Below, piece by piece: positions 1-64,000 of a stretch of 64,000 bases of DNA (position 1 is its first letter; each line of letters opens with the position of its first letter). This DNA is from Nematopogon swammerdamellus (Eukaryota > Arthropoda > Insecta > Lepidoptera > Adelidae): assembly GCA_946902875.1 (NCBI GenBank), contig OX336336.1, positions 4,744,545 through 4,808,544 of the forward strand, written 5' to 3'. The notes beneath the pieces are model-generated. The model ran no database searches. It was not told where the DNA came from and was given only the letters and a program-made list of their open reading frames with translations. The translations under genes were made by a program, and so were the position numbers.

Positions 1-480
1 CCAGGCCGCATCATCCGCTCAGGCCGGGCACTCCACGTTGCTCATCATCACTCATCGTTGCCGAAACCAGCGAAGAATACCAGCTTGTCTGGGAGTTAAT
101 TACCGGAGCGGTAACTCCCTATGTTCCCTTTCTATCCGACTACGGCGAAGCCAAGGGGAGGGTAATTAATGTGTTTAACCTGAATGTTTGTTGTTGGTAT
201 GAGTGAGGTCCAAGCTAGCACGAAGTGTCAGATTTTGGTAATTCTGGCGACATTCGGTTTGTCTCAATTACGCGGGTGGAAACATTTTTTAGAAAATTCA
301 AAATGGCGGCCGCCTCAAATTGCCAGTCTCCAAACCCATCGAGGGGGTATCCACTAGAGCTTGAAACGTACATAGATTTCAAAAATATTATATTATACTT
401 AACAGTTTATAACTAAAATGAATGATATAAAAAAACTAAGTGGTAAAACTGAATGAAACTAAAACTGAAAAACTAAAAAC
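1..480. other. No recognisable gene
   Basis: Unassigned sequence. All three plus-strand frames were scanned for recognisable protein motifs or a splice-bounded exon and none was convincing. The right end runs into a SINE fragment. Confidence 0.5.
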
Positions 481-483
481 TGA

Positions 484-660
484 ATGAAAGGTCGGTCGAA
501 ACGGCTATGTAAATAAGTTTTCCGTCCAGTTCAGTGTAGCCGGCACGACCGAAGGGAAGCACTGACGTGCAACCAAGTTTATCCGGTGTTATGGGCTGAC
601 ATCACGGATGTTGTATGTATGTGATGTACCAACCGTGTCAGTTTCCATAAAAAAAAAAGA
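484..660 (+). repeat. 3' fragment of the tRNA/5S-headed SINE
   Basis: Matches the distal body and tail of the SINE seen complete at 17117 and 38902: gtcggtcgaaacggctatgt, the stretch around tccagttcagtgtagccggc, and the ending gtcagtttccataaaa followed by an A-run. The head is missing. Confidence 0.85.
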
Positions 661-855
661 TAAAAATATTTTTTTTATAAAACCCGACTACGAAAAACGA
701 AGTAAATAACAAAGAAAGATGAACGAAAATGCTTTAGTCGGGCGTATAGGAGGTTTCGAATAGACTGGGAAACCGACTACATCATTTTCGATCAATTTTC
801 CCTGTTATTTCCTTCGTTTTCGTAGTTGGGTTTTATAACTTGCCACAATTTGTTT

Positions 856-1240
856 TTAACCCCCAACGAAAAAGAGGGGGTTTTATAAGTTTAACGTGTG
901 TGTGTATGTGTGTACGGGTGTGTCTGCTGTGGCATCGTAGCTCCCAAACGGATGAACCGATTTGGATGCGTTTTTTTTATTAGAAGTCTGGTTTATTCGG
1001 GATGGTTGTTAGCTATGTTTGTAATCAAGTAGTTAAGTAATTAAGTAATCAAAACATTTATTATCTTAAAAAGTGGACCGAAAATTTGCATGCGGTTTTT
1101 TTTCTAAAAAGCTTGAAATAAAAGTTAAATTACAAATTAAAAAAAACCCCGACCCTTAAAAAGTCAAAAATAAAAAGTAAAAAGTAATAAAAGTCAAAGG
1201 GTCGTGGTTTTTTTTTATTTGTAATTTTTTATATCTGGTT
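856..1240 (+). repeat. GACG-headed interspersed repeat, diverged copy
   Basis: Starts with a relative of aacccccgacgaaaaaaacg, then a GT-rich run, then gcatcgtagctcccaaacgg, and ends in a hairpin built from gacccttaaaaagtc and its complement. The same layout recurs at 8628, 13756, 15986, 28226 and 28801. No protein is encoded. It is probably a non-autonomous element; class not determined. Confidence 0.7.
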
Positions 1241-1879
1241 AGATCATACCCACGAAGAATAGCCGGCAAGAAACTTCGGATATACATTTTGAGAGCAAAA
1301 TAAAAAAAAATCATATAATTTTTACAGAATCTTGCGCCATTGATTGTTCTCTAAACGATGTCTTGGAATCAACTGAGAAATTTGAAAGTTCACGAGTAGA
1401 GTACAAGACGTATTCTGTGGTACAAGCAAAAGGCAATACCTACATACATACATGCAACACATACATACAACATTTCATTTAGAAAAACATCGCATTTTGG
1501 GCGTGTGCGCATGAATGGAATTACGATGAACGTAGAATTTGCTACGTCTCGTCTACACGCAATTCGATTATAGTGGATTACCCGCTGCGCACGAGAGCGA
1601 AATAAGAAAATACGCTTCAATTTAAAAATAACTCTTAAAATAAAATTTCCACCATAGCCACAGATTACCCATAGCTTCCTCTACGCAGAAGAAACACTTT
1701 CTAGCGTGTTTTGTGTCCGACATATAATTGGCCCGTATTCGAATAAAACATCAATAAGGGCGCGACAGGGTATCAAATGGGTCCTATAGACTATAGAGTA
1801 TCACCCTCCATGATGTCAGTTTGTTTGTGGTTGGTATCAGTTCGGTGTACATCAGAATTTGTGATTTACTAAGTACTAG
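1241..1879. other. AT-rich interval, nothing recognised
   Basis: No exon, RNA gene or repeat family was recognised. Short open frames here lack motifs and splice context. Confidence 0.4.
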
Positions 1880-2340
1880 CTTTTGACCGCGGCTTAGCTC
1901 GCGGTAGACATGGTTTAATGTCAAATCCGATTTGAACGCAAATATGATAATATGGAAATCCGTTGTCTCTGCCTACCCCACGGGGAAACAGGGGTGACGC
2001 TATGTATGTACGAGTATGTATGTATGATAATAAATGATCGCTTCTCTATCTCTCGCTCCACTCCATACTATACTTTCTTTGATACTGCTCGGCCCTGAGG
2101 TTATTTAGCGTGATGGTATATAGCTTATAGTGAGGCTCAAGAACTACTCTTTCCATTGGTGCAGACCGCATCAAAATCTGTTCAGTGGTTCCGTAGTTTA
2201 CCCTAAACATACATAAATACATACAGACGTTCCCTTTTATAAGAAGTAGAGGTGATAGAGATAGAGATAGAGAAGAGATAGAGATAGAGAAGATAGACAT
2301 ACAGATGAGATCGCGTCTCTATTGATTTTCACTTCGAAGT
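1880..2340 (+). repeat. RTE-type LINE/SINE tail with inserted fragment
   Basis: Begins with the common tail motif tttgaccgcggcttagctcg and continues with remnants of the usual 3' segment (tcaaaatctgttcagtggtt). A fragment containing gttgtctctgcctaccccac interrupts it; the same fragment recurs near 14085, so it is a separate repeat. A short GAGATA-type run closes it near 2255-2300. Confidence 0.55.
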
Positions 2341-2901
2341 CTCGCGTAATAAAGTTTTCAGGACGCGACCGGAGTAAAGACGTTTGTAAAAGTTCGTTGC
2401 ACCCTAAACCTTGGAGGAAATCGAACGCCTTTGTCCACCTGGCGGTCGTTTCTCTCGCACTGTTGAGTTGAGATACGCTGCCCACGGGACACGAAGCCGT
2501 CCAGCGGAAAACTTCAACACCGAAATAGAACGCGTGTGGCGTCTGGAGGAATGGGTTCAGTCAACTTGGGGTTACTGCGATTTATTTTGAAAACAAAAGC
2601 CCGACGCAGATAGCGTTTACAAATAACGTGAATCGGTTTCGATTGAATTTGCGCAGCAGCGCGCGCGGGCAATGCTGATGAGATTTATATCTCGAGCTTC
2701 GGTAGAAGAGCTGTATCGTTATTACCTACTTGTCTGAAAACACTAACGGATATGAACAAGGTAAACAGCCTTCCTATACATACGAGTACACGCTGCTACG
2801 AATCGGGGATCTATCGAAATTCCAAGTAGAGTTTATAGTTTCGGTCAGCGGAACTCCTCATGGCTACCTTCAGCAACTGCGTAATATCTATGCAATGCAT
2901 G
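2341..2901. other. No recognisable gene
   Basis: Unassigned. A GC-richer patch lies at 2640-2720 but no exon boundary fits a coding frame. Confidence 0.4.
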
Positions 2902-2958
2902 TTTTTAGGGCTCCGTATCCGGTACGGGACCCTATTACTAAGCCTACGCCGTCTGTCT

Positions 2959-2989
<31 letters not shown>

Positions 2990-3312
2990 CGAGGGCTGTA
3001 TCTCTTGAACCGTAATAGGTAGCCCGTTGATATTCTCGCAGAATATGTATGTGTTATTTATTATGGCCGATATAACAACAAATAATAAAAATAAGAAAAA
3101 GTAAAAAAAAACATGGTGGTTCCTATAGAAGAAACCAAAAAAAGTGTAAGCGCGCGCGCCATCTACCGAATAGAGCGTAAAACATTTTAACTAATCATGA
3201 TTTTAAACTAATATGAAGCATTTCATAACACGCCATAGATGGCGTGAGTGGCGCTAACCATGACATGGCGATAAGGAACCCTCGGTGCGCGAGTTCGACT
3301 CGCACTTGTTTT
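2902..3312 (-). repeat. Family-B SINE-like repeat
   Basis: Minus-oriented copy. Its head, at the right, contains gcgagttcgactcgcacttg, whose core resembles a tRNA B box; its tail, at the left, is the GTCT-run beside the stretch tattactaagcctacgccg. Other copies: 6888 (+), 27792 (-), 32752 (-), 41515 (-), 43001 (+). The tRNA relationship is inferred from the B-box-like motif only. Confidence 0.75.
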
Positions 3313-3757
3313 TTTTATTAAATAGTATCTACAGAGCGTATAATGTTTATTCTATGACATTATCCTCTGAACTCGTATCATTAAGACGAGACGGAAGTTA
3401 GCTTTCTCCATACAAAATCGTCTTTCGGTATTTATGTTTTCTAGCCCCCTAAACAAAGACATTAAACCCACCCTCTTTTTGCCCCTAAACCTTATCCGAT
3501 TTTTACAATTTTGTTTTCTTGTCTAAGGACAGTCCAATCTACTTTCCTGTCATTGTCATTTTCACAGATTACCAATATAGTCATTTTGTTTATATGAAAT
3601 ATTTTTTATTTTTTTGATGTCATGAAGCTAAGCTTTATTGAGCTTTATTGAGAGCTTATTATCTATGCTTTATTGAGTCCTCACTTTAGTTAGATATTCA
3701 AAAAATAAAAAGACAGGAACGTAGATTCGACTGTTCTTATTGCAACAAGAATCTTAT
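3313..3757. other. AT-rich interval, nothing recognised
   Basis: No exon or repeat family recognised between the family-B repeat and the LINE tail that follows. Confidence 0.4.
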
Positions 3758-3905
3758 CTTATCTTACTAATATCATAAATGTGAAAGTATGTTTGTTTGT
3801 TTGTTTGTTTGTTTGTTTGTTTGTTTGTTCCTCTTTCACGCCTGAACGGCTTGACGGATTTGGACGAAACTTCGTATATGGGTAGTGTATATCCCGGAGT
3901 AACAT
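3758..3905 (-). repeat. RTE-type LINE/SINE 3' tail
   Basis: Contains a GTTT microsatellite (3790-3828) followed by a segment with gacggatttggacgaaactt, the reverse of the usual 3' tail of RTE-type LINEs and the SINEs that use them in Lepidoptera. No coding part remains. Confidence 0.65.
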
Positions 3906-4040
3906 AATTTAAAAAAAAGTGGTCAAGTTCGAGCCGAGCTCGCGTACAGAGGGTTCCGTACCATCGCGTTTTCTGAGAGAACTAGAAGGATTGGGATTTT
4001 CGTTTACGTTTTCCTGTAAATTAAGTGTATATTACAGTAA

Positions 4041-4430
4041 AGGGGGCGGGGGAGGAGAGGGGGGAGGGGGGAGGGGGGAAGGGGGTGGGAAGGGGGAGGG
4101 AGAGGGAGAGGGAGAGGGAGAGGGAGAGGGAGAGGGAGAGGGAGAGGCAGAGGCAGAGGCAGAGGCAGAGGCAGAGGGAGAGGGAGAGGGAGAGGGAGAG
4201 GGAGAGGGAGAGGGAGAGGGAGAGGGAGAGGGAGAGGGAGAGGGAGAGGGAGAGGGAGAGGGAGAGGGAGAGGGAGAGGGAGAGGGAGAGGGAGAGGGAG
4301 AGGGAGAGGGAGAGGGAGAGGGAGAGGGAGAGGGAGAGGGAGAGGGAGAGGGAGAGGGAGAGGGAGAGGGAGAGGGAGAGGGAGAGGGAGAGGGAGAGGG
4401 AGAGGGAGAGGGAGAGGGAGAGGGAGAGGA
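4041..4430. repeat. (GGGAGA)n purine tract
   Basis: Irregular G-rich lead (4041-4095), then near-perfect GGGAGA repeats to 4430 with a block of GGCAGA variants at about 4146-4180. The long open frames across it on both strands encode only dipeptide repeats and are not genes. Perfect strand asymmetry makes it a candidate triplex-forming tract. Confidence 0.95.
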
Positions 4431-5395
4431 AATTCGTATTCAAAAGAAGAAAGTAAGTAACTGAGGCGAGGCCGAAGGTCGAGCTGCGTTCAGGAAGTCC
4501 TTCTCGAAGAAAGTAAGTAACTAAGGGCGTGGCCGAAGGCCGAGCTGTATCCTGGAAGACGCTAAACCTTCTCGATGACAGTAGGTAACTATGGGCGATA
4601 GTTACTTACTTTCTTCAAGACGGTTTATAGTCTTCCTGAACGCAGCTCGGCCTTCGGCCTCGCCCTCAATTACTTAATTTCTTCGAAAAGGTTTATAGTC
4701 TTCCTGAACGCAGCTCGGCCTTCGGCCTCGCCGTTAGTTACTTACTTTCATCGAGAAGGTTTATGGTCTTCCTGAACGCAGCTCGGCCCTCGGCCTCGCC
4801 CTCTGTTACTTACTTTCTCCGAAAAGGTCATCGTCTTCCTGATCGCAGCTCGGCCTTCGGCCTCGCCCTCAGTTACGTACTTTCATCAAGAAGGTTTATA
4901 GTCTTTCTGAACGCAGCTCGGCCTTCGGCCTCGCCCTCAATTACTTAATTTCTTCGAAAAGATTTATAGTCTTCCTGAACGCAGCTCGGCCTTCGGCCTC
5001 GCCCTTAGTTACTTACTTTCATCGAGAAGGTTTATGGTCTTCCTGAACGCAGCTCGGCCTTCGGCCTCGCCCTCTGTTACTTACTTTCTTCGAAAAGGTC
5101 ATCGTCTTCCTGAACGCAGCTCGGCCTTCGGCCTCGCCCTCAGTTACTTACTTTCTTCAAGAAGGTTTATAGTTTTCCTGTACGCAGCTCGGCCTTCGGC
5201 CTCGCTCTCAATTACTTACTTTCTTTGAGTAGGTTTATCGTCTTCCTGAACGCAACGCCTTCGGCCTCGCCCTTAGTTACTTACTTTAGTTGAAAAGGTT
5301 TATCGTTTACCTTAACGCAGATCGGCCTTAGTTACTTACTTTCTTCCTTTGAAATACGAATTTCACGCGAGCGAAGCCGCGGGCAAAAGCTAGTA
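4431..5395. mobile_element. Foldback element of ~68-bp minisatellite units
   Basis: Two to three units in one orientation (4440-4598) switch to about eleven in the opposite orientation (4599-5345). Each unit is about 68 bp, centred on the palindromic core agctcggccttcggcctcgc. The right end is acgaatttcacgcgagcgaa with gccgcgggcaaaagctagt, the reverse complement of the left end of related elements at 10729 and 29928. The left terminus is replaced by the GGGAGA tract. Confidence 0.8.
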
Positions 5396-5735
5396 GTAAA
5401 TAATTGTAAAGATCGGATAAGGTTTATGGGGGTAAAAACATAAATGCCGAAAGACGATTTTGTACGGAGAAAGTTAACTTCCGTCTCGTCTTAAAAATAA
5501 CTTGTATCACAAAAAAACTATATCAATCCACTACCAGTCCGCGCGGCGGATATCATATCACACTTCTGTAGTTGCTGTTACATTTTCAGTTAGTGCTTCG
5601 CCAAGCAAATCCAACTATTTATTGTTTATCTGGTTTCAGTCAATCAGATCTAAAATTCAGATCAAACCCATATACGTTTCGTTTAATTAATCAAATATAA
5701 TAAAGTAATAAATATAACTAAAGAATTAAAACTTA

Positions 5736-6037
5736 CCTAACATTAAAAGTAAGTATGTAATACAAAAACCTAAAGAATTAAAACCTACCTAACAAACATT
5801 AAAATAACTCTATCAAAAGGGGCGTTTTAAAACGTTCCTAGAACACTTGCGGCATTACCCCGCTGGATAGCGAGGCTTGCTTTTGAATAAAGTAGACACT
5901 TGATTGCGGGACGCCAGTGCGTCCACCAGCAGAGGTCCAAGCCTCTTCAAGAAGCTTCTGCGTCTACGTCTACGTTTCTGATGTTGAAATTGTTGGGTAG
6001 TCCAATGAATAGCTGAAGACATGCTGAAGACATCCAT
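5736..6037 (-). pseudogene. Degenerate copy of an endonuclease-like element ORF
   Basis: Nucleotide homologue of 11090-11290: the shared stretch includes cttgcggcattaccccgctg and an upstream AT-rich segment with acctaacaaacattaaaata. The reading frame is shifted and shortened, so it is a dead copy. It sits just outside the end of the neighbouring foldback element, whereas the copy at 11111 lies inside one. The interval 5396-5735 between them holds nothing recognisable. Confidence 0.6.
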
Positions 6038-6274
6038 CGGGTTTGCATTCGTGCATTTGGGATGTATTTGTTTATTTTCATAAAGAACATGTTGTGTTCA
6101 TTGTGTTGAAAAAAAAACAGTTTCACCTAACATGGTTTAAATTTAAAACAATTCACACTTCATTACTTCTTGAGATTTTCTTATCACATTCGTACATTGA
6201 TAAAAGTGGTGATTTTAGTGGTCTGGTTAGATTTTGAACCATCTTTCTTACGCATATAAATAAGCAATTTAGAG

Positions 6275-6390
6275 CACCAAGCCGGCATGGCATTCGCAAC
6301 CCCCGCGTACGACTGAATGCCCATTGGTGTCGTTCGTTAGACACCTTATGAGTGGCGCAGGAAGCCACATGTCGCGCTTTCTATAAAAAA
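6275..6390 (+). repeat. Jockey-like LINE 3' UTR fragment
   Basis: Shares gccggcatggcattcg, gacaccttatgagtgg-type and A-tail segments with the 3' ends of the LINE copies at 21413-22395 (+) and 59094-59460 (-). Only the 3' UTR is present. Confidence 0.7.
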
Positions 6391-6887
6391 ACTCTAAGAC
6401 CCAAAATTGTATTCTATGCCGATCACAGATGCCGCTAGATTTTCGACAAGACGTGTTCAGGTAAAGTCGAATTGCATTTGCAGGCTGCAATTCGAAATGT
6501 TTTTCAAATTTCTTTTGTTTTTTAAATGTTTTGCAATTTGCAGCGCAGACATATTACCACACTGGTCTCAAGTAGGTAGATTGTGAAACTTATGAAATTC
6601 CATAAAGCGACCGAGAAGAGAATGCAGTCAGAATGTAATATAATGCAGTGTAGCAAGCGAATGTGCAATACCTACCAGCTATGCATTCGCGTGCAGTAAA
6701 CGTTAAGAAAACGCAGTTAAATTTAACCGTTAGAAAAGTTAATCACATAATATGCTCGATGATTTCGTAGTAACCTGTATCGTGTGGCCTTGCCTCGCCG
6801 TGCGTCGTTAGTGCTTATCTAATTATATTCTTGTCCATTCCGATTCCGTGCACAGTGTGTTCGTTGCCTTCTATACAATTCAAAGAA
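6391..6887. other. No recognisable gene
   Basis: Unassigned; no splice-bounded coding frame or repeat family seen. Confidence 0.4.
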
Positions 6888-7247
6888 TAAAAAACCGGCC
6901 AAGTGCGAGTCGAACTCGCGCACCGAGGGTTCCGTATCGCCATGGCATGGTCAGCGCCACTCACGCCATCGATGTATTAGTTAAAATGCTTCATACTCTT
7001 TTCGGTAGATGGCGCGCATACACTTTTTAGTTTCTTGTATGGGGACCGCCGTGGATTTTTTACTTTTTCTTATTTTTATTATTTGTTGTTATATCGGCCA
7101 TAATATCTATAACACATATTCTGTGAAAATTTCAACGGGCTACCTATTACGGTTCAAGAGATACAGCCCTCGGACAGACGGACAGACAGACGGCGGCGTA
7201 GGCTTAGTAATAGTGTCCCGTACGACGGATACTGAACCCTAAAAAAG
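6888..7247 (+). repeat. Family-B SINE-like repeat, near complete
   Basis: Starts aaaaccggccaagtgcgagt with cgaactcgcgcaccgagggt, passes ttgttgttatatcggccata and ends in a GACAGACG run followed by ccctaaaaaa. This is the best plus-strand copy and shows both ends of the family. Confidence 0.8.
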
Positions 7248-7626
7248 TTTTAAAATTGTTTTTGAACATTTACCTACTTAGCTAACATGAGTATACTTTT
7301 TCTGCGTTCATTAAGATCGAATTTAAATTCAAATAAGAAATATTTTAAAATTTCATCTACTTACCTAGATTCAAATAAAAATCAAACACTCTTCTTGAAA
7401 AAAAGATACAAAATTTGTTTATTTATGTAAATGCAACATTTAGGTATCTCAAAATGCAGGAGCACTGTAGCGCCGATTTTCAGTTAGCCCCATTTTTGGG
7501 TTTTGGCTGGCAATTCCAAATTATTTCCCCATCCTCCGAGATATGGGATTTTAAATTTTTGATGAAATAATTATATTCTATTATATTATATTCTGTTCAA
7601 TTATATACTGTACTGTTCAGGGCGTC

Positions 7627-7770
7627 TACCGGCGTTAACTCACTCGCTAACTCACACAAATAATCGCATATTTCAACCAATAGCCGGGCCGGATGCCTCA
7701 CCGAACGCCTTCTGATTGGTTGAGTGAGATCGTTTCTCATACTCACATCGGCGAGTGAGCAACGCCGGTA
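7627..7770. mobile_element. Short terminal-inverted-repeat element (MITE-like)
   Basis: Left end accggcgttaactcactcgc and right end gcgagtgagcaacgccggt are imperfect inverted repeats about 110 bp apart. No coding capacity. Target-site duplication not evident. Flanks 7248-7626 and 7771-7899 hold nothing recognisable. Confidence 0.5.
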
Positions 7771-7899
7771 CAGGGCTTTTCTGTTACATTCTAATAGATT
7801 CTAGTTTTTCTATTCTACTTTATGACATAGGTAGCTTTAATTGAATGTCCAACCAATCGTTATCGAACCATTCCAACACTATTTCCAAAATCTTTCCAG

Positions 7900-8028
7900 A
7901 CGGCCGACAGCCTGGAAGTTGCTCTCCCCCCGAACTGGTAACGACCGAGGCAGAATGCACCTCGCAACCGGACGCCGACTCCGACGAGGAGCCCGCGAGG
8001 AAGGACTCCCTCGACGTGCAGGACGAAG
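7900..8028 (+). CDS. Exon of an unidentified host gene (first visible)
   Basis: 129-nt internal exon bounded by the acceptor ctttccag at 7899 and the donor gaag|gtacgc at 8029. The open frame is acidic and Ser-rich with no stops (DADSDEEPARKDSLDVQDE near its end), as expected of a disordered region. It starts with two bases of a split codon and ends with one, which fits the next exon at 16558 exactly, so both are assigned to one gene across an 8.5-kb intron filled with repeats. I recognise no domain and no family. Earlier exons must lie upstream, probably left of the window. Confidence 0.55.
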
Positions 8029-8627
8029 GTACGCATCACCCTGTCACACACACACACACACACCCTCCCTGGCTAACGCAGCTTGAGGAGAGCTCAGTCA
8101 GACACCATCATGACATTACCAGACAACGTGTAGTGTGTATGAGATCATTTTGACGCGACCAGTTTATATACTAAACGGGGTCCACAGTACCAGAATAAAG
8201 TAGTTACGTCGATCTATACGATATTAAACTACAATTTTTTTTTTATATATTTTATTTCTACAGTATCGTTTCGTGTTACACACTAATCGTTTTGTTTTTA
8301 TTTTTATATATTTTTTCCCCCTTTTAAAACACATCTGATGACCTGCAATCACAATAATTTATAAGCTGCGTCCAGATCTTTTTTAGGTAAAGATACAGTA
8401 TTTTTTTTGGTTTTTTGTCTTCCTCGAGTTAAGTTTTATTCTGCATAAATAACACGACGTGTTTTTTTTATTGTCTAAGTAATTTAATTTTTATTATTAA
8501 TTTTAGTTTTAGCGTGTGAGAAGGTGTTAATTCAAATTTTTATGTTTCTTATCTACTGGATCTTAGCCAACAATAAATATTATTTCAACAAACAAATACA
8601 TTTTATCATGAACAAAAGTACGAAAAA

Positions 8628-8800
8628 AAATACTTAAAAAGTGGACCGATTTGCATGCGGTCTTTTAAATTGTTTAACTTGAAATAAAAGTTAAATTACA
8701 AATTTTAAAAACCCCGACCCTTAAAAAGTCAAAAATAATTTCCATTTACTTACTGGAAGTTTTGTCTTTTCAAGGGTCGGGGGTTTTTTTTGGATAAACT
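8628..8800 (+). repeat. GACG-family repeat, 3' half
   Basis: Carries gtggaccgatttgcatgcgg and the terminal accccgacccttaaaaagtc with its inverted partner. The head is missing. Intronic. The preceding 8029-8627 has a CA run (8042-8062) and T-runs only. Confidence 0.65.
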
Positions 8801-9456
8801 GTCTTGTAGATCAACGAAGAAACCGCTTGTTATTCTTCAGGCTTTTGGATAGTAGATAAGTTTAAAGCTTCTGTCATGGACTTTTCTATAAATCGCTCTA
8901 TACTACTACTCTATATTACTACTCTTTATTACTACTCCTACAACTCTATATTACTCTATATTACTTCTCTATATTACTACTCTTTATTATTTATTATTCA
9001 GCATGAAAATACTCTCAAGGAACCAATTTAAAATTTATTAAGTATGCACAAACTTTAATTACAAATTTTTACTTTCTCTACGTCATTGTGTGTTGTTTGT
9101 TATGTGTGATCAGGTGAGACATATATTGTAGAGGTGTAGAGATACGCGCCGCCTGGATATAGACCTCTCTCTCTCTTGGACTTAACTCAATCAACAAGGT
9201 TATTCTCTCATTTTCGTATCGAGCCCTTATAATAATCCTATGAATGTATCTATGTGTTGTATGCTCTCACCGCATTGTGAATCGTCCCACCCACTGCCGC
9301 CGTGCATCTTGCTTATGAACCTTTGGTTAAATTATTGTTACACCAGGCTTTGCCAGTCAACGTCCGGATTATAGCGATATTTATAGTGACATTGCATTAT
9401 GCACGCCAGATCCTACCGTTATCATTTGGAAACACACAAAATAAAAGTGCTAGTTA

Positions 9457-10096
9457 TACAGAGTGTTTCGGGGTAGGGTTTCGTAACGTAACTTCAGGGT
9501 TCGAAAGGGGTCAATATTTGAAGAAGAAAAGCTCCGAAACTTTTTTCTAGATTAGGTCATTTTATAGTACTTTTTGGTGAAAATCGTTTCATCGAGCTTT
9601 GGTGGACGGTTAACGTCTGCCTTTAACAGGTTGTTTCAGGATAGGCTTGAGAAACTTCAGGAATAGAAAGTACTCATTATTAGAAGAAAAAAAAACCTTA
9701 TCACTCAAATCGAATTTCCGTATTTTTGTTTTTCATACAAACATTGAAAATTGCAATAAAAACACGATGGACAGTGAGTCTGGGGAGATTAGGCAACAGT
9801 GCTGTCTAGGTCTAAGGAGTGCAATCCTTTTTCTTTTGATGTCATTTAACTTTAAGTGTTTGGAATTTACCTACGTGCAGCTCAATTCTACTAGTTTAGC
9901 ATGCAAGTTAGTTATTTTATTTGTATTTAAATAATGGCGGACGTTAACCGTCCACCAAATCTCGATGAAACTATTTTCACCAAAATGACTATAAAATGAC
10001 CGAATCTGGGAAAAAGTTTCAGAGCTTATCGTATTCAAATATATACCCCTTTAGAACCCTGAAGTTACGAAACTCTATACTGAAACATTCTGTATT
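9457..10096. mobile_element. 640-bp element with ~165-bp inverted arms
   Basis: Left end acagagtgtttcggggtagg and right end tactgaaacattctgta; the arms share gttacgaaac, ttcagggttc, cattttatag and ggacggttaacgtc in inverted order. The middle encodes nothing credible. Looks like a non-autonomous long-TIR DNA element. The upstream interval 8801-9456 holds ctctatattact-type runs but no gene. Confidence 0.7.
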
Positions 10097-10191
10097 TATA
10101 TCTCTCAATTTGAATGTTAAAAAAAAGCAATAGAAACGTTCCGTGTTAATTATTTACTTAAACATTAGTGACGTAAGGACATGCCCATACG

Positions 10192-10545
10192 AAATTATAC
10201 ATACATACATACAAACCACACGCTGTATTACGACAATCGGGGAAAGCAGAGTAATCGGTGTTATGCTGCAAGCACTCTTGTAAATTACAGCACAACACCG
10301 ACGACCATGTTTAGCAATGTATTAGGACAAGATAACTGCCAAACAGCAAGTAAGACGCGAAGGCACCCCCCACCTGCTGCATGACTCGTTGGAAGGACTG
10401 TGCCAAGGTGAGAGGTGGCTAACCTGTCGCCCTTTAGCAAGGCATGTTGTCCTTATTCCTTAGCCGCCTTTTACGACATGCACGGGGTGAGATGCACTGG
10501 GGCTATTATTTATTTTTAAGTACCGGCCCCACAACGTACACTATA
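10192..10545 (+). repeat. Family-C interspersed repeat
   Basis: Shared with 33341 and 44511: gtattacgacaatcggg, ggtgttatgctgcaagc, ttaggacaagataactgcca, cgccttttacgacatgcacg and the ending tttttaagtaccggccccac. No coding capacity; short interspersed element of undetermined class. Confidence 0.75.
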
Positions 10546-10973
10546 GTAATACGAACTCAATAATGTCCTTACTAAAGTGGTAGTCAAAAATTATATATGC
10601 TCATAAAATTAGATTCAGTACACGTCCGTCAGATTCCGTTTTCGACAGATCTTTTTTCCCGAATTGGTCTGAATTATAACCTCTTGATTCAGACCAACCA
10701 AATTATACAACGGAATTATAACATAACTAGCTGAGCCCGCGGCTCCGCTCGCGTGAAATTCGTATTCCAAAGAAGAAATTAACTAACTTAGGGCGAGGCC
10801 GAAGGCCGAGCTGCTTTCAGGTAAACGATAAACCTTTCTCAAATAAAGGAAGTAAGTAAGGGCGAGGCCGAAGGCCGAGCTGCGTTCAGGAAGACGATAA
10901 ACCTTCTGGAAGAAAGGAAGGAACTAAGTGCGAGGCCGAAGGCCGAGCTGCGTTCAGGTAAACCAAAAACCCT

Positions 10974-11006
10974 CTTGCGCCTTCGGGCCTCGCCCGAAGG
11001 CGCAAG
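10974..11006. repeat. Perfect 15-bp-arm hairpin
   Basis: Arms cttgcgccttcgggc and gcccgaaggcgcaag separated by ctc. It marks the inner end of the left minisatellite arm. Confidence 0.9.
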
Positions 11007-11110
11007 AAAGGAAGTCTTCCTTTCTTCGATAGAATATAATATCGTTTACTCAATCTATTTATTTCATAAAAATAAAAAAGTAATATTAATAACTAAAGAA
11101 TTAAACCTAC

Positions 11111-11600
11111 CTAACAAACATTAAAATAACTATCAAAACGGGCATTTTCAAATGTTCTTAGAGCACTTGCGGCATTACCCCGCTGGATGGCAAGGCTTAC
11201 CCTTTGAATGAAGTACATAAGCCCTTGATGGCGGGACACCAGTTGTGTCAACCAGCTCAAGCCTCTTTTGGCTTCACTGCTCCACGGACCGAGGGTTTCA
11301 ATCGCAAACGCAACAAATTGGAAATCTTGAATTATATGTCTATATTTGCTGCGTTTGGCGCTCTCCGCCCCAGCCTCGGCCGCGCCAGCCGCTCTTGAAG
11401 ATGTCCTAACGTGACTTGGAGCCAATGTGAGAACAAAAGTGGCGTCCCACATCAAAGAACTACCCTTAGTCCATGGCAATAAGGTGATAGCATCGGGCCT
11501 CTTGCCATCCAGCCGGGAATAACCGCGAGGGTCTAGGATGCACGGTATATTTGCCGTTAGAAGCGTGGACTTTATAATAAAATTTAAATTAAATTAACTC
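11111..11600 (-). pseudogene. C-terminal fragment of a LINE-type polyprotein, endonuclease-like
   Basis: An open minus-strand frame runs from about 11560 to the stop at 11111, beyond the first Met at 11479. Upstream of that Met it reads DGKRPDAITLLPWTKG, then WDATFV, LAPSH, an Ala/Glu-rich linker, ETLGPWSSEA and a terminal QRVSLAIQRGNAAS. The order RPD...WDAT resembles a PD-(D/E)xK restriction-like endonuclease; this and the link to an RLE-type retrotransposon are inferences from motif layout and from similar element-borne proteins in invertebrates. No reverse transcriptase precedes it. A decayed nucleotide homologue lies at 5736-6037. It is enclosed by inverted minisatellite arms, so it was either captured by, or split, that element. 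Confidence 0.55.
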
Positions 11601-12329
11601 AATCTTAATATTAATTAACTTTATTCGAGATGGTTTAGCTTCTTCCTGAACGCAGCTCGGCCTTCGGCCTCGCCCTTAGTTACTTGCTTTCTTCGAGATG
11701 GTTTATCATTTGTCAGAACGTAGCTCGGCCTTCGGCCTCGCCTTAGTTGCTTACTTTCTTCAAGATGGTTTAGCTTCTTCCTGAACGCAGCTCGGCCTTC
11801 GGCCTCGCCTTTAGTTACTTGCTTTCTTCGAGATGGTTTTTAAATTATCCGAACGTAGCTCGGCCTTCGGCCTCGCCTTAGTTACTTACTTTCTTCAAGA
11901 TGGTTTAGCTTCTTCCTGAACGCAGCTCGGCCTGCGGCCTCGCCCATAGTTACTTACTTTCTTCGAGCAGGTTTATGGTCTTCCAGAATAGAGCTCGGCC
12001 TTCGGCCTCGCCCTTAGTTACTTACTTTTTTCAAGAATGTTTTTCTTCTTCCTGTGAACTCAGCTCCGCCTTCCGCCTCGCCCTTAGTTACTTTCATCGA
12101 GAAAGAATATCGTTTACGTGAGCGCAGATCCGCCTTCGGGCCCCCCTTTAGTTACTTACTTTCTTTTTTTAAATACGAATTTCACGCGAGCGAAGCCGCG
12201 GGCATCAGATATATAAATTTTATTGCACCAATGACAGCGACATAACTTCGACTTTCAATTATTATTTTTATTTATCAAACAATTTGTCACCGGCCAGCTC
12301 ACGTCGAGATGACAGTTCTCCGTTGTCAA

Positions 12330-12990
12330 CATGACATTTAAAATTGTTTTTTACCTTTACTTTGGATTACGTGATTTTCTATTTTTTAATTATTATGTTC
12401 ATCCGGGATATACACTGTCACTATAAAAAGTTTCGTCAAATTCCGTTCAGTGGTTTTTGCGAGATGCGCGTACAAATAGACATTTTTGCATTTACGATTT
12501 TATGATATGTATAGAAAGAATAGATATGTATAGACTAATTGTGTTCAAGTTATAAAAACGAAGAACTGTCATTTTCGTTGTATCTACTTATTTTTAAATT
12601 TCGAATGAATATTTTATTCAAATTGTATTTGCTGCCAGTTCTCAAGATATAATTATGTACTTTGGACTACGTGATTTTAAACGCGCTATAATGTTTATAA
12701 TTGTAATTTTTTTTTTATTTTTGTTATTTTTTTTTACGTATTATGTTAACCCGGCATATAAACTGCCACTATACAAAGTTTCGTCTAATTCCGTTCAGTG
12801 GTTTTTGCGTGATGCGCGTACAGACAAACAAACAAACAAACAAAAATTTTAAAAACTGTTCTAACATGTTCAGTATCTCATTTTAAGCCACCCTGGTTAG
12901 TTTTTTTCCGAATACATTCAATGTACAGACTTTCTTACCTCTACGATTTTATTATATGTATAGATGTAATTATAGTACCTACACTTTATT
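12330..12990 (+). repeat. Two diverged RTE-type tails in tandem
   Basis: Segments at 12345-12520 and 12650-12850 both carry a form of ctttggattacgtgatttt, ttccgttcagtggtttttgc and a following GCGCGTACA; the second ends in an ACAA run. These are 3' tails of RTE-type LINEs or SINEs that share them. Confidence 0.6.
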
Positions 12991-13269
12991 CAGTTTCCAA
13001 ATAGTTTTTGGTCATTTTAGGAGTTCTTACTATGGTTGGTCCCCACTTTAGTGAGGATATTTATTGAGTTCGTATGGGCTCCTCGTCCTTACGTCAGTAA
13101 TTAATTACGTATGTCAAGCTTTGATAGTGTCCAAATATACAACTTCAAATAACTGTCTAAACTAACCTGCCTCCATTTACCTAACACTCACTACACAAGC
13201 TAGAAATTGTCAAAAACAAAAGCTTACCTTTTTACGATTCGTAGGTATCCTGCCTGCCTCACTTGCTTG

Positions 13270-13476
13270 CACCCTTATCACGAGATTTAACCTACACCGC
13301 GTACTACTCTACGCCGTGTTCTCCGTATCATTTTGTATGGATAAACGGAGCAGCGCCTCTAGTGATAGATTTGCGAACTTCGTTTCTCCATACAAAGAAC
13401 ACGGGGCGGCGGCGCGGCGGCGGCGCGGGCGGCGTAGCGTAGTACGCGGTGTAGGTTAAATCTCATGATAAGGGTA
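13270..13476. mobile_element. MITE-like palindromic element
   Basis: Left end acccttatcacgagatttaa and right end ttaaatctcatgataagggt are inverted repeats, with nested cctacaccgcgtactac and its inverse. Internal GC-rich CGGCGG run at 13405-13435. A partial relative follows at 13825-13975. Confidence 0.65.
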
Positions 13477-13755
13477 CAGAACTAACTTATCTAAAGTGTC
13501 TTGTGTTGTGCGTAGTGTATAAATACTAAGTACCTATATACAACATACCTACTTTACCATTATGTATTTGAAGAGATTTGTATTCGTACAGTTATATGTA
13601 CCTATATGATGGAGGTTTTTGTTAGATTTTATTTATGTGGCCAATTTTACTATTGGCAATGATTTTATTTGATGTAAAGTTTAGAATGTTTAATGCGTTT
13701 TTTTTTGTTATATTTTATACTATAGGTCGCAATATAATATAATTCATTGCATTCA

Positions 13756-13830
13756 TTTTTAACCCCCGACGAAAAAAACGGAGGGGTGTTATAAGTTTGA
13801 CGTGGTTTTTTAGATTTGTAATTTAACTTT
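13756..13830 (+). repeat. GACG-family repeat, deleted copy
   Basis: Head aacccccgacgaaaaaaacg and ggaggggtgttataagtttg joined directly to the terminal ttgtaatttaactttt; the middle is deleted. Confidence 0.6.
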
Positions 13831-13975
13831 TTGTATGGAGAAACGGAGCAGCAGCGCCTTTATAGTGATAGATTTGCGAAAGCTTCGTTTCTCCATACAA
13901 AATGATGCGAAGAACACGGCGTAGCGTTGCGTAGCGTAGTAGGTTAAATCTCGTGCGTGATTAAGGTACAGATCG

Positions 13976-14150
13976 GGCGCATGTGCTCAATAAGGGTCAA
14001 GTGCGTAGTACCCGTAACCGACGAGCATGCATGAAGAATATTATAAGAGTAGAAGAGGCGGCAGAAGAGTGTCAGGATCGTGGCACGTGGAGATCCGTTG
14101 TCTCTGCCTACCCCACCGGGAAACAGGCGTGACGCTATGTATGTATAAAC
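13976..14150 (+). repeat. SINE-like fragment with the tctctgcctacccc tail
   Basis: Contains gttgtctctgcctaccccac and gtgacgctatgtatgta, as in the insert near 1960. Head not recognisable. The next 330 bp to the LINE hold no feature. Confidence 0.45.
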
Positions 14151-14483
14151 CGTACGTGTTTCCCAAAATTGTGAAGCGTCCGATTGCCATAGCTCCGCCT
14201 CGCCCGTGATGTACGACGACGCGCGCCGCGTGCGCATCGACCGCGGAAAGTGGAACGTTCTGACATAACCGCCCGCGCCAGATTGCGTCTGTTTTGTCGT
14301 ATAAAATTTAGTATTTCACTAATTAATGTAAGTAATCGCCATTGCGTACTGTGCGGTCAAAAAACGAATCGTGATGGAACTCTCCAATTGATCAATCCAA
14401 TGCCATTTACACAATCTCAGAAATTATGGTTACCGAAAATATATTTTGTTTGACTCAGCGGTCGGTGACGGTGGCACGTTAAC

Positions 14484-15420
14484 GTTAGACCAAAGATTTT
14501 TTTTATTACTTCCGAACTGGGTGGCTCTGCTCGAGGTCGCAGCCTCAGGCGCAGCCAATTTCACCGCCGAAGAGGTGGCAGTCCGGCTTGGAGGTGGACT
14601 AATGTTGCTGGGGAAAGGCCGAGGGAAATGCTATTAACCCGCGATTTGAAGATCCTTGGATTGTAGGAGTGGGGAAAGATATTCCCTGGGAGCCCATTCC
14701 ACACCTTAGCTTGCAGTACGGCACAAGAACGATTTAGAGAATCGTGCAGTTCGAAGAACTCTTCTGTCGACTACAAAGGGGTGTTCCGCGAGAGAATGGC
14801 GGATTTGGCGAAGGCGAACAGGAGGAGGAGGCATTAGCGAAGCAAGTTCGTCAGAGCAGCGGCCATAGTAGTACCGATAAAACAGGCTCAATGATGATAC
14901 GTCTGTGCTTTAGAGGTTGAAGGCCCTTTGTGAGTACAGAGTCACCAATGAGGCGAATGGCTCGTCGCTGAATAGAATCCAAGGCTGAAAGAAGGTACTC
15001 AGGGGAACCCTCCCAAAGATGACTGCAATATTCCATCACCGGTCTTACTTGTGCGTTGTAAAGTGTAAGCAGTTGGACCGGCGTGAAAAATCGCCGACAT
15101 CGGAAAAGGATCCCTAATTTTCGAGACGCTAGTTTCGCCTTGGACTCTATGAACGATCGAAACCCAACGTCCCTGGACACCTCCATACCCAGGACGCCCA
15201 GACTACCATCGTTAGGGACTAGCCTTAGTACAGAAGGCACAAGCTTGCGTCTTGGCTACGTTGAAGTTGACCAAGTTCTTCTTCCCTTAAGACGATACTT
15301 TTTCGAGAACCTGGTCAACCCGAGCAACAGTTTCGCGTCTCGCGTTTGCTGCTGAGGCTTCTCTACCCTTCCAGTCCTTTATGAACCCTTCGTGCAGTGC
15401 ACCGCATATAATACTACGTG
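14484..15420 (-). pseudogene. Jockey/I-type LINE, 3' part, degenerate
   Basis: The minus strand encodes the region downstream of a reverse transcriptase: SLGVLGMEVSRDVGFRSFIE, CRRFFTPVQLLTLYNAQVRP, MEYCSHLW, LDSIQRRAIRLIGD. Frames shift several times. The left third (14484-14830) is 3' UTR shared almost base for base with 22645-22990. A retroelement fossil in the intron of the unidentified host gene. Clade beyond Jockey/I-like not resolved. Confidence 0.8.
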
Positions 15421-15802
15421 TTAGGCTTATGACCAATAATTCAATTGGCAAACTGTAGATTTGCAACCTCGATTACAACTTCGATTTTTCGGTTTTTGGT
15501 TTCCTTGGTATCAACATTTAATATTAGCGTGTCTGTCGACCTCCTCTGGGCTTTTCATGTCTTTTGAGAACAGTCCATCAGCCTGCCTATTCTAATTATA
15601 GAGATTGTCGCAAAAATAGCGGCACCCTCAGCTCTGTCTCACTAGACGCATTGAAAAGCCCGTTGGAGCGAGTGAAACGGATCATGAGAAATTGCTATTA
15701 GCAAGAATAGTCTTGATAATTGAGAATAGCCCCACAGGTTACCAGAGTTGCATATTTCACGGATTCGAACGGGGTTCGTTTCCATTTACAAATTATAATA
15801 TT

Positions 15803-15974
15803 ATCGATGGTTCCGGCAACAAAGGTCGTAAAAGCCATTTCGTTGCAGGCAACAAAGGTCGTAAAAGCCATTTCGTCAAAATGTCGTAAAAGCCATTTTG
15901 ACGAAATGGCTTTTACGACCTTTGTTGCCTGAAACGAAATGGCTTTTGCGACCTTTGTTGCCGGAACCATCGAT
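15803..15974. mobile_element. 172-bp near-perfect palindrome
   Basis: Opens atcgatggttccggcaac and closes with its inverse; within each arm a unit aaggtcgtaaaagccattt is repeated. Centre near 15888. Would form a long hairpin; MITE-like. The 380 bp to its left (15421-15802) hold nothing recognised. Confidence 0.85.
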
Positions 15975-15985
15975 GATCGCAGCTT

Positions 15986-16315
15986 TTTAATCCCCGACGC
16001 AAAAGGAGGGTGCTATAAGTTTTCCGCCTACGGCTGCCTGTCTGTGCGTCTGTCTGTGGTATCGTAGCTCCCGAACGGATGGATGGATTTGCGGTTGTTT
16101 TGATTAGAAAACTGGTTTGGGATTGTTCTTATTATTTATCCTTGTAATCAAGTAATCAATTAACCAATAAAAAAATTACGTCTCTTAAAAAGCTTTAATA
16201 AAAGTTAAATGAAATTTTTTTAAAACTCCCGACACGTTGCAACAACCCTTATAAAGCAAAATATAATTCCGTTTAGTTACGTACTTAAAGGCGTCGGGGG
16301 ACCGCTAAGTAAATA
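15986..16315 (+). repeat. GACG-family repeat
   Basis: Head ttaatccccgacgcaaaagg, then gtctgtctgtggtatcgtag and the closing part with ggcgtcgggggaccgctaag. Diverged from the pair at 28226/28801. Confidence 0.65.
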
Positions 16316-16557
16316 AAATAACACTCAGAAATGCACGGTTCGGGGGACGCGACGACATCGAGTGAGCGACCGAAACACATTATGTTTTGAGGATTATGTT
16401 TTATTTATTTATTTATTTTATTAATTACTTTTGTCACTATAACGTACTTTAGGCTGTGCTTAGTGAGTGTGGAATGGGGTATGTGGGATTTTGACACTAT
16501 GTACTATAAAGTGAGTTCTGCTATTGATGGTGTGTGTGTGTGTGTGTGTGGGTGCAG

Positions 16558-16684
16558 GCGTGAGCGGCATGAGTGCGCTGGTGGCGGGGCTGCGTCGCGC
16601 GGGGTCGGCGCACGCGCTGTGCGCGCCGCGCGCCTCCGCCGCGCACGCGCGGTCGCTGCCCCCCTCGCCCTCACACACGCCCAG
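16558..16684 (+). CDS. Exon 2 of the unidentified host gene
   Basis: 127-nt exon after the acceptor gggtgcag at 16557, which follows a TG run (16531-16550), and before the donor cag|gtgaat. Frame: GVSGMSALVAGLRRAGSAHA then an Ala/Arg/Ser-rich stretch ending PPSPSHTP. Two leading and two trailing bases give phases that fit the exons at 7900 and 17580. Very GC-rich (Ala, Arg codons GCG, CGC) against AT-rich introns, which supports coding. No domain recognised; a short amphipathic helix is possible in the first 15 residues. Confidence 0.7.
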
Positions 16685-16705
16685 GTGAATCCTCATAGGT
16701 AGATT

Positions 16706-16799
16706 CCATCTCACGAAAGAAGTCCCGCGGCAACAAGTGGAAGTGTAGAGTCCGTCTCACTTCCACTGATTGCCGCGGGACTTCTTTCGTGAGACGAAG
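16706..16799. mobile_element. ~90-bp foldback MITE, copy 1
   Basis: Arms with tctcacgaaagaagtcccgc and gcgggacttctttcgtgaga, and an inner inverted pair with aagtggaagtg. The same element recurs at 50421-50563. Lies 22 bp from the exon 2 donor. Confidence 0.8.
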
Positions 16800-17116
16800 G
16801 TATGACACCAACATAACGGCGAATGGAATTCTTTGATGAAACGCTCTTTACTCCTTCACATACCAATGCTAGGTACTGTTACAAATCTGTTTTGTTGGTA
16901 TCGTGTGATGAACCGGCTCTTTCGCTTCTGATAAGAGCAAATTCTGCCAACCCCTAATTCTCGTATACAGTACGTTTAGTCAAGTGGGGTACCACTGACC
17001 TACTGACGCTTTCTTTATTCCTGGGCCATACAAGAACACAAGGGTAATACTGGCATCCAGGTTCAGGGACAGGGTCTCCAATTTCCAACAATAATATTGT
17101 GCAATGGCCTAACATG

Positions 17117-17499
17117 GTCAGCCTCGATAGCTCAGTGGTGCAGTCAGTCGACTGTCGCTATTGATGGTTAAGCAACACTGGGCCGGTCAGTACTTGAATG
17201 GGTGACCGCTCGACCGTTGGAGGCTGACCGTGGTTCGGATTCCACGTAAAACTGTAGGTCCCTTCCCTTCTAAAACCGCCCGGGTTGAGACCACCACACT
17301 GAATGAAACGTCGGTCGAAACGGCTATGTAAATAGTTCGTGTTTTCCGTCCAGTTCAGTACAGCCGACATGAAACGAAGGGAAGCACTAGCATCCCTTCA
17401 ACTTTTAGATGGCAACTAGTTCACCAAGATGTTATGGGCTGACATCACGATGATGTTGTAGGTGATGTAGCCAACTGTGTCAGTTTCCATAAAAAAAAA
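17117..17499 (+). repeat. Full-length SINE with tRNA-like and 5S-like head
   Basis: Head tagctcagtggtgcagtcag resembles a tRNA A box. Next come taagcaacactgggcc and tcagtacttgaatgggtgac, which match the internal control region and 3' half of 5S rRNA. The body runs to cagtttccat plus an A-run. Intronic, upstream of exon 3. Confidence 0.9.
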
Positions 17500-17579
17500 C
17501 ATGAATCTTTCAGATTTAGTGGCCAACCATGTTTAGGCTTCTCATATTATCACACATATTCCTTCAGTCTCTAATGCAG

Positions 17580-17796
17580 TATTCCCGGCTGCAGAAAGCA
17601 ATCTCTGGAGGCGAGCGCGGCGCCTGCGAACCCGTTCGGCGGGTGCGCGGCGGCGTGGCGCGCGCGCGGCAGCGTCACGTCGCTGGTGGAGCCGGCCGCG
17701 CGCTCGCCGCTCTCCGCGGACGCGCTGCTTGCGGCCGCGCGCGATTCCGCGCCAGAGCTCGCGCACCTGCTGTCGCTAGAGCAGATACACAACATG
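17580..17796 (+). CDS. Exon 3 of the unidentified host gene
   Basis: 217-nt exon. Acceptor ctaatgcag at 17579 follows a pyrimidine-rich stretch; a second in-phase acceptor (ctgcag) ends at 17594 and would remove five residues. Donor aacatg|gtgaga at 17797, phase 0. Frame contains ANPFGG, then SVTSLVEPAARSPLSADALL and ELAHLLSLEQIHNM. NPF tripeptides can bind EH domains, which is only suggestive. The last 30 residues look helical. Not identified. Confidence 0.75.
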
Positions 17797-18235
17797 GTGA
17801 GACAGCCGCGTCGTCGTGTCGTGCTCATTGTAACATCGCGTCGTGCGTGACAAATGAGAAATGAAGAAGAAATAACCTCTCACGGACGGGCAATGGGCAT
17901 GCAACATTTGATCCTTCGAGCCGGATTATGTAGAGCGTTTCATCAAAGAATTCCCTTCGCCGTTATGTTGGTAGTGCTTAAATTAGTGTTGCCAGATTGT
18001 GAAGATTATATTACCTAATAATGTAATCGGTATTTACCGTATAATAAATACGGTAAATACCGATAATTATTACGGGTAAATCTGTACACATAGCAACCCT
18101 CAACGCTGTTTTTGACAGATAGACAGTGGATCCAACATAACGGCGAAGGGAATTCTTTGATGAAAAGCTCTTTACTTGGAGTGGTTCAACATAATATTAA
18201 CATAGACTCAAAAGTTGGTGTGGGTCTTTGTACCT

Positions 18236-18415
18236 TACAGGTCGGTTAACTAAAGCTGGCACGTACACAGTACTCACACCAATGCAATTGCCCGCGTGCG
18301 AGTGAGACAGATCGGGTTTTCGTGATGCGTATGCAGTGCGACGTCTCACTCGCACGCGGGCAATTGCATTGGTGTGAGTACTGTGTACGTGCCAGCTTTA
18401 GTTAACCGACCTGTA
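18236..18415. mobile_element. Perfect hairpin, 73-bp arms
   Basis: Left arm 18236-18308 begins tacaggtcggttaactaaag; right arm 18343-18415 is its exact reverse complement; the loop is 34 bp. Perfect arms imply recent insertion or active homogenisation. No coding capacity. Intronic, between exons 3 and 4. Confidence 0.92.
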
Positions 18416-18447
18416 CTTGCTGCTTGAGAGTTATGTATTCAAATATT

Positions 18448-18560
18448 TTGCGAAACGCGGTGGTCGGTGTTGTGCTGTTAACTACCAGAGTCCTTCCAGC
18501 ACAACACAGATTGTTCTGTTTACCCCGATGGTCGGGAGGCTACCTATGTACTATTTAAAA
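18448..18560 (-). repeat. Family-C repeat, 5' fragment
   Basis: Contains ggtcggtgttgtgctg and agcacaacac with taccccgatggtcggga, the reverse of the family-C head. Ends about 100 bp before exon 4. Confidence 0.55.
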
Positions 18561-18662
18561 CAATATGGATCTACTTGTCCGCGCTGCGCTGTATGTGATG
18601 CGCGTTCTTGCCAACAAATGATGTGGGCATGACGTGTGTGTGGTGTGGTGTGGTGTGCGCAG

Positions 18663-18872
18663 CTGTGCGCGGCGCGCGAGGCGCTGGCCGCGCACGCGGA
18701 GGAGGCGGAGTCCGGGCGCGCGCGCGCACTCACCGCGCTCATGCTGCACTGCTGCTGCGCCGCGCAGATCGCGCAGCAGCGCGAGCGCACTGACGACAAC
18801 ACCGCCGCCGCCGCCGCCGCCGCGAGCAGCGCAGACTCCACCACGCCGAGCGCAGCCGTTGGCGAGAAATAA
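18663..18872 (+). CDS. Terminal exon of the unidentified host gene
   Basis: Acceptor gtgtgcgcag at 18662; frame starts in phase 0 with LCAAREALAAHAEEAESGRA, continues TALMLHCCCAAQIAQQRE, then a poly-Ala tract and AAVGEK before TAA at 18870. The first 45 residues are strongly helical and Ala/Glu-rich, continuing the helix begun at the end of exon 3. AATAAA at 18868-18873 overlaps the stop, so the 3' UTR may be only about 20 nt. The Ala run is coded by GCC repeats and could vary in length. Family unknown. Confidence 0.78.
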   Translation: MCAAREALAAHAEEAESGRARALTALMLHCCCAAQIAQQRERTDDNTAAAAAAASSADSTTPSAAVGEK

Positions 18873-19053
18873 ATTTTATTGACTACATACTGTGTTTCTT
18901 TATTAGATAATAGCTATTAAGCCAATTCCACGCAGCAGGTGTTTCGTCTGATTCCGCAAATTTTAAGATTATCTCGCAGAAATGTTTAATCCCTTCCCAC
19001 GTATGGATGGTATGAGCTGAACCATAGACCTCATCAGATCTCATCCTCATATT

Positions 19054-19110
19054 TATGTCAACCTCGGTAGCTCAGTCAGTGGTGCTGTCGGTCGACTGTT
19101 GTTAACCATG
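19054..19110 (+). repeat. SINE head fragment
   Basis: tcggtagctcagtcagtggt plus ggtcgactgttgttaac: the tRNA-like head only; the 5S-like part and the tail are absent. Confidence 0.6.
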
Positions 19111-19753
19111 GGGTCAGGCGGCAGGCCCAATCTCACCAAATCTCACGCGGGGGAGAGGGGGGTTTGACAAATCGTACGTAATTTTTTTGTAATCATTGAA
19201 AATACAATGAATTGGTGGCATTTTTTCGGATTTATATACAGAGGTGTTATATGCCTGTAAATATTGTTAATTAAAAATTGATTTAATCTGAGAAAATTGT
19301 TTCTTTTGATCGCATGACAATGTCTATAAATATACATTCCTAGAGTGGAAACATGTATTTTAAAAATGTCATGTGAGATATTGGTGAGACGGGAGGGGGT
19401 AACCATATCTCACCATATATCACCAAGGGAGGCTTTAGGTCAATTAATCTAAATTAAATTAATTTACGCCATAGATGAGTCTTTGGCGGCGCCGCCGGAT
19501 AATGAGTGAAGCATTTTGATGTACCTAGTCAGCTATTTGCCTAAATGACGCGCTCAAAATCTAGCCGATTCCACATTTTACCTTGACGGAAGTTATTTTT
19601 ACTGAACACGGGAGTTGTGCTACGCAGAATCCCTACTACGCCAACAGTAATGTTCCTGGCAACCGAGTGTTAATAAATAGACTTCACGTGAGAAGCCTTG
19701 GATTTTAGAATAATAAATATTTCCAACACGTATGTAGATATTTTGAATGTAAA

Positions 19754-20000
19754 CTAGCTTTTGCCCGCGGCTTCGCTCGCGGTAGATTCGGTTTAAAGCA
19801 AATCCAATTTAAACTCAAATATGGTAATAAACGACCGCTTCTCTTATATTCCCTCTCTCTCTCCCTAACTCCCTTCCCCTCTCTCCCTCGCCTCATTCGC
19901 CTCCTTCCCTCCCACCCCCTCCCCTTCGTCCTTCTCTGCCCTCTTTTTTTTATGGAAACTGACACGATTGGCTACACCGCCTACAACATCCGTGATGTCA
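19754..20000. repeat. RTE-type tail, CT-rich tract and SINE end
   Basis: ttttgcccgcggcttcgctc at 19758, a CCCTCTCT-type run at 19848-19940, then the reverse-strand SINE terminus (tatggaaactgacacg, about 19944-20000). The preceding 19111-19753 holds no gene. Confidence 0.5.
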
Positions 20001-20189
20001 GGTGTGAAATTGTGTCAGGTGTGAAAAAAACCGGGTGAAATTATGTGTCATGTGACATGTCAGTGCTGCCCTTCATTTCCTCATTCTCAGACTCATTAAC
20101 TGTTCATTCTGCACGTCTATGGAACTCGCTGCCGCACTATGTCCGTCACTCCTAAATTATTCCTATTACTTTGTGAGCTAAACTTGTAT

Positions 20190-20345
20190 CTATATATATA
20201 TATATAATTATTATATATATATTAATTGGTTTCTCGGAAACGGCTCTAACGATTTTGATGAAATTTTGTATTTAGATAATGCGATTTGTTTCAAGTTTAT
20301 CTAGATAAGTGTAGACGCCGAGCGAAGCTCGGTCGCCCAGGTACT
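20190..20345. repeat. AT microsatellite and LINE-like tail
   Basis: TA run at 20190-20222, then ggtttctcggaaacggctct and cgccgagcgaagctcggtcg, a second type of retroelement tail. Confidence 0.45.
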
Positions 20346-21155
20346 TATATTAAAGAATCATTTTTTTTTTACGTGAATACCTCTTTAAATTTGCTTCCAT
20401 AGTGGGAGCCAATCCAGAAAACTTAACAAAATCTGGGCATACAGTTTGGTGTTGCAGCTTCATATCTATGATGTATATCTAAAATATAATTACACCACTC
20501 GATAGCTAAAGGATCAAAGAATTCGTTACGTTAAGTGATGACTTTGACGCATCGCGGGCGGTGGAGGGGGAAGCGCCACCATTTTGAGGTAATTTTGCTG
20601 CGCTGCGTCACATAACTTCAGTTTGTTATAAATTTTGACTCGGAGAAGCTACGACTTTCGTTTAAGTTTCAATCGTTAGCTCTCGTCAAGATCTATCGAT
20701 TGCGTGTATAAAATATTAGTGTGAAATAGTTATAGTGAATATATATATGATGTTAAAGTAAAAAAAAATAATAAATAATGCAATGTCGGCCTATACTCGT
20801 CAAAAATTCAAATCGAAATATAGAGGTCATATGGGTCTTTCTCCGCCGTCGCAATATTTCGATGACTTCGGTGGCACTTTTTTTGTTTGAATTTAGACAT
20901 TCTCACAGGCAAAACATAATTTAGAATTAATTTAGAATCAAATGGTAGTGGAGGGAACGAAATTGATTGAACGGTTATGAAGTTATTGAATTTAAAAAAT
21001 ATGATGTCCACCGAAATCAATATTTTAGTCACCGAAATCAAATCGTGTAATTACTTTATAACTTAACACTTTAAACACTATGCAACTGTTTAAAAGAACA
21101 AACAATACCGACTACAATTGTGTGCAATTTCGATATGAGTAGGTATTGAGTAGAT
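20346..21155. other. No recognisable gene
   Basis: Contains the word gggtctttctcc (20833) also found inverted near 25306, hinting at an old element whose ends these are. No credible exon. Confidence 0.35.
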
Positions 21156-21308
21156 TTATATTGTAAACATTTTTTTGTGATATTGCCGGTCTCTTTCATT
21201 GTTAAGTGCATAAAGTATGGGGTCGCTTTTATTTCTAGCTTTTCTAAGTCTTTCAGCCACTCTTTTTTTAGCTAAGCGTTCCCTTTTGAATCCGCTATCA
21301 CGGCAAAG
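21156..21308 (-). CDS. Possible terminal exon, unidentified basic protein
   Basis: A good acceptor (tatccttttcag, minus strand) precedes 51 codons in phase 0 ending at a stop. The product is very basic: KRERLAKKRVAERLRKARNK, then LYALNNERDRQYHKK. The spacing of R..Y..........R.YH.K resembles short basic motifs in many insect transposon-associated proteins; this is an impression, not an identification. Upstream exons were not found; the open frame 25293-25523 on the same strand could belong to the same element. Confidence 0.35.
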   Translation of the reverse strand, partial: LCRDSGFKRERLAKKRVAERLRKARNKSDPILYALNNERDRQYHKKMFTI

Positions 21309-21412
21309 CTGAAAAGGATAATCACACGTAATACTATAATAATAAATCGACCACCGATACGTCGAGATACTCCAAAACTTGTATCGGTAAACGGCGGTGA
21401 CTGTGAGGCTGC

Positions 21413-22395
21413 ATGAAAATACCCGCCCCATCCAATGATATTCTGCTACTCGGCAGCATACATTGTTATGCGGACAAAAGTAGGTACACGGATCCTACAC
21501 CAGTCACCCTTCAGCCAGACGGGACGTTGTGGATGAGAAGAGGCGAAGAACAAACGCTTCGGTCTATTTCCGAATGGGGCCGTACTAATTTGGTCGAGTT
21601 TAACGCTTCCAAGACACAAGTATGTGCGTTCAGTGCGAAAAGAACGGCGTTCACACCCGCTCCTTCCTTCCAGGTCCCGTCGCTAAAATTAAGCCATCAC
21701 CTCGGGGTCCTCGGAGTCGAACTGTCGCACGACCTAAACTTTCGGCGCCATAATCTAGTTAGGGCAAGGCCTACCTAGTTTCTAAAAAGTTGGGCGTACT
21801 CAATAAGGTGCGACGGTACTTCACGCCGGGCCAAAGGCTGCTTTTGTATAGCACAGATTAGGTCCTGCTTGGGGTACTGCTCGCACTTGTGGGTTGGCTC
21901 AGCTAAATACCAGCTTGCGCCTTTGGATTCGATCCAGAGTCGAGCCCTGCGACTAGTGGATGACCCCAACGTGTCCCGCGATCTAGAACCACTGCAACTC
22001 CGTAGGAATGTCGGCGACCTAAGTGTGTTCTATCGCTTATTCAATCCATGGTAAATGCTCGGAGGAGCTGTTTAACGCGATCCTTCCGTCCCCTTTCCAC
22101 CTCCGCACAACGCTCACTGGACAGGGATTGCATCCCTATACGCTGGACTTATACGGGTGCGTACCAATCGGTTCTGCAGGTATTTCCTCCACAGAACTGG
22201 TAAACTCTGGAACGCTCTGCCTGCCCACGTATTTACCCCAAGTATCGTCTCGGGTCCTTCAAGAGAGGCGTGAATAGCACCTGTCAGGCCGGCAAGGCAT
22301 TTGAAAGCCCAGCATACGACCGAATTTACATGGGCGTCATTAGGCACCTTATTGGCGGCTCGGCGTCGATGGCGCGCTTTTTATTAAAAAAAATG
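21413..22395 (+). pseudogene. Jockey-like LINE, 3' third, degenerate
   Basis: Fragments in order: LLLGSIHCYADKSRYTDP (altered RT motif), VEFNASKTQVCAFSAKR, LGVLGVELSHDLNFR, then after frameshifts GYCSHLWVGS, LDSIQSRALRLVDDP, LSVFYRLF, GQGLHPYTLDL and the 3' UTR. Different family from the minus LINE that follows; the same family as 59094-59460 and the 3' UTR at 6275. Confidence 0.8.
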
Positions 22396-22645
22396 CTTCT
22401 TGGTAAGGGAGTGAGGCAAGGGGCCGTGATCTCACCCAAGCTCCTTACAAAAGCACTTGAAGACGTGTTCAAGACGCCTGAGTGGGAGAACATTGGAATA
22501 AATGTCAATGGGGAGTTTCCCAGTCATCTCCGTTTCGCGGATAACATTGTCCTCCTCGCCCATACCCGGGTTCAGCTTCAAGAGACGCTCAGCGACCTTT
22601 ACGAGGTCTCGCTGAATGTCGGCCTGAGGATGAACCTGGATTTGT
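22396..22645 (+). pseudogene. RTE-type LINE reverse transcriptase, left half
   Basis: Frame LLGKGVRQGAVISPKLLTKA, FKTPEWENIGININ-like text, HLRFADNIVLLAHT, VGLRMNLD. The catalytic FADD is FADN, so it is inactive. The frame breaks at 22645 where another LINE in opposite orientation is inserted, and resumes near 23985. Confidence 0.8.
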
Positions 22646-23985
22646 TTTATTACTTCCGAACTGGGTGGCTCTGCCCGAGGTCGAAGCTTCAGGCGCAACC
22701 AATTTCACCGCCGAGGAGGTGCCAGTCCGGCTTGGAGCGGGACTAATGTCGCTGGGGAAAGTCTGCCTGCGATTTGAAGATCCGTGTATTGTAGGAGTGG
22801 GGAAAGATATTCCCTGGGAGCCCGTTCCACACCTTTGCAGTGCGGCACAAGAACGATTTAGAGAATCGTGCAGTTCGAAGAACTCTTCTGTCGACTACAA
22901 AGGGGTGTTCCGCGAGAGTATGGCGGGTTTGGCGAAGGCAAACAGTAGGAGGAGGGATAAGGCAAGTTCATCAGAGCAGCGGCCATAGTAGTACCGATAA
23001 AACAGGCTCAATGACCCCACGATACGTCTGTGCTTCAAAGGCTGAAGGTCCTTTGTGAGTACAGAGTCACCAATGATGCGAATGGCTCGTCGCTGAATTG
23101 AATCCAAGGCTGAAAGAAGGTACTCAGGGGAACCCTTCCATTCCCAAAGACGACTGCAATATTCCATCACCGGTCTTACTTGTGCTTTATACAGTGTAAT
23201 CAGTTGGACCGGCGTGAAAAATCGCCGACATCGGTAAAGGATCCCTAATTTTCGAGACGCTAGTTTCGCCTTGGACTCTATGAACGATCGAAACCCAACG
23301 TCCCTGGACACTTCCATGCCCAGGACGCCCAGACTACCATCTTTGGGGACTTGGCTGCCCTGGAAAGTGGCTTGGAGAGGAAACGGATTAGCCTTAGTAG
23401 AGAAGGCACAAGCTTGCGTCTTAGAGGATACTTTTAGAGAACCTGGTCAACCCGAGCAACAGTTTCGCGTCTCGCGTTTGCTGCTGAGGCTTCTCTACCC
23501 TTCCAGTCCTTGATGAATCCTTGATGCACCGTGCTGTCGTCCATGTAACAATGTATTTCGCCGAGCGAGAGCATGTCGTTGATGAATAATAGAAACAGCG
23601 TAGGCGACATCACGGATCCTTGTGGAACACCAGCATTAATTGAGTAGTCGGCCGAGCAGGCACCATCTAGGGTGACAAAGATCGACGCGACCACTCAAAA
23701 AGCTGGAGATCGAAGTGCACAGTTTTGTAGGGACACCGTAAGCTTTCTTAACAGTCCCCGGTGCCAGACGCGATCGAATGCTCTGGATATGTCCAGGGTG
23801 ACCGCCAGCGATTCCCCAAAACCATCGAGCCTTTCAGCCTACAAATGCGTGACGTACGCAAGAAGATCTCCAGTCGACCTTTGCTTGCGGAAGCCATATT
23901 GCTTGTCATCGAGAAGTTTACAGTCTTCTAGATACGTCAGAGCGCTGAGTTGGCAATACGCTCCATAACCTTACTCAAAAGTAAG
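22645..23985 (-). pseudogene. Jockey/I-type LINE inserted in the RTE LINE
   Basis: Minus strand, 5' to 3': DDKQYGFRKQRSTGDLLAYV, LDMSRAFDRVWHRGLLRKL, an in-frame stop, INAGVPQGSVMSPTLFLLFI, IHCYMDDSTVHQGF, then GVLGMEVSRDVGFRSFIESK and the tail region, ending in the 3' UTR at 22645. Same family as 14484-15420. Broken by stops and frameshifts. Confidence 0.85.
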
Positions 23986-24200
23986 GTTAGGGATAAATCC
24001 AACGTCATGATGATGGAGGTTATGGGTGAGGGGGATATTCTGATCGACGGTGAAGTGATCAAACAAGTGGAGGAATACGTATATTTCGGACAAATATTTC
24101 GGCTAGGTAGGTCGACAAGGCCTACTCAAGGAGGTAGAGAGACACATTCAACTGGGTTGGGCTGCCTTCGGAAAGCTGAAGTTCGTCCTAAAGTCTGATC
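23985..24200 (+). pseudogene. RTE-type LINE, right half
   Basis: Continues the frame interrupted at 22645: NVMMMEVMGEGDILIDGE, VIKQVEEYVYFGQIFRLGRS, then decayed text near GLGCLRKAE. This order is typical of the thumb region after an RTE reverse transcriptase. Confidence 0.75.
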
Positions 24201-26028
24201 TACCGTAACGCAAAACATATTTAATAAGAAATATATACTAGTCTCAAAAGTTATTTAGTTAAATACAGTGTAAACGGCATGATGTAACTTCGATTAAAAG
24301 AAAAACTGTTCTTTTTTTTTACTTCATTCGACGAAAACTCTCAATGACGCAATAGAATACAGTAAGTTAGGTTTTGCTACGTAGAGTTTGTAGTCTTAAA
24401 TGTTTTTAACTTTATGTGAATTTAATTTTTTTTTTCATTTCTAATACTCAAATACATAAGTTATCCTGTTTATAAGTTATAATAGGCATGCTATTTAATT
24501 AAAAAATATGTTTCTTGCTTTCGGTGGTTTTGAAATTGACTTCGGTGCACCTATTTCCACCGAAAACACCGAAGTCATTGACACTGAAATCAAAAAAGTA
24601 AGGAATATCTAAATATTTGCAAATATAACCTATATATACAGCATTGCTCTCTAAGTTGGAGATCTAGTACTAATAAGACAATCTCTAAATAAAATATTAT
24701 AGTAATATGTCAAATAAATAACGAGAAAATTGGTTCAGCGAAATCAATTTTATAGCTTACCAAGCCACCGAAAACGATTACATACCTTAATAACACGGCC
24801 GCACAGGAACGCACAGACGTGTTGTCCTCGCCACGGAAGCGGCGCGACTGATATTTTTTTTCGCTTTAACAGCTATTCACGCAGCTACAATAGTATAGGA
24901 TCTATGAGCGTATTCGTGCGCGCCACCGATATCAAAGGAAACTAGCGGATGCAGATAAAATAATTCATATTTCGTCTTCTAAAGCGTATTCATGCTTAGT
25001 AAAAATATAAGTTAAAGCATAACTAACTAGGTTTTAGAGAACATATACATAGTAGCGTAATTCCTTATAGATGATAAGAAAAAAAATTTGTTCTACCGCA
25101 AAGTGTAGTCCGGACGCGCCAGTGAAGTCAAGATTTCAGCAGTTTTAATTTTTTTTATCGCATTTCTAATTAATTAATTTAAAAAAGGACACAGGCCCCC
25201 CCCCCAGTATTTTAATCATATCTACAATATAAAAAAATATAAAAGTATTACGAATCCATTTTATAAGACTTTTCGATCCGGACTCGCTTATTCTACCCAT
25301 CCGGAGAAAGACCCATATACGGTTGGAAAGGGCTTCTCAAGAGCAATCCAGTGATACCCATAAAACACCATATGATAGAGTAAAGCGGTGCCAGGAACGT
25401 AAAAGAATAAAGGCGTCCGAGCGGATCAACGAACGGCGCCAGTACATCTGCAGCTAAGGCGGCCGAGCCTATGCAAGTGGATGATGTAATCGCTTCTACA
25501 TCAACGCCGGACTGTATAGACATCGATCATGTGCGATCACCGATTATTTATTTATTTATTTTAATGAAACATACAGTTATAAATATCATAAATCAAATAA
25601 ACATATAGTAAGAACATAAACCAGTAAAGTTTTCACATTAGGCAAAACTACTAAAGATGTTTTCAACACTACATAATTAATAAAAAAACTTTTCTTAAAA
25701 AGACTTTTCAAATAACAACACTAATAAACAGTAGGTATAAAAAAAAAGAAGTGAAATATATAAAAAGGTAATTAATTGAATCCATTCGGACGTATGTGTG
25801 ATGTGTGTGACCGTCTATGGTTTCTGCACTCATTGAAGCCACCAAAGGAAAAACACTTACCGCTGCTTAGACATACATAATAAAATACGCTCAAGGAAAA
25901 TATTATCCGTTACGTGCGTACGTGTTCACGTAAAACACACGGCCGTGTCCACGACACAGCCACACCCCGATTTTTTTATTCACTTGTGGATTAGTATGTA
26001 GTATGTATTATTTGTATGTAGTATTCTA
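24201..26028. other. AT-rich intergenic interval, no confident gene
   Basis: Holds a poly-C run (25197-25204) and an open minus-strand frame (25523-25293, start MSIQSGVDVEAITSSTCIG) with a hydrophobic centre but no recognised motif and no clear splice context. Treated as unassigned. Confidence 0.35.
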
Positions 26029-26245
26029 TACAGTCCGCGCGCGAGCTCCGAGGAATCGGTATTTATGGAAATTAATTTATTATAGAATTTGTATAGAATT
26101 TTTATGGAGATTCACATTTTGTGATGATTATACTATACTAGGCGAGTAATATTATAAAAATGTATAATATTAAAATTCTATACAAATTCTATAATAAATT
26201 AATTTCCACAAACACCGATTCCTCGGAGCTCGCGCGCGGACTGTA
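26029..26245. mobile_element. Palindromic MITE-like element
   Basis: Left tacagtccgcgcgcgagctc and right gagctcgcgcgcggactgta are inverted; the arms continue inward through ggaatcgg and ttaatttattatagaattt. Arms about 80 bp, AT-rich centre. Confidence 0.8.
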
Positions 26246-27150
26246 CATGTATGTATGTTGATTACATGTAAATATAAATAAAAATAAAACATGTATTCCT
26301 CCTCCCTTCCGCTTGCAAATACCCGTTCTTTCTCTATTTTTTTATTCCTCATCAATCACCCAATGGTAGGCTGGAAGAAATAACTTGCAGTGATAAGTCC
26401 ACCTTTGCACACTCCAGCTGTATTTCCGGTTTCTTATGGTGTACTGTTTTTCTTTCAATTGTGTGCAATGAAGAGTTTATATTATATTACATTAATATTA
26501 TATTATATTATATTCCCATCTACAGTAATAAAGCGGAATATTTCATCATAAAAATTTTGAGAGGAAATATTTTCTGTCAGAAAATATTAGATAGAAGATA
26601 ATTCGATCCACTCAAACTGGTTGACCTCGAATTCGTTATGCCGCGTTATGCTTTGAAGTAATTTGTCAATTCAATGGCAGAGTTCACACGACGGCATTGA
26701 TTTGTAATCAATGAAATATTGCACCATCACTACTTTGAATATATTTTAAACAGACATTAAGTTTCACAGTGTTAAAAAAGTCGAACTCGTGTGTGGGCGC
26801 AAAGTTCCCAACTTCGACCAAACAAAGAAAATATTCATTGCGCAGTATCAAAACGCTCTAACCGCCTCGATACTGGCGCTTCGATTATAAACACAAATAC
26901 TTTTGAAATTAAGTCGTCTTTCAAAAATGCCGTCTAATTCGTTCGTAAATGAAGGGAGGGCGAGTGCAAAGAACAATTTGGCGAATGCCCAAATATTCCC
27001 GAAATATCACAAAGGAGACGAGACTGACGGCCGCGGCGCATCGGCGGCGGCGGCGGCGGCGGCACCGCGGCGCGAGGAAATGCGTCTTCTGGGAAACGGC
27101 AGGAAAACATTTGCGTCAAGTTTTTGCTTGTAGGAAACATGTCATTCATG
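26246..27150. other. No confident gene; short CpG-rich patch
   Basis: 27028-27075 is a GGC/CGG-rich patch within otherwise AT-rich DNA. It could be a first exon or promoter, but no donor site and frame combination was convincing. Confidence 0.35.
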
Positions 27151-27151
27151 T

Positions 27152-27336
27152 AGGGTTACCATCCGTCCGCATATGACCGGACACGTGGACACCGGACGTT
27201 TTTAATTAAATGTAATGATGTGGAATGAATGTTGATATGTGTTGAAATGAATGTTGAAAAATTATAAGAAGAAAGTAAGGAAGAAAGTAGCGAAAAGTTT
27301 TATCAGGACTTTTCAAATTCCGAAATGGTAACCCTA
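27152..27336. mobile_element. MITE-like element with agggttaccat ends
   Basis: Termini tagggttaccat and atggtaaccctat are inverted about 185 bp apart. No coding content. Confidence 0.55.
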
Positions 27337-27791
27337 TCGTGCGTGGCGTGAGGTGAGCGGTCGAAAATATGGTTTGTAGCGTCATGCATGTTCTGCGCAT
27401 AAATGACGAAGTATGCATAGAATTACTCTCAGATACTTCTGAAATATTTTTTATGGAACATACAGAGTGATGAAATCTAATAAATGTAGGTATATGATTG
27501 GCTAACAATTAGCAATTAGCCAATCATACATATTATTTAAGGATGGTTATCCTTTTGGCAGCGTATGTTTGCACCTATTTACGTGTGTTAGTCTGTTCCC
27601 TCCACGCTCACAGTTGTCAACATGATATAAGAAATGATTGAATTCTTTTAGAAAAAGCTATTTCAAAATATACCACACTTAGAACTAAAATAAATTAAAT
27701 AAAAAGAAAATTATTTGTATTACACTGTGGGCGTGTAGACGGATTAGAATAGACAGGTGTAGCCCGAGCCCGACTAAAGAATTTTCGATAA

Positions 27792-28222
27792 TTTTTTAGG
27801 GTTACGTATCCGGTACAAGCCTACGCCGTCTGTCTGTCTGTCTATCTGTCTGTCTGTCTGTCTGTTCGTCCGTCTGCCTGTCTGTCCGAGGGCTGTATCT
27901 CTTGAACCGTAAAAGGCAGCCCGTTGAAATTTTCACAAAATATGTGTTAATATGGCCGATATAACAACAAATAATAAAAATAAGAAAAAGTAAAAAATTC
28001 ACGGGGGTTCCCATAGAAGAAACCAAAAAGTGTATGCGCGCGCGCCATCTATCGAATAGAGTGTGAAGCATATTAACCACAGATCATTTTAACTAATCAT
28101 GACATTTAACTAATATGAAGCATTTCATAACCCGCCATAGATGGCGTGAGTGGCGGCGCTAACCTAACATGGCGACACGGAACCGTCGTTGCGCGAGTTC
28201 GGCTCGCACTTGGCCGGCTTTT
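27792..28222 (-). repeat. Family-B SINE-like repeat, near complete
   Basis: Tail run of TCTG at 27830-27880 and head gcgcgagttcggctcgcact at 28191. Directly abuts the following GACG-family repeat. Confidence 0.8.
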
Positions 28223-28225
28223 CTT

Positions 28226-28266
28226 TTTTAACCCCCGACGAAAAAAACGGAGGGGTGTTATAAGTT

Positions 28267-28307
<41 letters not shown>

Positions 28308-28740
28308 TGTCTGTGGCATCGTAGCTCCCAAACGGATGGACCGATTTGGATGCGGTTTTTTTTATTAGGAAGCCTGTTTAATCGGGATGGTTCTTAGCTA
28401 TGTTTGTAATCAAGTAATTAAGTAATTAAGTAATAAAAAAAATTATTATCTTCAAAAGTGGACCGATTTGCATGCGGTTTTTTTTAAAAAGCTTGAAATA
28501 AAAGTTAAATTACAAATTTAAAAAACCCCCGACTCTTAAAAAGTCAAAAATAATTTCCGTTTACTTACTTAAAGGAGTCGGGGGACCGCTAAGTAAATTA
28601 AATATAAAGACTCAAAAGTTGCGCGGGAATTTACTTAGCGGTCTACCGACTCCTTTAAGTAAGTAAACGGAAATTATTTTTGACTTTTTAAGAGTCGGGG
28701 GTTTTTTAAATTTGTAATTTAACTTTTATTTCCAAAGACC
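28226..28740 (+). repeat. GACG-family repeat, tandem copy 1
   Basis: Head aacccccgacgaaaaaaacg, GT run at 28271-28306, mid motif tggaccgatttgcatgcggt, then a terminal hairpin with ccgactcttaaaaagtc and its complement about 130 bp apart. Confidence 0.9.
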
Positions 28741-28800
28741 GTTTTGGTTATTTCCTTACTTTGTCGTAGTCTGGTTTTACAAAACTTTAATTTGACATCT

Positions 28801-28853
28801 TTTTAACCCCCGACGAAAAAAACGGAGGGGTGTTATAAGTTTGACGTGTGTGT

Positions 28854-28890
<37 letters not shown>

Positions 28891-29310
28891 TGTCTGTGGC
28901 ATCGTAGCTCCCAAACGGATGGACCGATTTGGATGCGGTTTTTTTTATTAGGAAGCCTGTTTAATCGGGATGGTTCTTAGCTATGTTTGTAATCAAGTAA
29001 TAAAGTAATTAAGTAATAAAAAAAATAATTATCTTAAAAAGTGGACCGATTTGCATGCGGTTTTTTTTAAAAAGCTTGAAATAAAAGTTAAATTACAAAT
29101 TTAAAAAACCCCCGACTCTTAAAAAGTCAAAAATAATTTCCGTTTACTTACTTAAAGGAGTCGGGGGACCGCTAAGTAAATTAAATATAAAGACTCAAAA
29201 GTTGCGCGGGAATTTACTTAGCGGTCTACCGACTCCTTTAAGTAAGTAAACGGAAATTATTTTTGACTTTTTAAGAGTCGGGGGTTTTTTAAATTTGTAA
29301 TTAAGTTTCT
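28801..29310 (+). repeat. GACG-family repeat, tandem copy 2
   Basis: Nearly identical to 28226-28740 at an offset of 575 bp; differences are mainly in the length and one interruption of the GT run. Recent tandem duplication or collapse-prone assembly region. Confidence 0.9.
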
Positions 29311-29927
29311 TTTCAAGTGTTACTTTTGAAAATCCTTCAAAAAACAACGTATGAAATATTTCTCGGCGCATAGTCGACTTGTCAGCTTGCGCATGCTCGG
29401 TGTGCGCGTCTGACGTTAACGCCTCAGACGCGTTTACGGCACGGCACTACGGCAGCAGAAGAAATATTATATAGTATGAAAATACAAGAACAGCTTTCGC
29501 ATTCGACGGCGAGGATAACGAGATGCCGTCACGGCATTTCATAATATGTTTGTTGCGGTACTGCTGCGGTGCCGTGGTCGTGCCGTGGGCTGTGGTCGTG
29601 CCGTTTGCCGTGGTCGTTGACGTGCAGTTAATCTTCAAATGCGCAAGCAAACAGTCAATGCTTATTAATAATTATACAGTATGTGCTGTGCCTGGGTTAT
29701 TGTTTTCGAAGATGAAACGAGTTACATAGTGTGAAAGTCCAGTCTCCGCCTGTCAGAAATGAAATAACCGTATAGCCAGCCATGCCTTCGCCGCGCGTTG
29801 CCGCCGCGGTCGCTGTCATCCGTCAAGGGCATTAAGCCAAGTTCATCTCTAATAGACCTGCCAACGCTCTGAGACACCTGCCTGTAGCTAGCATACTGTT
29901 GTATAGGCGGTGCAGTAAGCTCTATTA
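29311..29927. other. No confident gene; short GTGCCGTGGTCGT repeat
   Basis: 29570-29620 repeats a gtcgtgccgt word. Otherwise unassigned. Confidence 0.4.
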
Positions 29928-30150
29928 TAGGACTAGCTGTTGCCCGCGGCTTCGCTCACATAAAATTCGTATTTCAAAAGAAGAATGACGGTGAGGCCGA
30001 AGGCCGAGCTGGGTTCAGGTAAACGATACATTTTCTCGAAGAAAGTAATGTAACTAAGGCTGAGGCCAAAGGCTGAGCTGAGTTCAGGAAGACGATAAAC
30101 CTTCTCGAATATAGCAAGTAACTAAGGGCGAGACCGTAGGAAAATAATGA
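29928..30150 (+). repeat. Truncated minisatellite foldback element
   Basis: Left terminus actagctgttgcccgcggct, then about two and a half units around gaggccgaaggccgagctg, all in one orientation; the inverted right arm is missing. Same family as 4431 and 10729. Confidence 0.7.
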
Positions 30151-30334
30151 GGGTACACGGTGATCTATAGTTCACTAAAGAAGTGAGAAGGAAAATAAAC
30201 TTGCATCAACAGAATGCTTACTTGGGAAAATATTCTATGACCATTACATTCTATTTTATGTTATGTCTAAAAGATTACATTACGTAAAACAATAAGTAGA
30301 TATCTAATTTTTATTATGCGTAAGTATGGGTTTA

Positions 30335-31590
30335 ATCTAAGTTGTTACAGTTCAATATTCCATTTAATCAAATAAATCCAGCTTTAAGAGCAGGAAGCAA
30401 ATGGCGGGATAGCTGCAGGCTGCAGTAGACAAGTCCTTTGGCTAAACGGAACGTTCCAATAAATCCGGCTCGGAGGAGCATTTTGCCTAAAATCTTTCCG
30501 TCACATCGTTTATTTTTGAAGCCACTTAAACTAGATAAACACCTGTACGAGCTTTTTCATTTTGCCAGACTCTATAAATCACAGATAACCTTCTCAAAAT
30601 GGCCACGTTCTTGAACCAGATTATCTATTCCGCATTTCTGGAACTTACTCCTTTATATTATCGCGGATCTAATACAATTCCTGTTGGAAGCAACATGGAA
30701 TCCATTTGATCTATGAAGACTTACATAAATTTGTAATTTTACGATGCGCAAAGCCTAAGCATTGCGCATCGTAAGTTTAAACCTAAGTTTAAAGTTCAAT
30801 TCAATCATAAAAATCCGACTTGAAAAGCTATATTTGATATACATTTCGACCAATAGGAGTAATACTTTATGGCGGGATAGAAGTAGGTAGACGGACGGAA
30901 GCGTTCCCTTGGATAAACAGAACATTCCAAGAAATACAGTTCGAATGAGCAATTTTGCATTAAATGTTTACTCAACATCATTTTCTAGCTCCTGAAAACA
31001 TGTAAATATATTCTACAGGAATATTCATTTGACCAAACTCTTAGAAGACGCCACAGACTCTATGAATCACAGACAACATTTTCAAAACGGCCACGTTCTT
31101 GAACCAGATTGCCTATTCCGCATTTCAGGAAACTTACTCCTTTAACTGTTGCGGTTCTAATACAACTGGATTCCAGTTGGAAACAACTTAGAATCAATTT
31201 GATGTGTAGACTTACGTATATTTGTAATTTTACGATGCGCGAAGCTTAGATTTAAATTTAAATTATTACAATTCGATTCAATGAAACAAATCCGGCTTGA
31301 AAACTATATTTAATATACATTTCGACTAATACAATTAACACTTTATGGCAGGATAGAAGTAGGTAGATGGAAGCGTTCCCTTGGATAAACGGAATATTCC
31401 AAGAAACCAGTTCGAATGAGCAATTTTGCGTTAAATGTTTACGCAACATCATTTTGTAGCTACTGAAAACAGGTAAATACATCTACAGGAATATTCATTT
31501 GACCAAACTCTTAGAAGATGACACAGACTCTATGAATCACAGACAACCTTCTCAAAACGGCCACGTTCTTGAACCAGATCGCTTATTTCG
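30335..31590. repeat. Three tandem copies of a ~480-bp unit
   Basis: Landmarks recur at 30601, 31089 and 31559 (ggccacgttcttgaaccaga), spacing 488 and 470; also gcgggatag plus ttggataaac-type and acgatgcgc words. Copies 2 and 3 resemble each other more than copy 1. No coding content recognised. Confidence 0.75.
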
Positions 31591-31875
31591 CATTTCAGGA
31601 AACTCACTCTTTCGAAGTGTGCTGGCCCGCCGCACGGGGTCGACGAGACGAGACACGTCGGGACTCGGGTACGAGTGACGACGGAAGACCGAAGAGCGCG
31701 TGTTCACTCTGGCACGCGTTCAAGGTCTTTCTCTCAAATTCTGCGTCTCCGTTTGGCAGAAATAAAATAAAGAGTCAACACCTTCCGTGCGTTGCTCTCG
31801 TCAGGACGTCAATTTCCCTTTGACGCAATCTGTCTAGCGGTTTTTTTATTTGTATCGTACTAAATTCTATTTTGT

Positions 31876-32176
31876 GACAGGGTCGCCAGATGGTTCAGTT
31901 GAAAAAACGGGACATTTTTCAACAATTGGACCTTTCATTTTGAAGTACAAAGTGTTTCATGATCTTTAATACTTTAACGAAAATGAAAGGGTAATAAATA
32001 AAGGCAGCCAACAAATTATTGAGAGTATTATGTTTGAATTGATCGAACTGTTAGCAATATTGAATAAAGATTAGTATTAATTAAAATGTTCTGAACAAAA
32101 TAAATATTTATATGAAGAAAAAACCGTACACAAGCCTCAAAAGTCCGGTCCAAAACCGTACATCTGGCAACCCTGT
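31876..32176. mobile_element. MITE-like element with cagggt-gccagatg ends
   Basis: Left cagggtcgccagatgg and right catctggcaaccctg form imperfect TIRs about 300 bp apart. The preceding 31600-31870 is moderately GC-rich with AATAAAATAAAG at about 31762, possibly an LTR remnant, not proven. Confidence 0.55.
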
Positions 32177-32223
32177 GTTGAGTTTAAGAATTTAATGAAT
32201 TAATGAGCGTCACAAAGCAAATA

Positions 32224-32488
32224 TACGGTGTTGCAGTTGCCCCCGTAATATTTTTAACTGCCATAAGGGGGTTGTTCTATATGTGAAACTAAACAACTTA
32301 TGTGAAGAAAAAAAAATTTTTGAAACAAAAAAAAAATATTTTTTCCATACAAATTTGAAATACTATTCTCAAATTGTATGGAGAAAAAAAAATTTTTTTT
32401 CTTCAAATAAAAAAGTCGCAGAATAAAAGTTGTTCTAGTTCACGTACAGAATCACCCCCTTTCGGGTTTACCGGTTGGGGTTGCAACA
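32224..32488. mobile_element. TIR element with tacggtgttgca ends
   Basis: Left tacggtgttgcagttgcccc and right ggggttgcaacaccgt are inverted; an internal inverted pair contains tccatacaaatttg and caaattgtatgga with long A/T runs. Confidence 0.6.
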
Positions 32489-32751
32489 CCGTGTATATTT
32501 GTATAATTATATCATTTTAATAATGTTTAAGATTATTTGCTTTGGCTGCACCATAATAAGTGTCTGCAGCCAAATCACGACTTTTGTGTACCTACTTCCT
32601 GCACCGCTAATCCTTTATTCGTGGTGTTAACCTTCGAGTGTCAACTGGTAGGTTGCTGTTTGCAAAATTAAATGATTTTGCAATAGTTTGCAAAACCATA
32701 AAGACATTCGAACTACCTACTAGAGCGGACAACGAGAAAAAAACGAGAAAA

Positions 32752-33002
32752 AGAGGACCCTATTACTAAGCCTATGCCGTCCGTATGTCCATCTGTCCGA
32801 GGGCTGTATCTCTTGAACCATAATAGGTAGCCCGGTGAAGTTTTCACAGAATATGTGTTATTTATTATGGCCGATATAACAAGAAATAAGAAAAAGTAAA
32901 AAATTCACGGGGCTCGCCCATACAAGAAACCAAAAACTGTATGCGCGCCAACTACCGAAAAGAGTATGAAGCATTTTAACTAATAAAGATGGCGTGAGAT
33001 CG
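32752..33002 (-). repeat. Family-B SINE-like repeat, truncated
   Basis: Tail half (ccctattactaagcctatgc to aaaaactgtatgcgcg); the head is lost. Confidence 0.7.
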
Positions 33003-33340
33003 ATTTTTCTTCATTTATTTTGTTTGATTTAAATAGGATCGATTATAGTTATTTCTCGACTGAAAACAATTTCACGTTCAAGCATCATTCCGTACCTACA
33101 GATAGTGACACAGGTTCAGGCGGCGCGGCGGCGCAGCGACTCGCGATGCGTTGCTAATTACTGAATTACACATTCATTATATATAAGTATGCCTGCGCGG
33201 TTGCAACAGCGGCCGCGATACTCTTCCAATCTCCATGCCCATGCCGCCGTGCGAATCAGGCCGGAAAACTGCTCAATGCCCTCGCAAAATGCTCAGTTCA
33301 CGAAGTGCGTTCGACACTCTCGGCGCTTATGATGACTAAT

Positions 33341-33675
33341 ATATACATACAATACATACCACACGCCGTATCCCGACAATCGGGTAATAAGAGTAATTGG
33401 TTTTGTGCCGCAAGTAGTCTTGTAAATTACATCACAACCGCCCGACCACCACGTTTAGAAAAGTATTAGGACAAGATAACTATCAAGCAGCAAGCAAGGC
33501 ACGGAAGACCCACCTGCTATACATGACTCGGTGGAACGACCGTGCCAAGGTGGCCAGCCTGTCGCCCTCTAGCACGGCACCTTGTCCTTACCTCTTAGTC
33601 GCCTTTTACACATGCACGGGGAGAGATGCAGTGGGGCTATTATTTTTAAGTACCGGCCCGGCCCCACGCGGTACT
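33341..33675 (+). repeat. Family-C interspersed repeat
   Basis: Copy with cacacgccgtatcccgacaa, gtattaggacaagataacta and the end taagtaccggcccggcccca. Confidence 0.75.
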
Positions 33676-33839
33676 AAACTTTGACTAAAATAATGTTTTG
33701 ATATTCGTTTTTAGCGTATCGAGATAATCAGTTCAGATAACGGGAGTCTTATGTCCATTCATAATATGATTCACGGTCGCGCAAATATAAATGCATAGCC
33801 AATATTAGTTACGTCCATTCGATAGAGCTAATTCAACGG

Positions 33840-34305
33840 TCAAACGATTTTCAATCGCACCGGATGCGCGGGCGCTCCCGATTTTCGCGTACTTCCGGAG
33901 TGGCGGCGCGCGCGCACGCACGCCGCGAAGTGCGCATCGGCGCGAGCGGGACGGCCGCATAATGTTGTTATCGCCGTCCCGCTCACGCGCCACGCTTCTT
34001 TGTTTTGCTGCCGCGTTATAAAGCCAATTGCGCGCCGTCGCCGCTCGAATGTACGCTCGAACCTTGCCGCCGAAGCACCCAGGCGCAGCGCGTTTCGGAA
34101 ACCCGGCGGTAGACCAGAGAAAGAAAGTTCACACTTTTCCCGGTAGACGTGAAGCGGTCAATGGACTTAGCGTGACTGTGGATTATCCGTGACAATTTGA
34201 GCGTGCAGTGTGCTAATTGTGTTCTTCATTCTTCGCTAACGGGGCAATTTGGCCCGCTGACGACGAAATTAAAATTGAAGACTTTTTGAAAGGAAGTGCG
34301 ACAAT
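33840..34305 (+). promoter_or_regulatory. Putative upstream promoter and 5' UTR of LRRC20
   Basis: CpG-rich 33850-34120 contrasts with the surroundings. A TATAAAG at 34017-34023 lies 283 bp before the first start codon; no clear TCAGT initiator 30 bp below it. Sequence from about 34130 to 34305 reads as 5' UTR. Inferred from composition and from the coding exon that follows. Confidence 0.4.
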
Positions 34306-34468
34306 ATGAGGCCACCGTCTGATTACGAGGGGCGGGAAGAACCGGTGCCTGCGGAGGCGGAAAACGACGCGAGAGCGCCAGCCATGCTGATCTGCACGCG
34401 GCTGGCGGGGCGAGCCATCATCAGAGTAGTCAGCCGCTGTGAAGACGCCCAGGAGAACAGAGAGCTAG
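34306..34468 (+). CDS. LRRC20: LRRC20-like protein, alternative first exon a
   Basis: ATG at 34306, 54 codons plus one base, donor ctag|gtgggt. The N-terminus is acidic (YEGREEPVPAEAENDARAPA), followed by RAIIRVVSRCEDAQENREL, the segment that leads directly into the first repeat. Joining the last base G to AT at 42357 gives Asp and the text RELDLSECQL. Vertebrate LRRC20 is about 184 residues; this isoform would have 212, the excess being the acidic leader. Preceded by a CpG-rich region, consistent with its own promoter. The shared ending with exon b marks the two as duplicated alternatives. Confidence 0.75.
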
Positions 34469-34517
34469 GTGGGTGAACGTATCTATGCTAACGTTTTTAG
34501 GGAGAGTTTTGAATTGG

Positions 34518-34532
34518 GGGGGGGGGGGGGGG
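34518..34532 (+). repeat. Poly-G run
   Basis: A run of about 15 G abuts the SINE fragment that follows, 50 bp inside the intron. Prone to length errors. Confidence 0.8.
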
Positions 34533-34806
34533 ATTAGATTCCACGTAAAACTTCAGTAGGTCCCTTTCCCTTCTTACCTTACTAGGTGGTAGAGTTTATC
34601 CCGAACGGGTTGTTACCACCGCACTGAATTAAATGTCGATCGAAACGTCTATGTAAATAGTTCGTGTTTTTCCGTCCAGTTCAGTGTAGCCGGCATGAAA
34701 TAAAGTGAAGCACTGATACGGCACCCAGTTCACACGGTGTTATAGGCTGAAATCGCGGATGTTGTGGGTGACGTAGCCAACCGTGTCAGTTTCCATAAAA
34801 AAAAGA
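34533..34806 (+). repeat. SINE, head-truncated
   Basis: Begins gattccacgtaaaact, runs through gtccagttcagtgtagccgg to cagtttccataaaaaaaag. 5S-like and tRNA-like parts missing. Confidence 0.85.
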
Positions 34807-35297
34807 ATGGGGCAGTTGAAGCTTCACGGTTTGAAGTTCAGAAAACCACCCAAGAAATAACTATAGGCTTTGCTAAAATAAAATTCGAAATTCGAAACAA
34901 AAACAATAAAGATGTCAGAAATCGCTTTGTTAGTAAACATCGCATATCAGCTGATAAGTTAATACGTCTCCTCGTTGGGAAAACGCCAGCATTCGTTGAT
35001 AATGTTATCAGCAAATTTTTTACGTCGGAACGATTAGAACTAGAAAAGCATTAAGTAGGCACTAGTCGTAAAAGCGACGCAATAGAAATAGCAGACAACC
35101 TCTCGTCACTACGTGCCTATACATAAGTCATTACAACTAATAACTATTTATGTACGTGAATCTATTTATGTTCCATCACGACCTTGGCATCTATAAAGCG
35201 ACATAGAGATGGTCTATTATGTACGTTGTCATCATATTACCTACCAAAGTCAGTCTAGCTAGATTTATCAATCCACCATTTAAAATATATAAATAAC

Positions 35298-35515
35298 TAG
35301 CTGTGCCCGCGGCTCCGCCCGCTCTCATATTTCACTTCACTGCTAACCTCATAAGCCATTTAGCGTGATAGTAAGTAGCCTATAGTTGATGGGAAGAATC
35401 AAGCTATCCGTAGAATTTTGTTTTATTAAAATCGGTTTAGTGGTTCTCGAGTTATAAGCGGACAGACAGACAGACAGAAAGCAGACGTTGGATTTTATTA
35501 TAGGTAAGGAAGGAT
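35298..35515 (+). repeat. RTE-type tail
   Basis: ctagctgtgcccgcggctcc to ttaaaatcggtttagtggtt and a GACA run. Typical 3' tail, no coding part. Confidence 0.7.
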
Positions 35516-36052
35516 ACGCAAATCCTTATGGTGTCTCAATCCTTGGTCGAGAACTCAAGATATATAAGTCGTTGGGCCGAGAAAACTTTGGGATAACGTC
35601 CAAATTGGTCACAAGAATTTCATTTTAACTCTTACAATATTGAGACATTTCAAGCAATATTGTGCATGAAATGGTGAACAACTGCTCATTTTCCAAAGGA
35701 ACTCTATCTTCAACCGAATTAGGTATAGGTACCTACCTATTAGCTTAAAAACACTTCAACTCACGCTACGCTGAGTCTTTCAGGTCAATGATAAAGATCA
35801 TATCTGCAGAAAGACGGCTGGCTGCCTACTTTGAATGTCTCGAATTGAGTCATAGCAAATTAATTATCCCCAGAGCCCAATTTCGCCACAACGCTGCGCT
35901 GGCGTCTGACTCGACGTCTTTCTTTCGCAAAAGACGACCGGTGGCTCCACCTGTCGATATTGCGCAACAAACTCCTACGGACGATGCGCGTTCTCCGTCA
36001 TCTCTTTGTGAGTTAATCGTGAATTGTTCTATGTTAAAATCGCGCTCGTCGT

Positions 36053-36184
36053 ATTTTTTTATGGAAAATTACACGGTTGGCTACATCATCTACAGCATCC
36101 GTGATGTCAGCCCATAACATCTCAGTGAGTAGATGCCATGTAAGAGCTTCCCTTTGGTCATGCCGGCTACACTGAACTGCACGC
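36053..36184 (-). repeat. SINE tail fragment
   Basis: tttttatggaaaattacacg to gccggctacactgaactgca, reverse of the SINE end. The interval 35516-36052 holds no recognised feature. Confidence 0.75.
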
Positions 36185-37780
36185 ACGGGTTATAGGTACT
36201 ACAACAGTTTGACTTGAAGATAGAGAATAGAAAAGAATAGAAACTCTTATTATTGCACACAAATTGAAGGAAGAACGGTACACGACAAGAAACAGGAAAT
36301 ACAGGAGTGCGCAAAGGCAGGCTTATCACTACAAGTGATTTCTTCCAGTCGACCTTTGGGTGATGGATGAGGAATAAAATACAGAGAAAGAAATTTGCAA
36401 CTGCAGAAAGATAGTTACATACAACTGCAAATATAAACGGAATTAATTTCGTAAAACCTTTGGAGGCAATGAACGAAGAATCTATAGAAATTTTCTTGTG
36501 TTAACGCTGGACCTTGGAATAAAATTGTCTCAATTTTAAGTAATTGCAATAACAAATAAAGCTTAAAATCAATTATAAGTAGTAGATAATTGCTCAAGTT
36601 GCTCAATATATTAGAAATCAAGGTTTCCAGCAGCACTGGGATTTGCGTGAATTTCATTGCAGCGTGCATTTTATTGAAGCGATCATTTTATTGTAAATTT
36701 TAAAATTAAAATAAGTTACATTTGATTCTTAAGGTAAACCATCCGAAAAAAGTCCTCACTAAATTATTTATTATACAGCTGTGAAACAAAAAGGCACATA
36801 TCCGAACACTTGGGGAACAAAAAGTAACAAATCCACTACTCCTGTACAAACATTTTTTAAAGTCTTGGATGATACGAAATTATTAAACGGTAAAAAAAAT
36901 TTTTTATTTTCAATGTTGTTCATTATAATATTACTTTTGGTCTTTACGGATTAACAGTAGTTATGTATGACTTACATACCTACGAGTAGGTCGACGTTTC
37001 GCATCGCAGGCTTCCTCAGGAAGTTTTTTTTTCTTTAGATTTTCCTATCCTTCATTTCATAATTTAGACCTAATCTGCTATTTTTAAAGTCTCAACATTT
37101 GTCGCCCGATTTTATTGTGAATAAATACTTCACTCACTTCTTTCGACCAAAGTTCACTTACGAAGGAATTTACATACAGGTAATATAAAGTAACTTTCTA
37201 CCTATCACGTGTATCTCATTACCTTGCATCCAGTTAGCATTGTTCTCAAGGTCCCATTTGTCTTCATTATGAATAGGTAGGTACGGATATTGTGTTTGAT
37301 GATTCAGAGTTACGTAGGTACATAACCAGGCCAGTATAGTTGCAATAACATATTTTTTGTTCCCGATATTGGAGTGGATTTAAAAACAGCTCGTGTGTAG
37401 GCAAGTTGGCATCGGTAGTGCAAATTTTAACCCTTTCCCCATGCATTTATCCCCACCACCTCAAATTATCCGGAAGAAAAACAGCCACTGCGTAATGGGT
37501 TTTAGAAAGTTTTCTTCTTCTTCTTTTTAATTTTGGCGATTAACCTATATAACTTTCGGCTTATTTTGCCAATAGAAATGTTTCCAATGGTCACCACGGA
37601 ACGTGAACTCAACGCTCCTGAGTGACGTGTGTGATAAAATAAAACACATGGTCCTAGCAACAACTCTACAAGGAAGTAAATAGCTCGAGATCGTGCTCGA
37701 CCTTTCCCATACGGCTGTGCGTTTCATTGCCTATACATGGTATGAATGAGCCCAGTGAGGTCGACCTGTGCAGTTCGTTG
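36185..37780. other. Intronic AT-rich DNA, no feature recognised
   Basis: A short repeat remnant (aaaggcaggcttatcac, about 36312) also occurs near 52291 and 59998. No exon seen. Confidence 0.4.
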
Positions 37781-38348
37781 TCTAAAGCACGGCTTCTCAA
37801 AACGGGGTCCGCGAACCCCTAGGGGCTCGGCAGTTGATCTTTCGGGGTTCGCGTTCGGATGGTCACAACCGAAATCATAAATGCTGGTTTTAACATCTTG
37901 TGCAACAGGAATCATTGCTGAAAATTTCCGCAGATCAAACTCTTCGTGCTGATTTTAACAAGATGTTTAAAATATAGATTTTTGGGCAACAAGACAGGAA
38001 CAATATCCCGAACTCTCACGTAAAGCGGTAATTTTCCTTTGCCCCTTCGTGATGCTGATGACTTATTTATGAGAAAGCGGGTTTTCCCACCTGATCTTGA
38101 TAAAAACAAAATACAGAGATCAACTTATTAAGATTGAAATTGGCCAAAATAGCTCAAATCGACTCAATTTGTGACAAGAACCAAGTCCACCGATCACATT
38201 AAATTAAAGCTTGTAACTATATTATCTTTTATAATTAAATAAAAGAACCTTAATTTCTTCTACAGGTGTTTCATTTTTAAAGGGGTTCGCAGTCGTCTGA
38301 GAATTTTAATACGTGTAGTGGGGCTTGAAGTTTGAGAAAACCTGGTCT
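37781..38348. mobile_element. hAT-like non-autonomous element (tentative)
   Basis: Left end acggcttctcaaaacggggt and right end gaagtttgagaaaacctggt are imperfect inverted repeats of the cttctcaaac type seen in hAT elements; subterminal ggttcgcg words occur at both ends. No clear 8-bp target duplication, so the class is tentative. Confidence 0.45.
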
Positions 38349-38901
38349 ACATGAAAGTACGGTTAAATCTGGGCTCCATTAATCTGACGTCTCCGGACTA
38401 GTGGCATCTCTTCCGCGTGCGTGTCTTCCTGCATTTAACTGAGGCATTCGTTCAGTGCATGCTCGCTTCGGGGGCGGTGGGTGACTCGGCTGCGGCTGCG
38501 GTGACTCATATCCTTCTTGGAATCGCTGGGCGGGCCCCGGGTCGGGTAAACGACCTACATTTAACGTTTTTTTAGCCTAAATGTAAAAGCGAAAGGAGGA
38601 AATAACGCACGATGGATTTTGAATCATCGTTTTGCGTCGTAATTAAGTAGGTATCTAGAATAGATACAAAATCGCCTTTGCTCCTCGTGTAAATTACTTA
38701 TCGTTTGTTACTGTAAAATGTTTTGGACCAATAAAGTATTTATATCTAATAAGGTATCTATCTGCTTTTGAGTGAGAGATAATTTTCCTAAACCATCTCA
38801 CAAAGATATAATATCTATTAGGTACCGCTACTAACTACATATAGAAAATTCATTGAGGACCTGCATGCATAAATGATTTCACCTAAGAAGAGAGAATAGT
38901 T

Positions 38902-39290
38902 GTCAGCCTAGATAGCTCCGTGCTGTGGTGCAGACAGTCGACTGTCGCTATTGATGGTTAAGCAACGCTGGGCCGGTCAGTACTTGGATGGGTGACCGCT
39001 CGACCGTTGGAGGTTGACCGTGGTTCGGATTCCACGTAAAACTGTAGGTCCCTTCCCTTCTTACCTTACTAGATGGTAGGGTTCAACCCGCCCGGGTTGA
39101 TACCACCGCACTGAATGAAAAGTCGGTCGAAACGGCTAATGTAAATAGTTTGTGTTTTCCGTCCAGTTCAGTGTAGCCGGCACGACCGAAGGGAAACACT
39201 GACATGGCACCTAGTTTACCCGGTGTTATGGGCTGACATCACGGATGTTGTAGGTGATGTAGTCAACCGTGTCAGTTTCCATAAAAAAAA
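38902..39290 (+). repeat. Full-length SINE with tRNA-like and 5S-like head
   Basis: The clearest 5S-like part: ggttaagcaacgctgggccg then gtcagtacttggatgggtga. Body and A-tail complete. In the LRRC20 intron, sense orientation. The interval 38349-38901 has nothing recognised. Confidence 0.92.
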
Positions 39291-40154
39291 GTGTTTAAAA
39301 ATGAAAGAATGCCAGCGCTCGGTAAAGCTTTAAATACTTTAAAAACGACAATGCGAGTTCTGAATCAGTTAATACCATTGATTTTATAAAATCAATGGTT
39401 TATACGCACACTTTTGTAGTTATGTACCTAGTCACTTTTGGATTGATTGGCGATTCAAACTGTTCTGTATATATTACACAATACCTTTGTCGTACGTACT
39501 ACATGATTGTGGAAAGATGATTCAAAGACACGAGCGACGTACAGTACCCGACAGCAAATAATGAACATCGAGCTTTAGAAAGAGTAAATCCGGCTATAGA
39601 GCGTCGTTCCTGTCGCACGAACTCGCACGCTCTGGCAGTCTGATTTTTAAATCTCGCGCGTTTTCTAAAGTCTCAGCGCAAGCGCGCGAAGTCTCATTCT
39701 TCGCTACCATTTTCCCGCGATGTTTTCTTTGACATTTTGTCATTGTTTAGTGTATTTCGCAGGCGCCAGAGTAGAATTTAGTTTTTATGAAGGAAAATAT
39801 AACTAAAATTGTATTGGATTCTAATTTGTACCAAAACCGAGTTAACAACGCGTGGATCTATAAGTTTTAGGTATGATCGAAGCTGAAAAAGCAGTAAAGT
39901 CGTCGTCGGCGGCTGACAATCCGTTTGGTGTGAACGCGGCCTGCAGGCCTATTACGGTAATCCGACCGGCTGAAAAATCCGCTAAAAACCAACTGACAGT
40001 GTATTTTGGCATTACACAGACCATCAAAATCCGCACCCGCCAAGTTACCCGCCGCCAACCCGCCGCGCTGTCGACCTCTTTCTAAACAATGACAACTCCC
40101 GGTATTACGCTAACATTTTCTGGCGGGTTATCTGTCAGTTTTGAATCAAATGGT

Positions 40155-40201
40155 CAAAGAGTTTGTATTACGTAGCGCAGCGACGTAATACAAACTCTTT
40201 G
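40155..40201. repeat. Short hairpin, 19-bp arms
   Basis: caaagagtttgtattacgt and its exact reverse complement acgtaatacaaactctttg flank a 9-bp centre. Confidence 0.85.
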
Positions 40202-40416
40202 CAAATGGTTTTCACGTTCGTAAAATTCGCTAGTCCCATATCAACTTGTTTCATACTGCGTCGAACTACTTTCTAATAAGATTCTATTTTGATATTATTT
40301 ATACGTGCTATTTTAATGTGTGATTGAGTTGTTGTTTATGTGTGATTGAGTTGTTTTAACATTGAAAATGTTTATGTTTTCGTTCGAGTAATTAATTCGT
40401 CTCAATAAAAAAAAAG

Positions 40417-40485
40417 ATATGGTGGCCCAGTGGTATGGTGTAGGGTTTGTATTTTATGACCATGGGTTCAAATCCCACAAATTAT
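40417..40485 (+). repeat. tRNA-like SINE remnant
   Basis: ggtggcccagtggt (A-box-like) and gggttcaaatccca (B box with a good T stem) about 30 bp apart. The acceptor arms do not pair, so not a functional tRNA. Confidence 0.4.
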
Positions 40486-40865
40486 TTGTGTTTTTTTTAA
40501 GCTATGTTAGGGTGTTAAAATTAGGTTAAAGGTTATTTTTTTTATAATCACCTAAAAAAACTTCATTTTCGAAAATACATAGTTACTACCGAAATTTAAA
40601 TTTTCCCGCAAAACTGAGAACGCCCAATCAGAGCACTTCGCCTAGTGGACTTTGGAAATATGCTGCCGGGAAGTGGGACGCGGTGTACATTTTGTTACTC
40701 AATTTAAAAAGGTCCAATTTGTCCGCTGCTCACTTCAGATTCAATCCGGCGAACTTTGCTTTGCTGTGTGCAGTGCAGAAATGTGTGAATCTATTTTAGA
40801 CCGCGCACATAGGTAGTTAGTTCGCCTACGTACGCTTGGCTAAAAATAAGTGCAATATTCGCAGT

Positions 40866-40901
40866 TCAGTTCGGCATTTGCGTGTTAGCTAGGCTAATAC
40901 G
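40866..40901 (+). promoter_or_regulatory. Putative initiator for LRRC20 exon b
   Basis: An arthropod-type TCAGT at 40866-40870 lies 32 bp before the exon b start codon. No TATA box. Inference only. Confidence 0.35.
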
Positions 40902-40965
40902 ATGGCGTCCGCGGTTACACGTGTAATTCTGAGGTGCGAAGAAGCACAGGAAAGCCAGTCTTTAG
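40902..40965 (+). CDS. LRRC20: LRRC20-like protein, alternative first exon b
   Basis: ATG at 40902, 21 codons plus one base, donor ttag|gtaggt. Product MASAVTRVILRCEEAQESQS then L. The part RVILRCEEAQESQSL parallels RVVSRCEDAQENREL of exon a, and both split the same codon before the shared exon, giving SLDLSECQL. With this start the protein is 179 residues, close to the usual LRRC20 length, so b is probably the ancestral or main form. Confidence 0.75.
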
Positions 40966-41514
40966 GTAGGTAATTAAACACATTTAAATAACTCGGTGAA
41001 AATAGTTTTAGAAGGTTTCCACGTAAGTAACATTTTGGTTTTTATGGAACTAAATTAAATGTTATACCTGCTGAGTCACACAAGGTTTTAAGTGCACAAA
41101 TTTTCACTACCAATGACGTAAGTAATTGTATGAGTATGAAGCTGTTCAATTGGTAATAATTATAATAACTGTTTTATGATATTTGAAATAGGGAGACATT
41201 CAAGGTCACAAAAAAACGGCATGAAGCTTTTACATTCGGTAGATTAGTATATGCTCCGTTACAATACTTTAATTCCTTACTGTCGGAACAAGGTGCCATA
41301 CCAAGATTTACCTTCCTTGTCGAGATTCTATCCGGTTTCACTGAACCGGAAACGATGTTCTTAAATAATGTATAAACTCAATAATTCCATTCGAAGATAT
41401 TTTTACTGACTCAGATCGTCATTATTTATATATAATATAATATAATGTCTATCAAACGCTATACCGATACATCGGAATAGAAATAGATAAGCCTCTTCAA
41501 ATAATCCCTTTAAT

Positions 41515-41745
41515 TCGAACGGTAATAGGTGGCCGGTTAAAATTTTCACAGAATATTATTTGTTATTATGACGGATATCCTAACAAATGATAAAAAGAAA
41601 AAGTAAAAATAAAGTGGGGTCCCCATACAAATATCATAATTTGAAGAAGTGCTCCATCTACTGAGTTATCCAAACATTTTAACATCAAAAGTATGAACGG
41701 TCACCGATAGGTGGCGAGATACGTGCGAGTGCGACTCTTAACTAG
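41515..41745 (-). repeat. Family-B SINE-like repeat, diverged
   Basis: Recognisable by gttaaaattttcacagaata, a tggggtccccatacaa segment and the degenerate head gtgcgagtgcgactc. Confidence 0.55.
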
Positions 41746-41879
41746 TCCTCAGAGGCTAGAGATTGTTTAGTAGTTACGATGGGGCTGGCATAGTTTGACA
41801 GTCGGCTAAAGCCCTATTTCATAAAGTAGAAAATTGTTTTTTTTTGTATAACAACAAATAACAAAAACCGACCATTTAC

Positions 41880-42252
41880 TAGTGTCCGACCGAATATTCG
41901 GTTTCGGCTTTCGGCTTTCGGCCTTTCGGCCAATATTTGCAACATTCGGCAAACTTACGGTTTCGGCCGAAAGTAGTGGTCACTTTCGGCCCAACCAAAA
42001 GTTGTTAGACAGACAAACCGACCGACCGCGCGCACGCGACGCGACGCGAACGCCGCGACGCGATTACGCGATTGGCGGCCGGCGCGCAGGCACACACTGC
42101 CTTAATACTTAAATACCATACATACTTTCGGCTACGGCTTTCGGTTTCGGCTTTCGGCTTCGGCTTTCGGCTTTCTGCCGAAAGTAGAATTTTGCCGAAA
42201 TTCGGCTACGGCTTTCGGCCGAAAGTGAAAGTACACTTTCGGTCGGACACTA
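41880..42252. mobile_element. hAT-like MITE with TTCGGC satellites
   Basis: 373 bp. Termini tagtgtccgaccgaa and ttcggtcggacacta are inverted; an 8-bp target duplication ccatttac is present at 41872-41879 and 42253-42260. Interior is (ttcggc)n-like runs plus a CpG-rich centre. The 8-bp duplication points to the hAT superfamily. Confidence 0.88.
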
Positions 42253-42356
42253 CCATTTACGTGTCGGCACGGAAACCACGGCGCGCGAGTCCGACTCACA
42301 CTTGGCAGGTATTTTTATCTAACTACGAGAGCTGAAGTGAGTGTTTTTCCTTGCAG

Positions 42357-42500
42357 ATCTATCGGAATGCCAGCTGATGCAAGTACCCGATGCAGTCTAT
42401 CATCTGATGCGGCACACGGAGCTCAAGAGCTGCGACCTCAGCGGCAACGTCATCACTAAGATTCCACCCAAGTTCGCCGTCAAGTTTAGTCTAATCACAG
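42357..42500 (+). CDS. LRRC20: LRRC20-like protein, shared exon 2
   Basis: Acceptor tttttccttgcag at 42356; donor cacag|gtgagc at 42501. Encodes LSECQLMQVPDAVYHLMRHT, ELKSCDLSGNVITKIPPKFA, VKFSLIT: the first two leucine-rich repeats, with the L..C.L..VP and CDLSGNVITKIP patterns. 144 nt, phase 1 at both ends. Strong codon and splice support. Confidence 0.9.
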
Positions 42501-42645
42501 GTGAGCACTCCGCCAATTGACGCCAATGAATCAGCAAGGTGTTTTCTGCACCAATTTGCAAAATATTGCTTGATCGATCAAGCAAGATGACTAGACTATA
42601 GACCTTCCACTACTGAACTTGACTGAAACTCGCACTGTTGGCTTA

Positions 42646-42982
42646 GCCAACATCGATGTAGCCTACATCACATGGCCCACAACACCTTGGTGAAACTAGA
42701 TGTCATGTCAGTGCTTCCCTTCTGCCGTGCCGGCTAGACTGAACTGGACGGAAAACACGAACTATTTAGGTACATAGCCGTTTCAACCGACCTTTCATTC
42801 AGCTGTACTATCAACCCGGGCAGGTTAAACCTAGAAAGGGACCTACAGTTTTACGTGGAATCCGAACCACGGTCAGTGTCCAACGGTCGAGCGGTCACCC
42901 TTCAAAGTACTGACCGCGCCCAGTTCTGCTTATGGTCACGACCGACAGTCAATCGACCGCACCACTGAGCAACCGAGGCTTG
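42646..42982 (-). repeat. SINE, minus orientation
   Basis: Reverse of the SINE, from the tail near 42650 to the head gcaccactgagcaaccgagg at 42959. The 5S-like part is diverged (tcaaagtactgaccgcgccc). Confidence 0.85.
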
Positions 42983-43000
42983 AAAAACACAACTTGAATT

Positions 43001-43287
43001 TAATAAACCGGCCAAGTGCGAGTTGGACTCGCGCACCGAAGGTTCCGTACCACCGTGTAATTGGCCGGTTTGTATTATATGTTGTTTAGAGTTACTTTAG
43101 ATTTTGCACTATAATCACACCAAGTTTGACGCTTGTATGACCGTTTTCACGATAGAGAAAAAACCAAAAAACTTTGAAAAATAAACACGTCTCTTGTATG
43201 GGGAACCCCTTAATTTTTACTTTTTTTTTTGTTAGGATATCCGCTTAAAAGTATGCGTTAGTCTGTGACAATTTCAACCGGCTACCT
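43001..43287 (+). repeat. Family-B repeat interrupted by a SINE
   Basis: Head aaaccggccaagtgcgagtt to ttcaaccggctacc at 43287, where a minus-strand SINE is inserted; family-B text resumes at about 43606 with cctattacggttcaaaagat. Confidence 0.75.
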
Positions 43288-43594
43288 TTTTTTTTTTATG
43301 GAAGCTGACACGGTTGGCTACTGCACCTACAAGATCCGTGATGTCAGCCCATAACACCGGGTGAACTAGGTGCCATTTCAGTGCTTCCCTTCATTTCGCG
43401 CCGGCTACACTGAACTGGACGGAAAACACGTACTATTTACATAGCCGTTTCGACTGACTTTTCGTTCAGGGCGGTTGTACCAACCCCTGCCGGGATAAAC
43501 CCTACCACCTAGTAAGGTAAGAAGGGAAGGGACCTACAGTTTAACGTGGAATCCGAACCACGGTCAGCCTCCAACGGTCGAGCGGTCACCCAAT
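43287..43594 (-). repeat. SINE, minus, head-truncated
   Basis: Tail tttttatggaagctgacacg to the 5S edge caacggtcgagcggtcaccc; the rest of the head is missing. Confidence 0.85.
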
Positions 43595-43689
43595 TATTAC
43601 ACCATACCTATTACGGTTCAAAAGATACAGCCCTTTTAAAGGTAGGACGGATGGATTGATATGGAATACTAATAAAAAACATCTCTTCC

Positions 43690-43926
43690 CTCCTAATCTT
43701 ACTTGGTGGTAGGGTTTAACCCGCCCGGGTTGGTACCACCGCACTGAATGAAACGTCGGTCTAAACGGCTATGTAAAAGTTTGTGTTTTCCGACCAGTTC
43801 AGTGTAGCCGGCACGATCAAAGGGGGAAGCACTGACATGGCACCTAGTTCACCCGGTGTTATGGGCTGACATCACGGACGTTGTAGGTGATGTAGCCAAC
43901 CGTGTCAGTTTCCATAAAAAAAAACA
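43690..43926 (+). repeat. SINE, plus, 3' half
   Basis: From cttggtggtagggtttaacc to cagtttccataaaaaaaaac, ending 13 bp before the acceptor of exon 3, so its A-tail lies in the polypyrimidine region. Confidence 0.85.
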
Positions 43927-43939
43927 TCTCTTTCTGCAG

Positions 43940-44107
43940 ATTTGAACCTATCCAACAACCAAATGGCGCGACTGCCTGACGAACTGTGCACGCTGGCCAA
44001 CCTGCAGCGGCTGGACATTTCACACAACAGCTTCGTAGCGCTGCCCCACATGGCGCCGTACATCCCCAGCCTGCACACGCTGCTCGCGCACCACAACCAC
44101 ATCATCG
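43940..44107 (+). CDS. LRRC20: LRRC20-like protein, shared exon 3
   Basis: Acceptor ctttctgcag at 43939; donor atcatcg|gtgagt. Encodes DLNLSNNQMARLPDELCTLA, NLQRLDISHNSFVALPHMAP, YIPSLHTLLAHHNHII: two and a half canonical repeats (LNLSNNQ..LP, LDISHN.F..LP). 168 nt. A SINE tail sits just upstream of the acceptor, but tctctttctgcag remains intact. Confidence 0.92.
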
Positions 44108-44510
44108 GTGAGTGTCCCGCACCAGCCGCCAACCACTCCGGCCAACCTCCAGCGACTCAATGTCTACAAAGCCTAACCCAACAAACAAATTGGTGCTTAT
44201 GGCAGGTTGTTTTAGATGTTAAATTGGTATATTGGATTAATATATGAGTCACTACTGTAGAGCACTTGTCCCACCCTTAAAGCACTTCCAAACGCTATTG
44301 TAAAGTCACTAAAGAACCTTAACCTGTATAAGAATGGGCCTCTATTAAACAGCTCTTATAACGCCTGTCTTAACACCTGTTACTTGGGATTCCCAAGTTG
44401 GGAAGAAACCCTTCCCAAGTTGGGAAGGGTTTCTTTCCACCTCTTCAAAGACTACAGTTAGACCAATCACATTTTAGTGCTGCACACAGAAAGTGGTACA
44501 GACGCTTTTA
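44108..44510. other. Intronic, small palindrome only
   Basis: A short palindrome around cccttcccaagttgggaagg lies at 44390-44440. Nothing else recognised. Confidence 0.5.
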
Positions 44511-44845
44511 GTACATACCACATTCTGTATCCCAACAGTCGGGGTAATAGAGTAATCGGTGTTGTGCGTCAAGAACTACGGTAAATTACAGCACAATATT
44601 AGGACAATATTAGGACAAGATAACTATCAAGCAGCAAGTAAGGCACGAAGACCCATCTGCTGCACAACTCGGTGGAAGGACCGTGCCAAGATGAGTTTCC
44701 GTGGATTCCAAGGATCCGTGCAAGGATAGCCATCCTGTCGCCATTTAGCACGGCATCTCATCCTTATCCCTTAGATGCCTTTCACAACATGCACGGACGG
44801 GGAGAGATGCAGTGGAGCTATTCTTTTTAAGTAACGTCCCCACAC
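44511..44845 (+). repeat. Family-C interspersed repeat
   Basis: Copy with cattctgtatcccaacagtc, aggacaagataactatcaag and the end taagtaacgtccccacac; lies 50 bp before the last LRRC20 exon. Confidence 0.75.
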
Positions 44846-44898
44846 GGTACGCATTTAGTGTGTCACTTGAACTAAGCATAACTCATCTGCTGTTACAG

Positions 44899-45062
44899 AA
44901 GTGGACGTAGACCGGCTGGAGAGATCACAGTCGCTCGAGTACGTGGACCTGAGCGATAACCCCATCCCCCCCACCACCTTCAACCGACTCAAGCAGCTGT
45001 CGCGACCCGCCATCACCCTCTCCGAGCGGGAGCGGGAAGACTGGGAGGACCTCGACATTTAG
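44899..45062 (+). CDS. LRRC20: LRRC20-like protein, terminal exon
   Basis: Acceptor gctgttacag at 44898. Encodes EVDVDRLERSQSLEYVDLSD, NPIPPTTFNRLKQL, then PAITLSERERE and WEDLDI, TAG at 45060. Holds the last repeat (LEYVDLSDNPIPP) and an acidic C-terminus. LRRC20 is a small protein made almost wholly of repeats; a molecular role is not established from sequence. Confidence 0.9.
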
Positions 45063-46625
45063 ACTTAACCTCAACAAAATGCTCAGGGTCGGGGATTCGC
45101 TGGTCGCTCTACTCAGCCCCGGTGATAAGGGGTTTGGATCGTTTTAAAAGTCGCTCCGATATAGCACTAACATTTGAACGAATGCCTAAATAGGTAGCTA
45201 CCTACCTAATCTGTCAGGTTTGGTGAGTCCATTTTTTTTTTGTTGGATTTGTCTCTTTTTGGAATAGGCATAGGTCGTTTATCAACCATACAGCCTGTTC
45301 TGTTATAATTCTTCTCGTAATCGCGAGAAACACAAGTGCCAAGCCGCCATCTTCTTCAGACTTTTGGTCGTACCAGATTTGTCAGGTCCATTACCTAGCT
45401 ACAGTTCCGCAATGTCACCAGAAGCCGCAATGTCAGCAGAAGGGAGATTTGACACTATTGCGGCGTTCATAGACTTCGCGGAAGTCACAATTTTGAATGT
45501 GTTACCAGCAATTTATTGGGGAGCAATCGAGAATTGAAAATGAGCAAGAGCGAACTCCTAGCGTCCGCCCGTGCCTAAAGAAGCTGTGATTTTACTATGA
45601 CTAGTGCTTTTATGTGTATCTAGTGAATGAAAAAACCTGTTTGTGTTTCGTACTAGTGACTAAATGTGTGCTGTCTGTTGTCGTGCAGGATATATTTATA
45701 ATAAGTGAAGGTGTCGACTGTATGCGGTGGGCAGTAACATCTCTTGATGGATTGTCTGCCACATGATATTGAACTGAAGTTCAGTTGTATTTTTGTACTA
45801 CCTAGTCCCAGATGCCGTTATCGATTTAGACAAATTTTATTGTACTTAATTAAATAAGTTGTATGAAATAATATTGTTTGTATCGAATACAAGCTTCTGC
45901 TTTGTAAAAGCATTTCTGTCACAGTGAGTCAACGCAAGTTTAAAATGTTGTTGGCATGAGACGTCAATTTTGCAAAGGACATTTAAGATTATTTAAGATG
46001 TTTTATAAACGAAATTTCATCAGAAGCCGTATTCTTAATTGGTAGGTATACTCTATTTTTCATAGTCTCAATTTCTTAATTTTTAGGGTCCCGTCGCAAA
46101 AATTGCGAAATAAAGAACCCCTATGAGATCACTCTGGTGTTTTTTCTAAGAATTGTTGACTCTTTAAGCGATAGGTAAACATTTTAAGCACGAAGGATCC
46201 TTACTTTATGCCTTTGACGAGGGATGTTCAAAATCGGAGTTGATGAATTTTCAAATTATTTGTACACACCACGATGAGATCATTTGCTTTTATGAGTCTG
46301 TGACTGGAAAAAGATGTAAGTTAGTACTTCGTCAAGTATCTTCGTGTAATATAGTATTTTATATTGTGTGTATTAAGAATTTATAAAAATATAATACAGA
46401 AGTGATTTTACCAATCTGTCTTTTTCTCTGACCCAATTCCATTAAGCCAATATTATGAATGGATTACTTAGTCATGACAAGTTTTCAATTCGCTTAAGCA
46501 TAGTGACACGGGTTCGACCACAGCACACGTCAAATGTGGTCCCTCAAAATTAAATTATTTTGATGCGACTAATCGAACAGTCGGAACTAACGCACATTCT
46601 TGTTTGAATAAAAAACCAGTCATCA
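45063..46625 (+). other. LRRC20: Probable LRRC20 3' UTR
   Basis: No ORF or repeat recognised. AATAAA at 46109-46114 and at 46607-46612. The second lies close to the minus-strand signal at 46639, as expected for converging genes. Confidence 0.5.
46607..46612 (+). terminator. Poly(A) signal, plus strand
   Basis: AATAAA 1.5 kb after the LRRC20 stop. The alternative at 46109 may be used instead. Confidence 0.45.
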
Positions 46626-48648
46626 TCAAAAACGTGTATTTATTTACCCTCTATCACAGCGACTTAATCTACACGAGTGCACAAACATTTAAACACTAGC
46701 GCCTCCTATCCCGCACACACATTGGCAGGCACCCGGGAGAATATTAACCATTATGCTGTAGTCGTCAGAAAAAAAGAGAAGTAACTCTTACTGGTGTAAC
46801 AAATTTAAGTATTTAAGAATTTATCCAGTAATGCAAAAGATTATAACACGCGCCAAAACATAAACAATATTAAAATGGTGTCCGCTCGCGTGGACATAAT
46901 TTTCATATAACTTCTTTATTGGCGCAGATTATAAGCTCAATAGCAGTGTGAACTGTGAATTTTTGGATGGGGCTAATGATACACATAGTTTAAGCAGCAC
47001 TCGGTAAAGCCGCGTTTTCACGGGGTGATTTTAATCGGTGAACTTAAATTCGTTAGCGAATTGAAAGACAATCGTGTAGAAACTGTTCGGAAAACCACAC
47101 ATTCGAACTAAATAGTTACTTCACGTACATACACTTTCATGATCAATATTGAAAGTGCGTTCACTCATAAAGTTACATAGGTGTATAATAATAAATATCT
47201 AAAAAACGAATAAAACATATTGACCACAAGTCACAGTATTGCACAAGAGAAACGTTTAAGTTGAATGTAACAGTCGAATAACTGTACACACACTACTTTA
47301 TTATGATAAGCACTATCAAGGGTTGCTTTCCATTATGACAAAACTAATGTGATACTCCTCACGTGTCGAACGCCGCGCGACTTCCGATCCCATCTAGCGT
47401 CGGAGATATTTGCAGTTGCGATTCGTTACGCAAATTTTTTAACATCTATACATAATTGTGCATGGTTGTAATCATTACAAAATTTTATACAAAGGTATCT
47501 ATACCTTACAGTTCACTTACTTTTGTTTTGATAACAAATTGTGAGTTGAACATTGCGCAAACATTTCACTTCACAAATATAGTGAAGTTGAGATTTTTTT
47601 CGTTTTCACACACTCACGAATGGATAAAAACCTCCAATAATAACACATTCACTTCAGAAATATTGTAGTCTTTCGAATTTATACACAAACTACTGACTAA
47701 ACACACACGAAAAAATTATTTAAGGCGCGGTGCGACGAATTTGGTTGCCAACATGGCGTCCGTCACCAAGTCTCGAAATTAACTGATAAATGTGGTAATT
47801 TTTTGCTCTAGGCTGGCGCCAAAGTGAATCAGATCAAGTAGGGCATATCTTCAACATTTATTAGCATAATGAGCCATATCCCAATATTCAAAGAAAAGAA
47901 AGTATTACAATGCCGAAAGTCGGCAGCGCCGCTGGTCCATACGGGTGGAACAAAGACGAGTGGTTAAAACTTGCAAAAATCGTTGCCATAATGGAAACCA
48001 GCCCTTATAGAATCTATAGCTTGACAATTGACCCTTTCAAATTATTTTCACCATGATGTTAATTACCAACAGATGAATCCGCTAGCAAAACAAAACATTA
48101 AGTATGACCAGAATGATAATGTTCCAAATAGTTTGATTATGTCGCTCTATGCGATGCTTGCTTGGTACTTTTTGTTGAGAAATTTATCCATCTGTGGTGG
48201 CAAAATGGTTAAGTCCTAGACCTACAACTCAATAAATAGTAGAATTATGTCGGATGTTGCATATACAAACAGCACTAAGCAAAATAAAAATAATAATAAA
48301 GTAACAAAGAATAACTTTTTTTTTCATAAATAACATTTCTTCATTTTTTTAACAACTATAATATAAATAGTACGGGATTGTGAAATAAATATATTTGTGT
48401 TAAGATTTAGGCCAGCCGGCGTACCTATTTCATTTGTAACTCTTCGTCATATTTAGGAAAGATTGCACCGTTGCACACCGCTTTATACACATTAATATAG
48501 GCTTGGCTCTATCGACACCCTATCTTATTGTAACTTAAAATTACTAACTTGTACTTAATGTGTTATGCACAAATTGGAATTGAGATGTTACAAACTCTCA
48601 ACAGTCACTGAAAAAAAAATATTGCAAAAACCAATACATGAACAAATT
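46626..48648. other. AT-rich 3' region, no gene recognised
   Basis: No coding frame with motifs. Probably 3' UTR or downstream sequence of the minus-strand transcription unit. Confidence 0.4.
46639..46644 (-). terminator. Poly(A) signal, minus strand
   Basis: TTTATT on the plus strand reads AATAAA on the minus strand, 27 bp from the plus-strand signal. It would end a transcript arriving from ATF6 or from the exon-like segment at 48.7 kb. Confidence 0.4.
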
Positions 48649-49035
48649 TATTTTTATTGGTATTTGGCTTACCATGGTTGGAATTCGCGTTCACTTTGGC
48701 CGACGTTTCGAACTGGCGCGTGCAGTCCATCTTCAGGGCGAGCGCCTGGCTGCGGCCGGGCCCGCGGTTGACAGAACACTGCCTGTCAAACGCGAGCGGC
48801 TGCGAAAATTGTAGCTACAGTTGTGGGTAGGCACCAATTCGGCTTGGGCTGCGTTCCGCACTTCCTCCGAGGAGCAGAATGTACTGAGAGTGTCTTCCTG
48901 CTGCTGCTGGTGCACACTGCCAGACCTGCCGCTCTTTAGTGGGGCAAGCACGGGATTCCATACCGGAGACAGCCTGTAGGAATCTTCTTCAAGGAGTTCT
49001 CGATGGACTCACGGATGATGCATGGTAAGCCAAAT
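48649..49035. repeat. 23-bp inverted repeat around a GC-rich, exon-like block
   Basis: ttattggtatttggcttacc plus atg at 48651-48673 recurs as its exact reverse complement at 49013-49035. The block between is GC-rich with several open frames on the minus strand, including one with LSPVWNPVLAPLKSGRSGS and VHQQQQEDTLSTF that begins after an acceptor-like tcctacag and ends at 48733, and another ending in LALKMDCTRQFETS. Each arm contains catg|gtaagcc, a donor-like site, on opposite strands. Whether it is a true exon (of ATF6 or of another gene) could not be decided. Confidence 0.5.
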
Positions 49036-49202
49036 ACCAATAATATTAATATCCATGGTGGACTAAAAGTATTTAAAATTTTTGTTTTCATGGCAGGACA
49101 ATATTCTTTCTGCAGAGATCGTAACATTGTTTTAATCTACTTTAAATACTTGCTGCGTTGCACTCACTATGCTAGGTCCACATAAAAATCAGTACTATTT
49201 AA

Positions 49203-49338
49203 GTAGATTTGACAAAAATGTCATATAATTACATGAGTAGATTTGACAAAACTGTCATATAATTACATGAGTAGATTTGACAAAAACGTCATATAATTAC
49301 ATGAGTACAATTGACAAAACTGTCATGCAATTAGATCC
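49203..49338. repeat. Four copies of a 34-bp minisatellite
   Basis: Units start at 49203, 49237, 49271 and 49305, with core gtagatttgacaaaa and gtcatataattacatga. The last is diverged. Confidence 0.9.
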
Positions 49339-49411
49339 AATCATCTAACTACTAAAACGGGCAATGCGATCTCAGTCTGTTTTGATTGCTTTTATTACCT
49401 GCATCGTCTTT

Positions 49412-49800
49412 TCACTTACGATTCAGTTCTTTTCTCGGTTCCACGTTGTTCTGGTGCGACAGCGGTGGCTGCTTAGAGTACAAATAGTTTGACAGCAGCT
49501 CATCTGTACTCGCTGCTTTTTCATCTTGATTTTTACCCCGTTTGACATAGTTAGAGGCGTTGCTGTTGGAATTGTGAAGAATCTCATACAGACTGGTCTC
49601 CATTGGATATTTGGCGTTCGGTCTGGGCCGTTTGGTATAATCTGTGTACTTCTTCGGGCGTCTTCTGTCCTTGGGGCCATTGGGTTCGGATTTAGGACGT
49701 AGGCTCTCAGGAATGGCGTCTGCTTTAAGCTTCACGAAGGACGTGTTGACGACCGAACAGTCAATCTGCATGAGGGTTATGCCCTCGCTGAGTGTTGATT
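49412..49800 (-). CDS. ATF6: ATF6 terminal exon, luminal C-terminus
   Basis: Acceptor caacttcacag precedes 49800. Encodes ESTLSEGITLMQIDCSVVNT, SFVKLKADAIPESLRP, then a Pro/Arg/Asn-rich tail ending ELNRK and a stop. The MQIDC.V..T.......IP..LR stretch parallels the conserved luminal end of vertebrate ATF6. The tail contains N-x-S/T sequons. At the stop, aatc|gtaagtga would also be a good donor; if used, the last residues would change and a further exon downstream would be needed. An AATAAA (minus) at 49391-49396 lies 16 nt past the stop, another at 46639. Confidence 0.85.
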
Positions 49801-49840
49801 CTGTGAAGTTGATATTGTTAGTTATTCAAGAAGATTATTA

Positions 49841-50192
49841 TCAGCCTCAGTAGCTCAGCGGTGCGGTCAGTCGACTGTTGTTAAGCAACCCCGAGCGCGG
49901 TCAGTACTTGGATGGGTGACCGCTCAACCGTTGGAGCCTGACCGTGGTTCGGATTCCACGTTAAACTGTAGGTCCCTTTCCTTCTTACCTTACTAGGTGG
50001 TAGGGTTTATCCCGGTCGGGTTGGTACCACCGCACTGAGCGAAACGTCGGTCGAAACGGCTATGTAAATAGTTCGTGTTTTCCGTCCAGTTCAGTGTAGC
50101 CGAAATGAAATGAAGGGAAGCACTGACATGGCTCCTAGTTCACCCGGTGTTATGTGCTGACATCACGGATCTTGTAGGTGATGTAGCCAGTC
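49841..50192 (+). repeat. SINE with complete head
   Basis: Head tcagcctcagtagctcagcg, then gttgttaagcaacc and gcggtcagtacttggatggg. It lacks the tRNA-like/5S spacer cgctattgatg seen at 17117. The tail is cut at gatgtagccagtca. Antisense to ATF6, 41 bp outside its last exon. Confidence 0.88.
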
Positions 50193-50420
50193 AACAGAAA
50201 TTCAGATTATGAAGTGCAAGACAGCAATATGCAAGCCAGATGCAGATATGACAATACACTCAGCTGCAAATCGACCCGTATCATAACAACTTCTGAAACA
50301 GGCTGACATATCTGAGGTAGACATAACTGCGAGAAAACCCCAAAATGACGCGACTTTGTATGGCCATTGACAGTTCGACACAGTGGCGCCAACTAGTGGC
50401 CAACAAATACATGTTAGACT

Positions 50421-50563
50421 TCGTCTCACGAAAGAAGTCCCGCAGCAATAAGTGGAAGTGTAGAGTCCGTCTCACTTCCACTTATTGCCGCGGGACTTCG
50501 ACTTGAGACGAAGTGTATGACCGTAGCGCCGCATCTGCGGGACTTCTTTCGTGAGACGAACTC
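50421..50563. mobile_element. Foldback MITE, copy 2, with an extra arm
   Basis: ttcgtctcacgaaagaagtc to the inverse at 50512, plus a third arm (gcgggacttctttcgtgaga) at 50537-50558. Same family as 16706-16799. Sits 54 bp downstream of the donor of the 50617 exon. Confidence 0.8.
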
Positions 50564-50616
50564 TAGCCTCATTTGGAGTTTGGTAGACCGTAATATCATG
50601 ACAGCAAGTTATTCAC

Positions 50617-51024
50617 CATTCTTGGACTTGGCCGGTAGTATGAGCGCCATCTTCGGTGGTCGCGTATCATTATGCGCGGTGGCAGGCAGCAACAGATGCT
50701 CCCCTTTCCCCACGCCCACCACGTAGAATGTGTCTTCCCTCCTGTGAAGAGCGCGCAGCAACGCTGTCCACTCGCCAAAGTCATCCACCATGTCGTAGCC
50801 CCCTCTCAAATGATTGCCGATGCGTTTCGGATACACCGTATCGTAATCAACGACTGCATTCTCATTGTAGTCGGGCTCTTTCGCCCTTCGAAGGCGAGCT
50901 CTGTGCGGTTTCTGCTCGGGTACGGGTTTGGACTCGGGTTTGAAGTGTGGCGCTTCCAGCATGGGCTGGAGGTGAGGAGGTATGTTCAGCTTGTGGAGCA
51001 GTTTGTACGCTTTGAGGACGTCAT
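50617..51024 (-). CDS. ATF6: ATF6 exon 7, luminal domain
   Basis: Acceptor attcttgcag (minus) and donor aatg|gtgaat. Encodes DDVLKAYKLLHKLNIPPHLQ, a Lys/Pro-rich linker with RARLRRAKEPDYNENAV, YDTVYPKRIGN, then WTALLRALHRREDTFYVVGV, EHLLLPATAHN and RPPKMALILPA. The block R..DTFYVV......HLLLPAT.HN...PKM...LPA is the best conserved part of the ATF6 luminal domain, needed for stress sensing. 408 nt, phases 2 and 1 match both neighbours. Confidence 0.93.
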
Positions 51025-51132
51025 CTGCAAGAATTATTTTCCTTAACATACATGATTAATGGTCACTAAACAAACACCTAAACCGAATGGGGCTTAGCAA
51101 CACACAGGTGATGATAGGTGGTAGTGTTTATG

Positions 51133-51312
51133 TAGGTTCTGTATAAAAGAGGATGAAACGCCCGCACACATACTTTGTGAATGTGAAGTGCTCATTCACA
51201 GTAGAAGCCGTATTCTTGGGGGTTATATTTTTAACCCATGCCAAATACAGGCACTCAACCCCAATAATATAACTAGGTTCATAGAGGAAATCGGACTTGG
51301 GGTTGAGCTATA
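51133..51312 (+). pseudogene. R1/I-type LINE C-terminal zinc knuckle fragment
   Basis: CRFCIKEDETPAHILCECEV then SRSRILGGYIFNPCQIQALN to GLGVEL and a stop: a CxxC..H....C knuckle typical of the LINE ORF2 end. Open here but isolated in an ATF6 intron. Confidence 0.75.
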
Positions 51313-51424
51313 AACTTTAGAGAGATCACAATAGATCTTCCTAGGTCGCAGTGACAACAGGGCTCTAACTCTCACACTTCAAATCATAAGCTGCTGGAAG
51401 GGGAGGCAAGAAGCGGGCACTTTC

Positions 51425-51812
51425 ATTTTTTTTATGGAAGCTGATACGTTTGGCTACATCATCTACGTCAGCCCATAACACCAGGTGAACTAGGTGCCAT
51501 GTCAGTGCTTCCCTTCGGTCGTACCGGCTACACTGAACTGGACGAAAAAAAAAACACAAACTATTTACATAGCCGTTTCGACCGCGTTTAATTTAGTGCG
51601 GTGGTACCAACCCGGGCGGGTTGAACCCTACCACCTAGTAAGGTAAGAAGGGAAGGGACCTACAGTGTTACGTGGAATCCGAACCACGTTCAGCCTGCAA
51701 TGTTCAAGCGCTCAGTAGTCACTGGTCACCCATCCAAGTACTGACCGCGCCCAGCGTTGCTTAACCATCAATAGCGACAGTCGACTGTCTGCACCACTGA
51801 GCTATGGAGGCA
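51425..51812 (-). repeat. Full-length SINE, minus orientation
   Basis: Tail tttttatggaagctgatacg, 5S-like region tccaagtactgaccgcgccc, head gcaccactgagctatggagg. Same sense as ATF6. Confidence 0.9.
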
Positions 51813-51941
51813 GTTGCCCTCTCTCTACCTATAAAGATCATGATGCATAATGTTTTCAAAGCTTCCTTTGTGTGTTACTTTCTAGTTAAACAGAAAGTCC
51901 TCTAGTGCCCACCAACAAACATTAACAAACTGATTCCTTAC

Positions 51942-52151
51942 CTGTATGAACATTATCGCCGAGCGGCCGACTGTGCACGTTGTTCCTCCAGCCGTCGTCG
52001 AGGCTCCAGTTGAGACCGGCGCGGCCGATCCAGCGCTCCAGCTCGCCGGCCAGCCGCAGGCTCTCCGTCTGCTGGATGTGCGGCTCCGCGCCGTGCAGCG
52101 TACCGTTGCTGCAGTCCCAGTGAGATTTGTTCGACGACCCTTCAAGGTCTG
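51942..52151 (-). CDS. ATF6: ATF6 exon 6, luminal domain
   Basis: Acceptor acatttccag, donor acag|gtaagg. Encodes DLEGSSNKSHWDCSNGTLHG, AEPHIQQTESLRLAGELERW, IGRAGLNWSLDDGWRNNVHS, RPLGDNVHT. The TESLRL..EL..W helix is a hallmark of ATF6. Sequons NKS and NGT are visible. Starts with two and ends with one base of split codons, which fit 55908-56005 and 50617-51024. Confidence 0.93.
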
Positions 52152-52544
52152 CTGGAAATGTATGAGGATAATTTTAGCAGTGTGCGAGGCGGATCAGGTT
52201 AGGTTGATGATGTGTTGTTAATTAGACACATTGAAATACTTTATCGCTCCAAAACATTTTACTGAAACAAGCTCGATATATAATGTGCCTGAGGGGCGAA
52301 GGCAGACTTATCCCTTACAGGGATTTCTTTCAGTGAACCTTTGGATGTTTGAGAGTTATATGTGCCTGTTCTTGGCACTGAGAATATTAGCTAGCTCTAT
52401 TGGATATATAAACTATGCTGCATTCTCATAATGTAGTTTTAAAAAACTCTCCTTTTACAATAAGTTAGGTTCACCATACAGCTGTGACGGGTTTTGCCAC
52501 ATGGCAATTCAGAACTTCGAATTACAAAAACTTTAACGCATCGT
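52152..52544. other. Intronic, short repeat remnant
   Basis: Around 52291-52345 a fragment with aggcagacttatcccttaca also occurs at 59998. Nothing else recognised. Confidence 0.45.
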
Positions 52545-53100
52545 TGAGTCACCCAACGAAGGTGTGGATCTAAGCTTACGATGGCTTCACCGAACATATC
52601 CGGGCCCATCGGCAGTAGAGAAGGGTATCAATCGAGGCCGGGACTAGCGAGTGGCCACTCTAAATTTCCCGCGCATGCTTCACGTTTCGGCTCGCATCAA
52701 GCCCTCGTCAGCTAGTCTGCGTTGACTAGGACGCGGGGAAATACCAGTCCCGCTCTCGACCACCCTCTCTCTACCTATTCATATTCTGTAGGATGCTTCC
52801 AGTGACGTTTTCAAAGCTCTCTCCATGTATGAGCTTAGCGTCGATCTTGGCAGCCCTAGATTCTTGAAGAGACTGTAGAGCGACTTTGCTGGTAGTCCAC
52901 TTGCTCCGACTTCCACAGCAAAGAGATCAGTCTTGAATCCGTTTCTCACAATCCGGTCTACTAAGTTGCAGTACTTGTTAAGTCTGATGTTGTGTTCCGT
53001 CGGTATGTTGCTTCCCATGGAACTGAAGAAGGTTTAGTCCAATCTTTGGGCAGCTTTTTGGCTCCAGGTTTCACAAAGTTGACCTTCTGGAAGCCGCCAC
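52545..53100 (-). pseudogene. R2-type LINE, second 3'-end copy
   Basis: Repeats the 3' UTR and last ~80 codons of the adjacent LINE (HNIRLNKYCNLVDRIVRNGF, KSLYSLFKNLGLPRSTLSSY) with about 150 bp deleted between ggaactg and aagaaggttt. Same orientation as the main copy, head to tail. Confidence 0.85.
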
Positions 53101-55907
53101 TGGTTTGCCCTTTTCTTTTGAGGGTGTGGACCTGAGCTTGCGATGTCTACACCCAACATATCCGGGCCCATCGGCAGTAGAGGAGAGTGTTAATCGAGGT
53201 CGGGACTGGCGAGTGGCCACTCTAAATTTCCCGCGCATGCTTCACGTTTCGGCTCGCTTCAAGCCCTCGTCAGCTAGTCTGCGTTGACTAGGACGCGGGG
53301 AAACCACCAGTCCCGCTCTCGACCTCCCTCTCTCTACCTATCCATATTCTGTAGGATGCTTCCAGTGACGTTTTCGAAGCTCTCTCCATATATGAGCTTA
53401 GCGTCGATCTTGGGAGCCCTAGATTCTTGAAGAGACTGTAGAGCGACTTCGCTGGTAGTCCTCTTGCTCCGACTTCCACAGCGAAGAGATCAGTCTTGAA
53501 TCCGTTTCTCACAATCCGGTCTACTAAGTTGCAGTACTTGTTAAGCTTGATGTTGTGGTCCTTCGGTATGTTACTTTCCCATGGAACTGTAAGTTCAACA
53601 AGTACTACATGCTTTGTCGCTTTTGAGAATATGAGTATATCCGGCCTTAATGCTGTGGTACAGATTTCCGAAGGCATTTGGTAATGCTTCTCATGTGTTT
53701 CCATCAACAATTCCCAATCCTTTGCTGCTCCCAAAATTGAAGAAGGTTTAGTCCTATCTTTGGGCAGCTTATTGGCTCCAGGTTTCACAAAGTTGACCTT
53801 CTGGAAGCCGCTACTGGTTTGCCCTTTCCTGGTCCGTGCAATTGACAGGTTGATGGCCTCTCTGATGATTTGGAGGACTTTATCATGACGGTAGGAATAC
53901 TGGCCTCGCTCAAGTAGTATTTTGCATCTGCATAACAAATGTTTTGCCGTGCCTACGAACTCCTTACATGACGGGCATAGTCTATTTGTAGATTTCCCCC
54001 ATCTAACTAGGTTACTCGGGTCGGGGAGAGTAAGCTGGAATGCATTTAAGTAGAACTTAAGCAGCTCAGGGGACCAGTTGTATATTATGGATTTCCACTT
54101 CAATGCAGGAGGGATGCAGAAGTCACCCACTGTTAGCCAATCATTCTGCATTTCCAGGTTTAAGGCGTGAAGTTTGAAGCCTTGTTCCATGTCCTCCTGA
54201 GCAAAACCTTTCAGTATTTCTTTATCAGACTTTGCTGTTTCTATGCCCAATCCAGATCTATTGGTGCGTGTACCAACTTGGAATGATTTGTAGAAGTCGA
54301 GTCTCGATTCCAGTTCATCTGATAGTGATGTGTTGGGTAAGGCTTGAATAGCGCTATCATTGGAGTCTTTGAGTATACATCGTTTGGCTATTCTCGCCTT
54401 TTGATAAAATATCGACGGTTTCTTAATGTTCAGTCCAAAGTTATTGTGAGATCTGTATAGCGTCGACGAGTCAGCCGGGTGAGCCAGTCCAAACCATGAT
54501 TTCAGGAATCTGGTCACATACGAGTCTAATTTAGTCAGGTTTTGCTTTGTGAAGTCGTAGACGAGAAATGGCCATGAAAGTTTTGATGTCAGGTAGTTAT
54601 CGTAAATCCATGCCTTTTGTGTACCCAGGAGGGGAAGATTGTCAGTTTGGCGGAGGCTCTCTTCGAAAAGTTGGACAATATCATCAGTAGGATGCTCCTT
54701 TCCTCTGCTGGTGATCCTTTTGCCCAAGAATTTAAAAGGAGCTTCATCAGCCACGGTTGCGATTGGTTTTCCGGCTACTGTCAGACCTGGATTGCTCGAG
54801 GTAAACTTTGAACCTTTCCTGGTTAAGCTCAAACAGTAGCACTTCGCTGGTTTTATCTTCATCCCTTTAGTCCATTCACAATAGTCATCTACCACCTTAA
54901 GAAGCGCCTGATTTTGTTTTGGATTGCGGGTTAACAGCGTAATATCATCCGCAAATGCCAGGATGGCCGCCATATATGTGTCTCCATATTTGAACCTGTA
55001 TCCCCATTTGTTTTCTTTTACGACAAGCGTATCAATTAGAATGTTGATAACAATGTTAAATGTAACAGGAGAGAGGCAGCAACCCTGGAAAAGTCCTATG
55101 CCGTAACGAATTTCCGGTATCTTCTCCGTTTCGCCTTTTACTTGTATTACAAAGGAAAGTTTTTTGTAGTAGGAGGCTATTATATTACAGATCAGAGGTG
55201 GCACATTATACCACTCTAGCGCCTTTAATAGTAACTCATGGCGCACCGAACCGAAGGCGTTTTCAAAGTCTAACCACGTGGCAGTTAATTGTCTCTCATT
55301 CTTCCTTGCATCTCTAAGACATTCAGTCAGCAAAGAATTATGTTCGAGACACCCTGCAACTCTTGGGAGAAAACCTTTCTGGTACTTCTTCGGTAAGTAG
55401 TCGTTGGTACACATATGTTTGAGTAGTCTGGCCTGTATAATGGAGAAGAATATTTTCGAAATTGTGTTCGTAAGGGCTATAGGTCTAATATCCTTGGGAT
55501 CAGTAACTTCTTTCTTTTTTGGTAGAAGAACAAACACGGCTTTACCAAGACAGTCTGGCACTTCTCTGTTCGTCCAAATTCTTTTGTAGATGTTCAACAT
55601 GTGTTTCCGCACTGATGGACATTTTTTGTATATGATGTATGGTATGCCATCGGGTCCCGGGGCGGAACTATTTGGTTTCCTTTTTATGTGGTATTCCAGC
55701 TCTTCCATCGTCGGTGAATCAGCATCAAATGCTAGAGCAGGTTCTTTGGGTTTTGGAGCTGGTGGATCCCTGTAAGTTATATCTGCCTCCGGGGTGGTAT
55801 ATGTGGATTTAAAGTAGTTGAACATCTCGTCCGTACTTAACCTAATTGTACCCTGCTGTTCCTTAAAAAGCTTTAATCGTCGGTGTAGAATGTAATGTTC
55901 ATCAGAC
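53101..55907 (-). mobile_element. R2-type (RLE) LINE, 5'-truncated, long open ORF
   Basis: A continuous frame of 845 codons from the Met at 55825 to 53288, open further upstream to at least the ATF6 donor at 55907. Order: PGPDGIPYIIYK, WLDFENAFGSVRHEL, GCCLSPVTFNIV, ILAFADDITLLTRN (reverse transcriptase with intact ADD), thumb, CCHC knuckle CPSCKEFVGTAKHLLCRC, and ALRPDILIFSK with VLVELTVPWE, the RPD...E..V signature of a restriction-like endonuclease. No N-terminal zinc finger is seen, so it is 5'-truncated by target-primed insertion. Full-length R2-like proteins exceed 1,000 residues. Absence of stops suggests a young copy. Sense orientation inside an ATF6 intron. Clade within the RLE group not determined. 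Confidence 0.9.
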
Positions 55908-56005
55908 CTTGTGGCAAGAATTCCGCTGAAGTATCGTCACTCGCAAGTAGGTGTCGCCGCGCCCTCGAGGGAGATTCAGGGGCACCCACAGGAGTGTTCG
56001 ACCAC
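55908..56005 (-). CDS. ATF6: ATF6 exon 5, S1P cleavage motif
   Basis: 98-nt exon after the acceptor ttttattatgccag. Encodes WSNTPVGAPESPSRARRHLL then ASDDTSAEFLPQ. RRHLL matches the Site-1 protease motif just luminal of the membrane in vertebrate ATF6. Phases fit both neighbours (one base at each end). The donor is caag|gtctgat, weaker than the others, and the R2-type LINE begins at or within a few bases of it. The exon was found by phase and motif; a LINE-frame reading of its last bases is also open. Confidence 0.82.
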
Positions 56006-56085
56006 CTGGCATAATAAAATTATTTCAATAATTATATTATTACTAAACAACAAAGACAGTTCAATGAAAGTTGGTTGGCACTTAC

Positions 56086-56183
56086 CCAAATCCGTTCCAG
56101 TTTAGGGAGACCATAAATATCATGGCGAATATAACGGCTACGTTTTTTCTAGGAATAAGCGAGCTCGGGTCTAGCCTTGGCAC
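56086..56183 (-). CDS. ATF6: ATF6 exon 4, membrane segment
   Basis: Acceptor gtgtctgtttcag, donor ttgg|gtaagt. Encodes VPRLDPSSLIPRKNVAVIFA then MIFMVSLNWNGF. The hydrophobic run VAVIFAMIFMVSLNW is the transmembrane helix, with flanking basic PRKN on the cytosolic side. Site-2 protease would cut within it. Starts in phase 0, so it joins correctly to the end of the zipper exon at 58074. Confidence 0.92.
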
Positions 56184-56429
56184 CTGAAACAGACACATTA
56201 ATATTAACCTGACGGCACCCAACTGCTCCGCGCAGACCAGGTATTTCTTATTGAAACGAGATTGCACTTCAGATAGATGATTAAAAAACCCTTTCCATTA
56301 CCATCAAACCATTGCATCAAGTAGAACTGTCAAAAGTGTGCACGCAATAAGTCTGCACAAATCATACTGTTCTAGATTTGGTGTCGTTCAAGTGCACTTG
56401 CGTAGTCCTGCTAGAGCGGAAGGTGTTAC

Positions 56430-58203
56430 CTTGCGAGCTGCGCGTCCGCAGCCCTACAGCTGCTCCCGCAGCAGACAGTTCTCGATGCGCAGCCGCCCGA
56501 TCTCCTGCTGCGCCTCCGCCAGCTGCAGCTCCAGTGACGACACATAGTCCTTCTTCTTCTTGTTACCTTACGAGCTGCGCGTCCGCAGCCCTGCAGCTGC
56601 TCCCGCAGCAGACAGTTCTCGATGCGCAGCCGCCCGATCTCCTGCTGCGCCTCCGCCAGCTGCAGCTCCAGCGACGACACATAGTCCTTCTTCTTCTTGT
56701 TACCTTACGAGCTGCGCGTCCGCAGCCCTGCAGCTGCTCCCGCAGCAGACAGTTCTCGATGCGCAGCCGCCCGATCTCCTGCTGCGCCTCCGCCAGCTGC
56801 AGCTCCAGCGACGACACATAGTCCATCTTCTTCTTGTTACCTTACGAGCTGCGCGTCCGCAGCCCTGCAGCTGCTCCCGCAGCAGACAGTTCTCGATGCG
56901 CAGCCGCCCGATCTCCTGCTGCGCCTCCGCCAGCTGCAGCTCCAGCGACGACACATAGTCCATCTTCTTCTTGTTACCTTACGAGCTGCGCGTCCGCAGC
57001 CCTGCAGCTGCTCCCGCAGCAGACAGTTCTCGATGCACAGCCGCCCGATCTCCCGCTGCGCCTCCGCCAGCTGCAGCTCCAGCGACGACACATGGTCCAT
57101 CTTCTTCTTGTTACCTTGAGAGCTGCGCGTCCGCAGCCCTGCAGCTGCTCCCGCAGCAGACAGTTCTCGATGCGCAGCCGCCCGATCTCCTGCTGCGCCT
57201 CCGCCAGCTACAGCTCCAGCGACGGCACATAGTCCATCTTCTTCTTGTTACCTTGCGAGCTGCGCGTCCGCAGCCCTGCAGCTGCTCCCGTAGCAGACAG
57301 TTCTCGATGCGCAGCCGCCCGATCTCCTGCTGCGCCTCCGCGAGCTGCAGCTCCAGCGACGACACATAGTCCATCTTCTTCTTGTTACCTTGCGAGCTGC
57401 GCGTCCGCAGCCCTGCAGCTGCTCCCGCAGCAGACAGTTCTCGATGCGCAGCCGCCCGATCTCCTGCTGCGCCTCCGCCAGCTACAGCTCCAGCGACGAC
57501 ACATAGTCCATCTTCTTCTTGTTACCTTACGAGCTGCGCGTCCGCAGCCCTGCAGCTGCTCCCGCAGCAGACAGTTCTCGATGCGTAGCCGCCCGATCTC
57601 CTGCTGCGCCTCCGCCAGCTGCAGCTCCAGCGACGACACATAGTCCATCTTCTTCTTGTTACCTTGCGAGCTGCGCGTCCGCAGCCCTGCAGCTGCTCCC
57701 GCAGCAGACAGTTCTCGATGCGCAGCCGCCCGATCTCCTGCTGCGCCTCCGCCAGCTGCAGCTCCAGCGACGACACATAGTCCATCTTCTTCTTGTTACC
57801 TTACGAGCTGCGCGTCCGCAGCCCTGCAGCTGCTCCCGCAGCAGACAGTTCTCGATGCGTAGCCGCCCGATCTCCTGCTGCGCCTCCGCCAGCTGCAGCT
57901 CCAGCGACGACACATAGTCCATCTTCTTCTTGTTACCTTGCGAGCTGCGCGTCCGCAGCCCTGCAGCTGCTCCCGCAGCAGACAGTTCTCGATGCGCAGC
58001 CGCCCGATCTCCTGCTGCGCCTCCGCCAGCTGCAGCTCCAGCGACGACACATAGTCCATCTTCTTCTTGTTACCTTGCGAGCTGCGCGTCCGCAGCCCTG
58101 CAGCTGCTCCCGCAGCAGACAGTTCTCGATGCGCAGCCGTCCGATCTCCTGCTGCGCCTCCGCCAGCTGCAGCTCCAGCGACGACACATAGTCCTTCTTC
58201 TTC
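56430..58203 (-). repeat. 13-copy tandem array of the ATF6 zipper exon
   Basis: Exon-end donors (caag|gtaac on the minus strand) recur every 137 bp at 56430, 56567, 56704, 56841, 56978 and so on to 58074. Each unit holds the exon from the lysine run through [40 protein letters not shown] plus gtaaca. Only the rightmost copy has the upstream acceptor and NRESATLSR. Ten of twelve internal units have MDYV instead of KDYV; the leftmost copy has a stop (TAG) in the zipper frame. Shared variants 274 bp apart show dimer-scale expansion. Confidence 0.97.
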
Positions 58204-58227
58204 TTGCGCGACAGTGTGGCCGATTCT
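58074..58227 (-). CDS. ATF6: ATF6 exon 3, basic region end and leucine zipper
   Basis: Acceptor aattctctgcag (minus), donor cgcaag|gtaaca. One base plus 51 codons: [51 protein letters not shown]. Joined to the previous exon it gives NRESATLSR, the canonical NxxSAxxSR bZIP signature; the heptad leucine positions follow ([26 protein letters not shown]). This is the only array copy with a 3' splice site, so the likely mRNA splices from here straight to 56183, skipping twelve downstream copies. Confidence 0.93.
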
Positions 58228-58261
58228 CTGCAGAGAATTGCTTATATTATTTTTTTAAAGG

Positions 58262-58365
58262 CTATTTCTTCATTCCTCCTCTCTCTCTCTCTCTCCCTCC
58301 CTCCCTCCCCCTTCCTTCTCCCTCTCTCCCCCTCCCTCTTCCCTCCCTCCCCCCCTCTCCCCCAC
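58262..58365. repeat. CT-rich simple repeat
   Basis: TCTC and CCCT runs on the plus strand, just upstream (minus sense) of the zipper exon acceptor. On the minus strand it is purine-rich, so it does not itself serve as a polypyrimidine tract. Confidence 0.85.
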
Positions 58366-59093
58366 TAGTCCGGCGCGCGGCATATGTCGAGCATACAATT
58401 ATAAAAAATTTTTTTTTCATAAATTGGTGTTCAATAAAGAATACATACAATAAAATAAAAGAAACAGTTGAAAGTTAAACTTTTAAATATTTTCCATAGT
58501 TGCATTCGCTTGCCATTTTAATTATTAACTTGTCCTCGCGGGCAGCGATGAATTTATTGTTTACTGTATAATTTCATCCATAGGTAGGTAATCTACGGTT
58601 GGACATGTCGAAAATTCCGCCAGTTCTAAATTCAATGCGAAGAAGAACTGACAAACTAAACTTCGCAAGTCACAATGCTCTGTTTGTAGCTTATAAGTAT
58701 TATATTATAGTAACTTACACATAATTAACCCATACTACCGCTCACAAGAACATTAATATTTACAGCATAAACATAAACCAACATAACACAGTGCGACGAA
58801 GTGCCGCTGACAAAGTTAATTCACTGTGCATTGTGATGGATGATGAATTGATGATGTAAACAGGTAAAATTTCTTATGTAAACAGTAAAGACATTGCCCT
58901 CAACATTCATGCTACTCACCTCATCGAGACTATACGTAGTTATATAAATGTAGGTACTATTGTTATCTTGATAATTTTATGGCTCTCAAGGAAAATATGT
59001 TTTTAGATACTGAGCAGTTAGGCGCATAGTAACGCCAACGGCGTAACGGATCGATCATATTCACATATTTTTTTTATTGAAAGCTCGACATAT
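58366..59093. other. Intronic, nothing recognised
   Basis: AT-rich; no repeat family or exon recognised. Confidence 0.4.
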
Positions 59094-59460
59094 GACGCCT
59101 AGCCACCCATAAGGTGTCTAACGACGCCAATGGACATTCGGTCGTTTGTGGGGGTTACGAATGCCATGCCGGCCTGACAGGCGCCCATTCACGCCCCTCT
59201 TGAAGGACCCGAGACTGTACTTGGTTGGGGGGAATATATGAGCAGGGAGAACGTTCCAGAGTTTACCGGTTCTGTAGAGGAAAGATCTGCAGAATCGATT
59301 GATACGTATCCGCGGTAAGTCCAGCGTATAGGGATGCAATCCCTGCCCAGTGCGTGTGTGTGCGGAGGTGGAAAGGTGACGGCGGGATTGCGTTAAACAG
59401 CTCCTCCGAGTACTCCCCATGGAATAAGCAGTAGAACACATATTGCAGTGTCTTTTTCAT
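59094..59460 (-). pseudogene. Jockey-like LINE 3' end
   Basis: Minus strand: GQGLHPYTLDLPRIRINRFC, LYRTGKLWNVLPAHIFPPTK, LGSFKRGVNGRLSGRHG, then the 3' UTR. Same family as 21413-22395. Confidence 0.8.
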
Positions 59461-60145
59461 AAGGGGTTTTTACATAAATTGCGATCCTACTCATTAGAAC
59501 TTTGAAAAGTGTGTGATCGATAGATATAACAAAATGGGGTCATTTTGCTATAAAAATTCCATTGAAATTCTCTTTAGTTTCTGAGATCCAGTCTTCAAAG
59601 TTCAAGCGGAAGAAAAAAGTCTACATTTGGTTTATCGTATAGTTTGTATGGAAAATGATAAAATTTTACAACCAAAAACGTGTGATCAAATAGACAAAGA
59701 ATTGTTATATATTTTGCAGTAGTTTTTTGGCTTTAGATTGTAGTTATCACGGGCTACTTTTTCAAAATTCCACATTTGGCGTTACTCGGCGCCTTAAGGC
59801 TGAGTGTGACACTAGAAAAAGGGCGCGATAGAGCGATAAGGGAATCGGCGAGAGAACGAAACGGATACACGTTCTCGATAATTCTAGTTTCCGATGCCAA
59901 ATACGACTTTGGTGACAACAGCTTATGATAGATAAAAGATAGTATTGCTCCAAAAAACATTTTACAGAAACAAACCATATTTCGGTATTTTACATTAGGG
60001 GCAAAGGCAGACTTATCCCTTACAGGGATTTCTCCCAGTCAAACTTTGGATACTTGAGAGTTGTATGTTGTGAAGTCATACCAACTAGAGAAGATGCAAG
60101 CAACGGTTCGAAAATTTAGAGAGAATACGCGAAAATTCAGCGAAA
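59461..60145. other. Intronic, short repeat remnant
   Basis: 59990-60068 carries the aggcagacttatcccttaca remnant also seen at 52291. The rest is unassigned. Confidence 0.4.
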
Positions 60146-60205
60146 TGTTAACGTGCCGGCGGCTCAAGCCAAGAGTTCCAGGTTCGAATCCTGGTCGGGA
60201 CGTAT
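60146..60205 (+). repeat. tRNA-derived fragment
   Basis: A perfect T arm ccaggttcgaatcctgg is followed by tcgggacg, which could pair imperfectly with cgtgccg upstream. The D and anticodon arms are missing, so it is a remnant, not a tRNA gene. Confidence 0.5.
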
Positions 60206-60643
60206 TTTTTCTCTTCATTTTCGGCGTTGCATTTATCTAAATAAGAAATATAAAGTGAGTACATGCTTAGTACTAACATATCGTCGTCGTACTTTCTCAA
60301 CCTCATATCTGTATTTCGGCAGGTTTACAGGAGAAGGAAAAAACTCAATATTATTTTATTGAATTTTTTTAGGTATATTGTTTGAATGCCATTTCATAAA
60401 TATATATAAAATACACCTTTTAAAGATAATTTTATAATAGATTAACTTACACATTTAATGTAAGAGGAGAATTTGGAGATACGAGCTTGCAGTATTAAGG
60501 ATTCCCATACATTCGAGTTACTGTAACCATGAGATACGAGGTTATTGAATTAAAACTAACAGTCACACTATTATATTTTTTAATTATTTTAATTATAAGA
60601 TAAGCAAAATCAAACAAAATCAGAAGACATTAAGTCGCGCGGC

Positions 60644-60960
60644 ATGGCGGGAAGAGCCGGCCAATCAGCGGCCGGCTTGGAAACATATAAAAGGGACGAA
60701 CGGTTCATAGTAGGGTCAGTTCGGCTCCGCTTCTCGGGTCGGACTCATCTCCCAGCTTTGTGGGTTCCTAGTGAGTCCTCTTGCTGTCCCCAGCCTGGTG
60801 GGCCTCTAGTGGGTCTCCATTTATCCTGTCTCTCCCTCCCTATCTCTCTTATTGTTGATTTCTCCATTTGGAGGTATTCGAATTGTTATTATCTAGCAGT
60901 ATATATCTAGCAAGAATTTCAAAAGTGCTATCTCTTTCTAAAATCTGCCTTTTAGAGTGA
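60644..60960 (+). promoter_or_regulatory. TATA plus initiator core promoter, possible solo LTR
   Basis: CCAAT at 60661, TATAAAAG at 60686-60693, and TCAGT at 60716-60720, 30 bp from the TATA start: textbook arthropod spacing. No gene body follows on the plus strand. The arrangement inside an antisense intron suits an LTR, but the termini and target duplication were not found. Confidence 0.5.
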
Positions 60961-62082
60961 CATGACACTTACATCTTTTGACGTGATGACGTCACGTCTT
61001 ATAAATTGATGAGCACCGGCTGCACGTACGAAAGCGTGTCACGTTGATATTCAAAGTTACCATGGAAACGTCTTAAGAAGTAAAACTGTCAAGATCAGAC
61101 AACAGAAGTTTTTATGGCCAGTCACAAGATGATTAATCTTTCTACTGGAAATAGAAATTACTGATCTTTGATCTATGTACTACGATTATTCCACGTCATC
61201 ACGTAAAACTATCGTCCGTAAACCGACTTTACAGACAACCAATTTTTTTATTGTTAGTTTCGGAACAAACGTAAGAGCGGCAACCTCGCATCTCCGACAT
61301 TAGGTAAAGTAATGTATGCCTTATTACTTATAGTTAGGGCTGCAAACTCATATCTGGGAGATAAGAGTTTCTTGCAGTAAACACGGATCAAGGGAGTGAG
61401 ATACGAGGATATTGCATTGTAGTTTGTAGCTGATTTCGGATTCCTTTTAAGATACGAGTTTGTGTCATTTGTGAAGCATCGACTGGAGTTGCCAGAAAGC
61501 AAAAAAAAAAATTAAAAATTATAATTTTGTAGATATGAGGTTGAGAAAGTACGACGACGATATGAACATAAAATACATATTTTTCATTTCGTTTCAACTT
61601 TTTTTTGTATTACTGCAAGCTGTCAGGAATTAGACATTCAACAGTAGGTTAGAAATGTTTTAAGTTGGCTACTAGTGTGTACTAGTAGTAGTAGTAGTAT
61701 TAGATCTTGTGGGACTTTTCTCTTTAGTATGCTGAAAATAATCTTGTCTCCTCAATTCACAAGGCATTTTTGTATCCTTACTTTGTATTTAATTGTTTGG
61801 GCGTTTATTTCTTGTTTAACGGTTGGAATGTTCAATTCGCTGTGTAGTCTCTAATTCGTTATGTGCCAGGGGGCGTTTACGATTATTCATATTGTTTTTT
61901 ATTCAAATCTGCAGAATTTCTATGTTCGAGCCAGCTGCTATTTAAAATAAAATAAACTTAAAATGAATTTACTCACGTTAAGTATTTTATTGATGGTAAT
62001 TAATAATTGCCAAAAACTTGCCAAATCAAAATTGCCAAAAAGTCAAAGAAAAATACTATATGAACAAAGATAAAAAATCCTC
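60961..62082. other. Intronic AT-rich DNA
   Basis: No exon recognised. A TAG run at 61682-61697. 61315-61460 has recurring gatacgag words, also at 60478 and 60533, perhaps an old repeat. Confidence 0.4.
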
Positions 62083-62390
62083 AAACTAACAACGCTGGAG
62101 CAACGAAGAAATAGAGTAGATCTCATAGAGACATACAAAATACTTAAGCGGCACTATGACTGCCCAGAGCTAGAAAGCATGTTTGTGTTAAATTTAAACA
62201 ATCACCTAAGAGGTCACAGCTTGAAACTCAATGTAACAAACTTCTCAACCGAAGCAAGAAAACACTTCCTGACTAACAGAATCGTAAACAGCTGGAAGTT
62301 GATTCCAGCTGGAGGAAGTTATTTAAGCACCCACAATAAACACATTCAAAAATAGGCTCGACAAGTATTTAAAAATCGAAGAAATATAAC
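62083..62390 (+). pseudogene. CR1/Jockey-type LINE C-terminus
   Basis: RVDLIETYKILKRHYDCPEL, LRGHSLKLNVTNFSTEARKH, FLTNRIVNSWKLIPAG then a frameshift and a decayed KYLKIEE-like end. Typical LINE ORF2 C-terminal text. Confidence 0.75.
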
Positions 62391-62534
62391 AAATAGCAAC
62401 ACCAGTGATCATCATAGACATGAGCACATCAGCATATTAAGCTGCTAGTTTATTAACAAATAATTTGATAGGCCATAATGTAAGCTACTTGCTTAGTACG
62501 AACAATAAAAAAATATTTCAAAATAGGTACCAAC

Positions 62535-62731
62535 CTGTTTTTGATCATGCGCTGCTGTTTCTTAAGTGCGCGGGCCTCCAAGGTGGTGAGGTTGGTGGCC
62601 TCCCCGCTCGGCGGGGACACGCTGGGCGACGGCCGCTCCTCCTTCGGGGACAACGCGCGTGGCTGAGGCGCTATTGGCTTCATGCTGTGTGAACCGTTTA
62701 ACGATATACCGTTCATTGGTGCCGATAGAAC
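62535..62731 (-). CDS. ATF6: ATF6 exon 2, basic region
   Basis: Acceptor atttctacag, donor aacag|gttggt. 65 codons plus two bases: VLSAPMNGISLNGSHSMKPI, a Pro/Ser-rich stretch (RALSPKEERPSPSVSPP), then TTLEARALKKQQRMIKN. ALKKQQRMIKNR is the start of the ATF6 DNA-binding basic region; the final Arg codon is completed by the first base of the zipper exon. Phase 0 start fits the exon at 63275. Confidence 0.92.
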
Positions 62732-62859
62732 CTGTAGAAATTAAAGAATTTTTTTCTAATAATAGAATCCTTGATTGTTTAAAAAACCAGAAGAAACCAA
62801 GTGAAAATGGGGCTGGCATAGTCGCAAGGCGGCGGAAACTCTATTCCAAATACAGAAAA

Positions 62860-63110
62860 AAATGTATGAAATAAAAAAAAAATCAAAGGCTTTCTTTCAT
62901 GCATCATTTTTGCTTTGTTTAGCATCGCACCGCCTTCAACTCTAGGGTTCGATTTTTTTTTATTTCATACATTTTTGAAGGCGGTTTTTATATTTTTTTA
63001 AATACTTTTTTATTTAACAATTTTTTTTAGTAATTTTTTGCTATTAATGTACTCGGCGGAATCGCTCGGCCTTCGGCCTCGCGATTCCGCCTCGCTTTCC
63101 AATCCGATCT
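62860..63110. repeat. AT-rich inverted-repeat element (tentative)
   Basis: ttatttcatacatttttgaa (62959) is inverse to a segment near 62860; at 63054-63096 a palindrome ggaatcgctcggccttcggc and its inverse follows. Class unclear. Confidence 0.4.
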
Positions 63111-63274
63111 TGACCCAATTAAAATGGGACCAGGCGGGAAGCACCAGCTTTCAAATAAAAAAAGACTTTTCAAAATCGGTTCACCCAGTCGAAAGTTCTG
63201 AGGTAACGAACATAAAAAAAACAGTCCAATTGAGTTTGAGACCTTTTTTGAAGTCAGTTAAAAAAGAGGTCTAC

Positions 63275-63534
63275 CTGAAAATGGACAGCTTCAAGATAAT
63301 TTTGCATCCGTGCGGCTGGTTTCGGCAGCGATGGTATTGGCACCTTCCCTGCGCGCGTGCCCGCTTCGTGTTTTGGAATGTTGCCGTTCAGACGAATGTA
63401 GTTCGGTTGTGTCCGTCGGTCGAGTGCGGGCACGTGACCGTTCGTGTTGAGTCGCGAGTTGTCTCGCGGCGATGAACAGCTGTTTGAATTCTCCACCTCT
63501 ACTTTGAAATGGGGTGATACCTTTAAGTTTAGAC
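63275..63534 (-). CDS. ATF6: ATF6 exon 1 in window, pre-bZIP region
   Basis: Acceptor acaatttcag before 63534, donor tttcag|gtagac. Two bases plus 86 codons: LNLKVSPHFKVEVENSNSCS, a polar stretch with Arg and Asn, then KVPIPSLPKPAARMQNYLEA and VHFQ. This is the linker between the activation domain and the basic region, poorly conserved in the family. Assigned by exact phase with the basic-region exon. The frame starts with two bases of a split codon, so an earlier exon exists to the right of the window. Confidence 0.8.
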
Positions 63535-63624
63535 CTGAAATTGTTATTATATGAGAATATGTTTTATTGTTAGACTTGCTGCTTTTATAAAAAACTGTTA
63601 TTAGAAGTATTTGTCAGAGATTTT

Positions 63625-63992
63625 CTCAGCCTCGGTAGCTCAGTGGCGCGGTCGATCGACTGTTGTTAAGCAACGCTGAGCGCGGTCAGTACTTGGATGA
63701 GTGACCGCTCGACCGTTGGAGGCTGACCGTGGTTCGGATTCCACGTAAAACTGTAGGTCCCTTCCCTTCTTACCTTACTAGGTGGTAGGGATTATCCCGG
63801 CCGGGTTGGTACAACCGCAATGGGCGAAACGTCGGTCGAAATGGTTATGTAAATAGCAATTTAAATAGTGTTTCCGTCCAGTGCAGTGTAGCCGACATGA
63901 AATGAAGGGAAGCACTGGCACCTAGTTCACCCAGGCTGACATCGCGGATGTTGTAGGTGATATAGCCAACCCTGTCAGTTTCGATAAAAAAA
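63625..63992 (+). repeat. Full-length SINE with complete head
   Basis: tcagcctcggtagctcagtg, gttgttaagcaacgctgagc, ggtcagtacttggatgagtg, then the body to gtcagtttcgataaaaaa. Antisense to ATF6. Confidence 0.9.
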
Positions 63993-64000
63993 TAAATATA

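Follow-up and report, generated by a model that had tools for sequence, protein, structure and literature searches.

The ATF6 gene and its exons

The window, by which we mean the whole 64-kb stretch of DNA that was analyzed, carries on its minus strand a gene that, judged by its sequence, is a lepidopteran-type ATF6, with a tandem array at its leucine-zipper exon. ATF6 proteins are ER-anchored bZIP transcription factors and stress sensors, released under ER stress via proteolysis in the Golgi. Eight exons were placed via open reading frames and splice sites (Table 1) and joined into a product of 597 residues, which was used as query in a protein search. This search yielded 1355 proteins at E <= 0.001, and the homologue counts given below rest on the best 120 of these 1355. 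Moth and butterfly ATF6 proteins rank first among the matches listed (best E 3.5e-128), the best match being ATF6 of Anticarsia gemmatalis with 44% identity over 96% of the query. Pfam bZIP_1 was found in the product with 33.8 bits (cut-off 27.6), and the bZIP region was aligned with 56 insect homologues. The transmembrane segment that follows the zipper (VAVIFAMIFMVSLNW) and the RRHLL motif, which we take to be the site-1-protease site, both align with the homologues, too. The assignment to ATF6 made by an earlier reading of the sequence alone (the sequence-only reading) is thus borne out by the protein matches and the Pfam hit. The next acceptor, too, lies where it had been placed (56184), the transmembrane exon starting at 56183. 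From the pre-zipper exon to the last one the exons form a single open frame of 517 residues up to the stop. By eye, the nearest zipper sequences are those of Eumeta japonica, a bagworm (P0061), and of P0032.

The end of the RRHLL exon was set to 55908, at CAAG/gtctga (a slash marks a boundary here and below). A previous choice, 55926, was dropped as there is no GT at this position, and reverse transcriptase homology starts further on. The 597-residue query used in the protein and Pfam searches was built with 55926 and is six residues short there. Among the aligned homologues P0054 (Plutella xylostella) is an annotated ATF6 protein that has no transmembrane segment in the alignment, perhaps because its gene model is wrong or because it represents an anchor-less isoform.

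Table 1. Coordinates of the ATF6 exons, the tandem array and the reverse transcriptase element in the window
Feature	Positions	Strand	Basis
ATF6 exon 5' of the bZIP, coding for part of the N-terminal region; the gene continues beyond the window	63275-63534	-	open frame, acceptor ttcag, donor gtagac
ATF6 exon whose last codons (KKQQRMIKN plus a split codon) belong to the first half of the basic region	62535-62731	-	open frame, alignment
ATF6 zipper exon, 154 nt, with unit 1; acceptor ctctgcag, donor gtaacaag	58074-58227	-	open frame, splice sites
Array, 13 x 137 bp	56426-58206	-	unit boundaries and Tandem Repeats Finder
Unit 1: KKKK kept; sole private change synonymous (GGG>GGA)	58070-58206	-	
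Units 2-11: AAG>ATG (Lys to Met) in all; TAG also in units 6 and 8	56700-58069	-	
Units 12-13: AAG at the Lys codon as in unit 1; TAG in unit 13	56426-56699	-	
ATF6 transmembrane exon (VPRLDPSSLIPRKNVAVIFAMIFMVSLNWNGF...), first acceptor past the array	56086-56183	-	open frame, alignment
ATF6 exon with RRHLL motif; end at CAAG/gtctga inferred	55908-56005	-	open frame, alignment
Non-LTR reverse transcriptase, 5'-truncated, in the intron after the RRHLL exon (5' end approximate)	53288-55870	-	Pfam RVT_1
ATF6 luminal exon	51942-52151	-	open frame, splice sites
ATF6 luminal exon	50617-51024	-	open frame, splice sites
ATF6 last coding exon with stop	49412-49800	-	open frame

The window holds further repetitive elements. 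The reverse transcriptase has a long open frame, for 249 residues of which a 99.6% match, starting from query residue 22, is found in P0142, a read-derived protein; the protein database therefore includes sequence data from this or a close species. The 3' part of the element is apparently present twice in a row within 52600-53340, similar stretches lying near 53340-53160 and 52800-52600. A perfect 34-bp inverted repeat (60277-60310 and 61531-61564, 1220 nt apart) lies in the intron that precedes the ATF6 zipper exon. Tandem arrays of 68 bp with a common GGCCTTCGGCCTCGCCC core are located at 4600-5329, 10785-10971 and 11618-12165, and about 60 copies of GGGAGA at 4069-4429.

Thirteen units across a 5' splice site

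In the array, 13 units follow one another head to tail, each exactly 137 bp long, from 58206 down to 56426. Tandem Repeats Finder calls it at 56424-58206 with 13.0 copies and 97% matches, and its score of 3405 compares with a maximum of 77 in 200 dinucleotide-preserving shuffles of positions 56001-58600. Each unit comprises the 3'-terminal 133 nt of the 154-nt zipper exon plus the first four nucleotides of the following intron (gtaa), so that the array begins 21 nt inside the exon and the first 21 exon nucleotides lie outside the unit. The donor AAG/GTAACA is present in all 13 units, and the acceptor of the zipper exon (...ctctgcag/AGAATCGG, exon start 58227) is found upstream of unit 1 only. 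A tandem duplication of the whole exon, with acceptor and donor in every copy, is ruled out as both the acceptor and the exon's first 21 nt are outside the unit. ATF6 thus has one exon followed by twelve spare splice donors.

The sequence-only reading had described 13 tandem copies of 137 bp at 56430-58203, each with its own donor and with a 3' splice site before the first unit alone; all of this holds, the ends being right within a few bases. Its description of the array as an amplified zipper exon applies to the zipper-coding stretch, which is indeed duplicated, but not to the exon as a whole, of which the unit takes up the 3' 133 nt. The GC content is 64% in unit 2 versus 42% in the window. 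Outside the array, neither strand of the 64-kb window contains any 15-base word of the consensus unit, and a transposon origin of the unit was rejected for want of another copy in it.

Variation between units

The units differ on average by 2.2% in pairwise comparisons, in agreement with the earlier view that the array looks young or homogenized. There are 14 variable positions, 11 of which are transitions. Units 2 and 4, 3 and 5, and 10 and 11 are identical, and private changes occur in units 1, 7, 8, 9 and 13. The fourth lysine of the KKKK run is replaced by methionine in units 2-11 and retained in units 1, 12 and 13. This position is a lysine in 119 of 119 motif-bearing homologues (115 matched by the motif and 4 by eye; P0055, also among the best 120 of 1355, is without the region). 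A TAG stop codon is present in units 6, 8 and 13.

With AAG taken as the ancestral codon, the 14 changes divide into six missense, six synonymous and two nonsense. Random placement would give 5.2 synonymous changes, P for six or more being 0.43; as the observed number is close to the random expectation, the copies of the array show no coding constraint. All 13 donors are unchanged, but the number of changes expected at these sites is estimated at about 1.3, too few to tell. We also compared the similarity of neighboring units with that in shuffled unit orders, and found it non-significant at lag 1 (P = 0.16) and lag 2 (P = 0.10); a higher-order dimer structure across the whole array was likewise non-significant. 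A second basic-zipper joint, as in a duplicated zipper, is present in none of the 120 homologues listed (best 120 of 1355).

Predicted consequences for splicing

Splicing usually favors short exons and the donor closest to the acceptor, and therefore we read unit 1 as exon and units 2-13 as intron. The single acceptor would pair with the nearest donor, making units 2-13 the first part of the intron, and they would drift there without coding selection. Joining of donor 1 to the transmembrane exon results in the open ATF6 frame, and no copy beyond the first seems to be required for the normal protein. Donor 2 leads to a stop shortly past the junction, and donors 3-13 or retention to one where unit 2 ends, i.e. 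for donors 2-13 or retention the predicted stop lies about 45 frameshifted residues beyond the zipper and before the transmembrane segment. The predicted truncated product keeps the basic region and the zipper and is without the membrane segment. Given this early stop, transcripts from later donors or from retention are read as leak products, which are probably degraded. A long protein made by read-through of the array was ruled out, stops being present in all frames.

Pairing of the array donors with the 5' end of U1 gives -6.5 kcal/mol, equal in all 13 units. Five of the other ATF6 donors have values of -5.4 to -11.5 kcal/mol and the inferred donor at 55908 (CAAG/gtctga) one of -4.3 kcal/mol, the array donor being weaker than four of the six. 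The AAG/GTAAC stretch is unpaired in 12 of 13 unit folds, computed in isolation, and partly paired in that of unit 13, which speaks against the donor being hidden in RNA structure; the folds of two units slightly exceed shuffles in stability (z = -1.84 and -2.45), to which we attach no clear meaning. The AG sites inside the unit have an upstream pyrimidine fraction of 0.24-0.59 versus 0.35-0.76 for the acceptors of the gene itself, and by this measure some of them might act as weak acceptors. Each unit also contains AG/GT, the AG being preceded by GC-rich sequence with 47% pyrimidines.

Origin and expansion of the array

The left flank of the array reads CGCG/CAAGAAG, the junction between units GTAA/CAAGAAG and the right flank GTAA/CACC, so that the overlap at the founding junction is CA only, 2 bp. 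The sequence-only reading had pointed to slippage or unequal exchange at a purine run. Slippage in the AAG run is not supported, and not needed, as the founding event, the overlap being limited to the 2-bp CA, a length also compatible with end joining or template switching. The array would have been founded by one tandem duplication over the 5' splice site that joined gtaa(CA) to CAAGAAG via CA microhomology. Later unequal exchange or conversion would have added copies and distributed variants among them, such as the Lys-to-Met change in copies 2-11. The ancestral codon common to units 1, 12 and 13 fits this course, being expected if the edges of an array are the least homogenized, and the three identical pairs of units point to block copying. 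Exchange in the middle of the array with older edges would fit the pattern, though the neighbor-similarity test is non-significant.

We therefore regard it as quite probable that the array is a young and largely neutral minisatellite lying across a 5' splice site, with units 2-13 now forming the head of the intron.

Alternative explanations

Tandem arrays commonly cause assembly errors, and one or a few real units might have been multiplied or miscounted. A protein search of read-derived contigs with the array translations gave no match at E <= 0.001, which weighs little as short-read contigs break in such arrays. Repeating one copy by error would, however, make identical units, and the 14 variable positions of the array form a pattern, five units having private changes; at 1.8 kb it is also shorter than a typical long read. 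An artefact is thus unlikely in our view. Still less credible is that the locus is a decaying or second ATF6 copy in which the array is without consequence. The truncated reverse transcriptase within about 40 bp of the RRHLL exon and the weak donor at the end of this exon would agree with decay, but the recognized exons stay in one open frame with similarity to ATF6 throughout.

The remaining alternatives give the units a function. The array might be a splice switch, in which later donors or retention yield an anchor-less soluble bZIP or decay transcripts and the number of repeats sets ATF6 output. Such a switch would have 13 equal donors, weaker than most others of the gene and largely unpaired in isolated unit folds, as well as a predicted product that retains basic region and zipper but ends ahead of the membrane segment, and human CBS (see below), where more repeats go with less activity, offers a precedent by analogy. 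Against it, the units bear no sign of selection beyond their intact donors, and intron retention after a single copy would yield the same truncated product. We consider this switch improbable, and somewhat more so its copy-number-tuned form, where 13 competing donors would divert ATF6 to decay or to an anchor-less bZIP that needs no Golgi cleavage, and so set each individual's threshold for ER stress. Alternatively, single copies might be spliced in before the membrane exon via weak acceptors within the units, as in-frame cassettes that lengthen the zipper. In a unit, 15 AG sites precede the donor, and with 13 of them the cassette (24-129 nt) would be in frame; the AG at unit position 33 has 59% upstream pyrimidines versus 53% for the real acceptor of the zipper exon. 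The in-frame outcome, however, follows automatically from GAG, CAG and AAG codons in a phase-0 exon, the GC-rich unit is without a clear polypyrimidine tract, three units carry stops and the Lys-to-Met change has spread freely, making zipper cassettes very improbable. The preferred reading remains the neutral minisatellite.

Relation to known repeats at splice sites

Repeats of this kind have been described in human genes. According to the cited passages, the 31-bp VNTR of human CBS, c.1444_1467+7(16_21), spans the boundary of exon 13 and intron 13, and more repeats were reported with lower enzyme activity (Lievers et al. 2001; PMC2630376, PMC5188458, PMC1395315). Like the ATF6 unit (133 + 4 nt, with a donor in 13 of 13), the CBS unit crosses the exon end and the intron start, by its name with 24 exon and 7 intron nucleotides, so each CBS unit can bring a donor; copy number is similar, and in both arrays single-nucleotide differences distinguish units. 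The CBS repeat as described there lies in a human metabolic gene and has a 31-bp unit, whereas the 137-bp ATF6 unit is from an insect and covers 86% of an internal exon and the DNA-binding dimer domain. Population polymorphism and the effect on activity have been studied for CBS, while the ATF6 array is known from one sequence. Because more repeats go with less enzyme activity in CBS, the ATF6 array need not be silent, and its copy number might by analogy affect the output of the gene.

In IFI6 (6-16, G1P3) a minisatellite gives multiple splice donors and three mRNA species, as summarized in the source (Turri et al. 1995; PMC4526556). There, too, extra donors at the end of an exon are provided by repeat units. 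IFI6 uses two downstream units as donors, whereas later donors in ATF6 would break the frame. Work on potato RdRp describes introns created by tandem duplication across AGGT, following the Rogers 1989 model (PMC4974935), and cites fission yeast genes with an intron lying across two or four 24-bp duplicates. Here as in ATF6 what was exon becomes intron through tandem duplication of a stretch that includes a splice site; unlike intron gain by the Rogers model as outlined there, ATF6 needs no new intron, as an existing one would be lengthened at its 5' side by copies of exon sequence. CBS 844ins68 is a duplicated intron 7/exon 8 junction at which the distal site is favored (PMC2630376). It resembles the ATF6 array in having a duplicated splice junction and, with two sites, a choice between them, and differs in being one duplication, at the other exon boundary, and in favoring the distal site.

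In view of CBS, IFI6 and potato RdRp, this kind of array is therefore already known, and the novelty implied by the sequence-only reading was overstated, given that boundary-spanning VNTRs that multiply donors are described in human CBS and IFI6. No ATF6 of such a layout is described in the papers that our searches of open-licence full texts listed, and the ATF6 member is new as far as these searches show.

The array is a clear natural case in which repeated duplication of a donor turns exon sequence into intron. As its unit is much longer than that of CBS and comprises most of an exon, it tests exon definition over lengths of 154 to 1798 nt. The outcome in ATF6 can be read in simple RNA-seq, which would tell whether, of the 13 identical donors, the spliceosome keeps to the first. 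Use of later ones would result in an anchor-less ATF6 product, which would bear on how the stress response is set.
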